A stretch of 56,522 nt of DNA. It comes from Bacillota bacterium (GTDB lineage Bacteria; Bacillota; UBA4882; UBA10575). A program made the translations under genes and the position numbers. Location: NCBI GenBank assembly GCA_012839115.1, contig DUNX01000020.1, positions 1 to 56,522 of the forward strand, in the 5' to 3' direction. Shown here piece by piece: positions 1-56,522 of this stretch (position 1 is the stretch's first letter; each line of letters opens with the position of its first letter). A model generated the notes under the pieces. The model saw only the letters and a list, made by a program, of their open reading frames with translations. It did no database searches and was not told the origin of the DNA.

Positions 1-1014
1 GATTTTTATATTGGGACGGCGGTTGGTTACGGTTCCGCGACCTTTCCGAATAACTCGCAGTACATGAAAACGCTGAAACGGGAGTTCAATGCCGTGGTGG
101 CGGAGTATACCATGAAATGGGGGACCATCCGCCCGGACCGGAAGATGTTTAATTATGGGCCGGGCGATGAGTTGATTAAGTTTGCGGAGGATAATAAGAT
201 GATGGTCCGCGGCCACACCCTGGCTTGGCACCAGAGTGTTCCCGCCTGGGTTGAAGATGGGGATTTTACGCGGGACGAGGCCATTTCCCTTTTGGAAGAA
301 CATATTGATAAAGTTGTCAAACGGTGGCAAGGCAAGATCAGGGAATGGGATGTGGTAAACGAGGTGATCCGGGACGGCCTTACGGGACAGCCGGGCGAGA
401 ACCCCCGCCGTAGTAATTCGGTCTGGGAACGGTTTATCGGCGAAGACTGGGTCGAGTTCGCCTTCCGGGCGGCGGCTGAGGCGGACCCGAAGGCATTGCT
501 CTTTTACAATGACTACGGGATCGAGAGGAAGAACAGGAAACAAGATGCGGTCTTTGCTTTGGTCGAAGATTTGCTGGCTAAAGGCGTGAAGATCAACGGT
601 ATCGGGTTTCAGGGACACTTTGTCTCCGGGAATGTCCCGTCTGAAGAAGAGTTGAAAGCGAGTCTCGACCGTTTTCATGATGAACTGGGGCTGAAGGTGC
701 AATTCACCGAGGTGGATATCAGAATCAAAAAGCCAGTTACTGCGGAGAAACTGGCACAGCAGGCCGAAGAGTACAAGCGGGTTATTAAGGTCGCCCTGGA
801 ACATCCGGCCTGCGATGCCGTGTTGCTTTGGGGCGTCGACGACGGGCACTCTTGGATTAACAGTAGTTTTCCTGAGCATGGAGCGCCTCTCCTCTTAGAT
901 TCCCGGTTTGACCGGAAGCCCGCCTATTACGCGGCCCGGGATTATCTCTTGGCAGAGATTGAACGGCGGCAGGGCGGGGAAGAAGGAGAAGAGGGCGGAG
1001 AAAAAGAAGAATAG
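1..1014 (+). CDS. GH10 endo-1,4-beta-xylanase, 5'-truncated by the window edge
   Basis: The reading frame is open from base 1, so the true start lies upstream; 337 residues are visible. Family GH10 enzymes cleave internal beta-1,4 bonds of xylan by a retaining mechanism. The substrate-binding motif GHTLAWH is present. The acid/base glutamate is in EWDVVNE (codon 361-363) and the nucleophile is in FTEVDIR (codon 709-711). The late tryptophan motif LLWGVDDGHSW is also intact, so the catalytic barrel is nearly complete. The protein ends in a Glu/Gly-rich tail instead of a binding module. Whether it is secreted cannot be judged because the N-terminus is missing. tadA follows 27 bp later. Confidence 0.93.
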   Translation, partial: DFYIGTAVGYGSATFPNNSQYMKTLKREFNAVVAEYTMKWGTIRPDRKMFNYGPGDELIKFAEDNKMMVRGHTLAWHQSVPAWVEDGDFTRDEAISLLEEHIDKVVKRWQGKIREWDVVNEVIRDGLTGQPGENPRRSNSVWERFIGEDWVEFAFRAAAEADPKALLFYNDYGIERKNRKQDAVFALVEDLLAKGVKINGIGFQGHFVSGNVPSEEELKASLDRFHDELGLKVQFTEVDIRIKKPVTAEKLAQQAEEYKRVIKVALEHPACDAVLLWGVDDGHSWINSSFPEHGAPLLLDSRFDRKPAYYAARDYLLAEIERRQGGEEGEEGGEKEE

Positions 1015-1041
1015 GGAAGAGGATCTGATTTGGAGTGAAGG

Positions 1042-1530
1042 ATGGTGCGGGAGCTGGCGGATGAGAAATTTATGGCCGTTGCCGTAGAAGAGGCGAAAAA
1101 AGCCTTAGCCCTGGCCGAAGTGCCGGTGGGAGCGGTGGTTGTTTATGAAGGGGAGATTTATGCCCGTGCCCACAATCTCCGGGAGACCCTGGGGGACCCG
1201 ACAGCCCACGCGGAGGTCCTGGCGTTGAGGGCGGCAGCGGAGAAACGGGGCAGCTGGCGGCTGGACGGGATGACCCTTTATGTGACTTTGGAACCATGTC
1301 CCATGTGCGCCGGGGCGCTGGTCAACGCCCGCCTGGACCGGCTGGTTTTTGGGGCCTTTGACCCCAAGGCGGGGGCGGCTGTTTCCTTATTCAACCTGGT
1401 CCAGGATGAACGCCTCAACCACCGCCTGGCGGTTACCGGGGGCGTGCTGGCAGAAGAAGCCCAGGCCTTGCTGAGGGGTTTTTTCCAGGCCAAACGGGCG
1501 GGTTCTTTACGATTGCGGAAAAACCCTTGA
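1042..1530 (+). CDS. tadA: tRNA-specific adenosine deaminase TadA
   Basis: TadA converts A34 to inosine in tRNA-Arg(ACG), allowing wobble decoding. The 162-residue length is typical. The zinc-deaminase signature is complete: HAE at residues 56-58 (zinc ligand and proton-shuttle Glu) and PCPMC at 85-89 (two Cys ligands). The ATG follows GGAGTGAAGG. The gene sits just before tRNA-Ser genes and ffs, as yaaJ does near scr in Bacillus, but dnaX is not next here. Confidence 0.95.
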   Translation: MVRELADEKFMAVAVEEAKKALALAEVPVGAVVVYEGEIYARAHNLRETLGDPTAHAEVLALRAAAEKRGSWRLDGMTLYVTLEPCPMCAGALVNARLDRLVFGAFDPKAGAAVSLFNLVQDERLNHRLAVTGGVLAEEAQALLRGFFQAKRAGSLRLRKNP

Positions 1531-1587
1531 CCTTTTAGAAAACACCGTGTAAAATTTGTAGTAGCGGGGGACCGCCCTGCTGATCAC

Positions 1588-1677
1588 GGAGAGATGGCTG
1601 AGTGGTCGAAAGCGCCCGCCTCGAAAGCGGGTAGGGGTTCACGCCCCTCGCGAGTTCGAATCTCGCTCTCTCCGCCA
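1588..1677 (+). tRNA. tRNA-Ser (anticodon CGA)
   Basis: Class II tRNA of 90 nt with encoded CCA. The acceptor GGAGAGA (1588-1594) pairs with TCTCTCC (1667-1673). The anticodon loop reads CGA. There is a long variable arm and a GTTCGAATC T-loop. It is followed 40 bp later by a second serine tRNA with the same acceptor stem. Confidence 0.96.
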
Positions 1678-1717
1678 TTTTGGTCTTTACCGCGTATTTA
1701 TCTATCAATAATTTCAA

Positions 1718-1807
1718 GGAGAGATGGCCGAGAGGTCGAAGGCGCACGCCTGGAGAGCGTGTAGACGTTACCGCGTCTCCTGGGTTCGAATCCCAGTCTC
1801 TCCGCCA
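1718..1807 (+). tRNA. tRNA-Ser (anticodon GGA)
   Basis: Class II tRNA with encoded CCA at 1805-1807. The acceptor GGAGAGA (1718-1724) pairs with TCTCTCC (1797-1803). The anticodon is GGA and the variable arm is long. It probably shares a transcript with the upstream tRNA-Ser, ending at the hairpin directly behind it. Confidence 0.96.
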
Positions 1808-1816
1808 GAAAAAAAT

Positions 1817-1839
1817 CCGGCTTGACGCCGGTTTTTTTT
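1817..1839 (+). terminator. Rho-independent terminator of the tRNA-Ser pair
   Basis: Stem CCGGC/GCCGG with a 5-nt loop, followed by eight T. Confidence 0.85.
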
Positions 1840-1908
1840 AGGGGAAATAAACAGGAATAAACAGGAGTAAAAGGAATAAATCGGGCGAGAACCGGAAAAA
1901 CCTGATTC

Positions 1909-1937
1909 TTGTTATTTACAAAAAAAGATGATATACT
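1909..1937 (+). promoter_or_regulatory. SigA-type promoter for the SRP RNA
   Basis: TTGTTA (1909-1914), 17-bp spacer, TATACT (1932-1937). The predicted start lies about 10-15 bp before the 5' strand of the SRP RNA terminal helix. Confidence 0.6.
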
Positions 1938-1954
1938 AAATGCGGTAACCTATT

Positions 1955-2221
1955 GGCCGTGCTAGACGGGGAGGTAGCGGTGCCCTGTACCTGCAACCCG
2001 CTATAGCAGGGTCGAATCCCGTCTTTGAGGCGGTTTTTTGTAGCACCGGCGCCGGTAAGTGGCGTTGAAGGCCGGGTCCTGTGCGACGGAGACCGGTGAA
2101 CCCCGCCAGGTCCGGAAGGAAGCAACGGTAAGCCGGAGACTTCGGGTGCCGCAGGGCAGCCTGGCTGGAGCCAACTGCCGGGGTACGACTGGAAAGAGCC
2201 GTCGATGGGCGGTGCACGGCC
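1955..2221 (+). ncRNA. ffs: Signal recognition particle RNA, large Firmicute type with Alu domain
   Basis: RNA scaffold of SRP; it binds Ffh and directs signal-peptide-bearing ribosomes to FtsY. The terminal helix GGCCGTGC (1955-1962) pairs with GCACGGCC (2214-2221). The Alu-domain sequence GTGCTAGACGGGGAGGTAGC lies at the 5' end. The invariant domain IV motif (CCAGGTCCGGAAGGAAGCA) starts near 2106. The length of about 267 nt matches the long spore-former type, not the roughly 110-nt E. coli type. Confidence 0.96.
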
Positions 2222-2230
2222 TAAATTCTT

Positions 2231-2254
2231 ACCCGCCGCACAGGCGGGTTTTTC
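2231..2254 (+). terminator. Terminator of ffs
   Basis: Stem ACCCGCC/GGCGGGT with loop GCACA, followed by a T run. It begins 9 bp after the SRP RNA. Confidence 0.88.
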
Positions 2255-2339
2255 TAAACCATAATTTTTGTTAAAACTGGGTAAGAGGAGAGGTTTTCCA
2301 GGAACCTAGCTTAGTAAAGGAAGATAAAGGTAAGTACAG

Positions 2340-3260
2340 ATGACGGTTATCAAAGCCTTGGCACGGGCGAAAATAAACCTTTCCCTGGATATCCTGGGCA
2401 GGCGGAGCGACGGGTATCACGAACTGGAATCAGTAATGCAATCGGTCACCCTCGCTGATGAGCTGATTTTCCGGCCGGCGGCAGAGGTTTCTTTGACCGC
2501 TTCCGACCCGGACTTGGCGGTAGATGAGAGTAACACGGTACTGCGGGCGGTTCGCCGTTTGCAAGAAGCAACCGGGAGTGCCCGTGGGGTTGAGATTTTT
2601 TTGCGGAAGAGGATTCCGCCCGGGGCCGGCTTGGGCGGCGGTAGCACCGATGCGGCTGCGGTCTTGGTGGTTTTAAACCGTTGGTGGGGTTTGGACCTCT
2701 CCCTGTCGGCTTTGGTAGAGATCGCTGCGGACGTCGGCAGTGATGTGCCTTTCTGTTTGACCGGCGGGACAGCCTTGGTGGGGGGAAGGGGCGAGAGGGT
2801 AACCCGCCTGCCCCCGCTCCCCGCGGTCCGTATCCTTTTGGTCAAGCCGCCTGTTTCTGTGGCCACTGCCGATGTTTACCGCCGTTTTCAAGCGGCGGCG
2901 GCCGGCCGGCGCCCGGAGACAGAGAAGATAATTGCCTCCGTCAACAATGGGCGGATTCATGAACTGACGGGTGTATGGGGGAATCTTTTAGAAAAGGTGA
3001 CATTTGAACTTGTACCCGGGTTGGCAGAGGCCAAAAAATGGCTGCAAAATTATGGCTTACCGGTGCTGATGACCGGAAGCGGTCCGACGCTTTTCGCCCT
3101 ATTGCCCGAAGGGTTTCGCAAGGGCCGGGAGATCGAAGCGGCTTTGAGGGAAAAAGGCTGGTGGACCTATGAAGGCCGCCTGGCCGGGAAAGGGGTGGAG
3201 GTCCGGGCTTGCCGGAAAGGAGGGGAAGATCGTGGAGAGAAAACCGCTGGCCCCGATTGA
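2340..3260 (+). CDS. ispE: 4-diphosphocytidyl-2-C-methyl-D-erythritol kinase IspE
   Basis: GHMP-family kinase that phosphorylates CDP-ME in the MEP (non-mevalonate) isoprenoid pathway. The 306-residue length fits. The N-terminal substrate motif ARAKINLSL is at residues 8-16. The GHMP ATP loop IPPGAGLGGGSTDAA starts near residue 92. A C-terminal MTGSGPTLFAL motif is present. Its 3' end overlaps the start of the GntR regulator by 29 bp, so the two are translationally linked. It occupies the Bacillus ipk position upstream of spoVG. Confidence 0.96.
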   Translation: MTVIKALARAKINLSLDILGRRSDGYHELESVMQSVTLADELIFRPAAEVSLTASDPDLAVDESNTVLRAVRRLQEATGSARGVEIFLRKRIPPGAGLGGGSTDAAAVLVVLNRWWGLDLSLSALVEIAADVGSDVPFCLTGGTALVGGRGERVTRLPPLPAVRILLVKPPVSVATADVYRRFQAAAAGRRPETEKIIASVNNGRIHELTGVWGNLLEKVTFELVPGLAEAKKWLQNYGLPVLMTGSGPTLFALLPEGFRKGREIEAALREKGWWTYEGRLAGKGVEVRACRKGGEDRGEKTAGPD

Positions 3261-3918
3261 TCTTGACAGCTATAAACCCTTAAGGGAACTGGTTTTTGAA
3301 GCGCTGCGTGAGGCGATTATTGCCGGGCAGCTACCACCCGGTGAGCGGTTGATGGAGATCCAGTTGGCCGAGGAACTGGGTGTGAGCCGGACACCGGTGC
3401 GGGAGGCCATTCGCAAGTTGGAACTGGAAGGGCTGGTGGCAATGGTTCCCCGGAAAGGCGCTTATGTTGCCGGAATTTCCCTTAAAGACCTGATTGAGGT
3501 CTTTGAGATCCGGAGCGCCCTTGAAGGCTTGGCGGCAGCGCTGGCGGCAGAGCGTATTACCGACGAGGAACTGGATAAACTCGAACGTCATTTGGTGAAG
3601 GCCGCGGAGGTTATTGAGCGCTCGGATCTCAACGGGATGGTGGAGATCGATACAAAATTTCATTCTTTATTATATAAGGCCAGTAGGAATGAACGCTTGG
3701 CACATACCATCAATAACTTGAGGGAACAGATCCACCGTTTCCGGCAGACTTCCCTTTCCTACCCAGGAAGAATGAAAACTGCCTTGGAAGAGCATAAAGC
3801 AATTGTCGAGGCGATTTCCGCCCGGAACCCGGAATTAGCGCAGGAACTCGCTCAGGAACATGTGGAGAATGCCGAAAACAGTATTATGCAGGTAATCCGG
3901 AAAGAACAGAAAAAATGA
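3232..3918 (+). CDS. GntR/FadR-family transcriptional regulator (FCD domain)
   Basis: 228 residues. An N-terminal winged helix (LREAIIAGQLPPGERL, then LGVSRTPVREAIRKLE) is followed by an all-helical FCD effector domain from about residue 80, with metal-site-like His residues near FHSLLYKASRN. The GTG at 3232 is chosen because AAGGAGGGG lies 6 bp upstream; an in-frame ATG at 3169 has no such signal. It overlaps the end of ispE. The effector is unknown. The FadR subgroup usually senses small carboxylic acids, so an isoprenoid role should not be assumed from position alone. Confidence 0.9.
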   Translation: MERKPLAPIDLDSYKPLRELVFEALREAIIAGQLPPGERLMEIQLAEELGVSRTPVREAIRKLELEGLVAMVPRKGAYVAGISLKDLIEVFEIRSALEGLAAALAAERITDEELDKLERHLVKAAEVIERSDLNGMVEIDTKFHSLLYKASRNERLAHTINNLREQIHRFRQTSLSYPGRMKTALEEHKAIVEAISARNPELAQELAQEHVENAENSIMQVIRKEQKK

Positions 3919-3931
3919 AGGGGGAACCTGT

Positions 3932-4702
3932 ATGGATGCGGTAATCCTTGGTGGGGCGGAGAACTCGGGCTCTTTAAAAAAGAGTGCCGGCGCCCGGTAC
4001 GAAGCACAGATCGAGATTACCGGCAGGCCGATGATTGATTTTGTCGTCGCTGCCCTGGATAAACTGGAATGCATTGACCGGGTTGTGGTGGTGGCCGCAG
4101 AAGAAGTGGCTGCCGGTCTCAAGGGCAAGAAAATCTGGAAGGTTGTTTCTCCCGGGCCGGACATGGTGGAAAGCCTCCACCGGGCGCTGCAGTCTTTCCG
4201 CGGGGAAGGGGGAGGATACGTCTTGGTTCTCTCCTCCGACATCCCCTTGATCACCGTCGAAGCGTTACGGGATTTTCTCCAGCAATGCCAGGAAAGAGAG
4301 GCGGACATCTATTATTCCCTGGTGCCGCGGCAAGCGATTGAGGAACGGTTTGCGGGTGTGCAGAGAACCTATGTCCGCTTAAAAGACGGCACATTTACCG
4401 GGGGAAATGTGGTTTTGATCCACCCGGAAGCTATTTTGTCGTACAGTGACTATCTTCGTCAGGCCATACAATTACGGAAACACCCCTTGAAACTCTGCCG
4501 TTTACTGGGGATCAAGTTTTTCTTGAAATTCTTGGCCGGGCGGTTGACGGTGTCCGAGATCGAAGTAAGGGTGGAAGAGCTCATAAAACTCAAGGGCGCC
4601 GGGGTCGTTTCTTTATATCCGGAAATCGGCATTGATGTGGATAAACCCAGTGATCTCCAGTTCGCCCGGGCTATCTTGGAGCAACGGCCGACCGGGTTAT
4701 AA
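3932..4702 (+). CDS. MobA-like NTP transferase of unknown substrate
   Basis: 256 residues with a nucleotidyltransferase (GT-A/Rossmann) fold. The start MDAVILGGAENSG resembles the nucleotide-binding LAGGxSxR loop but lacks the usual GxGxR. VLVLSSDIPLI supplies the metal-binding Asp, and a late GIDVDKPSDL motif is present. SD GGGGGA precedes the ATG. It sits 13 bp behind the GntR gene and is probably cotranscribed with ispE and gntR. Related genes occur beside spoVG in other Clostridia. It could make a nucleotide-activated sugar or a cofactor; the sequence alone does not decide. Confidence 0.82.
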   Translation: MDAVILGGAENSGSLKKSAGARYEAQIEITGRPMIDFVVAALDKLECIDRVVVVAAEEVAAGLKGKKIWKVVSPGPDMVESLHRALQSFRGEGGGYVLVLSSDIPLITVEALRDFLQQCQEREADIYYSLVPRQAIEERFAGVQRTYVRLKDGTFTGGNVVLIHPEAILSYSDYLRQAIQLRKHPLKLCRLLGIKFFLKFLAGRLTVSEIEVRVEELIKLKGAGVVSLYPEIGIDVDKPSDLQFARAILEQRPTGL

Positions 4703-4740
4703 GTTTTTGTATTTATAGAAATATAGCGAGACATATGTCA

Positions 4741-4785
4741 AATACCTGCGTCGCAGGTAAAACCTGCCACGTAGGTATTTTTTTT
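4741..4785 (+). terminator. Terminator before spoVG
   Basis: Nested hairpin: outer arms AATACCT and AGGTATT, inner stem GCAGGT/ACCTGC, then eight T. It separates the ispE operon from spoVG. Confidence 0.82.
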
Positions 4786-4805
4786 CGAAAATATGTCAAA
4801 TAAAA

Positions 4806-4834
4806 GAAGGAGTTTTCCAGATCATGTCGAACTT
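4806..4834 (+). promoter_or_regulatory. Candidate SigH promoter of spoVG, with an overlapping Spo0A-box-like site
   Basis: GAAGGAGTT (4806-4814), 11-bp spacer, GTCGAACTT (4826-4834). This compares with the SigH consensus RnAGGAwww-N11/12-RnnGAATww (one clear mismatch in the -10). TGTCGAA at 4825-4831 matches the Spo0A-box core. SigH control of spoVG is established in Bacillus; use here is inference. Confidence 0.5.
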
Positions 4835-4872
4835 ATATTTGCTTACATTATTTCCAAAAAGAGGTGGGAGCC

Positions 4873-5127
4873 ATGAATATCACGGATGTACGGTTAAGAA
4901 AATTGGATAATGGTAGTAAGATGAAGGCCATTGCCTCAATTACCATTGACGACGCTTTTGTCGTCCGGGAGATCAGGGTGATCGAAGGACAAAACGGTTT
5001 GTTTGTGGCCATGCCCAGCAGGAAAATTCCTTCCGGTGAATTTAGAGACATCGCCCATCCAATCAACTCAGAAACCCGGCAGATGATTCAGAATATAATC
5101 CTGGAAGAGTATAAAAAGGCGGAATAA
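4873..5127 (+). CDS. spoVG: Septation/regulatory protein SpoVG
   Basis: 84 residues, matching the family throughout: [11 protein letters not shown] at the start, then [18 protein letters not shown] and [11 protein letters not shown]. SpoVG is a small nucleic-acid-binding regulator affecting asymmetric septation, capsule and virulence genes in Firmicutes. The ATG at 4873 is preferred over the in-frame GTG at 4864, because AGAGGTGGGAG is properly spaced to the ATG and the GTG lies inside it. A candidate SigH promoter is 40 bp upstream. Confidence 0.96.
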
Positions 5128-5145
5128 CCCAGGTCTTGTTTGCCC

Positions 5146-5175
5146 TTGACATGGGCGGGAGGTATTTGCTATAAT
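5146..5175 (+). promoter_or_regulatory. SigA promoter of tRNA-Gln
   Basis: TTGACA (5146-5151), 18-bp spacer, TATAAT (5170-5175): both hexamers are perfect. The mature tRNA starts 11 bp after the -10. Confidence 0.85.
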
Positions 5176-5185
5176 CGTTTTTGGA

Positions 5186-5260
5186 TGGGGCGTCGCCAAG
5201 CGGTAAGGCACGGGACTTTGACTCCCGCATACGTTGGTTCGAATCCAGCCGCCCCAGCCA
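5186..5260 (+). tRNA. tRNA-Gln (anticodon TTG)
   Basis: 75 nt. TGGGGCG (5186-5192) pairs with CGCCCCA (5250-5256); discriminator G and CCA are encoded. Anticodon TTG in loop CTTTGAC. It lies between spoVG and glmU. Confidence 0.96.
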
Positions 5261-5274
5261 AAACCTGTCTTACG

Positions 5275-5301
5275 ACTCTGCAAGCGGCGGAGTTTTTTTT
5301 T
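5275..5301 (+). terminator. Terminator of tRNA-Gln
   Basis: ACTCTGC/GCGGAGT stem with loop AAGCG, then nine T. Confidence 0.82.
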
Positions 5302-5373
5302 GCCGCGCATCACGCGAGCTACCGGACGGGGGATATTCACACCGGCGCATACGAGCGACGAGGAGGATTTCTT

Positions 5374-6747
5374 ATGTCAAATTTAAAAGTGGTGATTCTG
5401 GCCGCCGGAAAAGGAAAAAGAATGAAATCAAAATTGCCCAAGGTATTACACACGGTCTGTGGTGTGCCAATGGTCCAATATGTGATTGATGCAGCCCGGG
5501 AGGTGTCGCCGGAAAAGCCGTTGGTGGTTGTGGGTTATAAAGGCGAAGAAGTTACCGGCGCTTTGGGAGAACAAGCCGGGTATTTTTGGCAAACAGAGCA
5601 GCTGGGCACGGGCCATGCCGTAAAAATTGTCTGTTCCGGGCTGGAGACTTACAATGGGGATTTACTGGTTCTTTACGGAGATACCCCGTTGGTGACCGCT
5701 GCTACTTTGCGGCAATTGATCGCCCGGCACCAACAGGAAGAAGCCGCGGTTACCCTGCTTAGTACCGAGGTTGAGGACCCCGGCGGGTACGGGCGGGTTC
5801 TGCGCGACAGTGAGCAGCGGGTTATCGGCATCGTCGAACACGGCCAGGCTTCACCGGAGGAAAAGGCCATCAAGGAAGTGAACACCGGGATTTATTGTTT
5901 CCGTTTTTCCGATCTCAGTGAAGTCCTTCCGGAACTGCGGGCGGAGAACCACCAAGGCGAGTATTACCTGACCGATGTGGTTGCTTTATTGCAGAAAAGA
6001 GGCAGGAAAATAGCGGCGGTCAAAGCCGGTGATTCCCGGGAGATTTTAGGCCCCAATGACCGGAAGGCTTTGGCGGAAACCGAACGCTTATTACGGCAGA
6101 GGATCCTGATGCGCTGGATGGAAGAAGGGGTGACTTTTATTGATCCGGCAACCACTTATGTGGATCCCCGGGTAAAATTGGGCGCGGATACCATTGTTTA
6201 TCCCGGTACTCTGCTTTACGGGGAAACACAGGTGGGAGAGGATTGCCATCTCGGCCCGTACACGCAGATCACCGGGAGCCGGATCGGTAACAACTGCCGG
6301 ATCTTCTTCAGTGTCCTGGATGCCGTTGCGATCGGGGATGACGTGAATATTGGACCCTATGCCAATTTGCGGCCCGGAACCGTAGTAGAGGCCGGGGCAA
6401 AAGTCGGTGATTTTGTCGAATTAAAAAACAGCCGGATCGGCAAGGGGAGCAAGGTTCCTCATCTTAGTTATATCGGTGATTCCCGGGTAGGAAGCGGTGT
6501 TAACATCGGGGCCGGTACCATCACTTGCAATTACGATGGCAAGGCTAAACACCCGACGGTAATCATGGACGGGGCTTTTATCGGGAGTAATACTAGCCTG
6601 GTGGCGCCGGTGACCATCGGGGAGAACGCTCTGGTTGGGGCCGGGTCAACGATTACTAAGGATATTCCCGCACGGGCGCTGGCGATCGCCCGTGCGCGCC
6701 AGGTGGTCAAGGAGAACTGGCGAAAGCAAGGGGAAGAAAAAGATTGA
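5374..6747 (+). CDS. glmU: Bifunctional GlmU: GlcNAc-1-P uridylyltransferase / GlcN-1-P acetyltransferase
   Basis: Makes UDP-GlcNAc for peptidoglycan and other envelope polymers. 457 residues. The N-terminal uridylyltransferase has LAAGKGKRMKSKLPKVLH near residue 9. The C-terminal half is a left-handed beta-helix of hexapeptide repeats (IGNNCRI, IGDDVNIG, VGDFVELKNS, IGAGTITCNYDG). The ATG at 5374 has SD GAGGAGG 8 bp upstream; the frame stays open further upstream through the tRNA, which cannot be coding. prs, the usual gene between glmU and ctc in Bacillus, is absent. Confidence 0.97.
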   Translation: MSNLKVVILAAGKGKRMKSKLPKVLHTVCGVPMVQYVIDAAREVSPEKPLVVVGYKGEEVTGALGEQAGYFWQTEQLGTGHAVKIVCSGLETYNGDLLVLYGDTPLVTAATLRQLIARHQQEEAAVTLLSTEVEDPGGYGRVLRDSEQRVIGIVEHGQASPEEKAIKEVNTGIYCFRFSDLSEVLPELRAENHQGEYYLTDVVALLQKRGRKIAAVKAGDSREILGPNDRKALAETERLLRQRILMRWMEEGVTFIDPATTYVDPRVKLGADTIVYPGTLLYGETQVGEDCHLGPYTQITGSRIGNNCRIFFSVLDAVAIGDDVNIGPYANLRPGTVVEAGAKVGDFVELKNSRIGKGSKVPHLSYIGDSRVGSGVNIGAGTITCNYDGKAKHPTVIMDGAFIGSNTSLVAPVTIGENALVGAGSTITKDIPARALAIARARQVVKENWRKQGEEKD

Positions 6748-6790
6748 TTTGCTCTTTAGAAAAGATAGTGGTATAATGTTTCTGATTTTA

Positions 6791-6806
6791 ACGCGCACGC
6801 GCGCAT
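6791..6806. repeat. Alternating CG/CA tract in the glmU-rplY gap
   Basis: ACGCGCACGCGCGCAT. It shares the 15-mer CGCGCACGCGCGCAT with 12673-12687, and related tracts recur through the window. A strictly alternating purine-pyrimidine run of this kind could adopt Z-DNA. Confidence 0.6.
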
Positions 6807-6833
6807 CAAGTTATCGGGAGGTTTGTGAGATAC

Positions 6834-7493
6834 ATGGAGGCTACATTAACAGCAATGCTTCGTAACGAAAGCGGGAAAGAGGCAGCCCGCCGTCTCCGGG
6901 GGGAAAAACGCCTGCCTGCGGTTTTGTATGGAAAAGAAAATAAACTCCTCAGCCTGGATGGGAGAGAAGCCCAGAAATTGTTTAATACAGCCGGGACGTC
7001 TCGTCTAATCACGCTCAAAATCAAGAAGAAAAACCGCAAAACCACCGAGGACCATCCAGTCTTGATTAAGGAAGCGCAACTTGATCCGGTTAAGGGCGAT
7101 CTATTGCACATTGATTTTTATGAGGTTTCGATGGATCATAAGGTTACATTAAAAGTGCCGCTGGTCCTTACCGGTGAGGAAGAACGGGTTAACGATGGTT
7201 CAATAATCGAACTGATGTTGTATGAGATAGAAATTTCCTGTCTGCCCATGCAGATTCCGGAGAAAATTGAGGTGGACATCTCCCAGTTGACCATGAACGA
7301 AGCGATTTTGGCCGGGGATTTGGACCTGCCTGAAGGCGTAGAGATGATCACTTCCCCGGACGAGCATGTGGTGGCCGCTTCTGCCCCGCGGGTCGAGGCC
7401 GTACCTGAGGAGGAAACTGTTGAAGAGCCGGAAGAAGCAGTAGAAGAGGCGGTGGAAGCTGCTCCTGCCGAGGCGCCGGAAGAAGAAGCATGA
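6834..7493 (+). CDS. rplY: 50S ribosomal protein L25, long TL5/Ctc type
   Basis: 219 residues. The N-terminal L25 5S-rRNA-binding domain (LPAVLYGKENKLLSL) is followed by the TL5 C-terminal beta domain (KVPLVLTGEEERVNDG, DISQLTMNEAILAGDL). An Ala/Glu-rich acidic tail ends the protein. ATG 6834 is chosen because it lies 12 bp from GGGAGG; the in-frame GTG at 6825 would leave only 3 bp, so the start is somewhat uncertain. In Bacillus ctc is a general-stress gene; no SigB-like promoter is evident here. pth follows after 4 bp, indicating an operon. Confidence 0.93.
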   Translation: MEATLTAMLRNESGKEAARRLRGEKRLPAVLYGKENKLLSLDGREAQKLFNTAGTSRLITLKIKKKNRKTTEDHPVLIKEAQLDPVKGDLLHIDFYEVSMDHKVTLKVPLVLTGEEERVNDGSIIELMLYEIEISCLPMQIPEKIEVDISQLTMNEAILAGDLDLPEGVEMITSPDEHVVAASAPRVEAVPEEETVEEPEEAVEEAVEAAPAEAPEEEA

Positions 7494-7497
7494 TACT

Positions 7498-8079
7498 ATG
7501 GAATACCTGGTAGTTGGCTTAGGAAATCCTGGAAAAGAGTACAGACCCACCCGGCATAATGCCGGGTTTTTGGTCGTGGAATACTTAATGAAGGAACTTC
7601 AGGCGGAAGCTGCGGTCCTGGATTGTGGGGCCCTGGTCAGCCGGGTCCGGCGGGGTGGACACCGCATTTTGCTGGCAAAGCCGCAAACGTTTATGAATTT
7701 ATCGGGAAAAGCCGTACGGATGATAATTTTAAAGTATGAGATCCCCCTGTCCAGGATAATAATAATCCTTGACGACCTGGCCCTGCCTTTCGGCATGATC
7801 CGCTTGCGGCGCGGGGGAAGCGCCGGCGGGCATAAAGGGTTGGCTTCGGTGCTTGCTGTTACCGGCGAGGATCTCCCCAGGCTGAGAATGGGGATCGGGG
7901 CGCCGGCGGCGGCGGTGGGAGCCGTCTCATTTGTGCTTGACTCTTTTTCCCCGGAAGAAAAAGAATTGCTGCCGGAGATTACTGCCTGGGCCGGCCGGGC
8001 TGTTTTAACCTGGATCGAGCGGGGGATAGAAGTAGCAATGAGCAGGTATAACGGTTTGGTTCCCTCGCTCCGTGGGTAA
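7498..8079 (+). CDS. pth: Peptidyl-tRNA hydrolase
   Basis: Recycles peptidyl-tRNA dropped from ribosomes by cleaving the ester bond. 193 residues, with the full Pth signatures: VGLGNPGKEYRPTRHNAGF (catalytic His in RHN), KPQTFMNLSG, and LDDLALPFGMIRLRRGGSAGGHKGL. It starts 4 bp after the L25 stop and is probably translated by coupling. Order rplY-pth-mfd is conserved in Firmicutes (ctc-spoVC-mfd). Confidence 0.96.
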   Translation: MEYLVVGLGNPGKEYRPTRHNAGFLVVEYLMKELQAEAAVLDCGALVSRVRRGGHRILLAKPQTFMNLSGKAVRMIILKYEIPLSRIIIILDDLALPFGMIRLRRGGSAGGHKGLASVLAVTGEDLPRLRMGIGAPAAAVGAVSFVLDSFSPEEKELLPEITAWAGRAVLTWIERGIEVAMSRYNGLVPSLRG

Positions 8080-8203
8080 CAGGATCAGAGAGAAACGCAG
8101 TCACCGGAGTTTTCTTGACACCCGCCCGCATAGAATAGGAATGCAGGCGGTTTGTTTACTGCCGGTTCCTGATTTGTTATGGCTTAGTAAGGAGGCACCG
8201 CTC

Positions 8204-11200
8204 TTGTTTTCCTGGCTAACAAAGAAGATCAGCAGCCTGCCAGAGGTTGATGAGGTTTTACAGCGGATTAAGCGTAATGAAAAAGTGATGGTACAGGGGA
8301 TCAGCGGTAGCCGGAAATCATTTTTAATCGCCGGTTTGTGGCAGGAATTCTCCCGGAGTATACTGGTACTTACCTATACCCCGTCGGAAGCGGAGAAAAT
8401 CATCACGGATTTACGGGTAATTCTCGGCGCCACAGAGGAGATTGCTCTTTTCCCCGCGTATGATCTTATGGCCCATGAAGAGGCTTATGAAAAAGAGACG
8501 GCCGGCGCCCGCCTTTCCGTTCTGGGGCGGTTGGCCAGGGGAGAACGGCTGCTGGTGGTGGCCTGCTGGCCTGCTTTGCAACGGAAGATCATCCCCCCCG
8601 AAGTGCTACGGGAATTTACTTTTCAGTTGGCCGCAAGGGCTGAAGTGGAAAGGGAGTTTTTCCTCCAGAAGCTGGTGGAGATGGGCTACGAACGTACGGA
8701 GAAGGTCGACCGTTCCGGGCAGTTCAGCGTGCGCGGGAGTATTATCGATCTTTACCCGCCTGACCTGGGGGAACCCTTAAGGATCGAGTTCTTTGGTGAT
8801 GAAATTGAATCGATCCGTTCATTTGATCCGGAAACACAAAGATCCAGCGGGCGGCTACAGTCGGTGGCGGTGCTTCCGGCAAGGGAAGGGCTATGGGGCA
8901 AGGAGGAGCTTGAGGCGGCCGCCGAAGAACTGCCGAAGGTCATCCGGGAACAGGCGGGGCGCTTTCGCAACCGGGGAGATGAGAAAACCGCCGTTCTTCT
9001 GGAAGCGGCCTTCCAAGCAGCCCTCGAAAAACTCACCAACGGACAGGTTTTTCCGGGAATTGAACGGTTCCTGCCGTTGATCCGCAGGGATCTGCAGCCT
9101 CTCTGGAGCTATCTTCCCGGGGCTTTGGTGGTTATCGACGAACCGGTCCGGGGCATGGAATACCTGCGGGTTTTGGAGGAAGAGCAGTCCCGGACGATCG
9201 GTTCCTTTTTGGAGCAAGGACTCCTTTTGCCGGAAGAGACCGGTTTCTACATTTCCGCTGCCGAACTTCAGAGGGCAATCGCCAGAATTGCCCTGTTGCA
9301 AATGTCTGCATTAGCCAGTGCCCTTAAGGGTACCGGCGACTATTATGGTACAACCTTGCCGCTGCGGCCGGCGCCGGAATATGCCGGACAGGGTTTGCGT
9401 TTACCGGCGGAATTGGCCAACAGGCAGAAAAATGGCTGGGTGGTGGGGTTGGCGCTTTCCGGGGCCGGCCGCCGGGAACATATGGCAAAGGCCTTACGGG
9501 AAGAAGAAGGTCTGGAACGGATAGAAATTGTTACAGAAGAAACGGCGACGCTGACCGGTAATTATCCGCCGGGACATATCTATTTTCTTCCCAGGGGCTT
9601 GACTACCGGGTTGGAATTGCCCATGGAGAAGGTTTTAATCCTGACGGAAACGGAAATTTTTGGCCGTTTGCGACCACAAAGAAAGACCAGACCCAGGTAT
9701 GCAAAGGAAGGCGTCCGGCTCACCGATTTTGCGGAATTGCAGCCCGGGGATTATGTGGTTCATATCAATCACGGGATCGGGATCTACCGGGGACTAAAGA
9801 AAGAGGAGGTCCAAGGGGCGGTCCGGGATTACCTGGAAGTGGAATACGCCGCGGGCGACCGGCTTTTTGTCCCCACCGACCAGTTCCATCTCTTACAAAA
9901 ATACGTCGGGTCTCCCGATGCCCCACCGAAAATCAACCGTTTGGGCGGCGGGGACTGGCAGCGGGTGAAGAACAGAGTTAAGGAATCCCTCCGGGAGATG
10001 GCGGATAAACTGTTGCAACTCTATGCTGCCAGGCTCTCGACCCGCGGCCACAATTTCGCTCCGGATACCCCATGGCAGCAGGAATTTGAAGAAGCCTTTA
10101 TGTATGAAGAAACACCGGATCAGATCCGGGCCGGGGAAGAGATAAAGAAAGATATGGAATCCCCCCGCCCGATGGACCGTTTGCTCTGTGGCGATGTGGG
10201 CTACGGCAAGACCGAAGTGGCGATGCGGGCGGCGTTTAAAGCGATTCTCGATGGAAAACAGGTGGCGGTCCTGGCGCCCACCACCATCCTGGCCCAGCAA
10301 CATTTTCAAACATTTACACAGCGTTTTAGCGGATATCCGGTGAAGATCGCCGTTCTCAGCAGGTTTCAGTCCCCGTCCGAACAGGCGCGGATTGTCCGGG
10401 AGACCCGGGCCGGGATTATTGATTTGGTCATCGGTACTCACCGGTTGCTCTCCCGGGATATTCATTTCAAGGATTTAGGACTTCTAATCATTGATGAAGA
10501 ACAGAAATTCGGGGTCGCCCACAAGGAGCGCCTGAAAGAACTGAAAAAGAATGTTGACGCCCTGGCGTTGACCGCTACTCCGATTCCCCGGACTTTATAC
10601 ATGTCCATGGTGGGAATCCGGGATATCAGTATGATTGAGACGCCTCCGGAAGACCGGCATCCGGTGCGCACATATGTTATGGAATTTAATGAGAAGGTTA
10701 TTGCCGAGGCGATCCGGAGAGAGATCGCCCGTAAGGGACAGGTCTTTTTTGTCAACAACCGGGTGGAAAGCATCGACAGGATGGCCGTATATTTACAGGG
10801 CTTGGTTCCGGAAGCCCGGATCGCAATCGCCCACGGGCAAATGCCCGAAGACACCCTTGAGGAGGTGATGTTGAGCTTTTATGAAGGCTCGGCCGATGTT
10901 CTGGTTTGTACAACCATCATTGAAAATGGTCTTGATATCCCTAATGTCAACACCTTAATTGTCTATGACGCCGACCGCCTGGGGTTGGCCCAGTTATATC
11001 AGTTGCGTGGCCGGGTCGGTAGGAGTAACCGGGTGGCTTACGCCTATTTTACTTACCGTAAGGATAAAGTGCTGGCGGAGACGGCCGAAAAAAGACTGGC
11101 GGCGATTAGAGATTTTACGGATCTGGGGTCGGGGTTCAAAATTGCCCTGCGGGATTTGGAGATCCGGGGAGCGGGAAACCTCCTGGGCCCTGAACAACAC

Positions 11201-11794
11201 GGGCATATTGCCGCTGTCGGCTTTGAGCTCTACTGCCGTTTACTGGAGGAAGCCATGAAAGAACGGCAGGGCAAGAAGAAGGTGGAACCCCCGGATCCGG
11301 TCGTTGAATTGGCGGTGGACGCCTATCTCCCGGAGACCTATATTAAGGATCCAGGGCAGAAAGTGGAGATCTACAAGAAGGTTGCGGCCCTCCGGGGCCT
11401 GGAAGAAGTGGACGCCTTGGAGGAAGAGATGAAGGACAGGTTTGGACCGCTACCCGCGCCTGCGGGCAATCTTTTGGAAACGGTGAGAGTGAAAATCCTG
11501 GCGAAACGGTTGGGCATAAGTACAATCACTATGCAGAGAGGGGATATTGTCGCCCGCCTCCTGCCCGGGGTGTCATGGGATGCGGAGCGGGTCGCCAGGC
11601 TTCTCGTGGGTTTCCGCGGCGAAGTCCGGTACCAACCGGGAAGACAACCGGTTATCCGCTGGCCGCGAGCGCAGGCGCTGTTAAACACCGGCCGTCCGAA
11701 CCGGCTTTGGGACCTGTTAAAACAGACTTTCAAATATTTGCTGGAAGAGGAGACCACAAAGAAACAGGAGTATATTCATCCCCGGAGGGGGTAA
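8204..11794 (+). CDS. mfd: Transcription-repair coupling factor Mfd
   Basis: ATP-dependent translocase that removes RNA polymerase stalled at lesions and recruits UvrA. 1196 residues. UvrB-like modules 1-2 are followed by the RNAP-interaction domain (QPGDYVVHINHGIGIYRG), then RecG-like helicase motifs: GDVGYGKTEVA near residue 660, the DEEQ box near 762, and ALTATPIPRTL. The C-terminal TRCF domain follows. TTG 8204 is chosen as start: AAGGAGG lies 8 bp upstream and MFSWLTKKI is a sensible N-terminus. A 44-codon in-frame extension upstream overlaps pth and looks non-coding. Confidence 0.96.
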   Translation: MFSWLTKKISSLPEVDEVLQRIKRNEKVMVQGISGSRKSFLIAGLWQEFSRSILVLTYTPSEAEKIITDLRVILGATEEIALFPAYDLMAHEEAYEKETAGARLSVLGRLARGERLLVVACWPALQRKIIPPEVLREFTFQLAARAEVEREFFLQKLVEMGYERTEKVDRSGQFSVRGSIIDLYPPDLGEPLRIEFFGDEIESIRSFDPETQRSSGRLQSVAVLPAREGLWGKEELEAAAEELPKVIREQAGRFRNRGDEKTAVLLEAAFQAALEKLTNGQVFPGIERFLPLIRRDLQPLWSYLPGALVVIDEPVRGMEYLRVLEEEQSRTIGSFLEQGLLLPEETGFYISAAELQRAIARIALLQMSALASALKGTGDYYGTTLPLRPAPEYAGQGLRLPAELANRQKNGWVVGLALSGAGRREHMAKALREEEGLERIEIVTEETATLTGNYPPGHIYFLPRGLTTGLELPMEKVLILTETEIFGRLRPQRKTRPRYAKEGVRLTDFAELQPGDYVVHINHGIGIYRGLKKEEVQGAVRDYLEVEYAAGDRLFVPTDQFHLLQKYVGSPDAPPKINRLGGGDWQRVKNRVKESLREMADKLLQLYAARLSTRGHNFAPDTPWQQEFEEAFMYEETPDQIRAGEEIKKDMESPRPMDRLLCGDVGYGKTEVAMRAAFKAILDGKQVAVLAPTTILAQQHFQTFTQRFSGYPVKIAVLSRFQSPSEQARIVRETRAGIIDLVIGTHRLLSRDIHFKDLGLLIIDEEQKFGVAHKERLKELKKNVDALALTATPIPRTLYMSMVGIRDISMIETPPEDRHPVRTYVMEFNEKVIAEAIRREIARKGQVFFVNNRVESIDRMAVYLQGLVPEARIAIAHGQMPEDTLEEVMLSFYEGSADVLVCTTIIENGLDIPNVNTLIVYDADRLGLAQLYQLRGRVGRSNRVAYAYFTYRKDKVLAETAEKRLAAIRDFTDLGSGFKIALRDLEIRGAGNLLGPEQHGHIAAVGFELYCRLLEEAMKERQGKKKVEPPDPVVELAVDAYLPETYIKDPGQKVEIYKKVAALRGLEEVDALEEEMKDRFGPLPAPAGNLLETVRVKILAKRLGISTITMQRGDIVARLLPGVSWDAERVARLLVGFRGEVRYQPGRQPVIRWPRAQALLNTGRPNRLWDLLKQTFKYLLEEETTKKQEYIHPRRG

Positions 11795-11846
11795 GCTAAA
11801 GCCAGGAAGTAGAAGGATGTTATGGTTTTGAATTCCGTGGTAAAGA

Positions 11847-11877
11847 TGAATATTCCTGCTATATAAGGTATATAATA
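11847..11877 (+). promoter_or_regulatory. Candidate SigG-type promoter of spoVT
   Basis: TGAATA (11847-11852), 18-bp spacer, TATAATA (11871-11877). This compares with the forespore SigG pattern TGnATA-N17/18-CATAnTA, with one mismatch at the first -10 base. In Bacillus spoVT is a SigG target. A second TATAAT at about 11919 could serve SigA. Confidence 0.4.
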
Positions 11878-11982
11878 TCAGTAAAATATGAAAAGGACAA
11901 TTTCGTGGAAAGAGGGTTATAATACTGACAACCAACGGCCGGTACCTTGAGCAAGTAGATTTAGATGAAGGAGGGGAAAAGG

Positions 11983-12546
11983 ATGAAAGCGACCGGGATC
12001 GTCCGGCGGATTGATGATCTTGGCCGGGTAGTGATTCCAAAAGAGATACGGAGGACACTTCGGATTAGAGAAGGAGATCCGTTGGAAATTTTTGTCGACC
12101 GGGAAGGAGAGGTAATCCTCAAGAAATACTCACCCATCGGTGAGTTGGGAGACTTTGCCAAAGAATACGCCGACTCACTTTACGAATCCACAGGGCACAT
12201 TGCCCTGATTGCCGACAGGGATATAATTGTTGCCGTGGCTGGAGGGTCTAAGAAAGAATTCTTGGACAAAGCCATTTCCAAAGCAGTGGAGCAGGCAATA
12301 GAAGACCGGAAAGTTGTTTTGATGCCGAAACCGGGCGAGCATAAGTATTGTGAAGCCTGTCCCATTCTTGAAGATGATGGAGAATGCCAGTTTACGGCCC
12401 AAGTAATCGCCCCGATCATTGCGGAGGGCGACCCAATCGGTGCTGTCATCTTGACATCTAAAGAGCCGGGGGTAGTGATGGGGGAATTGGAAGTAAAAAT
12501 TGCCGAGACCGCCGCCGGTTTCTTGGCCAAGCAGATGGAGCAGTAA
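11983..12546 (+). CDS. spoVT: Stage V sporulation regulator SpoVT
   Basis: Forespore transcription factor that tunes SigG genes. 187 residues. The N-terminal AbrB-type swapped-hairpin DNA-binding domain reads MKATGIVRRIDDLGRVVIPK. The C-terminal GAF-like domain runs from about residue 55 and has CEACPILEDDGEC. ATG 11983 has AAGGAGGGG 7 bp upstream; an ATG at 11965 would place that SD inside the coding region. It follows mfd as in Bacillus and ends at a clear terminator. Confidence 0.95.
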   Translation: MKATGIVRRIDDLGRVVIPKEIRRTLRIREGDPLEIFVDREGEVILKKYSPIGELGDFAKEYADSLYESTGHIALIADRDIIVAVAGGSKKEFLDKAISKAVEQAIEDRKVVLMPKPGEHKYCEACPILEDDGECQFTAQVIAPIIAEGDPIGAVILTSKEPGVVMGELEVKIAETAAGFLAKQMEQ

Positions 12547-12635
12547 AGTCCCGCGCGGTATCTTTACCAATGAGTATGATATGCGCGGGCTTCCCGGACA
12601 ACCGGGTAGCTCCTAGATAACCGGGTGTTTTTGAG

Positions 12636-12660
12636 AAGGGAACCGAAGGTTCCCTTTTTG
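12636..12660 (+). terminator. Terminator of spoVT
   Basis: AAGGGAACC/GGTTCCCTT stem with loop GAA, then a T run. A smaller CCCGG-ACAA-CCGGG hairpin lies at about 12594-12607. Confidence 0.85.
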
Positions 12661-12670
12661 TATGGGGCTA

Positions 12671-12687
12671 GGCGCGCACGCGCGCAT
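12671..12687. repeat. Alternating CG/CA tract between spoVT and the next gene
   Basis: GGCGCGCACGCGCGCAT, sharing 15 identical bases with the tract upstream of rplY. It lies between the spoVT terminator and the end of the minus-strand gene. Confidence 0.6.
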
Positions 12688-12707
12688 AAACCCGGTGGGT
12701 TTTCCGG

Positions 12708-13091
12708 TTAATTACCCGGCCGGTTGGAAGAAAGAAGATTGAGAAGACCGGCAAGCATGGCCGGGTTGAGCCCTTGATTCCCGGATTGGTTTCCGGCTAG
12801 AGAAGAGATGAGCGGCATCATTGTGGCCAAAGAAGAAAGCGAATTGTCCCCGCCCAATAAGCCGGCCATTTGGAGAAGGGAGTTGAGGTCCGGAGGTCCG
12901 CCCCGGCCAAAAACGGTCAAGAGAAGATGAATAATCTCACGGCCTTTAGGGCTGAGTTTTGGGGCAACCTCCCGTAATAATACCAGATCTTCAGGAGTAA
13001 GACTGATCGATGGTGCTTTTGTCGACTCCTGGCCGGCGCTAGCGGCATTAGCTTCCGGTTCCGGCCGTTCCGGGTTTTCCAGGTCGGACAT
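12708..13091 (-). CDS. Hypothetical protein, Leu/Gly/Asn-rich C-terminus
   Basis: 127 residues, not recognised. The start is supported by AAGGAGGAG 6 bp before the ATG. The N-terminal third is acidic, Pro/Ala-rich and probably disordered. Residues about 28-62 (LTPEDLVLLREVAPKLSPKG) look helical. The C-terminal part is rich in Leu, Gly, Ser and Asn (LLGG, SLAGNQSGNQG), resembling small clostridial proteins of unknown function. No signal peptide or membrane span. It converges on spoVT. Confidence 0.65.
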   Translation of the reverse strand: MSDLENPERPEPEANAASAGQESTKAPSISLTPEDLVLLREVAPKLSPKGREIIHLLLTVFGRGGPPDLNSLLQMAGLLGGDNSLSSLATMMPLISSLAGNQSGNQGLNPAMLAGLLNLLSSNRPGN

Positions 13092-13235
13092 GAAAAACTC
13101 CTCCTTACCGTATTTGTACTATAAAGATAAGATATGAACGAAGCCGCCGGGGGGTGCCTGCCCGGGGAAGGAAAATTACCGTTTTGTGCTGCGGAACGGT
13201 TAAGAGGGCCACGGTTACAGCAGGGAAAAAGGTAA

Positions 13236-13290
13236 AAAGAAGCAAGAAGCAAGAAGAAAAAAGAAAAAAGAAAAAAGAAAAAAGAAGGGG
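13236..13290 (+). repeat. Purine-only heptamer repeat, (GAAAAAA)4, at a ribosome-binding site
   Basis: Four perfect GAAAAAA copies (13256-13283) run straight into GAAGGGG and the ATG at 13291. Two imperfect AAGAAGC heptamers precede them. Slippage would change the spacing between upstream signals and the Shine-Dalgarno sequence. Confidence 0.75.
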
Positions 13291-13545
13291 ATGCCGGTGG
13301 GTAAAAAAATAAAGGTAGTCGGGATCCGGGTCCGGGAGCGGGCAACCCGCGCCCCTGCCCTGCAGGAGGTTATCACCAAATTTGGCACAGATGTCAGCTG
13401 CCGCCTGGGCATACCAGGTCTGGAAAAGGAAGATGGCCTGATCCTTCTGGTTATGGAGGAGGAGAAAGCGGCGGCGGAAATTTCAACGGAACTTGCGGCT
13501 ATGGAAGGAGTAGAAGTAAAGACCTTGGAATTTGGGGGCGTTTAG
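13291..13545 (+). CDS. TM1266-type putative iron-only hydrogenase system regulator
   Basis: 84 residues with an ACT/NikR-C-like ferredoxin fold pattern: KVVGIRV, then RLGIPGLEKEDGLILLVME, then MEGVEVKTLEF. Family members are small proteins often encoded near [FeFe]-hydrogenase maturases, and their mechanism is poorly defined. No hydrogenase gene is in this window, so the link to hydrogenase is by family only. The ATG lies right after GAAGGGG, which continues the heptanucleotide repeat. Confidence 0.75.
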   Translation: MPVGKKIKVVGIRVRERATRAPALQEVITKFGTDVSCRLGIPGLEKEDGLILLVMEEEKAAAEISTELAAMEGVEVKTLEFGGV

Positions 13546-13570
13546 GTGCGCGGCGCCATAAGGCGCACGA
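13546..13570 (+). other. GC hairpin between convergent genes
   Basis: GTGCGC (13547-13552) and GCGCAC (13563-13568) form a stem directly behind the TM1266-like gene, with an internal GGCGCC palindrome. There is no T run. It belongs to the family of CG-rich alternating elements and could also slow transcription from the two convergent genes. Confidence 0.4.
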
Positions 13571-13590
13571 GAGGCATTCAGGCGGCGGTC

Positions 13591-14313
13591 TTAACCGGCG
13601 GGCGCGAGATCTGCGAGAAGGCCGGGGAGTTCCGTTAACCGGCAGGAGTAATTGGGCGGGTGGGCTGGTTTTTCCCGTGGAACCAGGTAATCCGTGACCA
13701 GACAGGTTTTCATCCCTAAAATAGCGGCTGTCAGGTCTTCTTCCGGATCATTCCCAATCATCAGACAGTTTCTGGGGGAGATTTGTAAAATGTCAAGGAT
13801 TTCTTGGTAGTAGTAGGGGTTTGGCTTGCAAAAATGCATCTTTTCGAAGGTGGTAATAAAGGCAAAGGGCAAGTCCTGGCAGTTGATCCAGGCAAGACGC
13901 TCCCGGATGGCCGTTTCCGGGAAAATTGCGTTGGTGGCTATGATCAGGGAAAAACCTGCGGCCAATGCGTTTTCCAATATTCCCCTTGCCGGCCCTGGGA
14001 GTTCCGCCTTTATATGTTTTTTTATAGCGGAAAATTGTCCTTCGTAAAACTGCTGAAATACCGGTTCCAGTTTAGCGCGGGGGTAACCGGTCCGGGCGGA
14101 GAAATCGCGCCAAAAAACCTCTTCATTGGTAAGGGATGGATCCGCGTCGCTCATCATCCTTTTGGTACTGCCCAGTAAATGCCGGTCAAACTCTTCCGGC
14201 GGAAGCAGACGGGAAAAATTTGGGCGTAACGCCGACATATAGTGATAAAAAAAGAAATCGGCCTCTACCGGAAGCAGGGTGCCATCCAAATCAAAAAGCA
14301 GGTGCCGGATCAT
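13591..14313 (-). CDS. HAD-superfamily hydrolase (phosphatase)
   Basis: 240 residues. Motif I is FDLDGTLL (Asp nucleophile near residue 8). Motif II is IIATNA. The motif III lysine is in CKPNPYYY, and motif IV is MIGNDPEEDL. An alpha-helical type C1 cap lies between motifs I and II. The substrate is unknown; size and cap fit a YjjG/phosphoglycolate-phosphatase-like enzyme. The ATG is preceded by AAGGAAG, with a GCGCGC tract wedged between that SD and the start. Confidence 0.88.
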   Translation of the reverse strand: MIRHLLFDLDGTLLPVEADFFFYHYMSALRPNFSRLLPPEEFDRHLLGSTKRMMSDADPSLTNEEVFWRDFSARTGYPRAKLEPVFQQFYEGQFSAIKKHIKAELPGPARGILENALAAGFSLIIATNAIFPETAIRERLAWINCQDLPFAFITTFEKMHFCKPNPYYYQEILDILQISPRNCLMIGNDPEEDLTAAILGMKTCLVTDYLVPREKPAHPPNYSCRLTELPGLLADLAPAG

Positions 14314-14506
14314 TGCGCGCGTCTTCCTTTCCTATAATTGAGGAACGGGCGACCCTTTGTGACAGTCTCCCCATGCCCATCCGTTGTCAGAAGATTATAA
14401 CTATATTTGTTTATATTCGTCTTTATTTTAACATTTCCTTTTTTGCCGTTGAAAAAAGGGAAAGCGCTATTCATTAACGAATCACCCAGAGTAGGGGGGT
14501 CACGTT

Positions 14507-15958
14507 TTGCCGTTGTCAACTCTAGCAACCAGACTTTCCGCTTTGGGTTACCGCTACCGGTTTGCCGGAAACGGGTTTCTCGTTTTTCTCCGGGAAGAAC
14601 CTCTTCTCCGTCGGGTGTTGGTTATTGGGGATGGGAGAGAACCGGTGGAGCGTTGGCGGCAGTTCATCGGGGAACAGGTTTTGCCCCACCGTGAGGAGGG
14701 CTTCTCCTTTTCTGTGGGTATTTTTTTGCTCGGGGAAGCCCAGGTCTTCTCCTACCTTTCTGAATTGCCTTGGGTCGAAGTGATCTGGGCCGATACGGGT
14801 ACCGGGGTGAAAATGATTAAACCCCAACAGAGGTGGGGACCTCACCAGAGGCGGGGACCACACCTCCGGTGGAGGGTGGAGGACCGTCTCCTTTCCCTGG
14901 TCTTCCCTGCACGCCGGGCGGCAACTCCCGCCCAGGAGGAGGTTGAACTCTATCCGCCGTCTTTTTTGACCTATCTCATCCTTATTCTCAATTTCATCTT
15001 CTTTGTTGTTAGCTATTGGTTGGGCGGAACCAGGTCGCTGCAGGTTTTGCTTCAGATGGGCGCCAAATACAACCCCGGGATCTGGATGGGAGAATACTGG
15101 CGTCTCCTGACCCCGCTTTTTCTCCACGCTGGTTTGCCTCATTTCCTTTTTAACTCTTTTGCCCTCTTTCAGTTAGGCCGCGTGGTAGAAAGACTTTTTG
15201 GCAGGGTACGCTTTGTTTTTCTCTATTTCCTCTCCGGACTGCTGGGTTCGGCTTTGAGCACGATCTTCCGGCCGGAGATTATTTCGGTGGGAGCGTCAGG
15301 GGCGCTTTTCGGGCTGCTGGGCGCTTTAATCTATTTTAGCCTGCGGAAACCGGTGACCGCCAGGAGGTTCTTTGGGAGCAGCCTTTGGGTCGTCCTGGGG
15401 ATCAACCTTTTCTTAGGCTTTGTAATACCGGGCATTGACTACCTGGGGCACATCGGAGGTTTCTTGGGCGGGCTTGCCGGCGGGGCGGCCGTGGGTTTGG
15501 GAAAAAAGGACGAATTACGTTCCCGGTGGCTCTGGCGGGGAGTGGCTCTTACACTCACCATTTTACTGCTGATCTTTGCTTTGACGCCACCGAAATGGTA
15601 CCGGTCGTTGGAAGAAGGACGGCAGGCATTGCAACGGGGAGACTTGGAAAAAGCCGTTTATGAGTTGGAACTCAGTTATGCGCGGAAACCGGATTACCCT
15701 TTGACCAAAGAGTATCTGCTGGACTCTTATTTGCTCCGGGGAAACCGATATTATGAAAGGGGAGATCTGGTGGCAGCGGAGGCCGATTACCGCCGGGGGG
15801 TTGCTTTGGACGACAGCCGGCCTGACTTTCATTACAAGTTGGGCGTGCTCTACCACCAGCAACGACGGATCCCGGAGGCAAAAAGGGAGTTCACAAAGGT
15901 CCTGAAACTCGACCCGAAGCACAAAGGCGCCAGAAAAATGCTGGAGAGCCTGCCATAA
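14507..15958 (+). CDS. gluP: GluP/YqgP-like rhomboid intramembrane protease with C-terminal TPRs
   Basis: 483 residues. The soluble N-terminal domain (about 1-150) is followed by a six- to seven-helix rhomboid core. The catalytic dyad is Ser264 in GASGALFG and His315 in HIGGFLGG, with an HAGLPHFLFNSFALFQ segment in TM2. From residue about 370 there are TPR-like repeats (RGNRYYERGDLVAAEADYRR). This is the domain order of Bacillus YqgP, which cleaves membrane proteins such as the Mg transporter MgtE. TTG 14507 follows GTAGGGGGG. The linker near residue 108-120 carries a short tandem repeat. Confidence 0.9.
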   Translation: MPLSTLATRLSALGYRYRFAGNGFLVFLREEPLLRRVLVIGDGREPVERWRQFIGEQVLPHREEGFSFSVGIFLLGEAQVFSYLSELPWVEVIWADTGTGVKMIKPQQRWGPHQRRGPHLRWRVEDRLLSLVFPARRAATPAQEEVELYPPSFLTYLILILNFIFFVVSYWLGGTRSLQVLLQMGAKYNPGIWMGEYWRLLTPLFLHAGLPHFLFNSFALFQLGRVVERLFGRVRFVFLYFLSGLLGSALSTIFRPEIISVGASGALFGLLGALIYFSLRKPVTARRFFGSSLWVVLGINLFLGFVIPGIDYLGHIGGFLGGLAGGAAVGLGKKDELRSRWLWRGVALTLTILLLIFALTPPKWYRSLEEGRQALQRGDLEKAVYELELSYARKPDYPLTKEYLLDSYLLRGNRYYERGDLVAAEADYRRGVALDDSRPDFHYKLGVLYHQQRRIPEAKREFTKVLKLDPKHKGARKMLESLP

Positions 15959-15985
15959 ACAGCCGAAGATAACGAGAGAAATACG

Positions 15986-16028
15986 AAAAAGCACGGAAAG
16001 ACTGAAGGAGCCTTCCGTGCTTTTTTTG
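15986..16028. terminator. Bidirectional terminator between gluP and cimA
   Basis: GCACGGAA (15991-15998) pairs with TTCCGTGC (16013-16020). T7 follows on the plus strand and AAAAA precedes, giving a T run for the minus-strand gene. Confidence 0.85.
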
Positions 16029-16126
16029 TCTGAGAAGTTTAAAGGATTTCTGCAGTAAATAGCGTCTGGGCTACGGGAATCTGCAGCCTGGGCATGGTTA
16101 AAAAACCGGACAGAGAGATGAATGCC

Positions 16127-17698
16127 CTATTTCCCCTGCCGTTGCTTTAAAATCCCATACTCAATACTGTCCACCAACGCCTGCCAACTGGCTTCAATGA
16201 TGTTTTCCGACACCCCGACCGTACCCCAATGTTCATGGCCGTCGGTTGTCTCAATCAATACCCGCACTTTGGCGGCGGTTCCTCTGGTTTCCTCCAGGAC
16301 CCTGACCTTGTAGTCAACAAGCTTAAACCCTTTGATTTCCGGGAAGAAACGGAGGAGGGCTTTCCTGAGGGCCATGTCCAGGGCGTTAACCGGGCCTTCG
16401 CCTTCTGCGGCGGTGTGTTCTTCGATCCCGTCAACAGAAACTTTAATCGTGGCTTCGGAGAGCGCCGGTCGATCCCCGTTCTTTTCGACAATAATCCGGA
16501 ACCCGTTTAAAGAAAAGACCTTTCCATAGAGGGCAAAAGCCTTCTTGATCAGCAATTCAAAGGAAGCCTCGGCTGCTTCAAATTGATAGCCCAGGTATTC
16601 CAGGTTCTTCAAATCTTCCGTCAGTTTTTTGATCCTGGGGTCATCTTTCGTGACCTCAGGGATCAAATCGACAGCCTTGTGAAGAATGGTACTCCTCCCG
16701 GCCTGGTCGGAGAGGAGGATGCGGCGCCGGTTACCGACAAGCTCGGGAGAGATATGCTCCAGAGTCGCCGGGTTCTTCTGCACGGCATCGGCGTGGGTGC
16801 CGGCTTTGTGGGCAAAAGCCGATCCGCCGACATAGGGTTGGCGTTCGTTGTGCTGGAGGTTGGTCAGTTCCGAAATGAAACGGGAAGTACTGGTGAGCCG
16901 GGAAAGGTTCGGGCGTATCTGCGAATCATAATTCAACTTCAAAAGTAGGTTGGGGATTAAGACGCTCAGGTTGGCGTTTCCGCAGCGCTCCCCGTAGCCG
17001 TTAAAGGTCCCTTGGACCTGAACGGCTCCTTCCTGAACAGCCATAATGGAGATGGCATCCGCCACTCCGGAATCATTATGAATATGAACCCCCAACGGCT
17101 GTTGGATTTCTTCCTGTACCCGGCGAAAGATCTCCAAAAACTCCAGGGGCAGGATGCCGCCGTTGGTATCGCAAAGCACAATCGTCCCGGCCCCGCCGCG
17201 GATCGCGGCCTTCAGGGTTGCCATGGCATAAGCCGGATCATCCTTATACCCGTCAAAAAAGTGTTCCGCGTCGTAAATCACTTTTTTCCCATGACTTTTC
17301 AAGAAAGCCAGGGAATCCTCGATGATCTGTAGGTTCTCCGCTGGTGTAATCCGCAGGACTTCCCGGACATGGAGATTCCATGACTTGCCGAAAATAGTAA
17401 CAACCTCGGTCCGGGTCTCCAGCAGATTTTGCAGGGTACGGTCTTTTTCCGGGGGGTTGTCGGCCCGCCGGGTACTCCCAAAGGCGGTGATTTTCGCGTT
17501 CTTAAACCGGTGGTCTTTTATTTTTCGGAAAAACTCAATGTCCTTAGGGTTCGAACCGGGCCACCCCCCTTCTATATAGTCAATCCCCAGGGCATCAAGT
17601 TTTTCGGCGATGCGAAGCTTATCTTCAGGGGAGAAAAACACCCCTTCCCCCTGTGCTCCGTCGCGGAGAGTAGTATCGTAAAAAATAATGGAAGGCAC
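16127..17698 (-). CDS. cimA: (R)-citramalate synthase CimA
   Basis: Condenses acetyl-CoA and pyruvate to citramalate, the threonine-independent entry to isoleucine. 523 residues, typical for the CimA/LeuA-like family. The DRE-TIM lyase barrel starts [15 protein letters not shown]. Metal-binding HIHNDSG and the catalytic-loop [13 protein letters not shown] are intact. The C-terminal LeuA dimer/allosteric domain contains [14 protein letters not shown] 17698 is chosen as start for its strong SD (AAAGGGGGTG, 7-bp spacing). An ATG ten codons upstream has no SD. It stands alone; no other branched-chain genes are nearby and no T-box is visible. Confidence 0.94.
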
Positions 17699-17864
17699 TG
17701 TAGGCACCCCCTTTAATGTATAGGTCATATTTAACCAAAAAACCACTATGGTGTCAAGGATTATTATCTTCTGTAACCTTTTTACCGTGTACCAAAAATC
17801 CTGTTTTTCATAGGATATAAAATGGCGATAAAAAAAGCATGGCCCGGAAGGGGGTGGGCGGGAT

Positions 17865-19130
17865 ATGGGGTTAAGCCTAGTTCCTGTGGCAGAGTTGCCA
17901 CCGGGGCGGAGGTTTTTGCGCCTGGGAACCGAGGGGCGGGATGTCCATGAATTGCAAAAGAGCCTGGCCAGACTGGGCTTTTTTCCGGGCAACCCCCATG
18001 GAAGATACGATTTTTTCACCAGGGAGGCGGTGAAGAATTTTCAACGCGCCTTTTATCTGGTAGCCGACGGTGTCGTCGGCCCGAGGACCTGGCGGATGCT
18101 GCGCGAGCCGGGAATCTGGAACCGCCTTTGCCATCCGTTCCAGGCAGGGGAGACGCTCACGGAATTGGCCGCCCGCTACGGGGTAACTCCCGGCGCTTGG
18201 AAAGACCCGGCTGGCCGGCGGCGGGTCAAGCGGTTATTGCCCGGAGACTTATTATTATTAGAAAGGCGCGAACTGTGGCTGGCAGAAGAAGAATTGCCGG
18301 AAGAGGGAGTTTTTTGTACCCGGGTCTTACGGATGGAACCGGTGACAGCCGGACAAACCGGCGAATTTGCGCCCGTCGGATCCGGCCTGCGGCGTGTGAA
18401 GGTACACAAGAAGGCGCACGACTTCTTCAAATTGCCATTATTGAAAGTATTGCCACCGCGGGCGGTAACCGGGAAGGAAGAGGCCGGCGGTGTCGTGGCG
18501 GACCTGCGAAATACCGGGGAAAGGAAACCGGGCTGGCGTTTCCAGAGAAATATCCGTAAGGGCTTACGGGCGCTCCGCCAAAACAGTAGGGGAGAAGTTT
18601 TTTGGTGGTTTGCCGCCGGTAATAAACAGGAGGAGTTGCCAAAGGATGGTGAAGCCGAGGGCATACTTCTTTCCGTAAACACAGGCCCGTGGCTTGCAGG
18701 GGGTTCCAGGGGTTCCGGAGGTTTGCTGGCCGGTTCCTCTATGGACGGCGGATGGCGCCGGGAGGTCAAGAATCTGCTGGCCCGGTACCCGTGTACGCGG
18801 GTAATGATCCACTTTGACCTGCAAGGCAGAGAAATCAGGCCCGATGGCGAGGTCCGGTTACTCCCGGCCGGATCCAGCAGGGCATTGCGTTTATTCCAGC
18901 CCGGGCGAAGGCAGCGGTTGGCGGACGGCTGGCTTCAGTTGCAAACTAAGTATGGGGAGAAGGAACATAAATTCCTTATTGCCGACCGGAATACTTTACG
19001 AAAAATATTCTCCGGTTTGGACCGGCTAAACCTGCGTGGGGTTTTACTTACCGGCATTCAGGGGCTGGAGGGGGCGATCATGAAGGAAGCCGCCCAGTTT
19101 TTTCTGGTTCTTTCCCAAGCCCGGTCATGA
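17865..19130 (+). CDS. Peptidoglycan-binding / LysM-like protein, possibly spore-envelope
   Basis: 421 residues, no signal peptide. Residues about 18-75 form a peptidoglycan-binding type 1 domain ([21 protein letters not shown] ... [11 protein letters not shown] ... DGVVGPRTW). Residues about 85-130 resemble LysM ([21 protein letters not shown]). The C-terminal 200 residues ([39 protein letters not shown]) recall a degenerate GH18/YaaH-like barrel, but no DxxDxDxE catalytic motif is seen, so activity is doubtful. The ATG follows GGGGGTGGGCGGG. It precedes the SipL-like gene, suggesting a mother-cell or cortex-related role. Confidence 0.7.
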
Positions 19131-19234
19131 AAAAAGGGACCAGCGCATAATTATGGAACAAGAACCATCCTCAACCATGACCCTTGTAAAGGGTGGGGCG
19201 CCGGGATGGAATCAGAGACAAAGGAGGGAGATTT

Positions 19235-20875
19235 TTGCTTGCTTGCAAATACGGGCAGTTGAAGACGGCAAAAAGCCTGACGGAATCCCCCAGGGTTATT
19301 ACGGCCGAGAGCGAGCTTGTGCTGGGAGATGAATACCCGGAAATTGAAAAAGTTCATCTCTGCAAAGGGTACCTCAGTGAAATAACAGGAGAAAAGAACG
19401 AAAAAGGGCGGCTCGCACTTGCCGGCCGGATCGAGGTGCACCTGGTTTACCGGGCCAAAGAGACAGAGGCGGGGGTAGCGGAATACGGCGTGGTTTGGAA
19501 AGGCGAAAAGGGTATCCCCTTTACCGCCGAGATCGAACTCCCGGAGGCAGCCGATATTGGGGGATGGCAAGCCGAAGTAACAAAGTCTAGCTTGGAGCCG
19601 GGCTCAGAAAGGACGGTCAGATACAAAGGGGAAATTTCCATCAACCTCCAGGCCCGGCAGGAAAGACAGATACCGGTGGTAACTGAATTGGCAGTGGAAG
19701 ACGGGGTAAAAACCGTTACCGAACGGGTGGTGGTTGAAGAGATCATCACGGTTCTTGAAGGCCGCCGGGAACTCTCCAACCAGTTTTCTCTGGCCCATCC
19801 CCGGGAACCTTTGGCAAGGGTGATTGACTGCCGGATTAGACCAGTGGGGGTTAGAACGGAGCTCGCACCCGGCCGGGTGAAAGTCGATGGGTATCTTGAG
19901 ACCGTACTTTTATATGTCGGCCGGAATGTTGACGGGGAAGAAACCGAACTGGAAGTTGCCCGCTGGCACGAGAAAAACGGCGGGGCGGTTCCTTTCCAAT
20001 TTATCTTTGAAGAGCCGGAGGCCCTGCCGGAACAGACGGCCCGGACGAAGGTGCGTGTGAAATCCTTTGCCATGTATTCCCCGCATGCGGAAATCTGTGA
20101 TCTCCAGGCGGTACTTGAGGCCCGTGTGGAACTGGTGGAACCCCGCCGGAGAGAAATGGTGGTCGATGTTAAAGCGGAGAAAGAAAAGATCATCGATGTG
20201 GACCGGGGCGAATATCAAATTGAGGAGATCGTGGGAGAAATAGAAAAGGATTTTCAATTGGAAAAGACCCTTTCGCTTCCGGCCGGTGCTGTACCTTTTG
20301 GCCGCATTTTGTTGGTGGATAATTCACCGCTGCGAACGGTAGATACCCAAGTTGAAGCAGACCGGGTCTTTTTTGAGGGCGAATGCGGAGTCTCAGTCCT
20401 TTATTCCGAAGAGTACGGAGAAATTGAGGAACTGGAGCGCCAGTCTCCGGAGGTTGCCACCGCCAGTTGGGAAGAGGAAATCTCCGGTGCGGTAAAATTT
20501 GCTGATTTTTTGGAGATGCCCGGAGTAGCGCCGGGAATGGCGGCCAGGGTTACCTTGGAAGAGCGGGGGATCACCGCGGAACTCGTCGACGAACGGACAA
20601 TCAAGGTAATCCTGGCGCTCAGGGCCCGGGCGGTGGTAAGTGAGGAACGGACCCTGTCGCTGGTCCGTGATTGCGCCCTGGTTCCTTTGCCGGAAAAGCC
20701 GCGAACCGGGATGCTTTTTTACCTGATCCAGCCGGGAGATACGCTTTGGAGCATTGCCCGGCGGTACCAGACGACAATGGACGCCCTGTGCCGGGCCAAT
20801 AATCTAAGCGGGTCCGGTGAAGAGGTTCTACCCGGGAAGAAACTTCTCATCCCGAAAACGCCGCTTACCGGTTAA
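19235..20875 (+). CDS. SPOCS (DUF3794) and LysM protein, SipL/SpoVID-like spore coat anchor
   Basis: 546 residues. Three SPOCS/DUF3794-type beta-rich repeats (near 25-160, 170-300 and 315-460) are followed by a single C-terminal LysM domain (LIQPGDTLWSIARRYQTTMDALCRANNL). This is the architecture of Clostridioides difficile SipL, which binds SpoIVA and anchors the coat to the forespore. TTG 19235 is chosen because AAAGGAGGG sits 6 bp upstream; a GTG at 19193 lacks a signal. A role in coat morphogenesis is inferred from architecture. Confidence 0.85.
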   Translation: MLACKYGQLKTAKSLTESPRVITAESELVLGDEYPEIEKVHLCKGYLSEITGEKNEKGRLALAGRIEVHLVYRAKETEAGVAEYGVVWKGEKGIPFTAEIELPEAADIGGWQAEVTKSSLEPGSERTVRYKGEISINLQARQERQIPVVTELAVEDGVKTVTERVVVEEIITVLEGRRELSNQFSLAHPREPLARVIDCRIRPVGVRTELAPGRVKVDGYLETVLLYVGRNVDGEETELEVARWHEKNGGAVPFQFIFEEPEALPEQTARTKVRVKSFAMYSPHAEICDLQAVLEARVELVEPRRREMVVDVKAEKEKIIDVDRGEYQIEEIVGEIEKDFQLEKTLSLPAGAVPFGRILLVDNSPLRTVDTQVEADRVFFEGECGVSVLYSEEYGEIEELERQSPEVATASWEEEISGAVKFADFLEMPGVAPGMAARVTLEERGITAELVDERTIKVILALRARAVVSEERTLSLVRDCALVPLPEKPRTGMLFYLIQPGDTLWSIARRYQTTMDALCRANNLSGSGEEVLPGKKLLIPKTPLTG

Positions 20876-20920
20876 CCTGCCGGATCCTACCGGAAATATA
20901 GGGAAAAGCAAGAGTCCACA

Positions 20921-20962
20921 ACGTACCCGTACCTCTGCTTGACGAGGTCGGGTACGTTTTTA
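20921..20962 (+). terminator. Terminator behind the SipL-like gene
   Basis: ACGTACCC (20921-20928) pairs with GGGTACGT (20949-20956), with a further CCTC/GAGG stem inside, then TTTTT. Confidence 0.82.
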
Positions 20963-20972
20963 ATTTACCAGC

Positions 20973-21001
20973 TTGACAACCCCAGACCTTTGCTTTATAT
21001 T
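20973..21001 (+). promoter_or_regulatory. SigA promoter of the FmdB-like gene
   Basis: TTGACA (20973-20978), 17-bp spacer, TATATT (20996-21001). Confidence 0.7.
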
Positions 21002-21043
21002 ATTATTTATGAAATAAACGAAGACACTAAGAGGAGATGCGGC

Positions 21044-21322
21044 ATGCCAACATATGACTATACTTGTGCTAAATGCGGAAATTTTGAATATTTCCAAAAG
21101 ATAACTGAACCGCCATTAACGGCCTGCCCGCATTGTGGTGGAACCGTCCAGCGTTTAATCAGCGTAAACACCAACATAATTTTTAAAGGATCCGGTTTCT
21201 ACATTACCGACCACCGGAAATCCGAATACAAAAGGAAGGCTGAAGCGGAAAAGGCAACCGCTGGAGCCGCTGCGGGCGGGAGCGCGAAAATTCCCGGGAA
21301 TAAGGAGCAAAAGGTATCCTGA
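21044..21322 (+). CDS. FmdB-family zinc-ribbon protein
   Basis: 92 residues. The N-terminal zinc ribbon has C8-x2-C11 and C28-x2-C31 (TCAKCG ... ACPHCGG), followed by VQRLISV and a FKGSGFYITD motif. A charged Ala/Lys/Glu tail ends it. The family was named from a putative regulator of formamidase genes, but its molecular role is unproven. ATG 21044 has SD GAGGAG. It is monocistronic: its own promoter precedes it and a terminator follows. Confidence 0.85.
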   Translation: MPTYDYTCAKCGNFEYFQKITEPPLTACPHCGGTVQRLISVNTNIIFKGSGFYITDHRKSEYKRKAEAEKATAGAAAGGSAKIPGNKEQKVS

Positions 21323-21326
21323 GTTT

Positions 21327-21354
21327 AAAGGTCACTTCTAAGTGGCCTTTTTTT
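21327..21354 (+). terminator. Terminator of the FmdB-like gene
   Basis: AAAGGTCACTT/AAGTGGCCTTT stem with a 2-3 nt loop, then T run. Confidence 0.82.
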
Positions 21355-21412
21355 CGGTAAAGCCAAGGCAAGAACAGCATGGGAAAATACTGGGCTGAAC
21401 AGGAGGGACGAT

Positions 21413-23110
21413 GTGAACCAGCCGGTTGTTCGAGAGGTAAAGAAAAAATTACAGCGCTTGATTTACCAGGCATGGGAGAAAGCCTTTGCTGAAGGGTTAC
21501 TCCCGCAGCCGGGTGCGCGCGATGAGATTATGATTGAAGTGCCGAAGGAACGGGCCCATGGTAATTTTGCTTCGAATATCGCCTTCCAATTGACTGCACG
21601 GACGCGTGCCGGAGGGCAGTCCGGCCGGGCGCCGCGGGACGTGGCGGAGATTTTGCGGGAACGTGTGCCGGCCCACCCGTATCTGGCAGGGGTGGAAACC
21701 GCCGGGGCCGGATTTTTGAACTTCCGCCTGACACCGTTATGGCTGCAGGAAGTCCTCTTAAATCTGGCCGAAGCCCCCGACGATTACGGCCGGATCGACG
21801 ATTTGAAGGGGGAAAAGATCCAGCTGGAATTTATCAGTGCCAACCCGGTAGGGCCGATGAATGTGGTTAATGCCCGGGCCGGGGCTCTGGGCGACAGCCT
21901 GGCCCGCTTTTTTGTCTTTTGCGGGGCGGAAGTGGAGAAAGAATATTATGTGAATGATTATGGGGTCCAGGTAACGGTTCTTGGCGAGTCACTAGAAGTG
22001 CGTTACCGGGAACTCACCGGTGAAGAGGTTACCTTCCCCGACTACGGTTACCAGGGGGAATACCTTATTGATTTGGCCCGCGAACTCTTGGCGGAGAAAG
22101 GCCGCAGCCTTTTGGAGTTGCCAAAGGAAGAAAGGATCGCCTTTTGCAAGGAATGGGGTTGCCGGCGGATCCTGAAGAGCCAGCGGCAAGACCTGGAGGA
22201 CTTCGGGATTTTCTACGATCATTGGTTTTCCGAACGCACCCTCCACGAGAGCGGGGCGGTTGACGCCGTGGTTCAGCGGATGGAGAAGAATAACCTTTTA
22301 TATGAGAAAGACGGGGCCCTGTGGTTTTGGGCCACCGCTTTTGGTGATGAAAAAGACCGGGTGGTCAGGACGGCCGACGGGAGAACCACCTATTTTACGG
22401 CGGACATCGCCTATCACCTGGACAAATTGGCCCGCGGGTTTACGCATCTCATCAATATCTGGGGGCCGGACCACCACGGCTATATCGCCCGGATGAAAGC
22501 GGCCCTGGAAGCATTGGGGTATGGCCGGGAAAAACTGGAGATCTTGATTGCGCAACAAATCAACCTTATTAAGGACGGTAAACCTTATAAAATGTCGAAA
22601 AGGCGGGGCGAATTTATTACCATGCGCGACCTCCTCGAGGAAGTGGGGAATGATGCCGCGCGGTGGTACTTCTTGATGCGCAGCCCCGACAGTCACCTGG
22701 ATTTTGATCTTGATCTGGCCAAAGAGGAGACAGCGGAAAATCCCGTGTTTTATGTGCAATATGCCCATGCCCGGATTGCCAGCCTTTTCCGGCAACTTGA
22801 CCGGGAGTTCCGGCCGGATCCCACGGTTATCAATGAGGCGGCCTGGGAAGATGATGAGTTGGAAATCATGGAAAAGATGGCCTTTTTCCCGGAAACCATT
22901 GCCCTGGCAGCCGGGGAGCGGGAGCCGCACCGCCTGACCGCCTATCTGTTGGAGTTGGCAACCTTGTTCCACTCTTATTATAACCGGAAACGTTTCCTCA
23001 CCGAGGATGAGCGGCTTACGCATATCCGGCTTTCCCTGGCTTTTGCCGTGGGAACAGTAGTGCGTAACGGGTTACGGTTGTTGGGGATTACGGCTCCGGA
23101 AAAAATGTAA
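21413..23110 (+). CDS. argS: Arginyl-tRNA synthetase with a divergent HIGH motif
   Basis: 565 residues. Charges tRNA-Arg. The N-terminal Arg-tRNA synthetase domain (VPKERAHGNFASNIAF) precedes the class I catalytic core. KMSKR is at 393-397, and the C-terminal anticodon-binding helical bundle ends LLGITAPEKM. Where class I enzymes carry HxGH, this protein reads PMNVVNAR (Asn150-Val-Val-Asn153), so both motif histidines are replaced. The rest of the enzyme is intact and no other argS is in the window. GTG 21413 follows AGGAGGG. It is followed by a membrane-protein gene and pyrG. Confidence 0.95.
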   Translation: MNQPVVREVKKKLQRLIYQAWEKAFAEGLLPQPGARDEIMIEVPKERAHGNFASNIAFQLTARTRAGGQSGRAPRDVAEILRERVPAHPYLAGVETAGAGFLNFRLTPLWLQEVLLNLAEAPDDYGRIDDLKGEKIQLEFISANPVGPMNVVNARAGALGDSLARFFVFCGAEVEKEYYVNDYGVQVTVLGESLEVRYRELTGEEVTFPDYGYQGEYLIDLARELLAEKGRSLLELPKEERIAFCKEWGCRRILKSQRQDLEDFGIFYDHWFSERTLHESGAVDAVVQRMEKNNLLYEKDGALWFWATAFGDEKDRVVRTADGRTTYFTADIAYHLDKLARGFTHLINIWGPDHHGYIARMKAALEALGYGREKLEILIAQQINLIKDGKPYKMSKRRGEFITMRDLLEEVGNDAARWYFLMRSPDSHLDFDLDLAKEETAENPVFYVQYAHARIASLFRQLDREFRPDPTVINEAAWEDDELEIMEKMAFFPETIALAAGEREPHRLTAYLLELATLFHSYYNRKRFLTEDERLTHIRLSLAFAVGTVVRNGLRLLGITAPEKM

Positions 23111-23124
23111 GGAGGGGTATTACC

Positions 23125-25540
<2,416 letters not shown>

Positions 25541-25600
25541 TCACCGGCGGCGCCGGAAAACAAGGGCCTTGTAGAACTTTGCCCTGTTGGGGGTGGACAA

Positions 25601-26494
25601 ATGAACCGGGTCGTTTTACCCTTTTTCCGCCAGAAAATTCTTCCTTGTGGAAGAACTTTGTTGCGGAGGGTTTTTTCCGCCCTTTTTCTCCTGGTCTTCA
25701 GTCCGTTTTTCTTGGTGATCGATATTTTTTCTCCCAGCCAACCGGAACATGCCTGCGCTTCCCATATGCGTACGCGTGTGAAGCTCCTCTACGCGTACCT
25801 GCTTTTCCTGGCGATTGTTTCTGTAGTGGCAATCATCTTATATTACAGTAGTACTCAAGAGGCGCGGCGACTGGAAACGGTCTTGGGGAACTTTTTCTAT
25901 TCTGCGGAAGTCCAAAGAGATCCTTCCCAGGAAATCGTGATGATTGTACATAAATATGCCGTACGCTTTGATCTCAACCCGCATTTGGTCTTAGCCATGA
26001 TCCAGGTAGAGAGCGGGTTTAATCCCCATGCCCGGTCACCCAAGGGCGCCTGCGGCTTGATGCAGGTCACCCCTTTGGTTTGGCGGCACTATAACCCCAA
26101 ATCCGCCTGTAATGGCCGGCATGCTCCGGGCGTGGTCCATGGCGATGATTGTATTTTTGCCGTGGAGTCTAACATCAGAACCGGTATGCAGTTATTACGG
26201 GATCTGATCGTCCATTTTCAGGGAGAGACCGGGGCGGCCATTGAAGCGTATAATGCCGGCCTCACCAATGTGGATTTGGAGAAAATCCGCCCCAAGTACC
26301 AGGAAACCAGGGACTATTTGCAAAGAATCGGTACGGTTTTGGCCCCTGCCGCCCGTGAAGAGGCAGAGGAGAGTCTCCGGTCTGCCACCGGTTCGCGCAG
26401 GGCTTTTCATATTTTAGCCTTGAGCACGTTGGGACTTTGGTTTTTATTTATCATCTGGGTAATCCGTCATCTCCCCCAATGCCATGCTTTATAA
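25601..26494 (+). CDS. Membrane-anchored lytic transglycosylase (SLT family)
   Basis: 297 residues. Hydrophobic segments lie at about 25-45 and 62-85, the SLT domain at about 110-245, and a C-terminal span near 272-292. The catalytic Glu is in MIQVESGFNPHARSPKGACGLMQ, and the AYNAGLTNV motif is present. It would cleave the glycan backbone of peptidoglycan. The ATG at 25601 follows GGGGGTGG. The stretch HMRTRVKLLYAY (25767-25800) is encoded by an alternating CG/TA tract like those between genes, which may be a local insertion. Confidence 0.85.
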   Translation: MNRVVLPFFRQKILPCGRTLLRRVFSALFLLVFSPFFLVIDIFSPSQPEHACASHMRTRVKLLYAYLLFLAIVSVVAIILYYSSTQEARRLETVLGNFFYSAEVQRDPSQEIVMIVHKYAVRFDLNPHLVLAMIQVESGFNPHARSPKGACGLMQVTPLVWRHYNPKSACNGRHAPGVVHGDDCIFAVESNIRTGMQLLRDLIVHFQGETGAAIEAYNAGLTNVDLEKIRPKYQETRDYLQRIGTVLAPAAREEAEESLRSATGSRRAFHILALSTLGLWFLFIIWVIRHLPQCHAL

Positions 26495-26567
26495 AAAGGG
26501 AGAAAACCCCCGCGCTTTATAGTCATATTTCCCGGCAAACCGTGATAAAATGATCCCGGGAAGAAGA

Positions 26568-26852
26568 ATGGAAAAAATTGATTGGCAATTGAGCACCATA
26601 GTCCTTCTTATGCTGGCCGGGACCGGCTGGGGTTTCTTGGCCGATTGTTTCCGCGTTCTTAAAAAAGGCCGGCGAAACCAGGTGCTTGATTTCTTTTTTT
26701 GGCCGGTTTCCCTGTTTTTCCTGGCGCCGGTCATTTTCTATGCCAACTGGGGGGAAATCCGTTTATATGTCTGGCTCAGCCTGGGGGTAGGGGTGATTAT
26801 CTACCGGAAGCTTTTCCGCAGGGCGGTAATGCTCTTGCTCCAGAAAGAGTAA
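26568..26852 (+). CDS. yabQ: Spore cortex protein YabQ
   Basis: 94 residues with three or four hydrophobic spans. The start STIVLLMLAGTGWGFLADCFRVL matches the YabQ pattern (AGxxxGFLFDxYRVLR). YabQ is a mother-cell membrane protein needed for spore cortex formation in Bacillus. ATG 26568 aligns best with the family start; ATG 26550 is possible. It precedes divIC and yabR as in Bacillus, but yabP lies 21 kb away. Confidence 0.82.
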   Translation: MEKIDWQLSTIVLLMLAGTGWGFLADCFRVLKKGRRNQVLDFFFWPVSLFFLAPVIFYANWGEIRLYVWLSLGVGVIIYRKLFRRAVMLLLQKE

Positions 26853-26942
26853 AAAAGGATCTTTTCCGGCTTTGTTGAATGCCTCAATAGACGGGTTAGA
26901 TAAAAAGACGGTACCGATGTGAAGAAAGCGAAGGGGGTTTTC

Positions 26943-27260
26943 ATGAAACCTCGGCAGGCCGGAAAAAAACGCCGGGTACGATATAAGTTTAAGTTTAAAC
27001 CCTTGTCCTGGTTGTTACTCTTTCTTATCCTGTCTGTCCTTTATCATTTGGGCCTTGGTATTTTTGGCCTGGTGGTCAATTATTACCGGCTGGCGGAAGA
27101 AAAGAAAAGGCTGGAAGAGAAGGGCGAACTTATCCAGGAATTACAGGCGGAAAAGGATCGCTGGTACGAAGAGGATTTTCTGGAAAGAGAAGCCCATAAG
27201 CTGGGGTTGGTAAAAGAGGAGGAACCGGACGAACCCGCGGCAGAAGAAAACCAGCAATAA
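26943..27260 (+). CDS. divIC: Septum formation initiator DivIC/FtsB family
   Basis: 105 residues. Basic cytoplasmic N-terminus, one transmembrane helix (about 20-45), then a coiled coil (RLAEEKKRLEEKGELIQELQ) and an acidic tail. The LEREAHKLGLV motif is typical. Works with FtsL and DivIB in the divisome. ATG 26943 has SD AAGGGGGT; the upstream GTG 26919 does not. Confidence 0.88.
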   Translation: MKPRQAGKKRRVRYKFKFKPLSWLLLFLILSVLYHLGLGIFGLVVNYYRLAEEKKRLEEKGELIQELQAEKDRWYEEDFLEREAHKLGLVKEEEPDEPAAEENQQ

Positions 27261-27274
27261 ATAAAGGAATAATC

Positions 27275-27290
27275 GGGCGCACGCGCGGGG
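27275..27290. repeat. Alternating CG/CA tract between divIC and yabR
   Basis: GGGCGCACGCGCGGGG, containing GCGCACGCGCG as in the tracts at 6791 and 12671. Confidence 0.55.
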
Positions 27291-27306
27291 GTATTTTTCT
27301 CACAGC

Positions 27307-27336
27307 TTGACAACACATTTTGACCTAAGCTATAAT
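27307..27336 (+). promoter_or_regulatory. SigA promoter of the S1-domain gene
   Basis: TTGACA (27307-27312), 18-bp spacer, TATAAT (27331-27336). Confidence 0.8.
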
Positions 27337-27385
27337 AAACTATAACATTGAGAAGGATTTAATACCGAGGAGGAAGAATAGTCGA

Positions 27386-27763
27386 ATGTCATTTACCGCC
27401 GGTCAGATTGTGGAAGGAAAAGTCACCGGGATCACCAATTTTGGCGCTTTTGTCGAACTTGCCCCCGGTACAACAGGCCTGGTTCATATCTCCGAAGTGG
27501 CGGATGTTTATGTAAAAGACATAAACGAGTTTTTGAGGATGAACGACTCAGTGCGGGTGAAGATTCTCAGCATTAAAGACGGGAAAATCGGACTCTCCAT
27601 TCGCCAGGCCCAAACTGGTTCGACGGGGCGTCAAAACCGGCAGAGTTTTGAGGACAAGCTGAATAAGTTCTTAAAAGATTCAGATGAACGGCAGTCTGCG
27701 TTGAGAAAAAACTGGGAAGCCAAACGGAGAGGAAAAGGCGGTTTTTCACATTTCCGGGGATAA
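27386..27763 (+). CDS. yabR: S1 RNA-binding domain protein (YabR family)
   Basis: 125 residues. One S1 domain at about 5-72 (GQIVEGKVTGITNFGAFVELAPGTTGLVHISEVAD ... VKILSIKDGKIGLSIRQA). A charged tail follows (DKLNKFLKDSDERQ, RRGKGGFSHFRG). Homologues bind RNA or 30S subunits and act as general post-transcriptional factors. SD GAGGAGGAAG precedes the ATG, and its own promoter separates it from divIC. Confidence 0.88.
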   Translation: MSFTAGQIVEGKVTGITNFGAFVELAPGTTGLVHISEVADVYVKDINEFLRMNDSVRVKILSIKDGKIGLSIRQAQTGSTGRQNRQSFEDKLNKFLKDSDERQSALRKNWEAKRRGKGGFSHFRG

Positions 27764-27841
27764 ACTCATGTATGATTAATAATCATGACTAATGCCGGAG
27801 ATTCCATGCGGTGGTGCAAATCCCGGAACAAGAAAAACCAC

Positions 27842-27870
27842 TTGCCTAAGAGATAAAGATATATTATAAT
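27842..27870 (+). promoter_or_regulatory. Promoter of the tRNA-Met/tRNA-Lys operon
   Basis: TTGCCT (27842-27847), 17-bp spacer, TATAAT (27865-27870), 14 bp before the first tRNA. Confidence 0.7.
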
Positions 27871-27884
27871 AATATAGGTTATAT

Positions 27885-27961
27885 GGCGGTGTAGCTCAGT
27901 TGGTCAGAGCATACGGTTCATACCCGTAGTGCCACTGGTTCAAATCCAGTCACCGCCACCA
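27885..27961 (+). tRNA. Elongator tRNA-Met (anticodon CAT)
   Basis: 77 nt. GGCGGTG pairs with CACCGCC; discriminator A, CCA encoded. The 5' half is nearly identical to Bacillus elongator tRNA-Met, including GGTTCATACC. This argues against initiator or lysidine-modified Ile identity. Confidence 0.92.
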
Positions 27962-27966
27962 TTTTT

Positions 27967-28042
<76 letters not shown>

Positions 28043-28057
28043 TTTAAACTTTAAGGA

Positions 28058-28084
28058 AAAGTTCCCCCATCCCTGGGGAACTTT
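28058..28084 (+). terminator. First hairpin behind tRNA-Lys
   Basis: AAAGTTCCCC/GGGGAACTTT stem, but only three T follow. It may be a weak terminator or processing hairpin. Confidence 0.6.
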
Positions 28085-28156
28085 ATGCCATCAGGTCCTC
28101 GAACCCCGTGTCTTCGTTCTGAAGGCGGGGGAATGGCGCACCATTTAAACTTTAAG

Positions 28157-28187
28157 AAAAGTTCCCCCGTCCCTGGGGGAACTTTTT
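28157..28187 (+). terminator. Second, stronger terminator of the tRNA operon
   Basis: AAAAGTTCCCCC/GGGGGAACTTTTT: a 12-bp stem ending in T5. This is the copy-2 version of the hairpin at 28058. Confidence 0.78.
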
Positions 28188-28405
28188 GCCATCAAGTCCT
28201 CGAACCCCGTGTCTTCGTTCTGAAGGCTGGTATGGTGCATAATATTTCTTTTCATGAAGTTTATGTCATGGTATAATAAATTTTACCAAAAACAAGTATA
28301 ATATTTGTGCCTAAGGCTAATTTGCCTGCGATGAGCGGTGGATTAAAATTAAACTGGGGTACGCGGGAGACGGGCGGCAGGAACAGGATTAATGGAGGTG
28401 GGAAT

Positions 28406-29131
28406 ATGCGAAAGCCCTTGCGTTGTCTGGTCTTCCCATTAATAGCACTATTACTGGTTAGCTCAATAACATATGCGGGTTTCTTCGACAGTCTGGAACT
28501 GTCCTTGGAAAAGGAAATTGGCCATAATGCTTATGAAGAGATCACCACTGGAATGAAGGTGGTGAAACTCCCCGCTACGGAAGAGGAACGTTTACAAGCC
28601 ATCTTCAGACGCTTGGTTAATGTCAGTGAGCGGAAAAAGGAACTACAATATACCTTGACTGTGGTTGAAGATAATACGGTGAACGCTTTTGCCCTGCCGG
28701 GAGGGTATATTTTTGTCCATACCGGGCTTTTGGCGTTTGCCGAAAGTGACGGGGAAATTGCCGGCGTGCTAGCCCACGAAATTGCCCATGTGGACCGGAA
28801 ACACGGTATGAGCCAGATTAAACGGCAGCTTGGCATGGCTTTTTTACTACAACTAATCCTGAAAAAGAGTGAAGCCAAGGAAGAACTGGGCAAGATCGGG
28901 GCTATAGCCATAAACCTGACACAGTTGGGTTACGGGAGAGAGGCGGAGTATGAAGCCGACCGTTATGGTGTCTATTTCATGGAGAAAGCCGGTTTTGACC
29001 GGAAAGAGGTCCTGAACTTTTGGGAACGGATTTTGGAACAAACCGGAGGAAAGGAAAACCCGGCTTTCTTGCAACTTTTCTCGACCCATCCTCCGACATC
29101 GGAGCGGATAAAACGTATTAAGGCGCTGTAA
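28406..29131 (+). CDS. M48-family metalloprotease, exported
   Basis: 241 residues. A signal peptide (MRKPLRCLVFPLIALLLVSS ... TYA) is followed by the zinc site HEIAHVDRKHG and the third ligand in EYEADRYGVYF. This short layout matches the M48 proteases of envelope quality control (BepA/LoiP/YcaL type). In a diderm cell it would act in the periplasm; in a monoderm, outside the membrane. ATG 28406 has SD GGAGGTGG. Upstream TATAAT (28272-28277) may be its promoter. Confidence 0.9.
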   Translation: MRKPLRCLVFPLIALLLVSSITYAGFFDSLELSLEKEIGHNAYEEITTGMKVVKLPATEEERLQAIFRRLVNVSERKKELQYTLTVVEDNTVNAFALPGGYIFVHTGLLAFAESDGEIAGVLAHEIAHVDRKHGMSQIKRQLGMAFLLQLILKKSEAKEELGKIGAIAINLTQLGYGREAEYEADRYGVYFMEKAGFDRKEVLNFWERILEQTGGKENPAFLQLFSTHPPTSERIKRIKAL

Positions 29132-29196
29132 GAATAAAAGGATTTTTGCGGGTATAAGACTGTAGAGGGAATACATATTTTAAGGGGGGGGTAAAG

Positions 29197-29949
29197 ATGA
29201 CTGGCAGAATGACAGGAAAAGCGGCTATCGTGACCGGTGGTGCGTTGGGGATTGGGTTTGGCATTGTTCGCCGTTTTGTCCAGGAAGGAGCCGGCGTGCT
29301 CTTGGTCGATCTGAACGAAGAAGCGGCGCGGGCTGCTGCGGGGAAACTGGCAGCCGGGCCCGGCCGGGTGGAGGTTTACCCGGCTGACGTGGGATCTGAG
29401 GAGACCGGTGAGAAGGTGGTCGCCCGCTGCGTGGAGGTTTTTGGGGGCTTGGATATCCTGGTTAATAATGCCGGGATCTTTCCACAGGCGCCGGTTTTAA
29501 AGATGGCCCCGGAATTATTGGATCGGGTCTACCGGGTTAACCTGAAGGGGCTGGTACTCACCGCCAAGGCGGCGGCATTGCAGATGGTTGCCCAAGGCCG
29601 GGGAGGCCGGATTATTAATATTGCCTCCATTGACGCTTTTCGCCCCTCCATGGTGGGACTGGCCGCTTATGACGCCAGTAAGGGCGGGGTGGTTATGTTT
29701 ACCAAGAGCCTTGCCCTGGAGTTGGCCCCGCACAACATCACGGTGAATGCCGTGGCGCCGGGGGCGATTTATACCGAAGGCGTGGCGGAAGCGGGCGTAA
29801 GTATGGAGGAGTTCGCAAAGAGGATTCCCCTGCGGCGGGTGGGAAAACCTGAAGATATCGCCGGCGCGGTTGCCTTTTTGGCCTCGACGGATGCGGAATA
29901 TATCACCGGCGAGACCATTGTGGTTGACGGGGGCGCCCTCTTGACTTAG
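29197..29949 (+). CDS. Short-chain dehydrogenase/reductase (classical SDR)
   Basis: 250 residues. Cofactor motif TGGALGIGFG, NNAG motif, and the Ser-Tyr-Lys triad (IASIDA ... YDASKGG). The C-terminus reads EYITGETIVVDGGALLT. The Asp at LLVDLNEE after beta-2 suggests NAD(H) preference. The substrate cannot be read from sequence; sugar, alcohol or 3-oxoacyl reduction are all possible. Strong SD AAGGGGGGGG. It converges on the SCIFF maturase, with no clear terminator between them. Confidence 0.88.
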   Translation: MTGRMTGKAAIVTGGALGIGFGIVRRFVQEGAGVLLVDLNEEAARAAAGKLAAGPGRVEVYPADVGSEETGEKVVARCVEVFGGLDILVNNAGIFPQAPVLKMAPELLDRVYRVNLKGLVLTAKAAALQMVAQGRGGRIINIASIDAFRPSMVGLAAYDASKGGVVMFTKSLALELAPHNITVNAVAPGAIYTEGVAEAGVSMEEFAKRIPLRRVGKPEDIAGAVAFLASTDAEYITGETIVVDGGALLT

Positions 29950-30081
29950 GCTGGCCGGGGGAAACCGGGCTTAGGGGTCTAAAGAAAGGATTGAAAAGTT
30001 TAAAGAGTCATTCTCCGGGTTAATTGCCTTCATTTCGTGCAGGAGGGTTCTGCGGCCGCCTGCGGACAGCGGAAAGAGCGG

Positions 30082-31542
30082 TTAAGCAGAATCCTCCTGC
30101 TCTTTTATCTTGCGTGCTACCTCCAGGCCAAGCGCACACTCGATCCGTTTCCGCTGCATGGTACAGGTTATTTCGTTTGGGGTTGCCGGGTCGTTAGTAC
30201 TGAAATAAGAGTCCGCGTGACACCCCCCGGAACAGAAAAACTTGGCCCAACAGTTTTTGCAGGCCGCTTTCGTTAGAATATTGGTGTTCTTAAAGGTTTC
30301 AACGAGACGCGGGTTTTGTATCCCCCCCCAGATATTACCGGCCTTAAACTGGGGAAGGCCGACGAATTGGTGGCAGGGGTATAAATCCCCTTCCGGGGAG
30401 ACGGCAAAATATTCGAAACCGGCGCCGCAGGCGGCTATTCGTTTGTAAATGCAGGGTCCCTTGTAAAGGTTCAACTGAAAATGGTAAAAGCTGAAACCTG
30501 GTTTGGCCGGATCCGGGGTGGCGATGACGCGCGCCAGGTTATCGTATTCGTCAAGGATCGCCGGTAAGTGCTCCTTGCTGATATGATACCCGGCGCCGCT
30601 GCCGGTGACCGGTTCCAGGGAGATTCGCTTAAATCCCAGGCCGGCCAAGTGAAGAACGTCTTTGGTAAAATCCGGGTTTTTGGTGGTAAAGGTACCACGG
30701 ATAAAGTAATCCCGGCGTTCGGGGGGGTTTTTCTCCCTCTCCCGCACCAGCTTAACAGCGGACGGCAGGATCCGGTCATAGCTGCCTTTTTTCGCTGCGT
30801 CATACCGGAAGCGGTCATGTACTTCTTTTCTGCCGTCAATACTGATGACAATGTTATGCATCTCCCTGTTGAGAAAGGAGATTTTTTCTTCGTCCAGCAG
30901 GACGCCATTGGTGGTTAAGGTAAAATAGAGTTTCCGGTTGTGGATTTTGGCCAGCTTTTTTCCATAAGCCACTGTTTCTTTTACCACTTCAAAATTGAGC
31001 AGCGGTTCGCCGCCGAAAAAGTCGATCTCTATGTTTTCCCGCCCCGCGTTTTCCATTAAGAAATCCACTGCCCTACAGGCCACTTCGAGATTCATGAGGC
31101 GGCAGGCGTTTCCCTGTACACCTGCAGGGTACGCGCGCGCGTGCTCGCGCCCGTCCGTGTGCGAATAATCCCCCTGGTGGGCAAAGCAATAATCGCACCG
31201 CAGGTTACAACTATGGCTCACATGAAGGCAAAGGGCTTTCAGGCCGGAACGGGGTGCGCGTGCACGAAGTTGTTCTGCGGTTTTATCGTTAATAAACTCG
31301 GGTGAATAGAGCATCTTTTGGTCGATGAGGGCTTGCAGTTCAGCATAGGCTTGAGCAAGGGTGGCCTCGGGTATACCCTGTGGGTAGAAAACTGCCAGTT
31401 GTGCCCGGGCCTCTTCCAATGTGGGCGGGCGGTCCGGGAAATTGGCAAGCATTTTAGCGGTTATCTCATCAAAAAGGAATATATTGCCGGTATAGACATC
31501 CACAGCGATTTGCAGGCCGTTTTGGGAAAAGACATGAATCAT
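30082..31542 (-). CDS. Radical SAM SCIFF-peptide maturase (thioether-forming, SPASM)
   Basis: 486 residues. Installs Cys-to-Thr thioether (sactipeptide/ranthipeptide) cross-links in the SCIFF peptide, a near-universal ranthipeptide of Clostridia. The N-terminal RRE-like region is followed by the radical SAM site C112-x3-C116-x2-C119 (SCNLRCDYCF). FDFFGGEPLL-like and SPASM Cys motifs follow (GPCIYKRIAACGAGFEYFAV, YPCHQF, CKNCWAKFFCSGGC). Residues about 127-148 are an extra segment absent from homologues I recall, encoded by a CG-rich alternating tract. No SCIFF precursor is found directly up- or downstream. SD AGAAGGG; SigA promoter upstream. Confidence 0.92.
   Translation of the reverse strand: MIHVFSQNGLQIAVDVYTGNIFLFDEITAKMLANFPDRPPTLEEARAQLAVFYPQGIPEATLAQAYAELQALIDQKMLYSPEFINDKTAEQLRARAPRSGLKALCLHVSHSCNLRCDYCFAHQGDYSHTDGREHARAYPAGVQGNACRLMNLEVACRAVDFLMENAGRENIEIDFFGGEPLLNFEVVKETVAYGKKLAKIHNRKLYFTLTTNGVLLDEEKISFLNREMHNIVISIDGRKEVHDRFRYDAAKKGSYDRILPSAVKLVREREKNPPERRDYFIRGTFTTKNPDFTKDVLHLAGLGFKRISLEPVTGSGAGYHISKEHLPAILDEYDNLARVIATPDPAKPGFSFYHFQLNLYKGPCIYKRIAACGAGFEYFAVSPEGDLYPCHQFVGLPQFKAGNIWGGIQNPRLVETFKNTNILTKAACKNCWAKFFCSGGCHADSYFSTNDPATPNEITCTMQRKRIECALGLEVARKIKEQEDSA
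31131..31163. repeat. Alternating CG tract inside the SCIFF maturase gene
   Basis: ACGCGCGCGCGTGCTCGCGC followed by CCGTCCGTGTGCGA. It encodes the extra segment behind the radical SAM cysteines. A related shorter tract (GTGCGCGTGCAC) lies at 31254-31265. Confidence 0.6.
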
Positions 31543-31596
31543 TTGCTACCCTTCTTTACTTTGTTAACATTTCATAAAAAAAAGACCCCAGATTGA

Positions 31597-31626
31597 ATTA
31601 TAAGCAAGTGAGTCATGGCCTGTCAA
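31597..31626 (-). promoter_or_regulatory. SigA promoter of the SCIFF maturase gene
   Basis: On the minus strand: TTGACA (31626-31621), 18-bp spacer, TATAAT (31602-31597). Both hexamers are perfect. The gene therefore has its own start, separate from the Xre gene upstream. Confidence 0.8.
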
Positions 31627-31730
31627 TGACTAATATGCTGTTACAGACTGTTGGGGATAAAATAGTTCCTGTAAAACAAGGTGTTAACGGGTATCCGGAG
31701 GGAGTACGGGGGAGAGAACGATCCGGTTGA

Positions 31731-32117
31731 TTATTCCAACCCGGTCAGGCGCTTGATCAGATGTAACAGGCAGGCAAGATCTTCCTTGTTAAGTTTTTTA
31801 AAGAGACAATAGAGTTGGTTTAGGATTTCGTCTTTCTCACAGGTAGTAGCTGATGCCAGTGGAAATTTTTTCTTAAGATAGGTACATGACTCTTCACAAA
31901 CCTGCGGGTAGGGGTTGGGATTGTCGGTTAAGTCAAGGAGATAATCAGATGAAACGTTAAATGTTTTAGCTAGCCGGCTCAGCATTTGCGGGTCGGGATA
32001 GCGTTCTCCCTTTTCGTAGTTGGAAATGGCCTGCCTGCTAACACCGAGCAGCCTGGCGAGGTCCTCTTGACGCATTTTTCTTTTCCGACGTAAAGCGGCG
32101 ATTTTCTCTCCTAACAC
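31731..32117 (-). CDS. Xre-family transcriptional regulator with a Cys-containing C-terminus
   Basis: 128 residues. The N-terminal HTH_3 domain (EDLARLLGVSRQAISNYEKGERYP, then LAKTFNVSSDYLLDLTD) is followed by an unassigned C-terminal domain with five cysteines (CEESC, TTCEKD, LYCLF, ACLLH). GTG 32117 is preferred because GGAGGT lies 7 bp upstream; an upstream TTG at 32132 overlaps that SD. It is divergent from a strong plus-strand promoter that it may repress, and sits behind the SCIFF maturase on the same strand. Confidence 0.88.
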   Translation of the reverse strand: MLGEKIAALRRKRKMRQEDLARLLGVSRQAISNYEKGERYPDPQMLSRLAKTFNVSSDYLLDLTDNPNPYPQVCEESCTYLKKKFPLASATTCEKDEILNQLYCLFKKLNKEDLACLLHLIKRLTGLE

Positions 32118-32193
32118 TGCGACAACCTCCAAATAAGATTATAGGCGACAAAATGTAGCAAAGCAATAAATGCCACGGAATGCAGATCTGGTC

Positions 32194-32222
32194 TTGACAT
32201 GATGCAAAATGTTGTCTATAAT
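32194..32222 (+). promoter_or_regulatory. Consensus SigA promoter divergent from the Xre gene
   Basis: TTGACA (32194-32199), 17-bp spacer, TATAAT (32217-32222): perfect in both hexamers and spacing. No long gene starts within 300 bp; only short frames follow. Confidence 0.82.
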
Positions 32223-32321
32223 ATACTGGAATTTCTCATTTATGGTAACTATTGGCCAAAAAGACTAAAAATCACTGCGTTGCCAGAATAGACCCGGGCT
32301 TACTATAGAGGTGTTATAATT

Positions 32322-32390
32322 ATGGCAAGACGCCAAAAGGGCTGTTTTGATGAAAAACTTCCGTGTACTTATAATAGAGAAAAACTCTAG
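32322..32390 (+). CDS. Possible 22-residue micro-ORF behind the divergent promoter
   Basis: Starts MARRQKGCFDEK and ends NREKL, with two cysteines. GAGGTG lies 8 bp before the ATG, and the consensus promoter is about 100 bp upstream. A second short frame (32350-32409, MKNFRVLIIEKNSRM) overlaps it in another phase, with AAAGGG 8 bp upstream. Either could be chance. The 406-bp gap between the Xre gene and the next ORF holds nothing else I can name. Confidence 0.3.
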   Translation: MARRQKGCFDEKLPCTYNREKL

Positions 32391-32523
32391 AATGAGAAGG
32401 GGTGGATAGGCGTGTAAAAGATTCCGGTATTCCTCTCAGTACTCATATACTATACTTGCAACTTTTTCTTGTGCACTTCTATTTGTGCACGAGTATTGAA
32501 AAATATTGATAAAAATATAAATA

Positions 32524-32781
32524 ATGAGGTTGATCAAAACGGATAAATTTGAGTCTTTCTGTCGTGTCCTTGAGTCGATGATGGAGTGCGGTATCAGCAT
32601 CCTGGGCTATTTGTATAGTCAGGGCTATGTCAGACTGGTGGAAGCTGGAAAGGACTTGCGGGTCTATCATTTCTTCTCCGTTTCAGGAGAAAAGTTTAAG
32701 ATAGTCGTTGGTGAGGATGGTTTCCTCTCCGTTATTCCCTTGGAACTACCGGATAAGAAGGAAACGAACGCAAAAAAATAA
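32524..32781 (+). CDS. Hypothetical 85-residue protein
   Basis: Not recognised. It has a mixed alpha/beta pattern: helix ESFCRVLESMMECGISILGYLYSQ, then beta-like RLVEAG ... LRVYHFFSVSG and KFKIVVGEDGFLSVIPL, and a charged tail. There is no good SD before the ATG, and the upstream 60 bp are very AT-rich. It could be transcribed from the promoter at 32194. Its last codons overlap the nrdJ terminator. Composition looks protein-like, but expression is uncertain. Confidence 0.5.
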   Translation: MRLIKTDKFESFCRVLESMMECGISILGYLYSQGYVRLVEAGKDLRVYHFFSVSGEKFKIVVGEDGFLSVIPLELPDKKETNAKK

Positions 32782-32802
32782 CCTGCGGTTCAAACAGGTT
32801 AT
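32771..32802 (-). terminator. Terminator of nrdJ
   Basis: ATAACCTG/CAGGTTAT stem (32778-32802), followed on the minus strand by seven T (plus-strand AAAAAAA at 32772-32778). Confidence 0.72.
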
Positions 32803-32884
32803 AGAGAATATTGTCCGGGAGAGAGTCCATCTTCTGCGGTGCAGAACCCGGCTTGTAGGACGTTATCCCGGTGTCCCATGTTCA

Positions 32885-35188
32885 TTAACACTCGGCATAA
32901 CCGCAAGCCAAACATTTGGCGCAACCTTCTGTCATGGCAAAAGCGTATATACCACAGGAAGGACAGAGGTTGAAAGAGGTTTTTCCCCGGTTTCCCCGGG
33001 GGAATTCTTTCTGCCCGGGGGAGATCTCCGGACCGGGTGGCGGGAAGGAGAGATTCTCCTGCACCGGAGCGGTCTGGGTGGTATGGGAGTCGAAATTTTG
33101 CAGATATTCCATGATGAACCGGCCGATGGCATCCGGGACCGAACGCACGCGGTGCGGTCCGAAACCCACCGAGCGGCTGCCGCCGATCCCCAGCAATTGT
33201 TCGGCGACACCGGCCGGATCGATCCCACAGCGGAAACAGAGGGAGACTAGACGCGCAATTCCTTCAGTGAAGGCCATAATGTCACTGCCGGCCTTACCGA
33301 TCTGGGCAAAGAGCTCAAACGGCTGTCCATTATGGAGGTTAAGGGTAAGGTATAATGTCCCCTCCGGTGTTCGCTTGCTGTCCGTGATTCCCCGCAGGCG
33401 GTCAGGGCGGGGGAGCGGGCGAAGTTTACCCCATTTTACCCCGGTTGCGGCCGGGGCCGGTTTCTGTTCCGGTTTGGCTATCCCCTTGCGCATGGGCTGG
33501 TTTTCCAGGCAGCCGTCCCGGTAGACGGTTACCCCTTTACATTTGAGCTGGTAAGCAAGGTGGTAGACGGCGTTCACCTCATCCTTGCTGGCCGTCCAGG
33601 GAAAATTGACGGTTTTCGAGACCGCATTATCGGTAAATTCTTGAAACGCCGCTTGCATCCGGATATGCCATTCCGGACTGATTTGGTGGGCGGTGACAAA
33701 GACTTTTTTTACTTCCGGCGGGACCGCAGTGCATTCTTCCAGAGACCCCTTCTCCGCCAACTCCTCAATGAACTCCGGACTGTAGAACCCTTTTTCCTCG
33801 GCGATCTGGCGGAATAACGGGTTGACCTCCAGTAGACGGTCGTTGTCCAGAATCTGGCGGGTGAAAGCCAGGCTGAAAAGGGGTTCAATACCGCCGCTGG
33901 TCCCGGCAATGATGCTGAGACTGCCGGTCGGGGCGATGGTAGTGGTGGTGGCATTCCGTAACCTGGGGAGTCCGGACTGGTCATAGATACTCCCGGTAAA
34001 ATTGGGAAAGGCGCCCCGTTCCTCCGCCAGGCGCGCAGAGGCCGCCTTGGACTCCCGGTCAATAAAGCTCATCACCTCTCTTGCCAGGTTAAGCGCTTCT
34101 TTGGAATTATAGGGGATTTCTTTTTTTATTAACATCTCCGCCCAGCCCATGACGCCAAGGCCGATCTTCCGGTTGTCCTTGACGTTCTTTTCGATCTGGG
34201 TAACGGGGTAACTGGAGGCGTCAATGGCATTGTCCAAAAAACGAACACCTAGGTGTACCAGGCGTTTTAACTCATCCCAGTCAATCTCCAAAACCCCGTT
34301 TTCTTCGCGGAACACCAAAGAAAGATTGATGGACCCAAGAATACAGGCTTCATAAGGAAGTAAAGGCTGTTCTCCGCAGGGGTTTGTGCTCTCAATCGGC
34401 CCCAAGGCCGGGGTGGGGTTGGTTTCATTGATCCGGTCGATGAAGATTACGCCCGGTTCTCCGGAAGCCCAGGCACAGTCGACAATTTCGGCAAAGAGTT
34501 CCCCGGCGTTAACCTGCCCGGCCGGGGCTTTGGTCCTGGGGTTAACCAACGGAAAATTCTCACCCTTGGCCACTTTTTCCATGAAATCGTTGGTGACAGC
34601 CACCGACAAATTAAAGTTCCTATATTCCCCTGTCCCGTATTTGGCACGGATAAAATCCATGATATCCGGGTGGTCGACCCGGAGGATGCCCATATTCGCC
34701 CCTCTTCTGGTGCCGCCTTGTTTTACCGCTTCGGTACTGGCATTATAGACCTTCAGGAAGGAGAGGGGCCCGCTGGCAACGCCCCCGGTCGAGCCCACCT
34801 GGTCATTTTTGGGCCGGATATGTGAGAAGGAAAATCCTGTTCCGCCCCCGCTTTTATGGATGAGGGCCGCTATTTTCAGGGTTTCGTAGATGGATTCCAG
34901 GGAATCCTCAACGGGCAAGACAAAACAAGCCGCCAGCTGTTGTAGTTCACGCCCGGCATTCATCAAAGTGGGCGAGTTCGGTAGGAATTTTTTTTCGTCC
35001 ATCGCCTGGAAAAACTCCTCCGCCCACTGCTCTTTTTCTGCGAAAGATTTGCCGTATTCCCCTTCAACAGCAGCGATATTCTCCGCCACTCTTCGCAGCA
35101 TATCTTCAGGGGTCTCCACCGGCTTTCCATTCTCTTTCCTCAGGTATCTGCGGTCCAAAACGATCCTGGCATTCGTTGACAGTTCCAA
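32885..35188 (-). CDS. nrdJ: Class II (adenosylcobalamin-dependent) ribonucleotide reductase NrdJ
   Basis: Makes deoxyribonucleotides using a B12-generated thiyl radical, independent of oxygen. 767 residues. Early motif FLPNSPTLMNAG and the redox Cys in LAACFVLPVED are present. The thiyl-radical region STNPCGEQPLLPYEACILGSINL is intact, with TTTIAPTGSLSIIAGTSGGIEP. The C-terminus carries a zinc ribbon (CPSCG ... CAKCLACGYAEC) typical of this subclass. TTG 35188 is chosen for SD GGGGGGTG at 6-bp spacing. No cobalamin riboswitch is visible in the short upstream gap. Confidence 0.96.
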   Translation of the reverse strand: MELSTNARIVLDRRYLRKENGKPVETPEDMLRRVAENIAAVEGEYGKSFAEKEQWAEEFFQAMDEKKFLPNSPTLMNAGRELQQLAACFVLPVEDSLESIYETLKIAALIHKSGGGTGFSFSHIRPKNDQVGSTGGVASGPLSFLKVYNASTEAVKQGGTRRGANMGILRVDHPDIMDFIRAKYGTGEYRNFNLSVAVTNDFMEKVAKGENFPLVNPRTKAPAGQVNAGELFAEIVDCAWASGEPGVIFIDRINETNPTPALGPIESTNPCGEQPLLPYEACILGSINLSLVFREENGVLEIDWDELKRLVHLGVRFLDNAIDASSYPVTQIEKNVKDNRKIGLGVMGWAEMLIKKEIPYNSKEALNLAREVMSFIDRESKAASARLAEERGAFPNFTGSIYDQSGLPRLRNATTTTIAPTGSLSIIAGTSGGIEPLFSLAFTRQILDNDRLLEVNPLFRQIAEEKGFYSPEFIEELAEKGSLEECTAVPPEVKKVFVTAHQISPEWHIRMQAAFQEFTDNAVSKTVNFPWTASKDEVNAVYHLAYQLKCKGVTVYRDGCLENQPMRKGIAKPEQKPAPAATGVKWGKLRPLPRPDRLRGITDSKRTPEGTLYLTLNLHNGQPFELFAQIGKAGSDIMAFTEGIARLVSLCFRCGIDPAGVAEQLLGIGGSRSVGFGPHRVRSVPDAIGRFIMEYLQNFDSHTTQTAPVQENLSFPPPGPEISPGQKEFPRGNRGKTSFNLCPSCGIYAFAMTEGCAKCLACGYAEC

Positions 35189-35413
35189 AAGAAACACCCC
35201 CCGGCACAACATATAGACTATATTAAATTCTACTACACAATATTTAGGGTGTCCAGGATGCTGAAGGAAAAAAACCGGACCTCCAGGTAGAAGAGGGAGG
35301 GTTTTCTCCGGCGTTTACAAATTAATAAGCAATTTCATTTTCATTTGTCAAAAGAACATGCTAGTATTAGAATAAAAAGAAAAAATATGATTTTACGGGG
35401 AGGGGGGAAGCTG

Positions 35414-37291
35414 ATGGCCCTGAAGGAAGATCTTGAAGCAGTTCCGGCCAAGCCCGGTGTTTATCTGATGCTTGACCGGGAGGAAAAAGTGCTTTATGTC
35501 GGGAAGGCGGCTTCCCTCCGCCCACGAGTGCGTTCTTATTTCCAACCGTCAGCCGCTCTGCCGCCCCGGATTTCCCGCATGGTGGAGCAGGTCGCCCGGG
35601 TGGATTTCATTACCACCAGTTCCGAACTGGAAGCTCTGGCCCTGGAATCCAACTTAATCAAGGAATACCGCCCGAAGTACAATGTGAAGTTGCGGGATGA
35701 TAAACAGTATCCCTGGTTGAAGGTGACAATGGGGGAAGACTTTCCCCGGGTTTATATTGTCCGCCGCCCGCAGAAAGACGGCTCGCGTTATTTCGGTCCT
35801 TATACCGATGCCGGGGCTTTACGGGAGATCTTCCGGCTGTTGCGGAAGGTATTTCCCATCCGGACTTGCAAGAAAAAGCTGGCCGGGGGTGAGAAGGCGC
35901 AACGTCCCTGCCTCAATTTTCATATCGGGCGGTGCCCCGGCCCATGCACGGGCCGGATCACCCCGGAGACCTACCGGGACACGGTCCAGGACTTAATCGG
36001 CTTTTTGGAGGGGAAAACAGAAAAACTTTCGAATGCTTTAAAGCGTGAGATGGAGAAGGCAGCGGAAGATCAGGAATACGAAAAAGCCGCCGCCTACCGG
36101 GATAAGCTCCGGGCGCTCGAAAGAGTCCTGGCCAGACAGACGGTGGTCTCTGTAGCCGGGGAACGCGATGTCCTTGGCTGGGCCCGGCAGGAAAACGACC
36201 TCCTGATCCAGGTCCTCCAGATCCGCCGGGGACGGCTCATAAATAAGGTGGATTTCTACTTTGTCTTGGAAGACCCGGAGGAAGAGGAAGAAATCCTAAG
36301 GAGATTCCTCCTTCAGTACTATGACGAACAGGACCGGATTCCCCGGGAAATACTGGCGCCTTTCTTTCCCGGCGACCGGGGAACCCTTGTTGCCTGGCTA
36401 CGGGAAAAAAGTGGACACGCGGTCGCCCTGCTTTGCCCGAAAAGAGGAGAAAAATGGCAGCTTTTACGGATGGCCGGGGAGAACGCCGCCGTCCGCCTGG
36501 CTGAAGAGGCCCGGCGGCGACGGCAGGAAGAAGAGGGGTATGCAGAAGTCCAAGGGCGTTTGCAGGAACTCTTTGCCCTCCCCCGGCCGCCCAGGAGGAT
36601 TGAGGGCTTTGATGTCTCGAATTTCCATGGAGACCAGGCTGTGGCCGCCATGGTTGTCTTTGAAGAGGGGAGACCGCGCAAGGACGCCTACCGCCGGTTC
36701 CGGATCCATGGTGTGGAGGGCATCAATGACCTGGCCATGCTGGAAGAGACAGTACGACGGCGGTTTGCCCGGGGACTGAAGGAACGGGAAGAATCCGGCG
36801 GGTTGCACACGGCCGTGCCCGGAGGTACCGCGGGAACAGAGAAAGAAAAGGAGTCCGGTTTTGCCGAATTTCCCGATCTCTTGCTGATTGATGGCGGCAA
36901 AAACCAGGTTCAGGCGGTCCTTCGTGCCTTGACCGGTCTGGGCCTTGCCGATCAACCCCTGGTGGGGCTGGCGGAAGAGAACGAAGAACTCTTCCTGCCC
37001 GGCTGCGGAGAACCGATCCGCCTGCCCGCGGAGGATCGGGCCCTTCGCCTGTTGGAATATATCAGGGATGAGGCCCACCGTTTTGCCGTCACCTACCACC
37101 GTACTCTGCGCCAGAAAAAGCTTACCGGTTCCGCCCTGGACCGGATCAAAGGGATTGGCCCCCGGCGGAAAAAAGCCCTCTTGACCCGTTTCGGCTCAAT
37201 CCGGAAGATCAAGGAAGCCGGTTTGGAAGAGTTGATGACTGTGGAAGGGATCACAGAAGATCTGGCCCGCGCGATCCTGGAAGAGCTATAG
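35414..37291 (+). CDS. uvrC: Excinuclease ABC subunit UvrC
   Basis: Makes the dual incisions in nucleotide excision repair with UvrB. 625 residues, normal length. The N-terminal GIY-YIG nuclease reads KPGVYLMLDREEKVLYVGKAASLRPRV. The Cys-rich region CLNFHIGRCPGPCTG and the UvrB-interacting UVR motif (AEDQEYEKAAAYRDKL) follow. The RNase H-like C-terminal nuclease has IEGFDVSNFHGD and LLIDGGKNQ. Two HhH motifs end it (IKGIGPRRKKALLTRFGS). ATG 35414 follows GGGGAGGGGGG; a longer frame from 35345 lacks an SD. Confidence 0.96.
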   Translation: MALKEDLEAVPAKPGVYLMLDREEKVLYVGKAASLRPRVRSYFQPSAALPPRISRMVEQVARVDFITTSSELEALALESNLIKEYRPKYNVKLRDDKQYPWLKVTMGEDFPRVYIVRRPQKDGSRYFGPYTDAGALREIFRLLRKVFPIRTCKKKLAGGEKAQRPCLNFHIGRCPGPCTGRITPETYRDTVQDLIGFLEGKTEKLSNALKREMEKAAEDQEYEKAAAYRDKLRALERVLARQTVVSVAGERDVLGWARQENDLLIQVLQIRRGRLINKVDFYFVLEDPEEEEEILRRFLLQYYDEQDRIPREILAPFFPGDRGTLVAWLREKSGHAVALLCPKRGEKWQLLRMAGENAAVRLAEEARRRRQEEEGYAEVQGRLQELFALPRPPRRIEGFDVSNFHGDQAVAAMVVFEEGRPRKDAYRRFRIHGVEGINDLAMLEETVRRRFARGLKEREESGGLHTAVPGGTAGTEKEKESGFAEFPDLLLIDGGKNQVQAVLRALTGLGLADQPLVGLAEENEELFLPGCGEPIRLPAEDRALRLLEYIRDEAHRFAVTYHRTLRQKKLTGSALDRIKGIGPRRKKALLTRFGSIRKIKEAGLEELMTVEGITEDLARAILEEL

Positions 37292-37384
37292 CAGGGAGGC
37301 GCGGTAAGACTGCAGGGATCACCGGGCGGAAGAAAAAGAGCAGAAAGATAAAGCACGGGAAAGGGAAAAGAAAGGGAGAGAAGG

Positions 37385-38200
37385 ATGATTCGCCTTGTTG
37401 CTCTGGATCTGGACGATACCTTGTTACGGCCGGATTTGACCATTTCGCCCGCCTGTCGCCAGGCGTTGCGGGAAACGGCCGCCTGCGGCGTGAAGCTTAC
37501 CATTGCTTCCGGGCGGATCTATTGCGCCACGCTGCCTTATGCGGAAATGCTGGAGATCTCCGGGATACCCCTGATTACATATAACGGAGCTTTGATCCGG
37601 TTTTCCGGGTACGGGGAGACCCTTTTTCACCAGCCGTTACCGGCGGCGGCAGCCGACAGGCTTATCAGGGCGCTGCGCAGGATCGGCCTGCATATCAACG
37701 TGTTTGTTGACGATGAGTTGTATATGGAAGATTTAAGTGAGGAAGGAAAGAGATACATCGAGCGCAACAAGGTGCCGGTCAAACTGACTCCCGACCTTAC
37801 CACCATCCTCGCGGACGGGCCTACCAAAGTTTTGGCGGCCGGCGATCCGGAAGTGATTGTCGGGGCGGAAAAGGAGTTGAACGCTGAATTCCAAGGCGAG
37901 ATCGTTTTTACCCGTTCCCGGCCGCGGTTCCTGGAATGCCTGGCGCCGGGGGTCAACAAAGGATTAGCCCTGGAGAAAGTGGCCCGTTTCTACGGCCTGG
38001 ACGCCCGGGAGGTGATGGCGGTCGGCGACGCCCCCAATGACCGGGAGATGTTGGCTTGGGCCGGGATTGGGGTGGCCATGGAGGGCGCTCCGCCGGAAGT
38101 CCGGGCAGTAGCCGACTGGACCGCTCCTTCCAACCGGGAGGACGGGGTGGCGGCCGCCTTGCGCAGATATGTTCTGGAGAGTAACCCCTTTGGGGAATAA
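37385..38200 (+). CDS. Cof-type HAD phosphatase
   Basis: 271 residues. LDLDDTLLRPD (nucleophile Asp), IASGR motif II, a C2 cap in the middle, a KGLALEKVA lysine, and GDAPNDREMLAWAG. The family dephosphorylates sugar phosphates, flavin or other metabolites; the substrate is not readable. Its last codons (NPFGE-stop) are the first unit of a degenerate 16-bp tandem repeat that continues past the stop. SD GGGAGAGAAGG. Confidence 0.9.
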   Translation: MIRLVALDLDDTLLRPDLTISPACRQALRETAACGVKLTIASGRIYCATLPYAEMLEISGIPLITYNGALIRFSGYGETLFHQPLPAAAADRLIRALRRIGLHINVFVDDELYMEDLSEEGKRYIERNKVPVKLTPDLTTILADGPTKVLAAGDPEVIVGAEKELNAEFQGEIVFTRSRPRFLECLAPGVNKGLALEKVARFYGLDAREVMAVGDAPNDREMLAWAGIGVAMEGAPPEVRAVADWTAPSNREDGVAAALRRYVLESNPFGE

Positions 38201-38328
38201 CCCCTTTGGAAAATAATCCCTTGGGGGAATTACTCTTTAGTGAATAAAGTCTTTGGGAGAATAAATCCTGGGGAAATAAACTCATGTGGGAAAATAACTC
38301 TCTTTGGAAATAAATCTTCTTTGGTAAT
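38183..38328 (+). repeat. Degenerate tandem repeat, nine units of 15-18 bp
   Basis: Units follow the pattern AA-n-YCYYTTTGGGGAAAT, each a small palindrome (CCCC-TTT-GGGG in unit 1). Units 1-3 (38183-38230) are most alike; later ones diverge. Unit 1 lies inside the Cof phosphatase gene and supplies its stop codon. The following 38329-38825 holds a GGGGACC/GGTCCCC hairpin (about 38343-38365) and no gene I can support. Confidence 0.8.
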
Positions 38329-38825
38329 AAATAAACTCCCCGGGGGACCTCGAAAGGGTCCCCTAATTGGTTCCTGAAAGGGGAATATGCTCCTCTGGTG
38401 CCAACAAGTACATGCCCGGGTTGAGCAGGAGTTTTTCAGTGGGGTGAGAAAATAAACTAACACAAACCAGTACACAAACCAACACTTGGTTTACAGCGTC
38501 CACTAAACGAAGACTAAAACCAATAGAGCAAAAACCCTGTCTACAGCGAGTCCGCCGAATCCGCAAGACCAACTTGAACAAAGAGTTTGCTACCACCGGC
38601 TCCCGGCAGACTGGAAAGGGGGGAGAACCGGTAAGCGCTCTGCACCGGGAGTAAGGAAGTAGCAATTCAATACAGCAACAGTCGCAGTTGGAGAAGGGAA
38701 GCGGAGGAAATTAAGAAACTCGATTCTTTTCTCCTGTCGCAGCAAGAGAGATCTTCACACTAAACAGAGTAGGAATCAGAGTAAGAAACAGACCAAAATT
38801 CGAAGCTAAGGAGGAGTAATATTCA

Positions 38826-39875
38826 ATGAAACGGATCATTGCTTTTCTTACCGCTGCAGTGATGATTGTCGTTCTTTCTCCGGTAGCCAACGCTGTTCCC
38901 GGGGCTCTGGATCTCGGCGGGAATTTTCAGACAACGATCGAATATGAGAAAGAGCAATTAACAGGTAAGTCTGAGCTTTCCCTTGAGGCTTTGATGGGCG
39001 AGGACCTGAAAGCCGGTTTTTCCATCACCGGTTTGAACCGCAACTTCAATGGTCCCTGGGAAAACGGCGGGATCATAAGTGTGGATAAAATGTGGCTTGA
39101 GACTCGGGGTCCCTTGTTCCCCGGCACCTCCAGCTTTGTTACACGCCTTGGCGGGCTGGGGATTGCTTATTCGCCCTATACTGCAATTGTCGGCGAAAAC
39201 GGGATCAGCGTGGATGAGATCAACCTGGGCCCCGCTTCTTTAGGGGCCTTTTACGCCTGGGACGGTCCGGACAGCGTGGTACAAGGAGCCCGTCTTGGTC
39301 TTTCCCCGATTGACGCTGTGAAAATTCAAGGCAGCGTGGTGAAGGCTGATCAGAATTACTACGATATCCAGGCTCAGATTACCCCCGCCGATTTTATGAA
39401 ATTGACCGGGGTATACGCAACCGAAGAAGCCGAAGAAGAGCATGCCTTGAAAGTCGACGCCGCAGTGCAAGTCTTCCGGGATCTGCAGATTCGGGCCGGT
39501 TTTCGTGATATCACCGAAAACTTCAGCCCGAAATACGGCGATCCCAACTATAAAGACCCGAAAGTGCCTTATTATGTCCCGGGGCAGGAAGGGTTCCTGG
39601 CCGGCGCCACTTTCAAACAACCGAACCTGGTAATAGAGGGCACTTACACCTTCTTTAACGACCAGTTCAAGTTCGCAGCCACCCGTACGCTGGGGCTGGG
39701 TGACATTAACTTCGACGCCGTCCTGGAGGGAACGTACAAAACGGATATCTCCGAGATACGCAATTTGGAAGCCGGCGTCAAGTATAAGGCGCCCAACGGT
39801 TTGAACCTTGAGGTCGGGTATGACTTCATTGTGCAACAGCCCAGTGCATCCGTGGAATTGCAAATGGCGTTTTAA
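38826..39875 (+). CDS. Porin-like outer-membrane beta-barrel protein
   Basis: 349 residues. A Sec signal peptide ends VANA (cleavage near residue 23). The mature protein has no long hydrophobic helix but many alternating polar/non-polar strands (GALDLGGNFQTTIEYE, KAGFSITGL, VKIQGSVVKADQNYYDIQAQITPADF). It ends ASVELQMAF, with a terminal Phe as in Bam-recognised barrels. This points to an outer membrane. The family name is not recognised; a sugar or general porin is plausible. SD GGAGGAG; own terminator. Confidence 0.72.
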   Translation: MKRIIAFLTAAVMIVVLSPVANAVPGALDLGGNFQTTIEYEKEQLTGKSELSLEALMGEDLKAGFSITGLNRNFNGPWENGGIISVDKMWLETRGPLFPGTSSFVTRLGGLGIAYSPYTAIVGENGISVDEINLGPASLGAFYAWDGPDSVVQGARLGLSPIDAVKIQGSVVKADQNYYDIQAQITPADFMKLTGVYATEEAEEEHALKVDAAVQVFRDLQIRAGFRDITENFSPKYGDPNYKDPKVPYYVPGQEGFLAGATFKQPNLVIEGTYTFFNDQFKFAATRTLGLGDINFDAVLEGTYKTDISEIRNLEAGVKYKAPNGLNLEVGYDFIVQQPSASVELQMAF

Positions 39876-39888
39876 GCGTCTTCCAGTG

Positions 39889-39927
39889 AAAAAGACGGGG
39901 CTCATCTTACAGCCCCGTCTTTTTTTA
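39889..39927 (+). terminator. Terminator of the porin-like gene
   Basis: AAAGACGGGGCT/AGCCCCGTCTTT 12-bp stem with an 8-nt loop and T7. The rest of the gap to 40243 is AT-rich, with no further feature seen. Confidence 0.92.
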
Positions 39928-40243
39928 CGCAATTAATTTGGAAGGAAAAGAAAAATGAGAGCAGGAAAAATTAGTTTTATGTCGAATAGTATCTGTTGAA
40001 AAGAACCGGTATGAAAAAACCGGTAAAAGAAGGTGTATAAGGGGACCTGCTCCGGCCAGGTGAGGCCGGAGGCAAATTATGACCAGATTATTCCGAAATT
40101 AGTTCATAAAGATAAAGGGTGGAGCTGGTTCGTGTGTTTACTGGTCAAAGTAGGAGGTGGAAATTTTAGACTAGAAATTAATATAAAATAATAGATATAG
40201 ATATCGAGAACTTATTAAATTTATGATAGATGGAGGAGATCGC

Positions 40244-41347
40244 ATGGCTAAAGTAGTTTTTGATCATGTCTACAAAAAATTTCCCAATGGCGTGGTGGCG
40301 GTAAATGACGCCAACCTGGAAGTGAGGGATAAGGAGTTTATTGTTTTTGTCGGACCGTCCGGTTGCGGGAAAACCACCTCCTTGCGGATGGTTGCGGGCC
40401 TGGAGGAGATAACTTCCGGTAACATATATATCGGTGATCTTTTGGTGAATGATGTGGCGCCGAAAGACCGTGATATTGCCATGGTCTTCCAGAACTACGC
40501 CCTCTATCCCCATATGGACGTCTATAACAACATGGCTTTTGGCTTAAAGTTAAGAAAGTTCCCGCGGGCTGAGATTGACCGCAGGGTAAAAGAAGCCGCC
40601 AGAATCCTTGGTATTGAAGCGCTTTTGGACCGGAGACCGAAGGCCCTCTCCGGTGGTCAGCGGCAGCGGGTCGCCCTGGGCCGGGCTATTGTCCGGGAAC
40701 CGAAAGTCTTCCTCATGGATGAGCCTCTTTCAAACTTGGACGCAAAACTCCGCGTGCAGATGCGCGCCGAGCTCTCCAAACTCCACCACAGACTGCAAAC
40801 TACAGTGATCTATGTCACCCACGACCAAGTCGAAGCCATGACCATGGGTGACCGGATCGTTGTGATGAAGGACGGCATTATTCAGCAGGTCGGTAAGCCG
40901 TTGGATATTTACGACAGACCTGCCAATGTCTTTGTGGCCGGGTTTATTGGTACTCCGCCCATGAATTTCTTGGAAGGGGTTTTAAAAGAAGAAAACGAAC
41001 GGCTTTATGTGGATCTGGAGACTTTCCGGATCTATGTACCGGAAGGCAAGTTCAAGACCGCCAAGATGTATGTGGATAAGGAGATCATTGTTGGTATTCG
41101 TCCGGAAGATATTCACGACTATGACTTCATGCCTGATGCCAATCCGGAAACCATCGTCCTGGTCACGGTTGACGTCAGCGAATTGATTGGGTCGGAAATC
41201 TATCTTCATGTCTCCAACGGCCCGCACAGCTTCACTGCGCGGGTTGACGCCCACACCAAGGCGACAGATGCTGACGAACACCAACTGGTCATTAAGAACG
41301 ATAAAATCCACCTCTTCGATAAGGATACGGAGAAAGTTATTCCTTAA
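40244..41347 (+). CDS. Carbohydrate ABC importer ATPase (MsmX/UgpC/MalK type)
   Basis: 367 residues. Walker A GPSGCGKTTS, Q-loop FQNYALYPHM, signature LSGGQRQRVALGRA, Walker B VFLMDEPLSNLD, H-loop THDQ. A C-terminal OB-type regulatory domain runs from about 235. No permease or binding-protein gene is adjacent. This suggests a shared ATPase that energises several sugar importers, as MsmX does in Bacillus. SD GGAGGAG before ATG 40244. Confidence 0.93.
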   Translation: MAKVVFDHVYKKFPNGVVAVNDANLEVRDKEFIVFVGPSGCGKTTSLRMVAGLEEITSGNIYIGDLLVNDVAPKDRDIAMVFQNYALYPHMDVYNNMAFGLKLRKFPRAEIDRRVKEAARILGIEALLDRRPKALSGGQRQRVALGRAIVREPKVFLMDEPLSNLDAKLRVQMRAELSKLHHRLQTTVIYVTHDQVEAMTMGDRIVVMKDGIIQQVGKPLDIYDRPANVFVAGFIGTPPMNFLEGVLKEENERLYVDLETFRIYVPEGKFKTAKMYVDKEIIVGIRPEDIHDYDFMPDANPETIVLVTVDVSELIGSEIYLHVSNGPHSFTARVDAHTKATDADEHQLVIKNDKIHLFDKDTEKVIP

Positions 41348-41360
41348 AACGGTTATTGTG

Positions 41361-41403
41361 AGTATGCGCACGTGCTCTCCATGCGCACACGTACGTAGTA
41401 CGT
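41361..41403. repeat. Alternating purine-pyrimidine tract with direct and inverted repeats
   Basis: ATGCGCAC occurs at 41364 and 41381. ACGTAC-GTA-GTACGT forms a hairpin at 41389-41403. It sits between the ABC ATPase stop and two strong hairpins. Confidence 0.55.
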
Positions 41404-41408
41404 CGTGA

Positions 41409-41470
41409 TCGCGCCCAGCGCCTGCGCTGGGCGCGACGAATCCCCCATCTACCGGTGGGGGATTCTTAGT
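41409..41470 (+). terminator. Two tandem GC-rich hairpins between the ABC ATPase and ROK genes
   Basis: TCGCGCCCAGC/GCTGGGCGCGA (41409-41436) has an 11-bp stem. GAATCCCCCA/TGGGGGATTC (41438-41465) has a 10-bp stem. Neither has a long T run, so termination may be partial. Confidence 0.6.
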
Positions 41471-41490
41471 TTAAGGAGGAGGCGGAGTGG

Positions 41491-42477
41491 ATGTCGGCTG
41501 CGAAATATATTGGAATTGACCTGGGCGGGACAAAAATTGCCGGGATTTTGGCGGATGCGGGTGGAGAGGTATTGCATCAGGAGAAGATCCCGACCAGGAC
41601 TGAAGAGGGTCAGGAAAAGGTGATCGCCAGGGTTTTTGGGTTGATCCGTACCCTGCTGGCAATGGCCGGCACGGGGGAGGTAAAGGGAATCGGGCTTTGT
41701 TCGCCGGGTCCGTCCGATCTTAAGGCGGGTATAATTATTGAAGCGCCAAACCTAAAGTGGAAAGATTTGCCGCTCATTGCCCTTCTGGAAGAGGAGTTTA
41801 ACCTGCCGGCGGTCTTGGAGAATGACGCCAACGCCGCGGCTTACGGCGAGTATGTCTATGGTGCGGCCAGAGGGAGAAAAGACCTGATCTATCTGACAGT
41901 CAGTACCGGAATCGGCGGGGGGATTATTATCAACGGTAAACTCGTTTACGGGCGTAATTATTCCGCGGGCGAAGTGGGACATATGGTTATTCTCCCGGAT
42001 GGACCGCTCTGCGGCTGCGGGCGGAGGGGTTGCATTGAAGCGTTGGCTTCCGGTTCCGCCATTGCCCGGGAGGCCAAAGCCCTTTTACTGAAGGAGCACC
42101 AACGCGCGCCCGGGCAAGTGGGCTTGTTGTGGGAGATAACCGGGGGCGACCCGGAACGGTTGACCGCGAAAGAGGTGGGAGAGGCCGCTACGCAAGGTGA
42201 CCCGCTGGCGCTTTCGGTTTTGGAAAAGGCCTTTGGTTATTTGGGTGTTGCCCTGGGGAACCTGGTGAATCTGTTGAACCCGGAGATTATTGTTATCGGG
42301 GGCGGAGTGGCCGCGCTGGGGCCGCTTCTTTTCCGCCCGGCCGTGCGGGCAATGGAAGCAACTGCCTTTGCCCATATGTGCCGGGATTTGCCGGTTGTTC
42401 CCGCCCTCTTGGGCGGCGAAGCCGGAACCAAAGGCATGGTGGCACTGGCCCGCCAGAAAATACCGGCAGGGGTGTAA
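41491..42477 (+). CDS. ROK-family sugar kinase (glucokinase-like)
   Basis: 328 residues. ATP site IGIDLGGTKIAGIL, catalytic-region ENDANAAAYGEYVYG, ATP motif STGIGGGIIING, zinc motif GHMVILPDGPLCGCGRRGCIEALAS (Cys ligands plus His), and a late IIVIGGGVA. No N-terminal HTH, so it is a kinase and not a NagC-type repressor. Glucose is the most likely substrate, with N-acetylmannosamine or other hexoses possible. It follows the sugar ABC ATPase. SD AAGGAGGAGG. Confidence 0.9.
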   Translation: MSAAKYIGIDLGGTKIAGILADAGGEVLHQEKIPTRTEEGQEKVIARVFGLIRTLLAMAGTGEVKGIGLCSPGPSDLKAGIIIEAPNLKWKDLPLIALLEEEFNLPAVLENDANAAAYGEYVYGAARGRKDLIYLTVSTGIGGGIIINGKLVYGRNYSAGEVGHMVILPDGPLCGCGRRGCIEALASGSAIAREAKALLLKEHQRAPGQVGLLWEITGGDPERLTAKEVGEAATQGDPLALSVLEKAFGYLGVALGNLVNLLNPEIIVIGGGVAALGPLLFRPAVRAMEATAFAHMCRDLPVVPALLGGEAGTKGMVALARQKIPAGV

Positions 42478-42522
42478 GTGCCGGACAGCCCGGGAAGCAG
42501 CGGCAGGGATGTAGGCGCCGTG

Positions 42523-43194
42523 CTATTCGGAAAATACCGGTGTCAAACCGGTTTCGTGCGCACGCGTACTCTCGCGCGTATTCTCTATTATAGCCGGACG
42601 GTTCTCTGGGAAGAACATCTGGCAGCCCTGCAGCAGGCCGTCGCTGATCACCTCAGCCATCTGCATTACCAAGTTAAGCCGGGTATTTTGCAGAACGAGG
42701 TATTCCATGAAACCGCCGACATTTACTACTCCCACCACATGTAAATTGCCGACTGCAGGCAAGGATTTGTTGACACCGGTACCCGGCTGGAGCGGTCCCA
42801 ATTTTATCGTTATGTAGCCGATGCTTTCCGCCTTTCCCAAACAGGCATCAACCGCTACGATGTAAGGACGGTGAAAGCGCCGGTGGATTTGAACGGTGGT
42901 TTCCTCTAAATTGACGGCGTGAACCGGTTTTTCCAGGGTACCGTAGACTTGAAAGAGCGTTGATCCGGCAGCCTGTAACTTACTGCCAATTAGGGGTCCT
43001 AGGCTGTCACCGGTGGAACGGTCGGTACCAATACAGAGGATGACCAAAGGCCGTTCCAGGGGATACTCCCTTTTTAGAAACTCTTTAAACTGGTGACCAA
43101 AAAGCTCCCTGGCTTCCGGTTGATGGACATGGACCCGGTAAGAAGCTGAAAAATTTTTCTCCGCGGGTATTTTTGGGAATAACGGCCACTTCAA
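42523..43194 (-). CDS. yyaC: Spore protease-like protein YyaC (DUF1256)
   Basis: 223 residues. ILCIGTDRSTGDSLGPLIG and VAVDACLG match the YyaC/DUF1256 signature, which resembles the germination protease fold. TTG 43194 is the start, with AAAGGTG upstream. The last residues (ENTRESTRAHETGLTPVFSE) are encoded by an alternating CG tract (42557-42584). They look like a recent extension beyond the conserved domain. Confidence 0.82.
   Translation of the reverse strand: MKWPLFPKIPAEKNFSASYRVHVHQPEARELFGHQFKEFLKREYPLERPLVILCIGTDRSTGDSLGPLIGSKLQAAGSTLFQVYGTLEKPVHAVNLEETTVQIHRRFHRPYIVAVDACLGKAESIGYITIKLGPLQPGTGVNKSLPAVGNLHVVGVVNVGGFMEYLVLQNTRLNLVMQMAEVISDGLLQGCQMFFPENRPAIIENTRESTRAHETGLTPVFSE
42557..42584. 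repeat. Alternating CG tract overlapping the 3' end of yyaC
   Basis: GTGCGCACGCGTACTC then TCGCGCGTATTC. It contains the palindrome GTGCGCAC and a CGCG/CGCG pair. Confidence 0.55.
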
Positions 43195-43333
43195 AGCCTT
43201 TTCACCTTTCTTTCGAGGACATTTGCACGCCTCCGCCTTTCACCCGGCCGGGTTCGCTGTGCGTATTCAGTCTATTGTATGCGGGAAAAGGCGAGGGTAT
43301 ACATGCCGTTTCCAAAAACCGGGAAAAAGGCTT

Positions 43334-43363
43334 TTGCTACCGGCTTCTCTTTCGTGGTATAAT
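43334..43363 (+). promoter_or_regulatory. SigA promoter of the VanW-like gene
   Basis: TTGCTA (43334-43339), 18-bp spacer, TATAAT (43358-43363). Confidence 0.6.
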
Positions 43364-43419
43364 ATAATAAGCAAAAAAGGCCACAGGTAAGACGGCATAG
43401 GCAGGGAAATCCGTCGCCA

Positions 43420-44838
43420 ATGTGCGGAGGTAAAAAACAAAAAGATTCAGCTGGACGTATGCGCCGGTCAGGCCGGAGATTTTTCACCGGGGTAATCGCT
43501 GTTTTTCTCCTGTTTTGCTTCTCTGCATCCGGGTGGCATGGGCGGAAAGTAATCCTGGAGGGCGTTAGTATTGCCGGAATCCCCCTTTCCGGGTTGCAAC
43601 CGGAAGAGGCGGCTGTCTTTTTAAGCCACCGGTTGGAATTTTTACTGGAACGCCGGGTGGAACTGCGAGACAACAACTTTGTCTTTGGGTTTATCCCCAG
43701 CAGATGCGGGTTTTATCTGGACTACCCGGAATTGGCGGCGGAAGCCTTTGCCCAGGGGCGGGCAGGCAGTATTTTTCTGCGTTGGCGGCAACGGCGGGCA
43801 CTCCGGCTTCAACCGGTAAACCTCGTCCCAGCGGTTAAAATTGGCCCCAGGTTGCAAGAGGAGTTTCTCGGTTACATAGAGAGGCAGGTCAATGTGGAAC
43901 CCGTCAACGCGGATCTCTTGGTTGACCAGGAAGGGAAAATCAGAACTATTCCCGGCCGCTCTGGAAGGCGCCTGGAACGAGAGGAGTTTTTCTCAGCGCT
44001 TTCCCGCGTGATCCTGGCGGAAGACAACAGATGCCTTGAACTCCCGGTTAAACAGGTTGAACCGGCTTTAAGCGGGGAAAAGATTAAAGAATGGGGTTTA
44101 ACCCGGGCTTTAACTTATTTTTCCACCCGCTTTAACCCACAGGAAGAAGAAAGGTCCCAAAATATCAGGACCGCCGCTTGTGCACTGCATGGTGCGGTGG
44201 TTTTCCCCGGTCAAGAACTCTCGTTTAACCGGCGGGTTGGGCCCAGAGTTCCGGAAAAGGGCTACCGGGAGGCGCCCATCCTTTACGAAGGAGAGTTAAT
44301 TCCCGGGACTGGCGGGGGCGTTTGCCAGGTTTCCACCGCTTTGTACAACGCCTGGTTACTCGCGGGTTTTCCGGTAACAAAAAGGTTTAATCATACCGTG
44401 CCCGTTTCCTATGTGGAGATGGGGCGGGATGCCGCGGTCGTCGACGGCGGTCAGGATTTGGTGGTTGTCAACCCCCTTTTTACCCCGGTGTTTATCTCCG
44501 CCCATGTCGAAGCGGACCTTTTGACCGTGGCGGTGGTGGGAAAACAAGAGGATAAGCGTGTAGCTACATATTTGTTGGAACCCAAGGTGGTGCAGACGAT
44601 CTCTCCACCGGAGACACGGGTCGAAGATACGGCTCTGGCACCGGGGGAAGAGTTTTTGGCAGAAACAGGGCGTGCCGGCTACACAGTGGAGCTTTGGCGC
44701 TTGGCCTTGGACAGTACAGGCCAAGTTATAGACAGGGAGTTCATTAGCAGGAGTTCCTACCAACCAGCGCCACGCCTGCTGAAAATAGGAAAAAAAACAC
44801 CCCCGGCGCGGGAAGAACCGGAGGGAGCTGGCGAGTGA
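43420..44838 (+). CDS. VanW-family protein with putative peptidoglycan-binding domain
   Basis: 472 residues. N-terminal membrane anchor at about 22-38, then a PG_binding_4-like region (GVSIAGIPLSGLQPEEAAVFL). The VanW domain is at about 220-360: TYFSTRFNPQEEERSQNIRTAA, PGQELSFNRRVGPR, GTGGGVCQVSTALYNAWLLAG. A G5-like C-terminal stretch follows. VanW function is unknown despite its link to vancomycin clusters; a wall-associated role is likely. Start ATG 43420 is uncertain, since a GGAGGT lies just inside. The stop overlaps the next gene. Confidence 0.85.
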   Translation: MCGGKKQKDSAGRMRRSGRRFFTGVIAVFLLFCFSASGWHGRKVILEGVSIAGIPLSGLQPEEAAVFLSHRLEFLLERRVELRDNNFVFGFIPSRCGFYLDYPELAAEAFAQGRAGSIFLRWRQRRALRLQPVNLVPAVKIGPRLQEEFLGYIERQVNVEPVNADLLVDQEGKIRTIPGRSGRRLEREEFFSALSRVILAEDNRCLELPVKQVEPALSGEKIKEWGLTRALTYFSTRFNPQEEERSQNIRTAACALHGAVVFPGQELSFNRRVGPRVPEKGYREAPILYEGELIPGTGGGVCQVSTALYNAWLLAGFPVTKRFNHTVPVSYVEMGRDAAVVDGGQDLVVVNPLFTPVFISAHVEADLLTVAVVGKQEDKRVATYLLEPKVVQTISPPETRVEDTALAPGEEFLAETGRAGYTVELWRLALDSTGQVIDREFISRSSYQPAPRLLKIGKKTPPAREEPEGAGE

Positions 44839-45341
44839 AGGATAAGAAAAAATATCTTTATCACGGGCTAACCTGGATAATGTTGGGGATGTTGGTTTAT
44901 TGGCGGCGCCAAGAACTGCTGCAATCGGGTTGGGGAGTATTCTGGCCGTTTATCCCCTTTATCTTTGGCCTGTTAATAGTGGTCGAGTATTGGCGGGACG
45001 GTAAGAAAGGCCTGATCCTGGCCGGGGCGTTTTTGGCCGGAACCGGCCTGCTTTTTCTCTTATTTAGCGCGAGAATTCTTTTTTGGCCGGGAATAACGGT
45101 GATTTGGCCTTTTCTTCTTTTTATAGCAGGGGTCGTTTTTTTTCTGGTTTATATAAATGACTTTTCCCAGTCCTGGCCTTCTGTTTTGGCACTCTTTTTT
45201 ATTGCGGCAGGCTTTTTCGGCCTGAGCCAGAACCAACCGGCAATGGCTGCGCAGTTGCGCTTGTACGCCCAGGTTTTTACCGCTACCGCCTGGTGTTATT
45301 TGTTAATCGTCTTTTTCTCGCAAAAAAGAAGATCTTCATGA
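44835..45341 (+). CDS. Small multipass membrane protein (LiaF/DUF5668-like)
   Basis: 168 residues with about six hydrophobic segments. The pattern GLTWIMLGMLVYWRRQEL ... WPFIPFIFGLLIVVEYW recalls the repeated hairpins of LiaF/DUF5668 proteins, but I would not assign a function. GTG 44835 overlaps the VanW stop by 4 bp, so the two are translationally coupled. Confidence 0.7.
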   Translation: MKDKKKYLYHGLTWIMLGMLVYWRRQELLQSGWGVFWPFIPFIFGLLIVVEYWRDGKKGLILAGAFLAGTGLLFLLFSARILFWPGITVIWPFLLFIAGVVFFLVYINDFSQSWPSVLALFFIAAGFFGLSQNQPAMAAQLRLYAQVFTATAWCYLLIVFFSQKRRSS

Positions 45342-45353
45342 AGCTCTCTTTTT

Positions 45354-45590
45354 TCAGAACTGGATGGAATATCCCAGACCGGCCAGGGATTTTTCGATGG
45401 TCTCTTCTGAAGTTTGCAAAGGATCAAACCGGATTCGTACCCGTTTTTGCCGCAAACTCACTTCGACGTCTTCCACCCCGGGCAGCCGGTAGAGGTTTTC
45501 CTCCAGCCCGGCCCGGCAGTGGGCACAAGAGATCTCCGGCAGTACCAGGCTGGTTTCGGTGACAGCTTTTTTTTCTCCGGGTATTTTCAT
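45354..45590 (-). CDS. Heavy-metal-associated (HMA/CopZ-like) protein
   Basis: 78 residues. One HMA ferredoxin-like fold with the metal site SCAHC and the GVEDVEVSLRQKRVRIRF pattern. Copper(I) chaperone-like, but with CAHC instead of the usual CxxC context MTCxxC; no ATPase partner is nearby. SD GAAGGGGG. It converges on the membrane-protein gene. Confidence 0.85.
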   Translation of the reverse strand: MKIPGEKKAVTETSLVLPEISCAHCRAGLEENLYRLPGVEDVEVSLRQKRVRIRFDPLQTSEETIEKSLAGLGYSIQF

Positions 45591-45965
45591 AACCCCCTTC
45601 TCTTAGACGCGCTCATGCGCGGTGCGCATCAGCGCAACGTGTTTGTCCGCCACGCATGGGCGCGAACCCTACCTGCGAGTTTTACCGGCTCAGGCGTAAC
45701 GGGCGGCGCGTCAATGCGGGCAAAGGGTTGGTTGAACACAAGCTACAAGCACCGAGTCTAGTATTTCCCCGGCTGTTCGTTTTATGCCGGGGAAGCCTCG
45801 ATTTACCAGGATCCCCGACGGATGGTTACGTACTGGTACACCCCGATCACGGGTTCGCTCGTATGTGAGCGCACCCGCACTCAGGCTCGCCCGTATCGGC
45901 CGTAAGCATCTACCCGGTTGAAGAGGAGCGAGAAACAGCGGACGCCACGAAGGAGGAAACCGGTT
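45591..45965. other. 375-bp intergenic region with CG-rich hairpins
   Basis: No gene supported. Two notable hairpins: GCGCT-C-ATGCGC / GCGCAT-C-AGCGC at 45609-45635, and CGGGT-T-CGCTC / GAGCG-C-ACCCG at 45850-45877. Each has a single symmetric mismatch inside a long stem. Between them lies non-repetitive sequence with no T-run terminator. SD AAGGAGG for mazG ends the region. Confidence 0.6.
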
Positions 45966-46817
45966 ATGAACAGCGGTGAAGAACTGGAGAAACTGGAGCG
46001 GATTATGGAACGCCTGCGTGGTGAGGACGGTTGTCCCTGGGATCGCAAACAGACCCACGCCAGTCTCCGCCCCTGCTTAATAGAGGAGGCCTATGAGGTG
46101 CTGGAAGCGATTGAAAAAGAATCCGCCGCCGCGCTCCGCGAGGAGTTGGGAGACCTTTTGTTACAGGTGGTCTTTCATGCCCAGATTGCCCGGGAAAACG
46201 GCGACTTTTCTCTGGCGGAAGTGATTACCGGGATTAATGAAAAACTCATCCGCCGGCACCCCCATGTTTTCGGTGATGCGCAAGTCGACGGGGTAGAGGG
46301 TGTTCTCAAGAACTGGGAGCAGATTAAAGCAGAAGAGAAAAAAGAGGCCTCCGCTTCGGCTCTGGACAGCATACCCACGCATTTCCCAGCTCTTCTCCGG
46401 GCCGGGAAGATGCAAGAAAAAGCCTCCCGCCTTGGTTTTGACTGGCCGGATATGAAAGGGCCGCTGGCGAAGATCAGTGAAGAAAGCAAAGAATTTCACC
46501 GGGCCTGGAATGCCTGGAGAAAAGCCCGGTCAAAAGAGGAAAAGGAAGAAAAACGCCGGGAAATGGAGGAGGAATTTGGCGATATCCTGTTTGCCTTGGT
46601 CAATTTGAGCAGATTTCTGGGGATCGATCCGGAAACCGCTTTACACCGGGTCACAGGGAAGTTCTACCGTCGTTTCCGGGCGATGGAAGAAGCCGCAGCC
46701 AAGCAGGGGTTGGATATCCGGAAAATGACCCTGGCAGAGATGGACCGGCTTTGGGAAGCGGAAAAAACAGCAGAGCAGCAGGGACCACCGGAGTATAAAC
46801 CAACTGAGGAAGGATAA
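45966..46817 (+). CDS. mazG: Nucleoside triphosphate pyrophosphohydrolase MazG
   Basis: 283 residues with two MazG domains. The first has EEAYEVLEAIEKE ... LREELGDLLLQVVFHAQIA; the second has EESKEFHRAW ... EEEFGDILFALVNLSRFLGIDPETAL, supplying the Mg-binding Glu/Asp sets. It hydrolyses (d)NTPs to monophosphates, possibly non-canonical ones. ATG 45966 has SD AAGGAGG. In Bacillus the related yabN (which also has an N-terminal methylase domain, missing here) lies near yabP. Confidence 0.94.
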   Translation: MNSGEELEKLERIMERLRGEDGCPWDRKQTHASLRPCLIEEAYEVLEAIEKESAAALREELGDLLLQVVFHAQIARENGDFSLAEVITGINEKLIRRHPHVFGDAQVDGVEGVLKNWEQIKAEEKKEASASALDSIPTHFPALLRAGKMQEKASRLGFDWPDMKGPLAKISEESKEFHRAWNAWRKARSKEEKEEKRREMEEEFGDILFALVNLSRFLGIDPETALHRVTGKFYRRFRAMEEAAAKQGLDIRKMTLAEMDRLWEAEKTAEQQGPPEYKPTEEG

Positions 46818-46848
46818 TGCTATTAAAAAATCAACCGGAGGAATAACA

Positions 46849-47808
46849 ATGCGGTCACAACGGTACTTACCGGTGGTAATAATCGCTGCTCTTGCCCTGG
46901 CTGGAGTGGTCCTTTATCTCTTCACGCGCCGCGGGGCGGAGGAAAAAGGCCCTGCGTACAAACGAGAACCGGAGATTAGTGTCTATTTCCACGAGGACCA
47001 AACAACGAAAAAAATACCCCTGGAGGAATATCTGACGGGCGTCATCGGCGGGGAGATGAAAGGCGACTGGCCGCTGGAAGCCTATGCCGCCCAAGCCATC
47101 GTGGCACGCAGTTTTACCCTGGAATTTATCAACGGCGGCGGAACGAAAGAGTTTCACCAGACTGATATCTGTACCGATGAAAAACACGCCCAAGCCTATA
47201 ACGCGGAGGCGGTCACCGCGGATATCCGCCGGGCGGTGGAGATGACCAGGGGCGAAGTGATGATCTACAGGGGAAACTTAACCAAGGGCTGGTTTTCTGC
47301 CAGTTGCGGGGGGCGGACAGCTCCGGCCGTGGTTGCCCTGGGGTATGCGGGGGAAGAACCGGAATATATAGCATCCGTAAGTTGTCCGGAAGAAGGCGTA
47401 ATTCCTGAAGAAGAACTGTACTGGTCTGCCCGTTTTTCCCGGGCGGAGCTAGGTACGATCTTGACAACACTCGGGGAATCCGTTGGCGAGGTCCGCCGTC
47501 TGGAGGTGGGAGAAAGACACCGGGAATCCCACCGTGTAAGCAGGCTGGATTTTATCGGGGCAGAAGGGCGGGCCGGGGTCCGGGGGGCTGATTTCCGGAA
47601 AACCGCCGGTCCGGAAAAGGTCCGGTCCACCTGGATCACCGATATCCAGCAGGAAGGAGAGGGGATAATTATTAAGGGCCGGGGTTTTGGCCACGGCGTC
47701 GGCCTTTGCCAGTGGGGGGCCCATGCTTTGGCTACAGAAGGGAAAAACCCCCATGAGATCGTTAAACATTATTACCCGGAGGTTGAGATCAAAAAGCTCT
47801 GGAAATAA
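46849..47808 (+). CDS. SpoIID/LytB-domain lytic transglycosylase-like protein
   Basis: 319 residues. An N-terminal membrane anchor (about 7-25) is followed by the SpoIID domain. IPLEEYLTGVIGGEMKGDWPLEAYAAQAIVARSF carries the catalytic Glu, and SASCGGRTAP and GRGFGHGVGLCQWGAHALA follow. SpoIID degrades glycan strands lacking stem peptides during engulfment. Whether this is the true SpoIID or a vegetative LytB-type paralogue is open; the GGRT and GHGVG motifs are complete. It lies between mazG and yabP, which favours a sporulation role. Confidence 0.87.
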   Translation: MRSQRYLPVVIIAALALAGVVLYLFTRRGAEEKGPAYKREPEISVYFHEDQTTKKIPLEEYLTGVIGGEMKGDWPLEAYAAQAIVARSFTLEFINGGGTKEFHQTDICTDEKHAQAYNAEAVTADIRRAVEMTRGEVMIYRGNLTKGWFSASCGGRTAPAVVALGYAGEEPEYIASVSCPEEGVIPEEELYWSARFSRAELGTILTTLGESVGEVRRLEVGERHRESHRVSRLDFIGAEGRAGVRGADFRKTAGPEKVRSTWITDIQQEGEGIIIKGRGFGHGVGLCQWGAHALATEGKNPHEIVKHYYPEVEIKKLWK

Positions 47809-47881
47809 CTGAAGATTTCAGTTCAGGAAGTCCCCCGGTAGCATATGATCATATAACAAGAGTAATTGGGGGTGACTTTCC

Positions 47882-48151
47882 ATGGACGAGCAGAAACTTC
47901 ACCAATTAACAATTTTTGCCCGGGAACGGATGGAGATTAACGGAGTAACCAATGTTGGGAGTTTCAACCGGGAAGAAGTTCTCTTGGAAACAGAACAAGG
48001 CGGACTGGTGATCCGGGGGAGCGATCTCCACCTGCGCCAACTTCATGTGGAAAAAGGGAAACTTATGATCAACGGCAAAATAGATTCGGTAAAATATAGT
48101 GATGAAACGGTTGATAAAACCAGGAGGGTCTGGAGTAAACTCTTCAAGTAA
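47882..48151 (+). CDS. yabP: Sporulation protein YabP
   Basis: 89 residues matching YabP: MEINGVTNVGSFNREEVLLET, GLVIRGSDLHLRQLHVEKG, INGKIDSVKYSD and the C-terminal SKLFK. YabP works with YabQ in the mother cell, and the pair is normally adjacent. Here yabQ is 21 kb upstream. SD GGGGGTG precedes the ATG. Confidence 0.93.
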   Translation: MDEQKLHQLTIFARERMEINGVTNVGSFNREEVLLETEQGGLVIRGSDLHLRQLHVEKGKLMINGKIDSVKYSDETVDKTRRVWSKLFK

Positions 48152-48419
48152 CAAAGGTCGGGTTTTTCACTGAAAATTCCGGCAGGAACTACGGGTTGGA
48201 TATGGAATAAAAACAGAAGAGCTTTTACCAGAGGTGTAAAAAAAACCAAAAGAAACCGGAAAATACGCGCGCGCCGGATGATGGTGGCCCCAAAAACACT
48301 TTATTATATCGTCCCCGGGGAAGACGCCGTGCGGGCCGGATGGTGACTACACCAGGGCGCTCGCGCAAATTCGCGCGCATTTGTAGAGAAGAACGGAGGA
48401 AGGGGGCGCCCGCCGGAGG
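48152..48419. other. Intergenic region with two CG tracts
   Basis: Contains ATACGCGCGCGCCGG (48264-48278) and GCGCTCGCGC then AAATTCGCGCGCATTTG (48357-48384). The latter forms a CAAAT/ATTTG hairpin around a GCGCGC core. Nothing else is recognised. Confidence 0.5.
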
Positions 48420-50114
48420 ATGAGAAAAAAATGGTTGTTATGGCTCTTTCTTTTTATTCCTGTTCTTGTTGCCCACAATAGTTCCTTTCTAAGTCATGCT
48501 GCAATAGAGCTCACTAATACCGGTGCCGAATACCGGTTTGGGCAGGTTAAATCCCCTCCGCGCCCGCTGGATTGGCGGGTTCTTAAGAACACCCATTTTG
48601 AAATCTATTTTTACCAGGGTTTAGAGGAAGTTGCCTTACGGTGCCAGTCCATTCTGGAAGAAGCATATAACCGGGTATATCCGGATTTCGCCGGTTTTTT
48701 TACCATTAACCGCCTGCCGCCGGTTCGCGTCATCCTTTTCGCCTCCCGCCGGGACTTTCAAAATGCGGAGGCCTCCGGGACGCCGTTAACCGCAACCCCT
48801 GAAGGAGTAGCCCATTTCCTTATTGGCCGGTTGGCCGTCATCTGCCAGCCAACCCTAAGGGATCTGCGGGGGGTCTTGATTCATGAGGTAACACATATCA
48901 TCACCCTGCATCCTTTCCGTAACCGGTTTTTAGGGGGCGGCGGACAACCACCGGATTGGCTGGTCGAAGGGCTGGCCGAGTATTATACCCCGGATGAGTC
49001 CAGGTTTCCCATGCGGGAAGGCGCCCTCCGTGATGCGGTCTTCCGGGGGCAACTCGCGACCATGGATCAACTCCGGGGCGTGGGCGGGAATTTGGACTAT
49101 GCCCAAGCTTGGGCATTGACGGATTTTATCGCCCGGAAATACGGCAACGGGAGCTTGGCGGAACTGCTGAAGGAGTTTTTTGTTTACGGGGACCGGGATA
49201 TAACCTACAAAAGGGTTTTGGGCCTTTCCAGACAGGAGTTATGGGAAAATTGGCGGGCTGACCTGCAAGAACGGTATCAAGCCGGCTGCGATGCTCCCCG
49301 GATCACCGACCAGCACGAGCCCTGGCTCTCCGGACACGGCCAGCAGATGCAGGCCTCTCCCGTCGGGGAAGGAAGGATTGTTTTTCTCTCCTCCCATCAG
49401 AGCAGGTATTTTGATCTGTATCTTTGGGAGGATGGGAAGATACGCCGTCTTACCGAACAGACGGTATCCGCATATACAGTTTCACCGGACGGCGGGGAAA
49501 TACTCTTCATCTCCGATGTGGAAGGAGAAAATCTCATGTACCGGCTGGAAACAGCGACAGGTGAAATCACCCCTTTTCCGTTGGCTTTGGGTAACCCCGT
49601 GGAAGTGGCTTGGTCGCCTACGGGCAAACGTTTGGCGGTAACGGTCAATATAAAGGGCGATACCGATATCTACCTTGTGAATCTGGAAGGAGAGGTTTTG
49701 ACGGGTGTGACCGGCGGCTCCTTCGATGAAATGTCGCCCTCCTGGGCTCCTGATGGAGAGCGCCTGGTCTACGTGGCAGAACATCTCGGTTTCGATCAAC
49801 TCCATATCTGGGACGGGAAGAAGCACCGGCAATTAACCGGCGCCGGCAAGCACCACCGGGAGCCGGTTTGGGGAGAGGATGGGAAGATCTACTTTACCCT
49901 TGGTGATAAAGGCTATTACCAAACAGCCGTCGTGGATCCGCGCGGGCATGAGGAAGGAAAGACCGAAATACTCTCGCCTTTCCAGGAGACGCTTTTGCAC
50001 CCTTATCCCTTGCCGGGGGGAGAAATTCTCTCCACAGTTTATGAGAATGGAACATACAAGATCTACCGCTGGCATCCGCCAGGGCACGGGGAGAAAGGGG
50101 TAACGGCGGAATGA
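48420..50114 (+). CDS. Secreted gluzincin (peptidase MA-like) with C-terminal TolB/WD40-like propeller
   Basis: 564 residues. Signal peptide MRKKWLLWLFLFIPVLVAHN. The peptidase domain has HEVTH (155-159) and a downstream Glu in WLVEGLAEYY (about 183), a complete gluzincin zinc site. From about residue 310 come beta-propeller repeats of the TolB type (AYTVSPDGGEILFISD, VAWSPTGKRLAVTV, PSWAPDGERLVYVAE). It overlaps the Omp85-like gene by 4 bp, so the products probably act together at the envelope. Such fusions are known in diderm phyla but have no agreed function. Confidence 0.82.
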   Translation: MRKKWLLWLFLFIPVLVAHNSSFLSHAAIELTNTGAEYRFGQVKSPPRPLDWRVLKNTHFEIYFYQGLEEVALRCQSILEEAYNRVYPDFAGFFTINRLPPVRVILFASRRDFQNAEASGTPLTATPEGVAHFLIGRLAVICQPTLRDLRGVLIHEVTHIITLHPFRNRFLGGGGQPPDWLVEGLAEYYTPDESRFPMREGALRDAVFRGQLATMDQLRGVGGNLDYAQAWALTDFIARKYGNGSLAELLKEFFVYGDRDITYKRVLGLSRQELWENWRADLQERYQAGCDAPRITDQHEPWLSGHGQQMQASPVGEGRIVFLSSHQSRYFDLYLWEDGKIRRLTEQTVSAYTVSPDGGEILFISDVEGENLMYRLETATGEITPFPLALGNPVEVAWSPTGKRLAVTVNIKGDTDIYLVNLEGEVLTGVTGGSFDEMSPSWAPDGERLVYVAEHLGFDQLHIWDGKKHRQLTGAGKHHREPVWGEDGKIYFTLGDKGYYQTAVVDPRGHEEGKTEILSPFQETLLHPYPLPGGEILSTVYENGTYKIYRWHPPGHGEKGVTAE

Positions 50115-51232
50115 GAAGATTTTATAGGCGTTTATTACCGGCTCTTTTCTTCTTTTTCCTCCTGTTTTCCTGTGCGACTGCCGTACAGGCGGGAGAAAAA
50201 CCCGGAGAGCCATACCGTCCGCGTTTGGAGATGGAATATATCATTCCGGTAATCTTCTATGACGGAAACCTTTATTCCCTAATCTACGGGCGGATGAGCA
50301 GTGTGCTCCGCGACCGGGAACTGCAGTTTTTTCTCTGGGCCGACCAGGGCGCGGGGGTTTTCAACTATGCCCTGGGTTATACCAGGCACCATTACAAGTG
50401 GTCAACCGGGATCAACCTGTACTCAATGCCGGTTAATATTGGCCCGGTTTGGGCTTCCGGAGTCTGGGAGGAACAGACGGGCCTCAGCCTTCTTGCCACT
50501 TACCGCCGGACAAATGAGACCAGATTCACTTTTCGCTTGCAATGGGAGAAATTTTTCCCGCTTATTGTGACTTCTTCTTTTCCCGAAGATCCGGATGAGG
50601 GCTCCCTTTTGGGATGGGAGGTCAAGGCGATTAAGGATGATTTTTCTTTTCTGGCCCAAAAGGGGACAAGGGCCTATGCTAGCCTGGGAGGAGCTTTTCC
50701 CTTTCTCAACACCGGTTATAGTTATATAAAAATCGAAGAAGACTGGCGGCGTTATTACCCGTTGAACCACCGGGTTTCGGCGATTTTGAGTTTGCGGGGC
50801 GGGAAAATATGGGGTGACCACCCGTCCCACCGCGGTTTTATTATCGGCGGCGTCCAGCAGGCCAATATGAGCGGCCTTGGGAATCTGGTCAATCAAGGAT
50901 CCTTATGGGCCCTGGCCGATTCGACGCTACGCGGGTATCCTCTCTATCAATTTAGTGGCGACGGGTTTTTCCTGGGCAATCTGGAATTCAGAACTCTGCT
51001 TTATCCTTCTTCATACTATGATCTCAAATTCTTTGGACTGCTTGGTTCGGTTTTTTTCGACGCGGGTCAGATCTACAAAGGAGCCCTGGCACAAAGTGCC
51101 AGCCCTCTGGCTGCCTGGGGAGTAGGGCTAAAGCTTTTCTTCGGTGGTTTGTTGGTGGGTGTTGATTACGCCGTGCCAATGGATCCGGGCGCAAAGCCCT
51201 GCTGGCATATTAGCCTCGGAGAAGTTTTCTAG
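50111..51232 (+). CDS. Short Omp85-family outer-membrane barrel without POTRA domains
   Basis: 373 residues. A signal peptide with AVQA cleavage (about residue 27) is followed directly by barrel strands; there is no room for POTRA repeats. The Omp85 C-terminal signatures are present: the lid-loop motif LRGYPLYQ (273-280, equivalent to VRGF), GNLEFR, SVFFDAGQIYK, and GVGLKLFFGGLLVGVDYAVPM. The terminal strand is HISLGEVF, ending in Phe. This matches the short noNterm Omp85 group. Coupled to the preceding peptidase/propeller gene. It argues for an outer membrane in this organism. Confidence 0.78.
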   Translation: MRRFYRRLLPALFFFFLLFSCATAVQAGEKPGEPYRPRLEMEYIIPVIFYDGNLYSLIYGRMSSVLRDRELQFFLWADQGAGVFNYALGYTRHHYKWSTGINLYSMPVNIGPVWASGVWEEQTGLSLLATYRRTNETRFTFRLQWEKFFPLIVTSSFPEDPDEGSLLGWEVKAIKDDFSFLAQKGTRAYASLGGAFPFLNTGYSYIKIEEDWRRYYPLNHRVSAILSLRGGKIWGDHPSHRGFIIGGVQQANMSGLGNLVNQGSLWALADSTLRGYPLYQFSGDGFFLGNLEFRTLLYPSSYYDLKFFGLLGSVFFDAGQIYKGALAQSASPLAAWGVGLKLFFGGLLVGVDYAVPMDPGAKPCWHISLGEVF

Positions 51233-51297
51233 AAACGAGGCGCCGGAATACTGGCGACCGGGGATATGGACTTTCAAACAAGAAAGGACTGATTACA

Positions 51298-52365
51298 TTG
51301 TCCATTAAAGTACTGGTCGTTGATGATTCAGCCTTTATGCGGCAAACAATCAAAAGGATTTTACAGGCGGACCCGGAGATTGAAGTCGTTGGCGTGGCGG
51401 TAGACGGTGAAGACGCCTTAAAAAAAGTTGAGTTTTTTAAACCGCAGGTTATTACTTTGGATCTGCGAATGCCGCGCATGGATGGGCTGGCCTTCCTCAC
51501 CGCACTGATGAGGACCTCGCCCCTTCCTGTTGTCCTGGTCAGTTCCTGGGCCCAGGAAGGTACGGAAGAAACCTTGAGAGCTCTGGAGCTTGGGGCCGTT
51601 GATTTTGTTACCAAGCCCAGCAGCGAACCGACAGAAGAACTTTGGCAGATTGGGGATGAACTGCGGGGGAAGGTCAAAGCAGCAGCGCATGTCCGGGTGG
51701 ACAAAATCCAGGACCTGCCGGAAAAAAGGATCGCTACGGTCTCACCTACCCTGGAAAGAAGCCACCTGAAAATTTTGGCGATGGGCGCTTCAACCGGCGG
51801 CCCCCGGGCCTTCCAATTTATCCTAACCCACTTGTCAGCTGATTTTCCCCTTGGGATTTTGATTGCCCAACACATGCCCAGTGAGTTTATGGAGATCTTT
51901 GCCGCCCGCCTCAACGGCATGAGTCAGCTCCGGGTAAAAATAGCTGAGGAAGATGATTTTATTTACCCGGGAATGGTATTAGTGGCTCCCGGCGGTTTGC
52001 AGACCCGGTTGGTTAAAAAGAAAGCCCCGGACGGGCACGAGAGTGTACGGGTTCATCTTACACGGGAATACAATGTTTACCAGCCTTCGATCGACGAGAT
52101 GTTTTTTTCTGTGGCGGAGACCTACGGAGACCAGGCCATCGGGGTGCTATTGACCGGGATGGGCGCTGACGGCGCCCGTGGGTTGCAGCGCCTGCGGGAG
52201 AAGGGTGGCCTGACAATTGCCGAGTCTTCGGAAACCTGCGTCATCTACGGAATGCCCAAGGCGGCTCGAGAATTGGACGCAGTGGATTATCTTCTGCCGC
52301 TGACGGAAATCCCGGACCGGATTTGTACTCTGCTTTCGGAGCAGAATTTTCCCGTAAAAAGCTAA
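51298..52365 (+). CDS. cheB: Chemotaxis methylesterase CheB
   Basis: 355 residues. N-terminal receiver: KVLVVDDSAFMRQ, phosphoacceptor Asp55 in TLDLRMPRMDG, and the conserved Lys in TKPSS. The C-terminal methylesterase has Ser in MGASTGGPRAF, His in AQHMP and Asp in LTGMGADGA. It would demethylate or deamidate chemoreceptor glutamates. TTG 51298 with AAAGGA upstream. No other che gene is in this window, so it is detached from a chemotaxis operon. Confidence 0.95.
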   Translation: MSIKVLVVDDSAFMRQTIKRILQADPEIEVVGVAVDGEDALKKVEFFKPQVITLDLRMPRMDGLAFLTALMRTSPLPVVLVSSWAQEGTEETLRALELGAVDFVTKPSSEPTEELWQIGDELRGKVKAAAHVRVDKIQDLPEKRIATVSPTLERSHLKILAMGASTGGPRAFQFILTHLSADFPLGILIAQHMPSEFMEIFAARLNGMSQLRVKIAEEDDFIYPGMVLVAPGGLQTRLVKKKAPDGHESVRVHLTREYNVYQPSIDEMFFSVAETYGDQAIGVLLTGMGADGARGLQRLREKGGLTIAESSETCVIYGMPKAARELDAVDYLLPLTEIPDRICTLLSEQNFPVKS

Positions 52366-52594
52366 CTGCCGGCCGCATGGAATGGCTGCGGCGTCTATTC
52401 ACCCCCTGATTTCAACTGGCGACTGCTCACCAGCAGTGATTACTTATCAGCGGTTGTTACTCACCAGTTCCATTACAGGTGTCTTTCCATATATACCTTT
52501 CATATCTCATTATGAATCCGGTTTAAAATATCATTTTTGAATAATATCTATTTTTACGTGCAATAAAAGCTTAAAAAAAGACTGGGGTGAGGGT
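52366..52594. other. Leader/intergenic region upstream of rho
   Basis: 229 bp, AT-rich toward rho. Short CTCACCAG direct repeats occur (about 52426 and 52463). No confident promoter. Autoregulated leaders are known for rho elsewhere, but nothing here proves one. Confidence 0.3.
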
Positions 52595-53890
52595 ATGCAA
52601 TTAGCCGATCTGGAAAGTAAGACTCTTGTTCAATTACAGGCGATGGCTGGGGAATTGGGAATTGAAAACTATGTCCGTTACCGGAAAAAGGAACTCATTT
52701 TTGAGCTGCTGAAAGTCCTGGCTACGCAGGAAGGACGCGTTTTTTCCCAAGGGATTTTGGAGATCCTTCCCGACGGTTTTGGGTTCTTGCGGGTGGAAAA
52801 CTATTCGGCAGGACCGGCGGATATCTATGTCTCCGCCTCCCAAATCCGCCGCTTTCATTTGCGCACCGGTGATTTGGTGGCAGGACAGATCCGCCCGCCC
52901 AAGGAGACGGAACGGTATTTTTCACTCCTCAAAATTCAGGCGGTGAATTTTGAGGACCCGGATAAACTGAAAGAACGGATTCATTTTGATGAATTGACCC
53001 CCATCTACCCCCGGGAACGGATAAAGCTGGAGACTACCGCCAAAGAATTTGCCATGCGGATTGTGGATATTGTCGCGCCCATAGGCAAAGGCCAGCGCGG
53101 GATGATCGTTTCTCCACCGAAGGCGGGAAAAACTACACTTTTAAAGAAAGTCGCCCATAGCTTGGCGGTTAACCACCCGGAGGTCCATTTGATCGTCCTT
53201 TTGATTGACGAGCGTCCGGAAGAAGTAACCGATATGGAGCGTTCGGTCAAAGGGGAAGTGGTCAGTTCCACTTTTGATCAACCGGCAGATAATCACGTCC
53301 GTGTCGCCGAAATGGTTTTGGAACGGTCGAAGCGCCTAGTGGAACAGGAAAAAGACGTGGTCATTTTGATGGACTCCATTACCAGGCTGGCCCGGGCCTA
53401 TAATTTGGTCGAACCACCGAGTGGCCGGACACTCTCCGGTGGTGTGGACCCGGGTGCCCTCCACAAACCCAAGCGCTTTTTTGGCGCCGCCCGTAATGTG
53501 GAAGAGGGAGGCAGCCTGACGATTATCGCCACGGCTCTGGTGGATACCGGCAGCAGGATGGATGAGGTTATTTATGAGGAATTTAAAGGCACCGGTAATC
53601 TCGAATTACACCTGGACCGGAAGATGGCTGACCGGCGGATCTTTCCGGCAATTGACATTATCCGTTCCGGCACCCGTAAAGAAGAGCTGCTCTTTACCAC
53701 CAGGGAGTTGGAGACCACATGGGTTCTGAGGAAAGTCCTCAGCGCCCAGGGACCGGCGGATACAATGGAACTCATCTTGGACCGTTTACATCATACCGCT
53801 TCCAATGAAGAGCTCCAGTCCTTAATCCTCAACTCCACTTTTGCCGAGACTGTATTAAGCAGGCGGATGCAGGATTCGGGAGAGTTATAG
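52595..53890 (+). CDS. rho: Transcription termination factor Rho
   Basis: Hexameric RNA-dependent ATPase that ends transcription. 431 residues. N-terminal Rho-N helical domain ([21 protein letters not shown]), RNA-binding cold-shock-like domain ([14 protein letters not shown]), Walker [14 protein letters not shown], Walker [17 protein letters not shown], and R-loop region [19 protein letters not shown]. The N-terminal insertion domain seen in some actinobacteria is absent. Normal length. SD GGGGTGAGGG. Confidence 0.97.
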
Positions 53891-53948
53891 CCAATAATAT
53901 TCTAAAGCACCCTGTATTTGCCGGTAAACCGGGGTTTGGAGGTTTAGG

Positions 53949-55205
53949 ATGTCCTGTTTTCCAGAGACAGAACGCCTGTGTCGGGCCTATGCCCGTACGA
54001 GCGGCGTGGCCACCTTTGTTATTGATAATAAAGGGCGGGTGGTTAGCCCGGAGATCCGTTTTTACTCTCCCCACAGCTTCTGCCGGATCATCCGGAAAGC
54101 ACCGGAGCGGGAAGAGCAATGCGCCCATGCGCATTTATACGGCAGCTACCAAGCGGAACGATTTGGCGACGCTTATGTTTTCTTTTGTCCCTTCGGCCTG
54201 GTCCACTGGGTAGCGCCGGTGATTGAGAATTACCAGTTGGCCTACGCCCTGGTGGTAGGGCCTGTGTTAATGAGTACTCCTGAGAATGCGCTGGTCAAAG
54301 AGATTTTGATTAAAAACGGACTAACAACCGGAGAAATCCAAAGACTTTATGGGGAATTGGCACGAGTCCCTTATTTCCCGCCACCGGTGGTTACCGATAT
54401 GGCAGCGGTACTTTTTGCCACTGCTTCTCACCTGTCGGCCCTTGCCGGCAGCAAATTGGAACAACGGAAAGAATTCCACGAACAGCAGGCCTCAATCGCT
54501 GAAAAATTGCAGGCCATCAAAAACCGGGACGGGCAAGAAAAGCGGTCTTACCCCCTGGAAAAAGAGAGGGAACTCCTTAGCAAAATCCGGCTCGGTGATA
54601 AAGCCGGCGCGCAAGAGATTTTGAATGAAATTTTCGGGTATATCTTTTTTACTGCGGGGAACAAGATTGAGCTGGTGAAAACCCGCGTAATGGAATTGGT
54701 GGTTTTGCTTTCTCGCGCGGCCTTGGAAGGAGGGGCGGATGATGAGGTAATTTTTGGGCTAAATTACCGGTATCTCCGGGAAATCGGAGACCTCAAAAGC
54801 TTTGACGAGATCGCTTATCTGCTTTCAAAAGTTATGGCCCGTTTTACCGATTGCGTATTTAACCTGACCGGAGTGAAAAATATTGATCTCATTTACCGGG
54901 CTGTTACTTATATGCGGGAGCATTATATGGAAGAGATCAACCTGGAAAAGGTGGCGAAAGCAGTAAACCTGAGTCCGTCATATTTTAGCAAGGTCTTTAA
55001 AGAAGAGATGAAGTGTAATTTTAGTACTTATTTGAATGTTTTGCGGGTGGAAGAAAGCAAGAAATTATTGTTGGACAAAAAGTTGCCCCTGGTTGAAGTG
55101 GCAGGGCGGGTCGGCTTTCAGGACCAAAGCTATTTCACAAAGGTTTTTAAAAAGCTGATGAATACATCACCCGGGGAATTCCGGAAATCCCGGGGAACTA
55201 GATGA
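53949..55205 (+). CDS. PocR-domain AraC-family transcriptional regulator
   Basis: 418 residues. The N-terminal PocR ligand-sensing domain (about 1-165) has CRAYARTSGVATFVIDNKG, FCRIIRK and CPFGLVHWVAPVI, followed by a linker with coiled-coil character. The C-terminal AraC DNA-binding domain has two HTH motifs (LEKVAKAVNLSPSYFSKVFKEE; LVEVAGRVGFQDQSYFTKVFKK). PocR domains occur in regulators of B12-linked catabolism. Its stop overlaps the frame of the corrinoid gene next door, so the pair is probably co-expressed and functionally linked. Confidence 0.88.
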   Translation: MSCFPETERLCRAYARTSGVATFVIDNKGRVVSPEIRFYSPHSFCRIIRKAPEREEQCAHAHLYGSYQAERFGDAYVFFCPFGLVHWVAPVIENYQLAYALVVGPVLMSTPENALVKEILIKNGLTTGEIQRLYGELARVPYFPPPVVTDMAAVLFATASHLSALAGSKLEQRKEFHEQQASIAEKLQAIKNRDGQEKRSYPLEKERELLSKIRLGDKAGAQEILNEIFGYIFFTAGNKIELVKTRVMELVVLLSRAALEGGADDEVIFGLNYRYLREIGDLKSFDEIAYLLSKVMARFTDCVFNLTGVKNIDLIYRAVTYMREHYMEEINLEKVAKAVNLSPSYFSKVFKEEMKCNFSTYLNVLRVEESKKLLLDKKLPLVEVAGRVGFQDQSYFTKVFKKLMNTSPGEFRKSRGTR

Positions 55206-55225
55206 AAGAGGGGGAGAGGAAGGCA

Positions 55226-55864
55226 ATGAAGATTTTGGAGCAGATTTCTGAGTTACTGCAGCAGGGGCGGGCAAAAGAGGTACAGGAAGCAGTGAAAAAG
55301 GCATTGGACACAGGGCTTCAGCCGCAAGAAATTATTGCCAATGGTCTGTTGGCCGGGATGTCGATTATTGGGGCAAAATTCAAGGTTAACGAGGTCTATG
55401 TCCCGGATGTTTTGATTGCTTCACGGGCTATGAATGCCGGGATGGAGACCTTAAAACCCTATATAGTGGAAGCGGATATAAAACCCATCGGGAAGATCGT
55501 CTTGGGAACAGTCGAAGGGGACCTGCACGATATCGGGAAAAACCTGGTGAAAATCATGTTTGAGGGCGCCGGGTTTCAAGTTTTTGACCTCGGTATTGAT
55601 GTGCCGGCTGACCGCTTCGTGGCCAAGGTGAAAGAGGAGAAACCGCAGATTTTGGCCATGTCGGCTCTACTTACCACCACTATGACCAATATGGAGAAGG
55701 TGATTAAAGCCGTGGAAAAAGAAGGGCTCCGGGCAGGGCTATCAATTATGGTGGGCGGGGCGCCGGTGACTGAAAGTTTCGCCCAATCGATCGGCGCCGA
55801 CCTTTACGCTCCGGATGCGGCTTCCGCTGCGGAGGTGGCACGGGAAAAAGTTGCTGCCCTATAG
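55226..55864 (+). CDS. Corrinoid protein of a methyltransferase system (MtaC/MtbC-like)
   Basis: 212 residues. The N-terminal helical cap domain (about 1-85) is followed by the B12-binding Rossmann domain, with base-off ligand motif D99-x-H101-x2-G104 (GDLHDIGKNLV), SALLTTTMTNM and GGAPVTESFAQSIGADLYAPDAA. It carries a methyl group between a substrate methyltransferase and an acceptor such as tetrahydrofolate. No methyltransferase (MtaB, MtrH, trimethylamine type) is in the window, so the substrate is unknown. ATG 55226 is preferred over 55202 by family start and SD. Confidence 0.92.
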   Translation: MKILEQISELLQQGRAKEVQEAVKKALDTGLQPQEIIANGLLAGMSIIGAKFKVNEVYVPDVLIASRAMNAGMETLKPYIVEADIKPIGKIVLGTVEGDLHDIGKNLVKIMFEGAGFQVFDLGIDVPADRFVAKVKEEKPQILAMSALLTTTMTNMEKVIKAVEKEGLRAGLSIMVGGAPVTESFAQSIGADLYAPDAASAAEVAREKVAAL

Positions 55865-55877
55865 AGCAGAACATACG

Positions 55878-56159
55878 ATGGTCGTCGGAGTCTGCCGTCT
55901 TCAGCTGCGGTTACCGGAGACTTTTTCTCTCAAAGATAAACGGCGAATCATCAAGAGCTTGCAGGATAAGATTAAGGCCCGTTTTAATCTCTCCGTAGCG
56001 GAGGTCGCCTTTCAAGAGGAAAAGGATCTTTCTGAATTAGCCCTGGCCGCAGTAGGAACGGCACGGGATCCGGTCCACCGGATGTTTATGAAGAGTTTGG
56101 AATTGGTGGAGAATGATGGCCGCGGTGAAGTGTTGGGGGTTGAAGTGGAATGGCGCTAG
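55878..56159 (+). CDS. DUF503 / YlxP-like protein
   Basis: 93 residues. VGVCRLQLRLPETFSLKDKRRIIKSLQDKIKARFNLSVAEV and a late LGVEVEWR match the DUF503 (YlxP) family. These are small proteins usually found by rbfA and infB and thought to act in ribosome biogenesis. Here it is outside that context, behind the corrinoid gene. ATG 55878 has a weak SD. The stop codon touches the terminal repeat element. Confidence 0.85.
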   Translation: MVVGVCRLQLRLPETFSLKDKRRIIKSLQDKIKARFNLSVAEVAFQEEKDLSELALAAVGTARDPVHRMFMKSLELVENDGRGEVLGVEVEWR

Positions 56160-56371
56160 GTGGCAGGTCATCCGGAGTTTTGTTCCTAACGTACAGGCCA
56201 ACGGTTACTAAGGCTCAGCGGCGGCCGGGGACGGGTACATGGCTTACGGGACCTCCTTGTCCCGGAAGCCAACGGGTCGCGTCGTGCGTCCCGCCCCGTC
56301 CCCGTCCTTTGCATTCGCCAAGTAACCGTAAGGCTGTACGCAAGTCACAAAACTCCGGATGACCTGCCACC
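56159..56371. repeat. 213-bp inverted-repeat element with branched internal fold, copy 1
   Basis: Outer arms 56159-56183 and 56347-56371 are perfect 25-bp complements. Inside, 56191-56208 pairs with 56322-56339 (14 of 18 or so positions). GGGGACGGG (56227-56235) pairs with CCCGTCCCC (56295-56303). Two hairpins sit within: GGCTT-n-GGGAC / GTCCC-n-AAGCC around loop CTCCTT (56241-56270), and CGGG/CCCG (56273-56293). The result is a long stem closing a three-way junction. No coding sequence is supported inside. Confidence 0.85.
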
Positions 56372-56375
56372 ACTG

Positions 56376-56522
56376 GGGTTTGCTTGGGTGAAAACTTGCA
56401 TAGGGGTATTCCTAACATACAGGCCAACGGTTACTAAGGCTCAGCGGCGGCCGGGGACGGGTACATGGCTTACGGGACCTCCTTGTCCCGGAAGCCAACG
56501 GGTCGCGTCGTGCGTCCCGCCC
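56376..56522. repeat. Second copy of the repeat core, truncated by the window edge
   Basis: From 56409 (TTCCTAAC) to 56522 the sequence repeats 56183-56296 with a single G-to-A change (56191 to 56417). The period is 226 bp. The preceding flank (about 56376-56408) has no resemblance to the left arm of copy 1. Confidence 0.85.

Follow-up and report, generated by a model that had tools for sequence, protein, structure and literature searches.

What is a 213-bp hairpin, followed by a nearly identical second copy that lacks one arm, doing behind a gene at the very end of a bacterial contig? The stretch of DNA analyzed here (the window; 56,522 bp) is the entire contig G000:C121 of a 148-contig Bacillota genome, and the contig stops within the second copy. 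By following the element into related genomes and across a sample of 398 Bacillota genomes, we arrive at a reading to which we give a probability of about 0.7: the window hairpin is an old copy of a mobile repeat resembling a MITE, now fixed and duplicated in tandem, and the center of this repeat is homologous to the TwoAYGGAY motif (Rfam RF01731). In the consulted passages that name this motif, it is a probable RNA of unknown function described by Weinberg et al. 2010 (PMC2864571) and, since a 2014 paper proposed that role, a candidate CsrA-binding RNA (PMC4333381); those passages give no description of it as mobile.

The hairpin element and its second copy

Copy 1 occupies positions 56,159–56,371 (forward strand), as defined by its fold together with covariance-model matches. 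The outermost 25 bases on either side are exact complements (GGTGGCAGGTCATCCGGAGTTTTGT / ACAAAACTCCGGATGACCTGCCACC); these arms enclose an internal loop (CTAAGGCTC/TTCGCCAAG) and then a three-way junction bearing two terminal hairpins, the first (56,241–56,270, forward strand) with the loop CTCCTT, which on the opposite strand is AAGGAG and hence a GGA loop, and the second (56,273–56,293, forward strand) with the loop GTCGT. The folding energy is −143.5 kcal/mol versus −77.2 (SD 4.2) for shuffled sequences (z = −15.7); none of 200 shuffles folded as well, and z is still about −15 for the opposite strand or with DNA parameters. The perfect arms and branched core described in an earlier note on this DNA are thus real.

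So is the second copy that the note had placed 226 bp further on with a single mismatch. Copy 2 (56,409–56,522, forward strand) starts 226 bp after the corresponding start in copy 1, and the contig runs out before this second copy is complete; of the 114 bases that can be read, 113 match copy 1. Its left flank is indeed unlike the copy 1 arm (shuffle p = 0.97). This is most simply explained by tandem duplication of positions 56,183–56,408 (forward strand), a unit that, judging from the 226-bp spacing, would consist of the core, the right arm (56,347–56,371, forward strand), and a 37-bp spacer (56,372–56,408, forward strand). The left arm of copy 1 (56,159–56,182, forward strand) lies outside this unit, and copy 2 would lack a left arm because the duplicated unit began inside it. 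An independent tandem array is found inside contig G004:C57, and there too the later copies are without the left outer arm.

A conserved site between DUF503 and RACo

The genes in front of the element encode a PocR/AraC-type regulator, a corrinoid (B12-binding) protein (55,202–55,864, forward strand), and, in the same direction, a DUF503 protein (55,815–56,159, forward strand), the stop codon of which touches the left arm of copy 1. The gene behind the element is found on separate contigs in the three species of the genus (G000:C52, G001:C51, and G002:C99), each of which, in the proper reading direction, starts with remains of the element followed by the gene for RACo (Pfam assignment checked on the G001 copy). 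RACo proteins are reactivators of corrinoid proteins. DUF503 is followed by copies with the same arms in both other species, and the DUF503–RACo site carries the element in all three; all three assemblies also break in the array at this point.

Apart from single differences, the left arms of copy 1, L009, and L010 are equal, as are the right arms of copy 1, L002, L009, and L025. The proposal that the arms vary around a constant core therefore fails locally, where the visible copies share their arms, and has some truth between lineages, where a common core is set within different outer arms. The spacer between copies 1 and 2 is similar to the sequence that follows the last copy on contig C52 (shuffle p = 0.018). 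A continuation of copy 2 into C52 would be conjectural, since the two have two mismatches in their overlap. A right arm of copy 2 complementary to positions 56,376–56,408, which the variable-arm model had predicted, was not found beside the nearest continuation (p = 0.42); the true right flank lies off the contig. As a separate observation, an element in G009 (L144, G009:C113) lies between an outer-membrane protein gene and cheB, a place at which the window (51,232–51,298) has only 66 bases.

A phylum-wide family homologous to TwoAYGGAY

An enlarged covariance model (R2) detected the core in 48 of the 398 sampled Bacillota genomes, representing 35 genera. The original description of a repeated structured element with a constant core was right. 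The core is composed of a long stem, a three-way junction, and a pair of hairpins whose loops contain UCC (GGA on the opposite strand). Both apical loops carry UCC in 48 of the 49 members compared; the one exception is the window sequence, which keeps it in one of its two loops, the GTCGT loop of hairpin 2 being the sole loss. With such conservation, the suggestion that the resemblance of the first loop to an anti-Shine-Dalgarno sequence may be chance no longer holds. Across the phylum set, 39 of 42 pairs changed on both sides, and 87% of cells were paired versus 32%–49% when slid. The check for covariation over homologues, which had been proposed from the window sequence, supports both the long basal stem and the three-way junction that it carries. 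The weak match L011 in G018 was rejected as a member because the covariance model did not confirm it, and searches of phage, plasmid, and viral collections returned no relatives of the element.

An Rfam search with the window copies gave no match at E ≤ 5, RF01731 included, and the relation to that motif surfaced only through distant homologues. Measured against the RF01731 gathering score of 43 bits, the distant homologue L166 scores above it on the opposite strand (54.5 bits), and L007, from the window's own genome, falls below it (32 bits), as does the match at L224. In the reverse direction, R2 was run on seven RF01731-positive loci and recovered L166, L247, L246, and L248 (E from 1e-17 to 1e-6) and, weakly, L244 (0.009); L245 and L249 were not found. 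Across the 398 genomes, the RF01731 model has matches in 50, for the most part at loci other than those of R2. Because the two models detect each other's loci, we treat the window's family and RF01731 as branches of one family, homologous on opposite strands, with the window copy apparently too diverged for the Rfam model. On this view, it is homology and not the Rfam score that makes the window element a diverged branch of TwoAYGGAY. Near one family member, in G066 (L171:1737–1915), a purine riboswitch (89 bits) adjoins and overlaps a sub-threshold guanidine-I-like match, 110–290 bases beyond the element.

Mobility in two copy-rich genomes

Two distant genomes contain the element in large numbers, with at least 117 copies in G174 and at least 61 in G159. 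Their copies share terminal inverted repeats (GATTNNRCTGCAAAAAG), outside which the flanks are unrelated. Exact direct repeats of 6 or 7 bp stand right outside the ends at 25 of 63 places in G174, among which there may be a few related ones, where about 0.8 would be expected (6 bp at 16 of 63, 0.55 expected; 7 bp at nine of 63, 0.23 expected), and inspection of G159 revealed a direct repeat at 10 or more of 14 copies. Terminal inverted repeats, target duplications (G174 and G159), and dispersed copies at differing sites are all properties of a MITE, and in these two genomes the element is a MITE-like mobile element. The contrast that the earlier note had drawn with an ordinary MITE does not survive, in that the arms in both copy-rich genomes are constant terminal inverted repeats. 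The idea that the outer arms are host terminators entered by the core is likewise ruled out in G174 and G159, since the arms are common to copies with unrelated flanks.

Four short G174 elements have the same inverted ends and no core (L203:1731–1865, L215:28–180, L267:2358–2502, and L287:1883–2019), and two of them have matching direct repeats outside. Such forms make it less likely that movement requires the core; since they moved too, mobility alone leaves the conserved core and its loops unexplained.

For the window, mobility is the extrapolation we favor. For the window copy, neither a target duplication nor a transposase was found, no counterpart of the G174 and G159 inverted repeats can be recognized in the window's family, and the perfect 25-bp arms of copy 1 are candidate transposase ends only. 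A search for Y1 transposases found none in G000 and G001 and one in G002, and reverse transcriptases (PF00078; retron, group II intron, diversity-generating element) are absent from G000, G001, G002, G004, G006, and G009. We suggest that the elements move as short non-autonomous DNA on which a putative transposase acts in trans, presumably by recognizing the terminal inverted repeats and making 6- to 7-bp target duplications. One copy, of the same origin as the G174 and G159 elements, would have inserted just after DUF503 in a common ancestor of the three species of the genus and remained palindromic; a later tandem duplication, of a 226-bp unit with its start inside the left arm, would have produced copy 2.

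Composite forms and orientation within the window's family

Within the genus, the core recurs in composite (type B) elements, in which a different repeat with inverted ends (TTGCCGGATTGCCGGCAG) surrounds it; L007 represents a third form of core-bearing element. Comparison of five sites showed type B elements that one species has and the others lack or have in a different form, and these insertion differences among the three species support the mobile reading. One orthologous site has the same outer repeat in all three species (L161, G002:C1; L070, G000:C79; L069, G001:C111) and three different interiors: an intact core, a core with a deletion, and another module.

Three further features of the genus were seen in passing. 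Composite elements L130 (G000:C2) and L132 (G001:C107) have opposite orientations between the same two flanking genes, as if inverted between their ends. The outer repeat also occurs without the hairpin (L056, L057, L061, L062, L066, and L069), with a different conserved interior (TATACATCGAGTATTATCTGCGCTCC...), and is then another repeat of high copy number in the genus. Degenerate ACGAGYGACGAG repeats are found in intergenic regions beside many elements (L005, L006, L057, L063, and L066).

The covariance model also detected members in further genera of the family, and an alignment of 30 members shows changes on both sides in 27 of 42 pairs. At orthologous sites, divergence is lower at paired than at unpaired positions, and in most comparisons compensated pairs exceed a naive expectation. 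One feature of the window's family counts against mobility: 24 of 25 copies, a set of partly orthologous loci that by our grouping holds about nineteen independent cases, are preceded by a gene on their own strand, which is unexpected for an element that inserts at random. The orientation of G174 copies relative to genes is mixed (eight with, eight against, and four between convergent genes); having no such bias in this copy-rich genome, we dropped the same-strand bias as evidence for an RNA.

RNA or DNA, and the competing explanations

Selection on an RNA would favor G.U pairs. The two types of stem change, G.U and A.C, are about equally frequent at every level compared: 14 G.U versus 18 A.C pair types in the window's family, 39 versus 35 cells across the phylum, and 114 versus 115 single stem changes among 61 G174 copies. 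These counts therefore give no sign of selection on RNA, and the test names no transcribed strand.

The explanation that fares best after the mobile repeat, and one we hold as a tentative possibility compatible with a mobile origin, is that the strand opposite to the one given here is transcribed as a CsrA-binding RNA, its two GGA hairpin loops sequestering the protein. GGA (on the Rfam strand) is kept in both loops of nearly all members compared, in many genera, while the stems change. A motif match has been published (PMC4333381), and the csrA gene occurs in each of 17 element-bearing genomes tested outside the window's genus, a suggestive count that covers bearing genomes only. However, csrA was found in none of the three genomes of the window's genus (the window genome and two congeners), the window copies lack GGA in one loop, read-through from the gene in front would yield the UCC strand around the window and not GGA, and G.U is not in excess over A.C.

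Alternatively, the hairpins could function within the message itself, by protecting the upstream transcript, lowering read-through into RACo, or offering UCCU loops to Shine-Dalgarno sequences. In 24 of the 25 family loci the element follows a stop codon immediately and points the same way as the gene; this, the lower divergence of paired positions at orthologous sites, and the conservation of the site in three species would all fit such a role. We nevertheless consider it unlikely, given the mixed orientation in copy-rich genomes, the absent preference for G.U, and the lack of any U-tract seen in the sequence behind the window element.

It is more doubtful still that copy 2 is an assembly artifact, a misjoined contig end with no true tandem copy behind it. 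Contigs of all three species do end in or beside the element, and the relatives are metagenome-assembled genomes; against this, the two copies are separated by unique sequence, the C52 copy has two further differences, and the tandem array of G004:C57 lies inside its contig. Least credible of all is a hairpin module that changes its arms by copying or inserting into its flanks, which could draw on the different left flank of copy 2, the different arms of lineages with a common core, and the three interiors between the same ends at one orthologous site, but which is opposed by the constant arms of the other copies at the site and within G174 and G159, by the failure to find the complement of the copy 2 flank at the nearest continuation, and by the same left-arm loss in the independent array of G004:C57.

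Implications and comparison with known systems

A broader proposal, which we advance as rather unlikely, is that TwoAYGGAY is the body of a phylum-wide mobile family with paired CsrA-type loops and not primarily a host regulatory RNA, such that each insertion would add binding sites for a global regulator of the host and the loops would decay freely where csrA has been lost, as in the window's genus. If TwoAYGGAY is mobile, its covariation and its wide distribution would have to be interpreted differently, the motif itself may need reinterpretation, and automatic annotation as a cis-regulatory RNA would be misleading; genomes rich in copies and genomes free of csrA would also allow a direct test of the CsrA hypothesis. 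Strong covariation without a preference for G.U may serve as a simple means of telling DNA palindromes from RNAs.

The family shares with TwoAYGGAY a long basal stem, a three-way junction, and two apical hairpins with GGA loops, with full-length reciprocal matches on the opposite strand. It differs in that the window copy is unmatched by RF01731 and has lost one GGA loop, and whereas TwoAYGGAY is described as an RNA, the family here behaves in two genomes like a mobile repeat of high copy number. Several GGA hairpin loops are likewise a feature of Csr/Rsm sponge RNAs (CsrB, RsmY, and RsmZ), and weak clan matches were seen; a dedicated transcript would be hypothetical for this family, and no csrA was found in the window's genus. 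REP/BIME repeats, which are associated with RAYT transposases, resemble the family as palindromic repeats behind genes, often in tandem, whereas members of this family are 200–320 bp long with a three-way junction, and G000 and G001 are without a Y1 transposase. Compared by description only, the family also resembles bcr1–bcr3 of the Bacillus cereus group, MITE-like repeats often located in UTRs and operons (PMC3446304), which are also short intergenic repeats that end up in transcripts; bcr1 is described as specific to that group, whereas the window's family spans 35 genera among the 398 genomes sampled.
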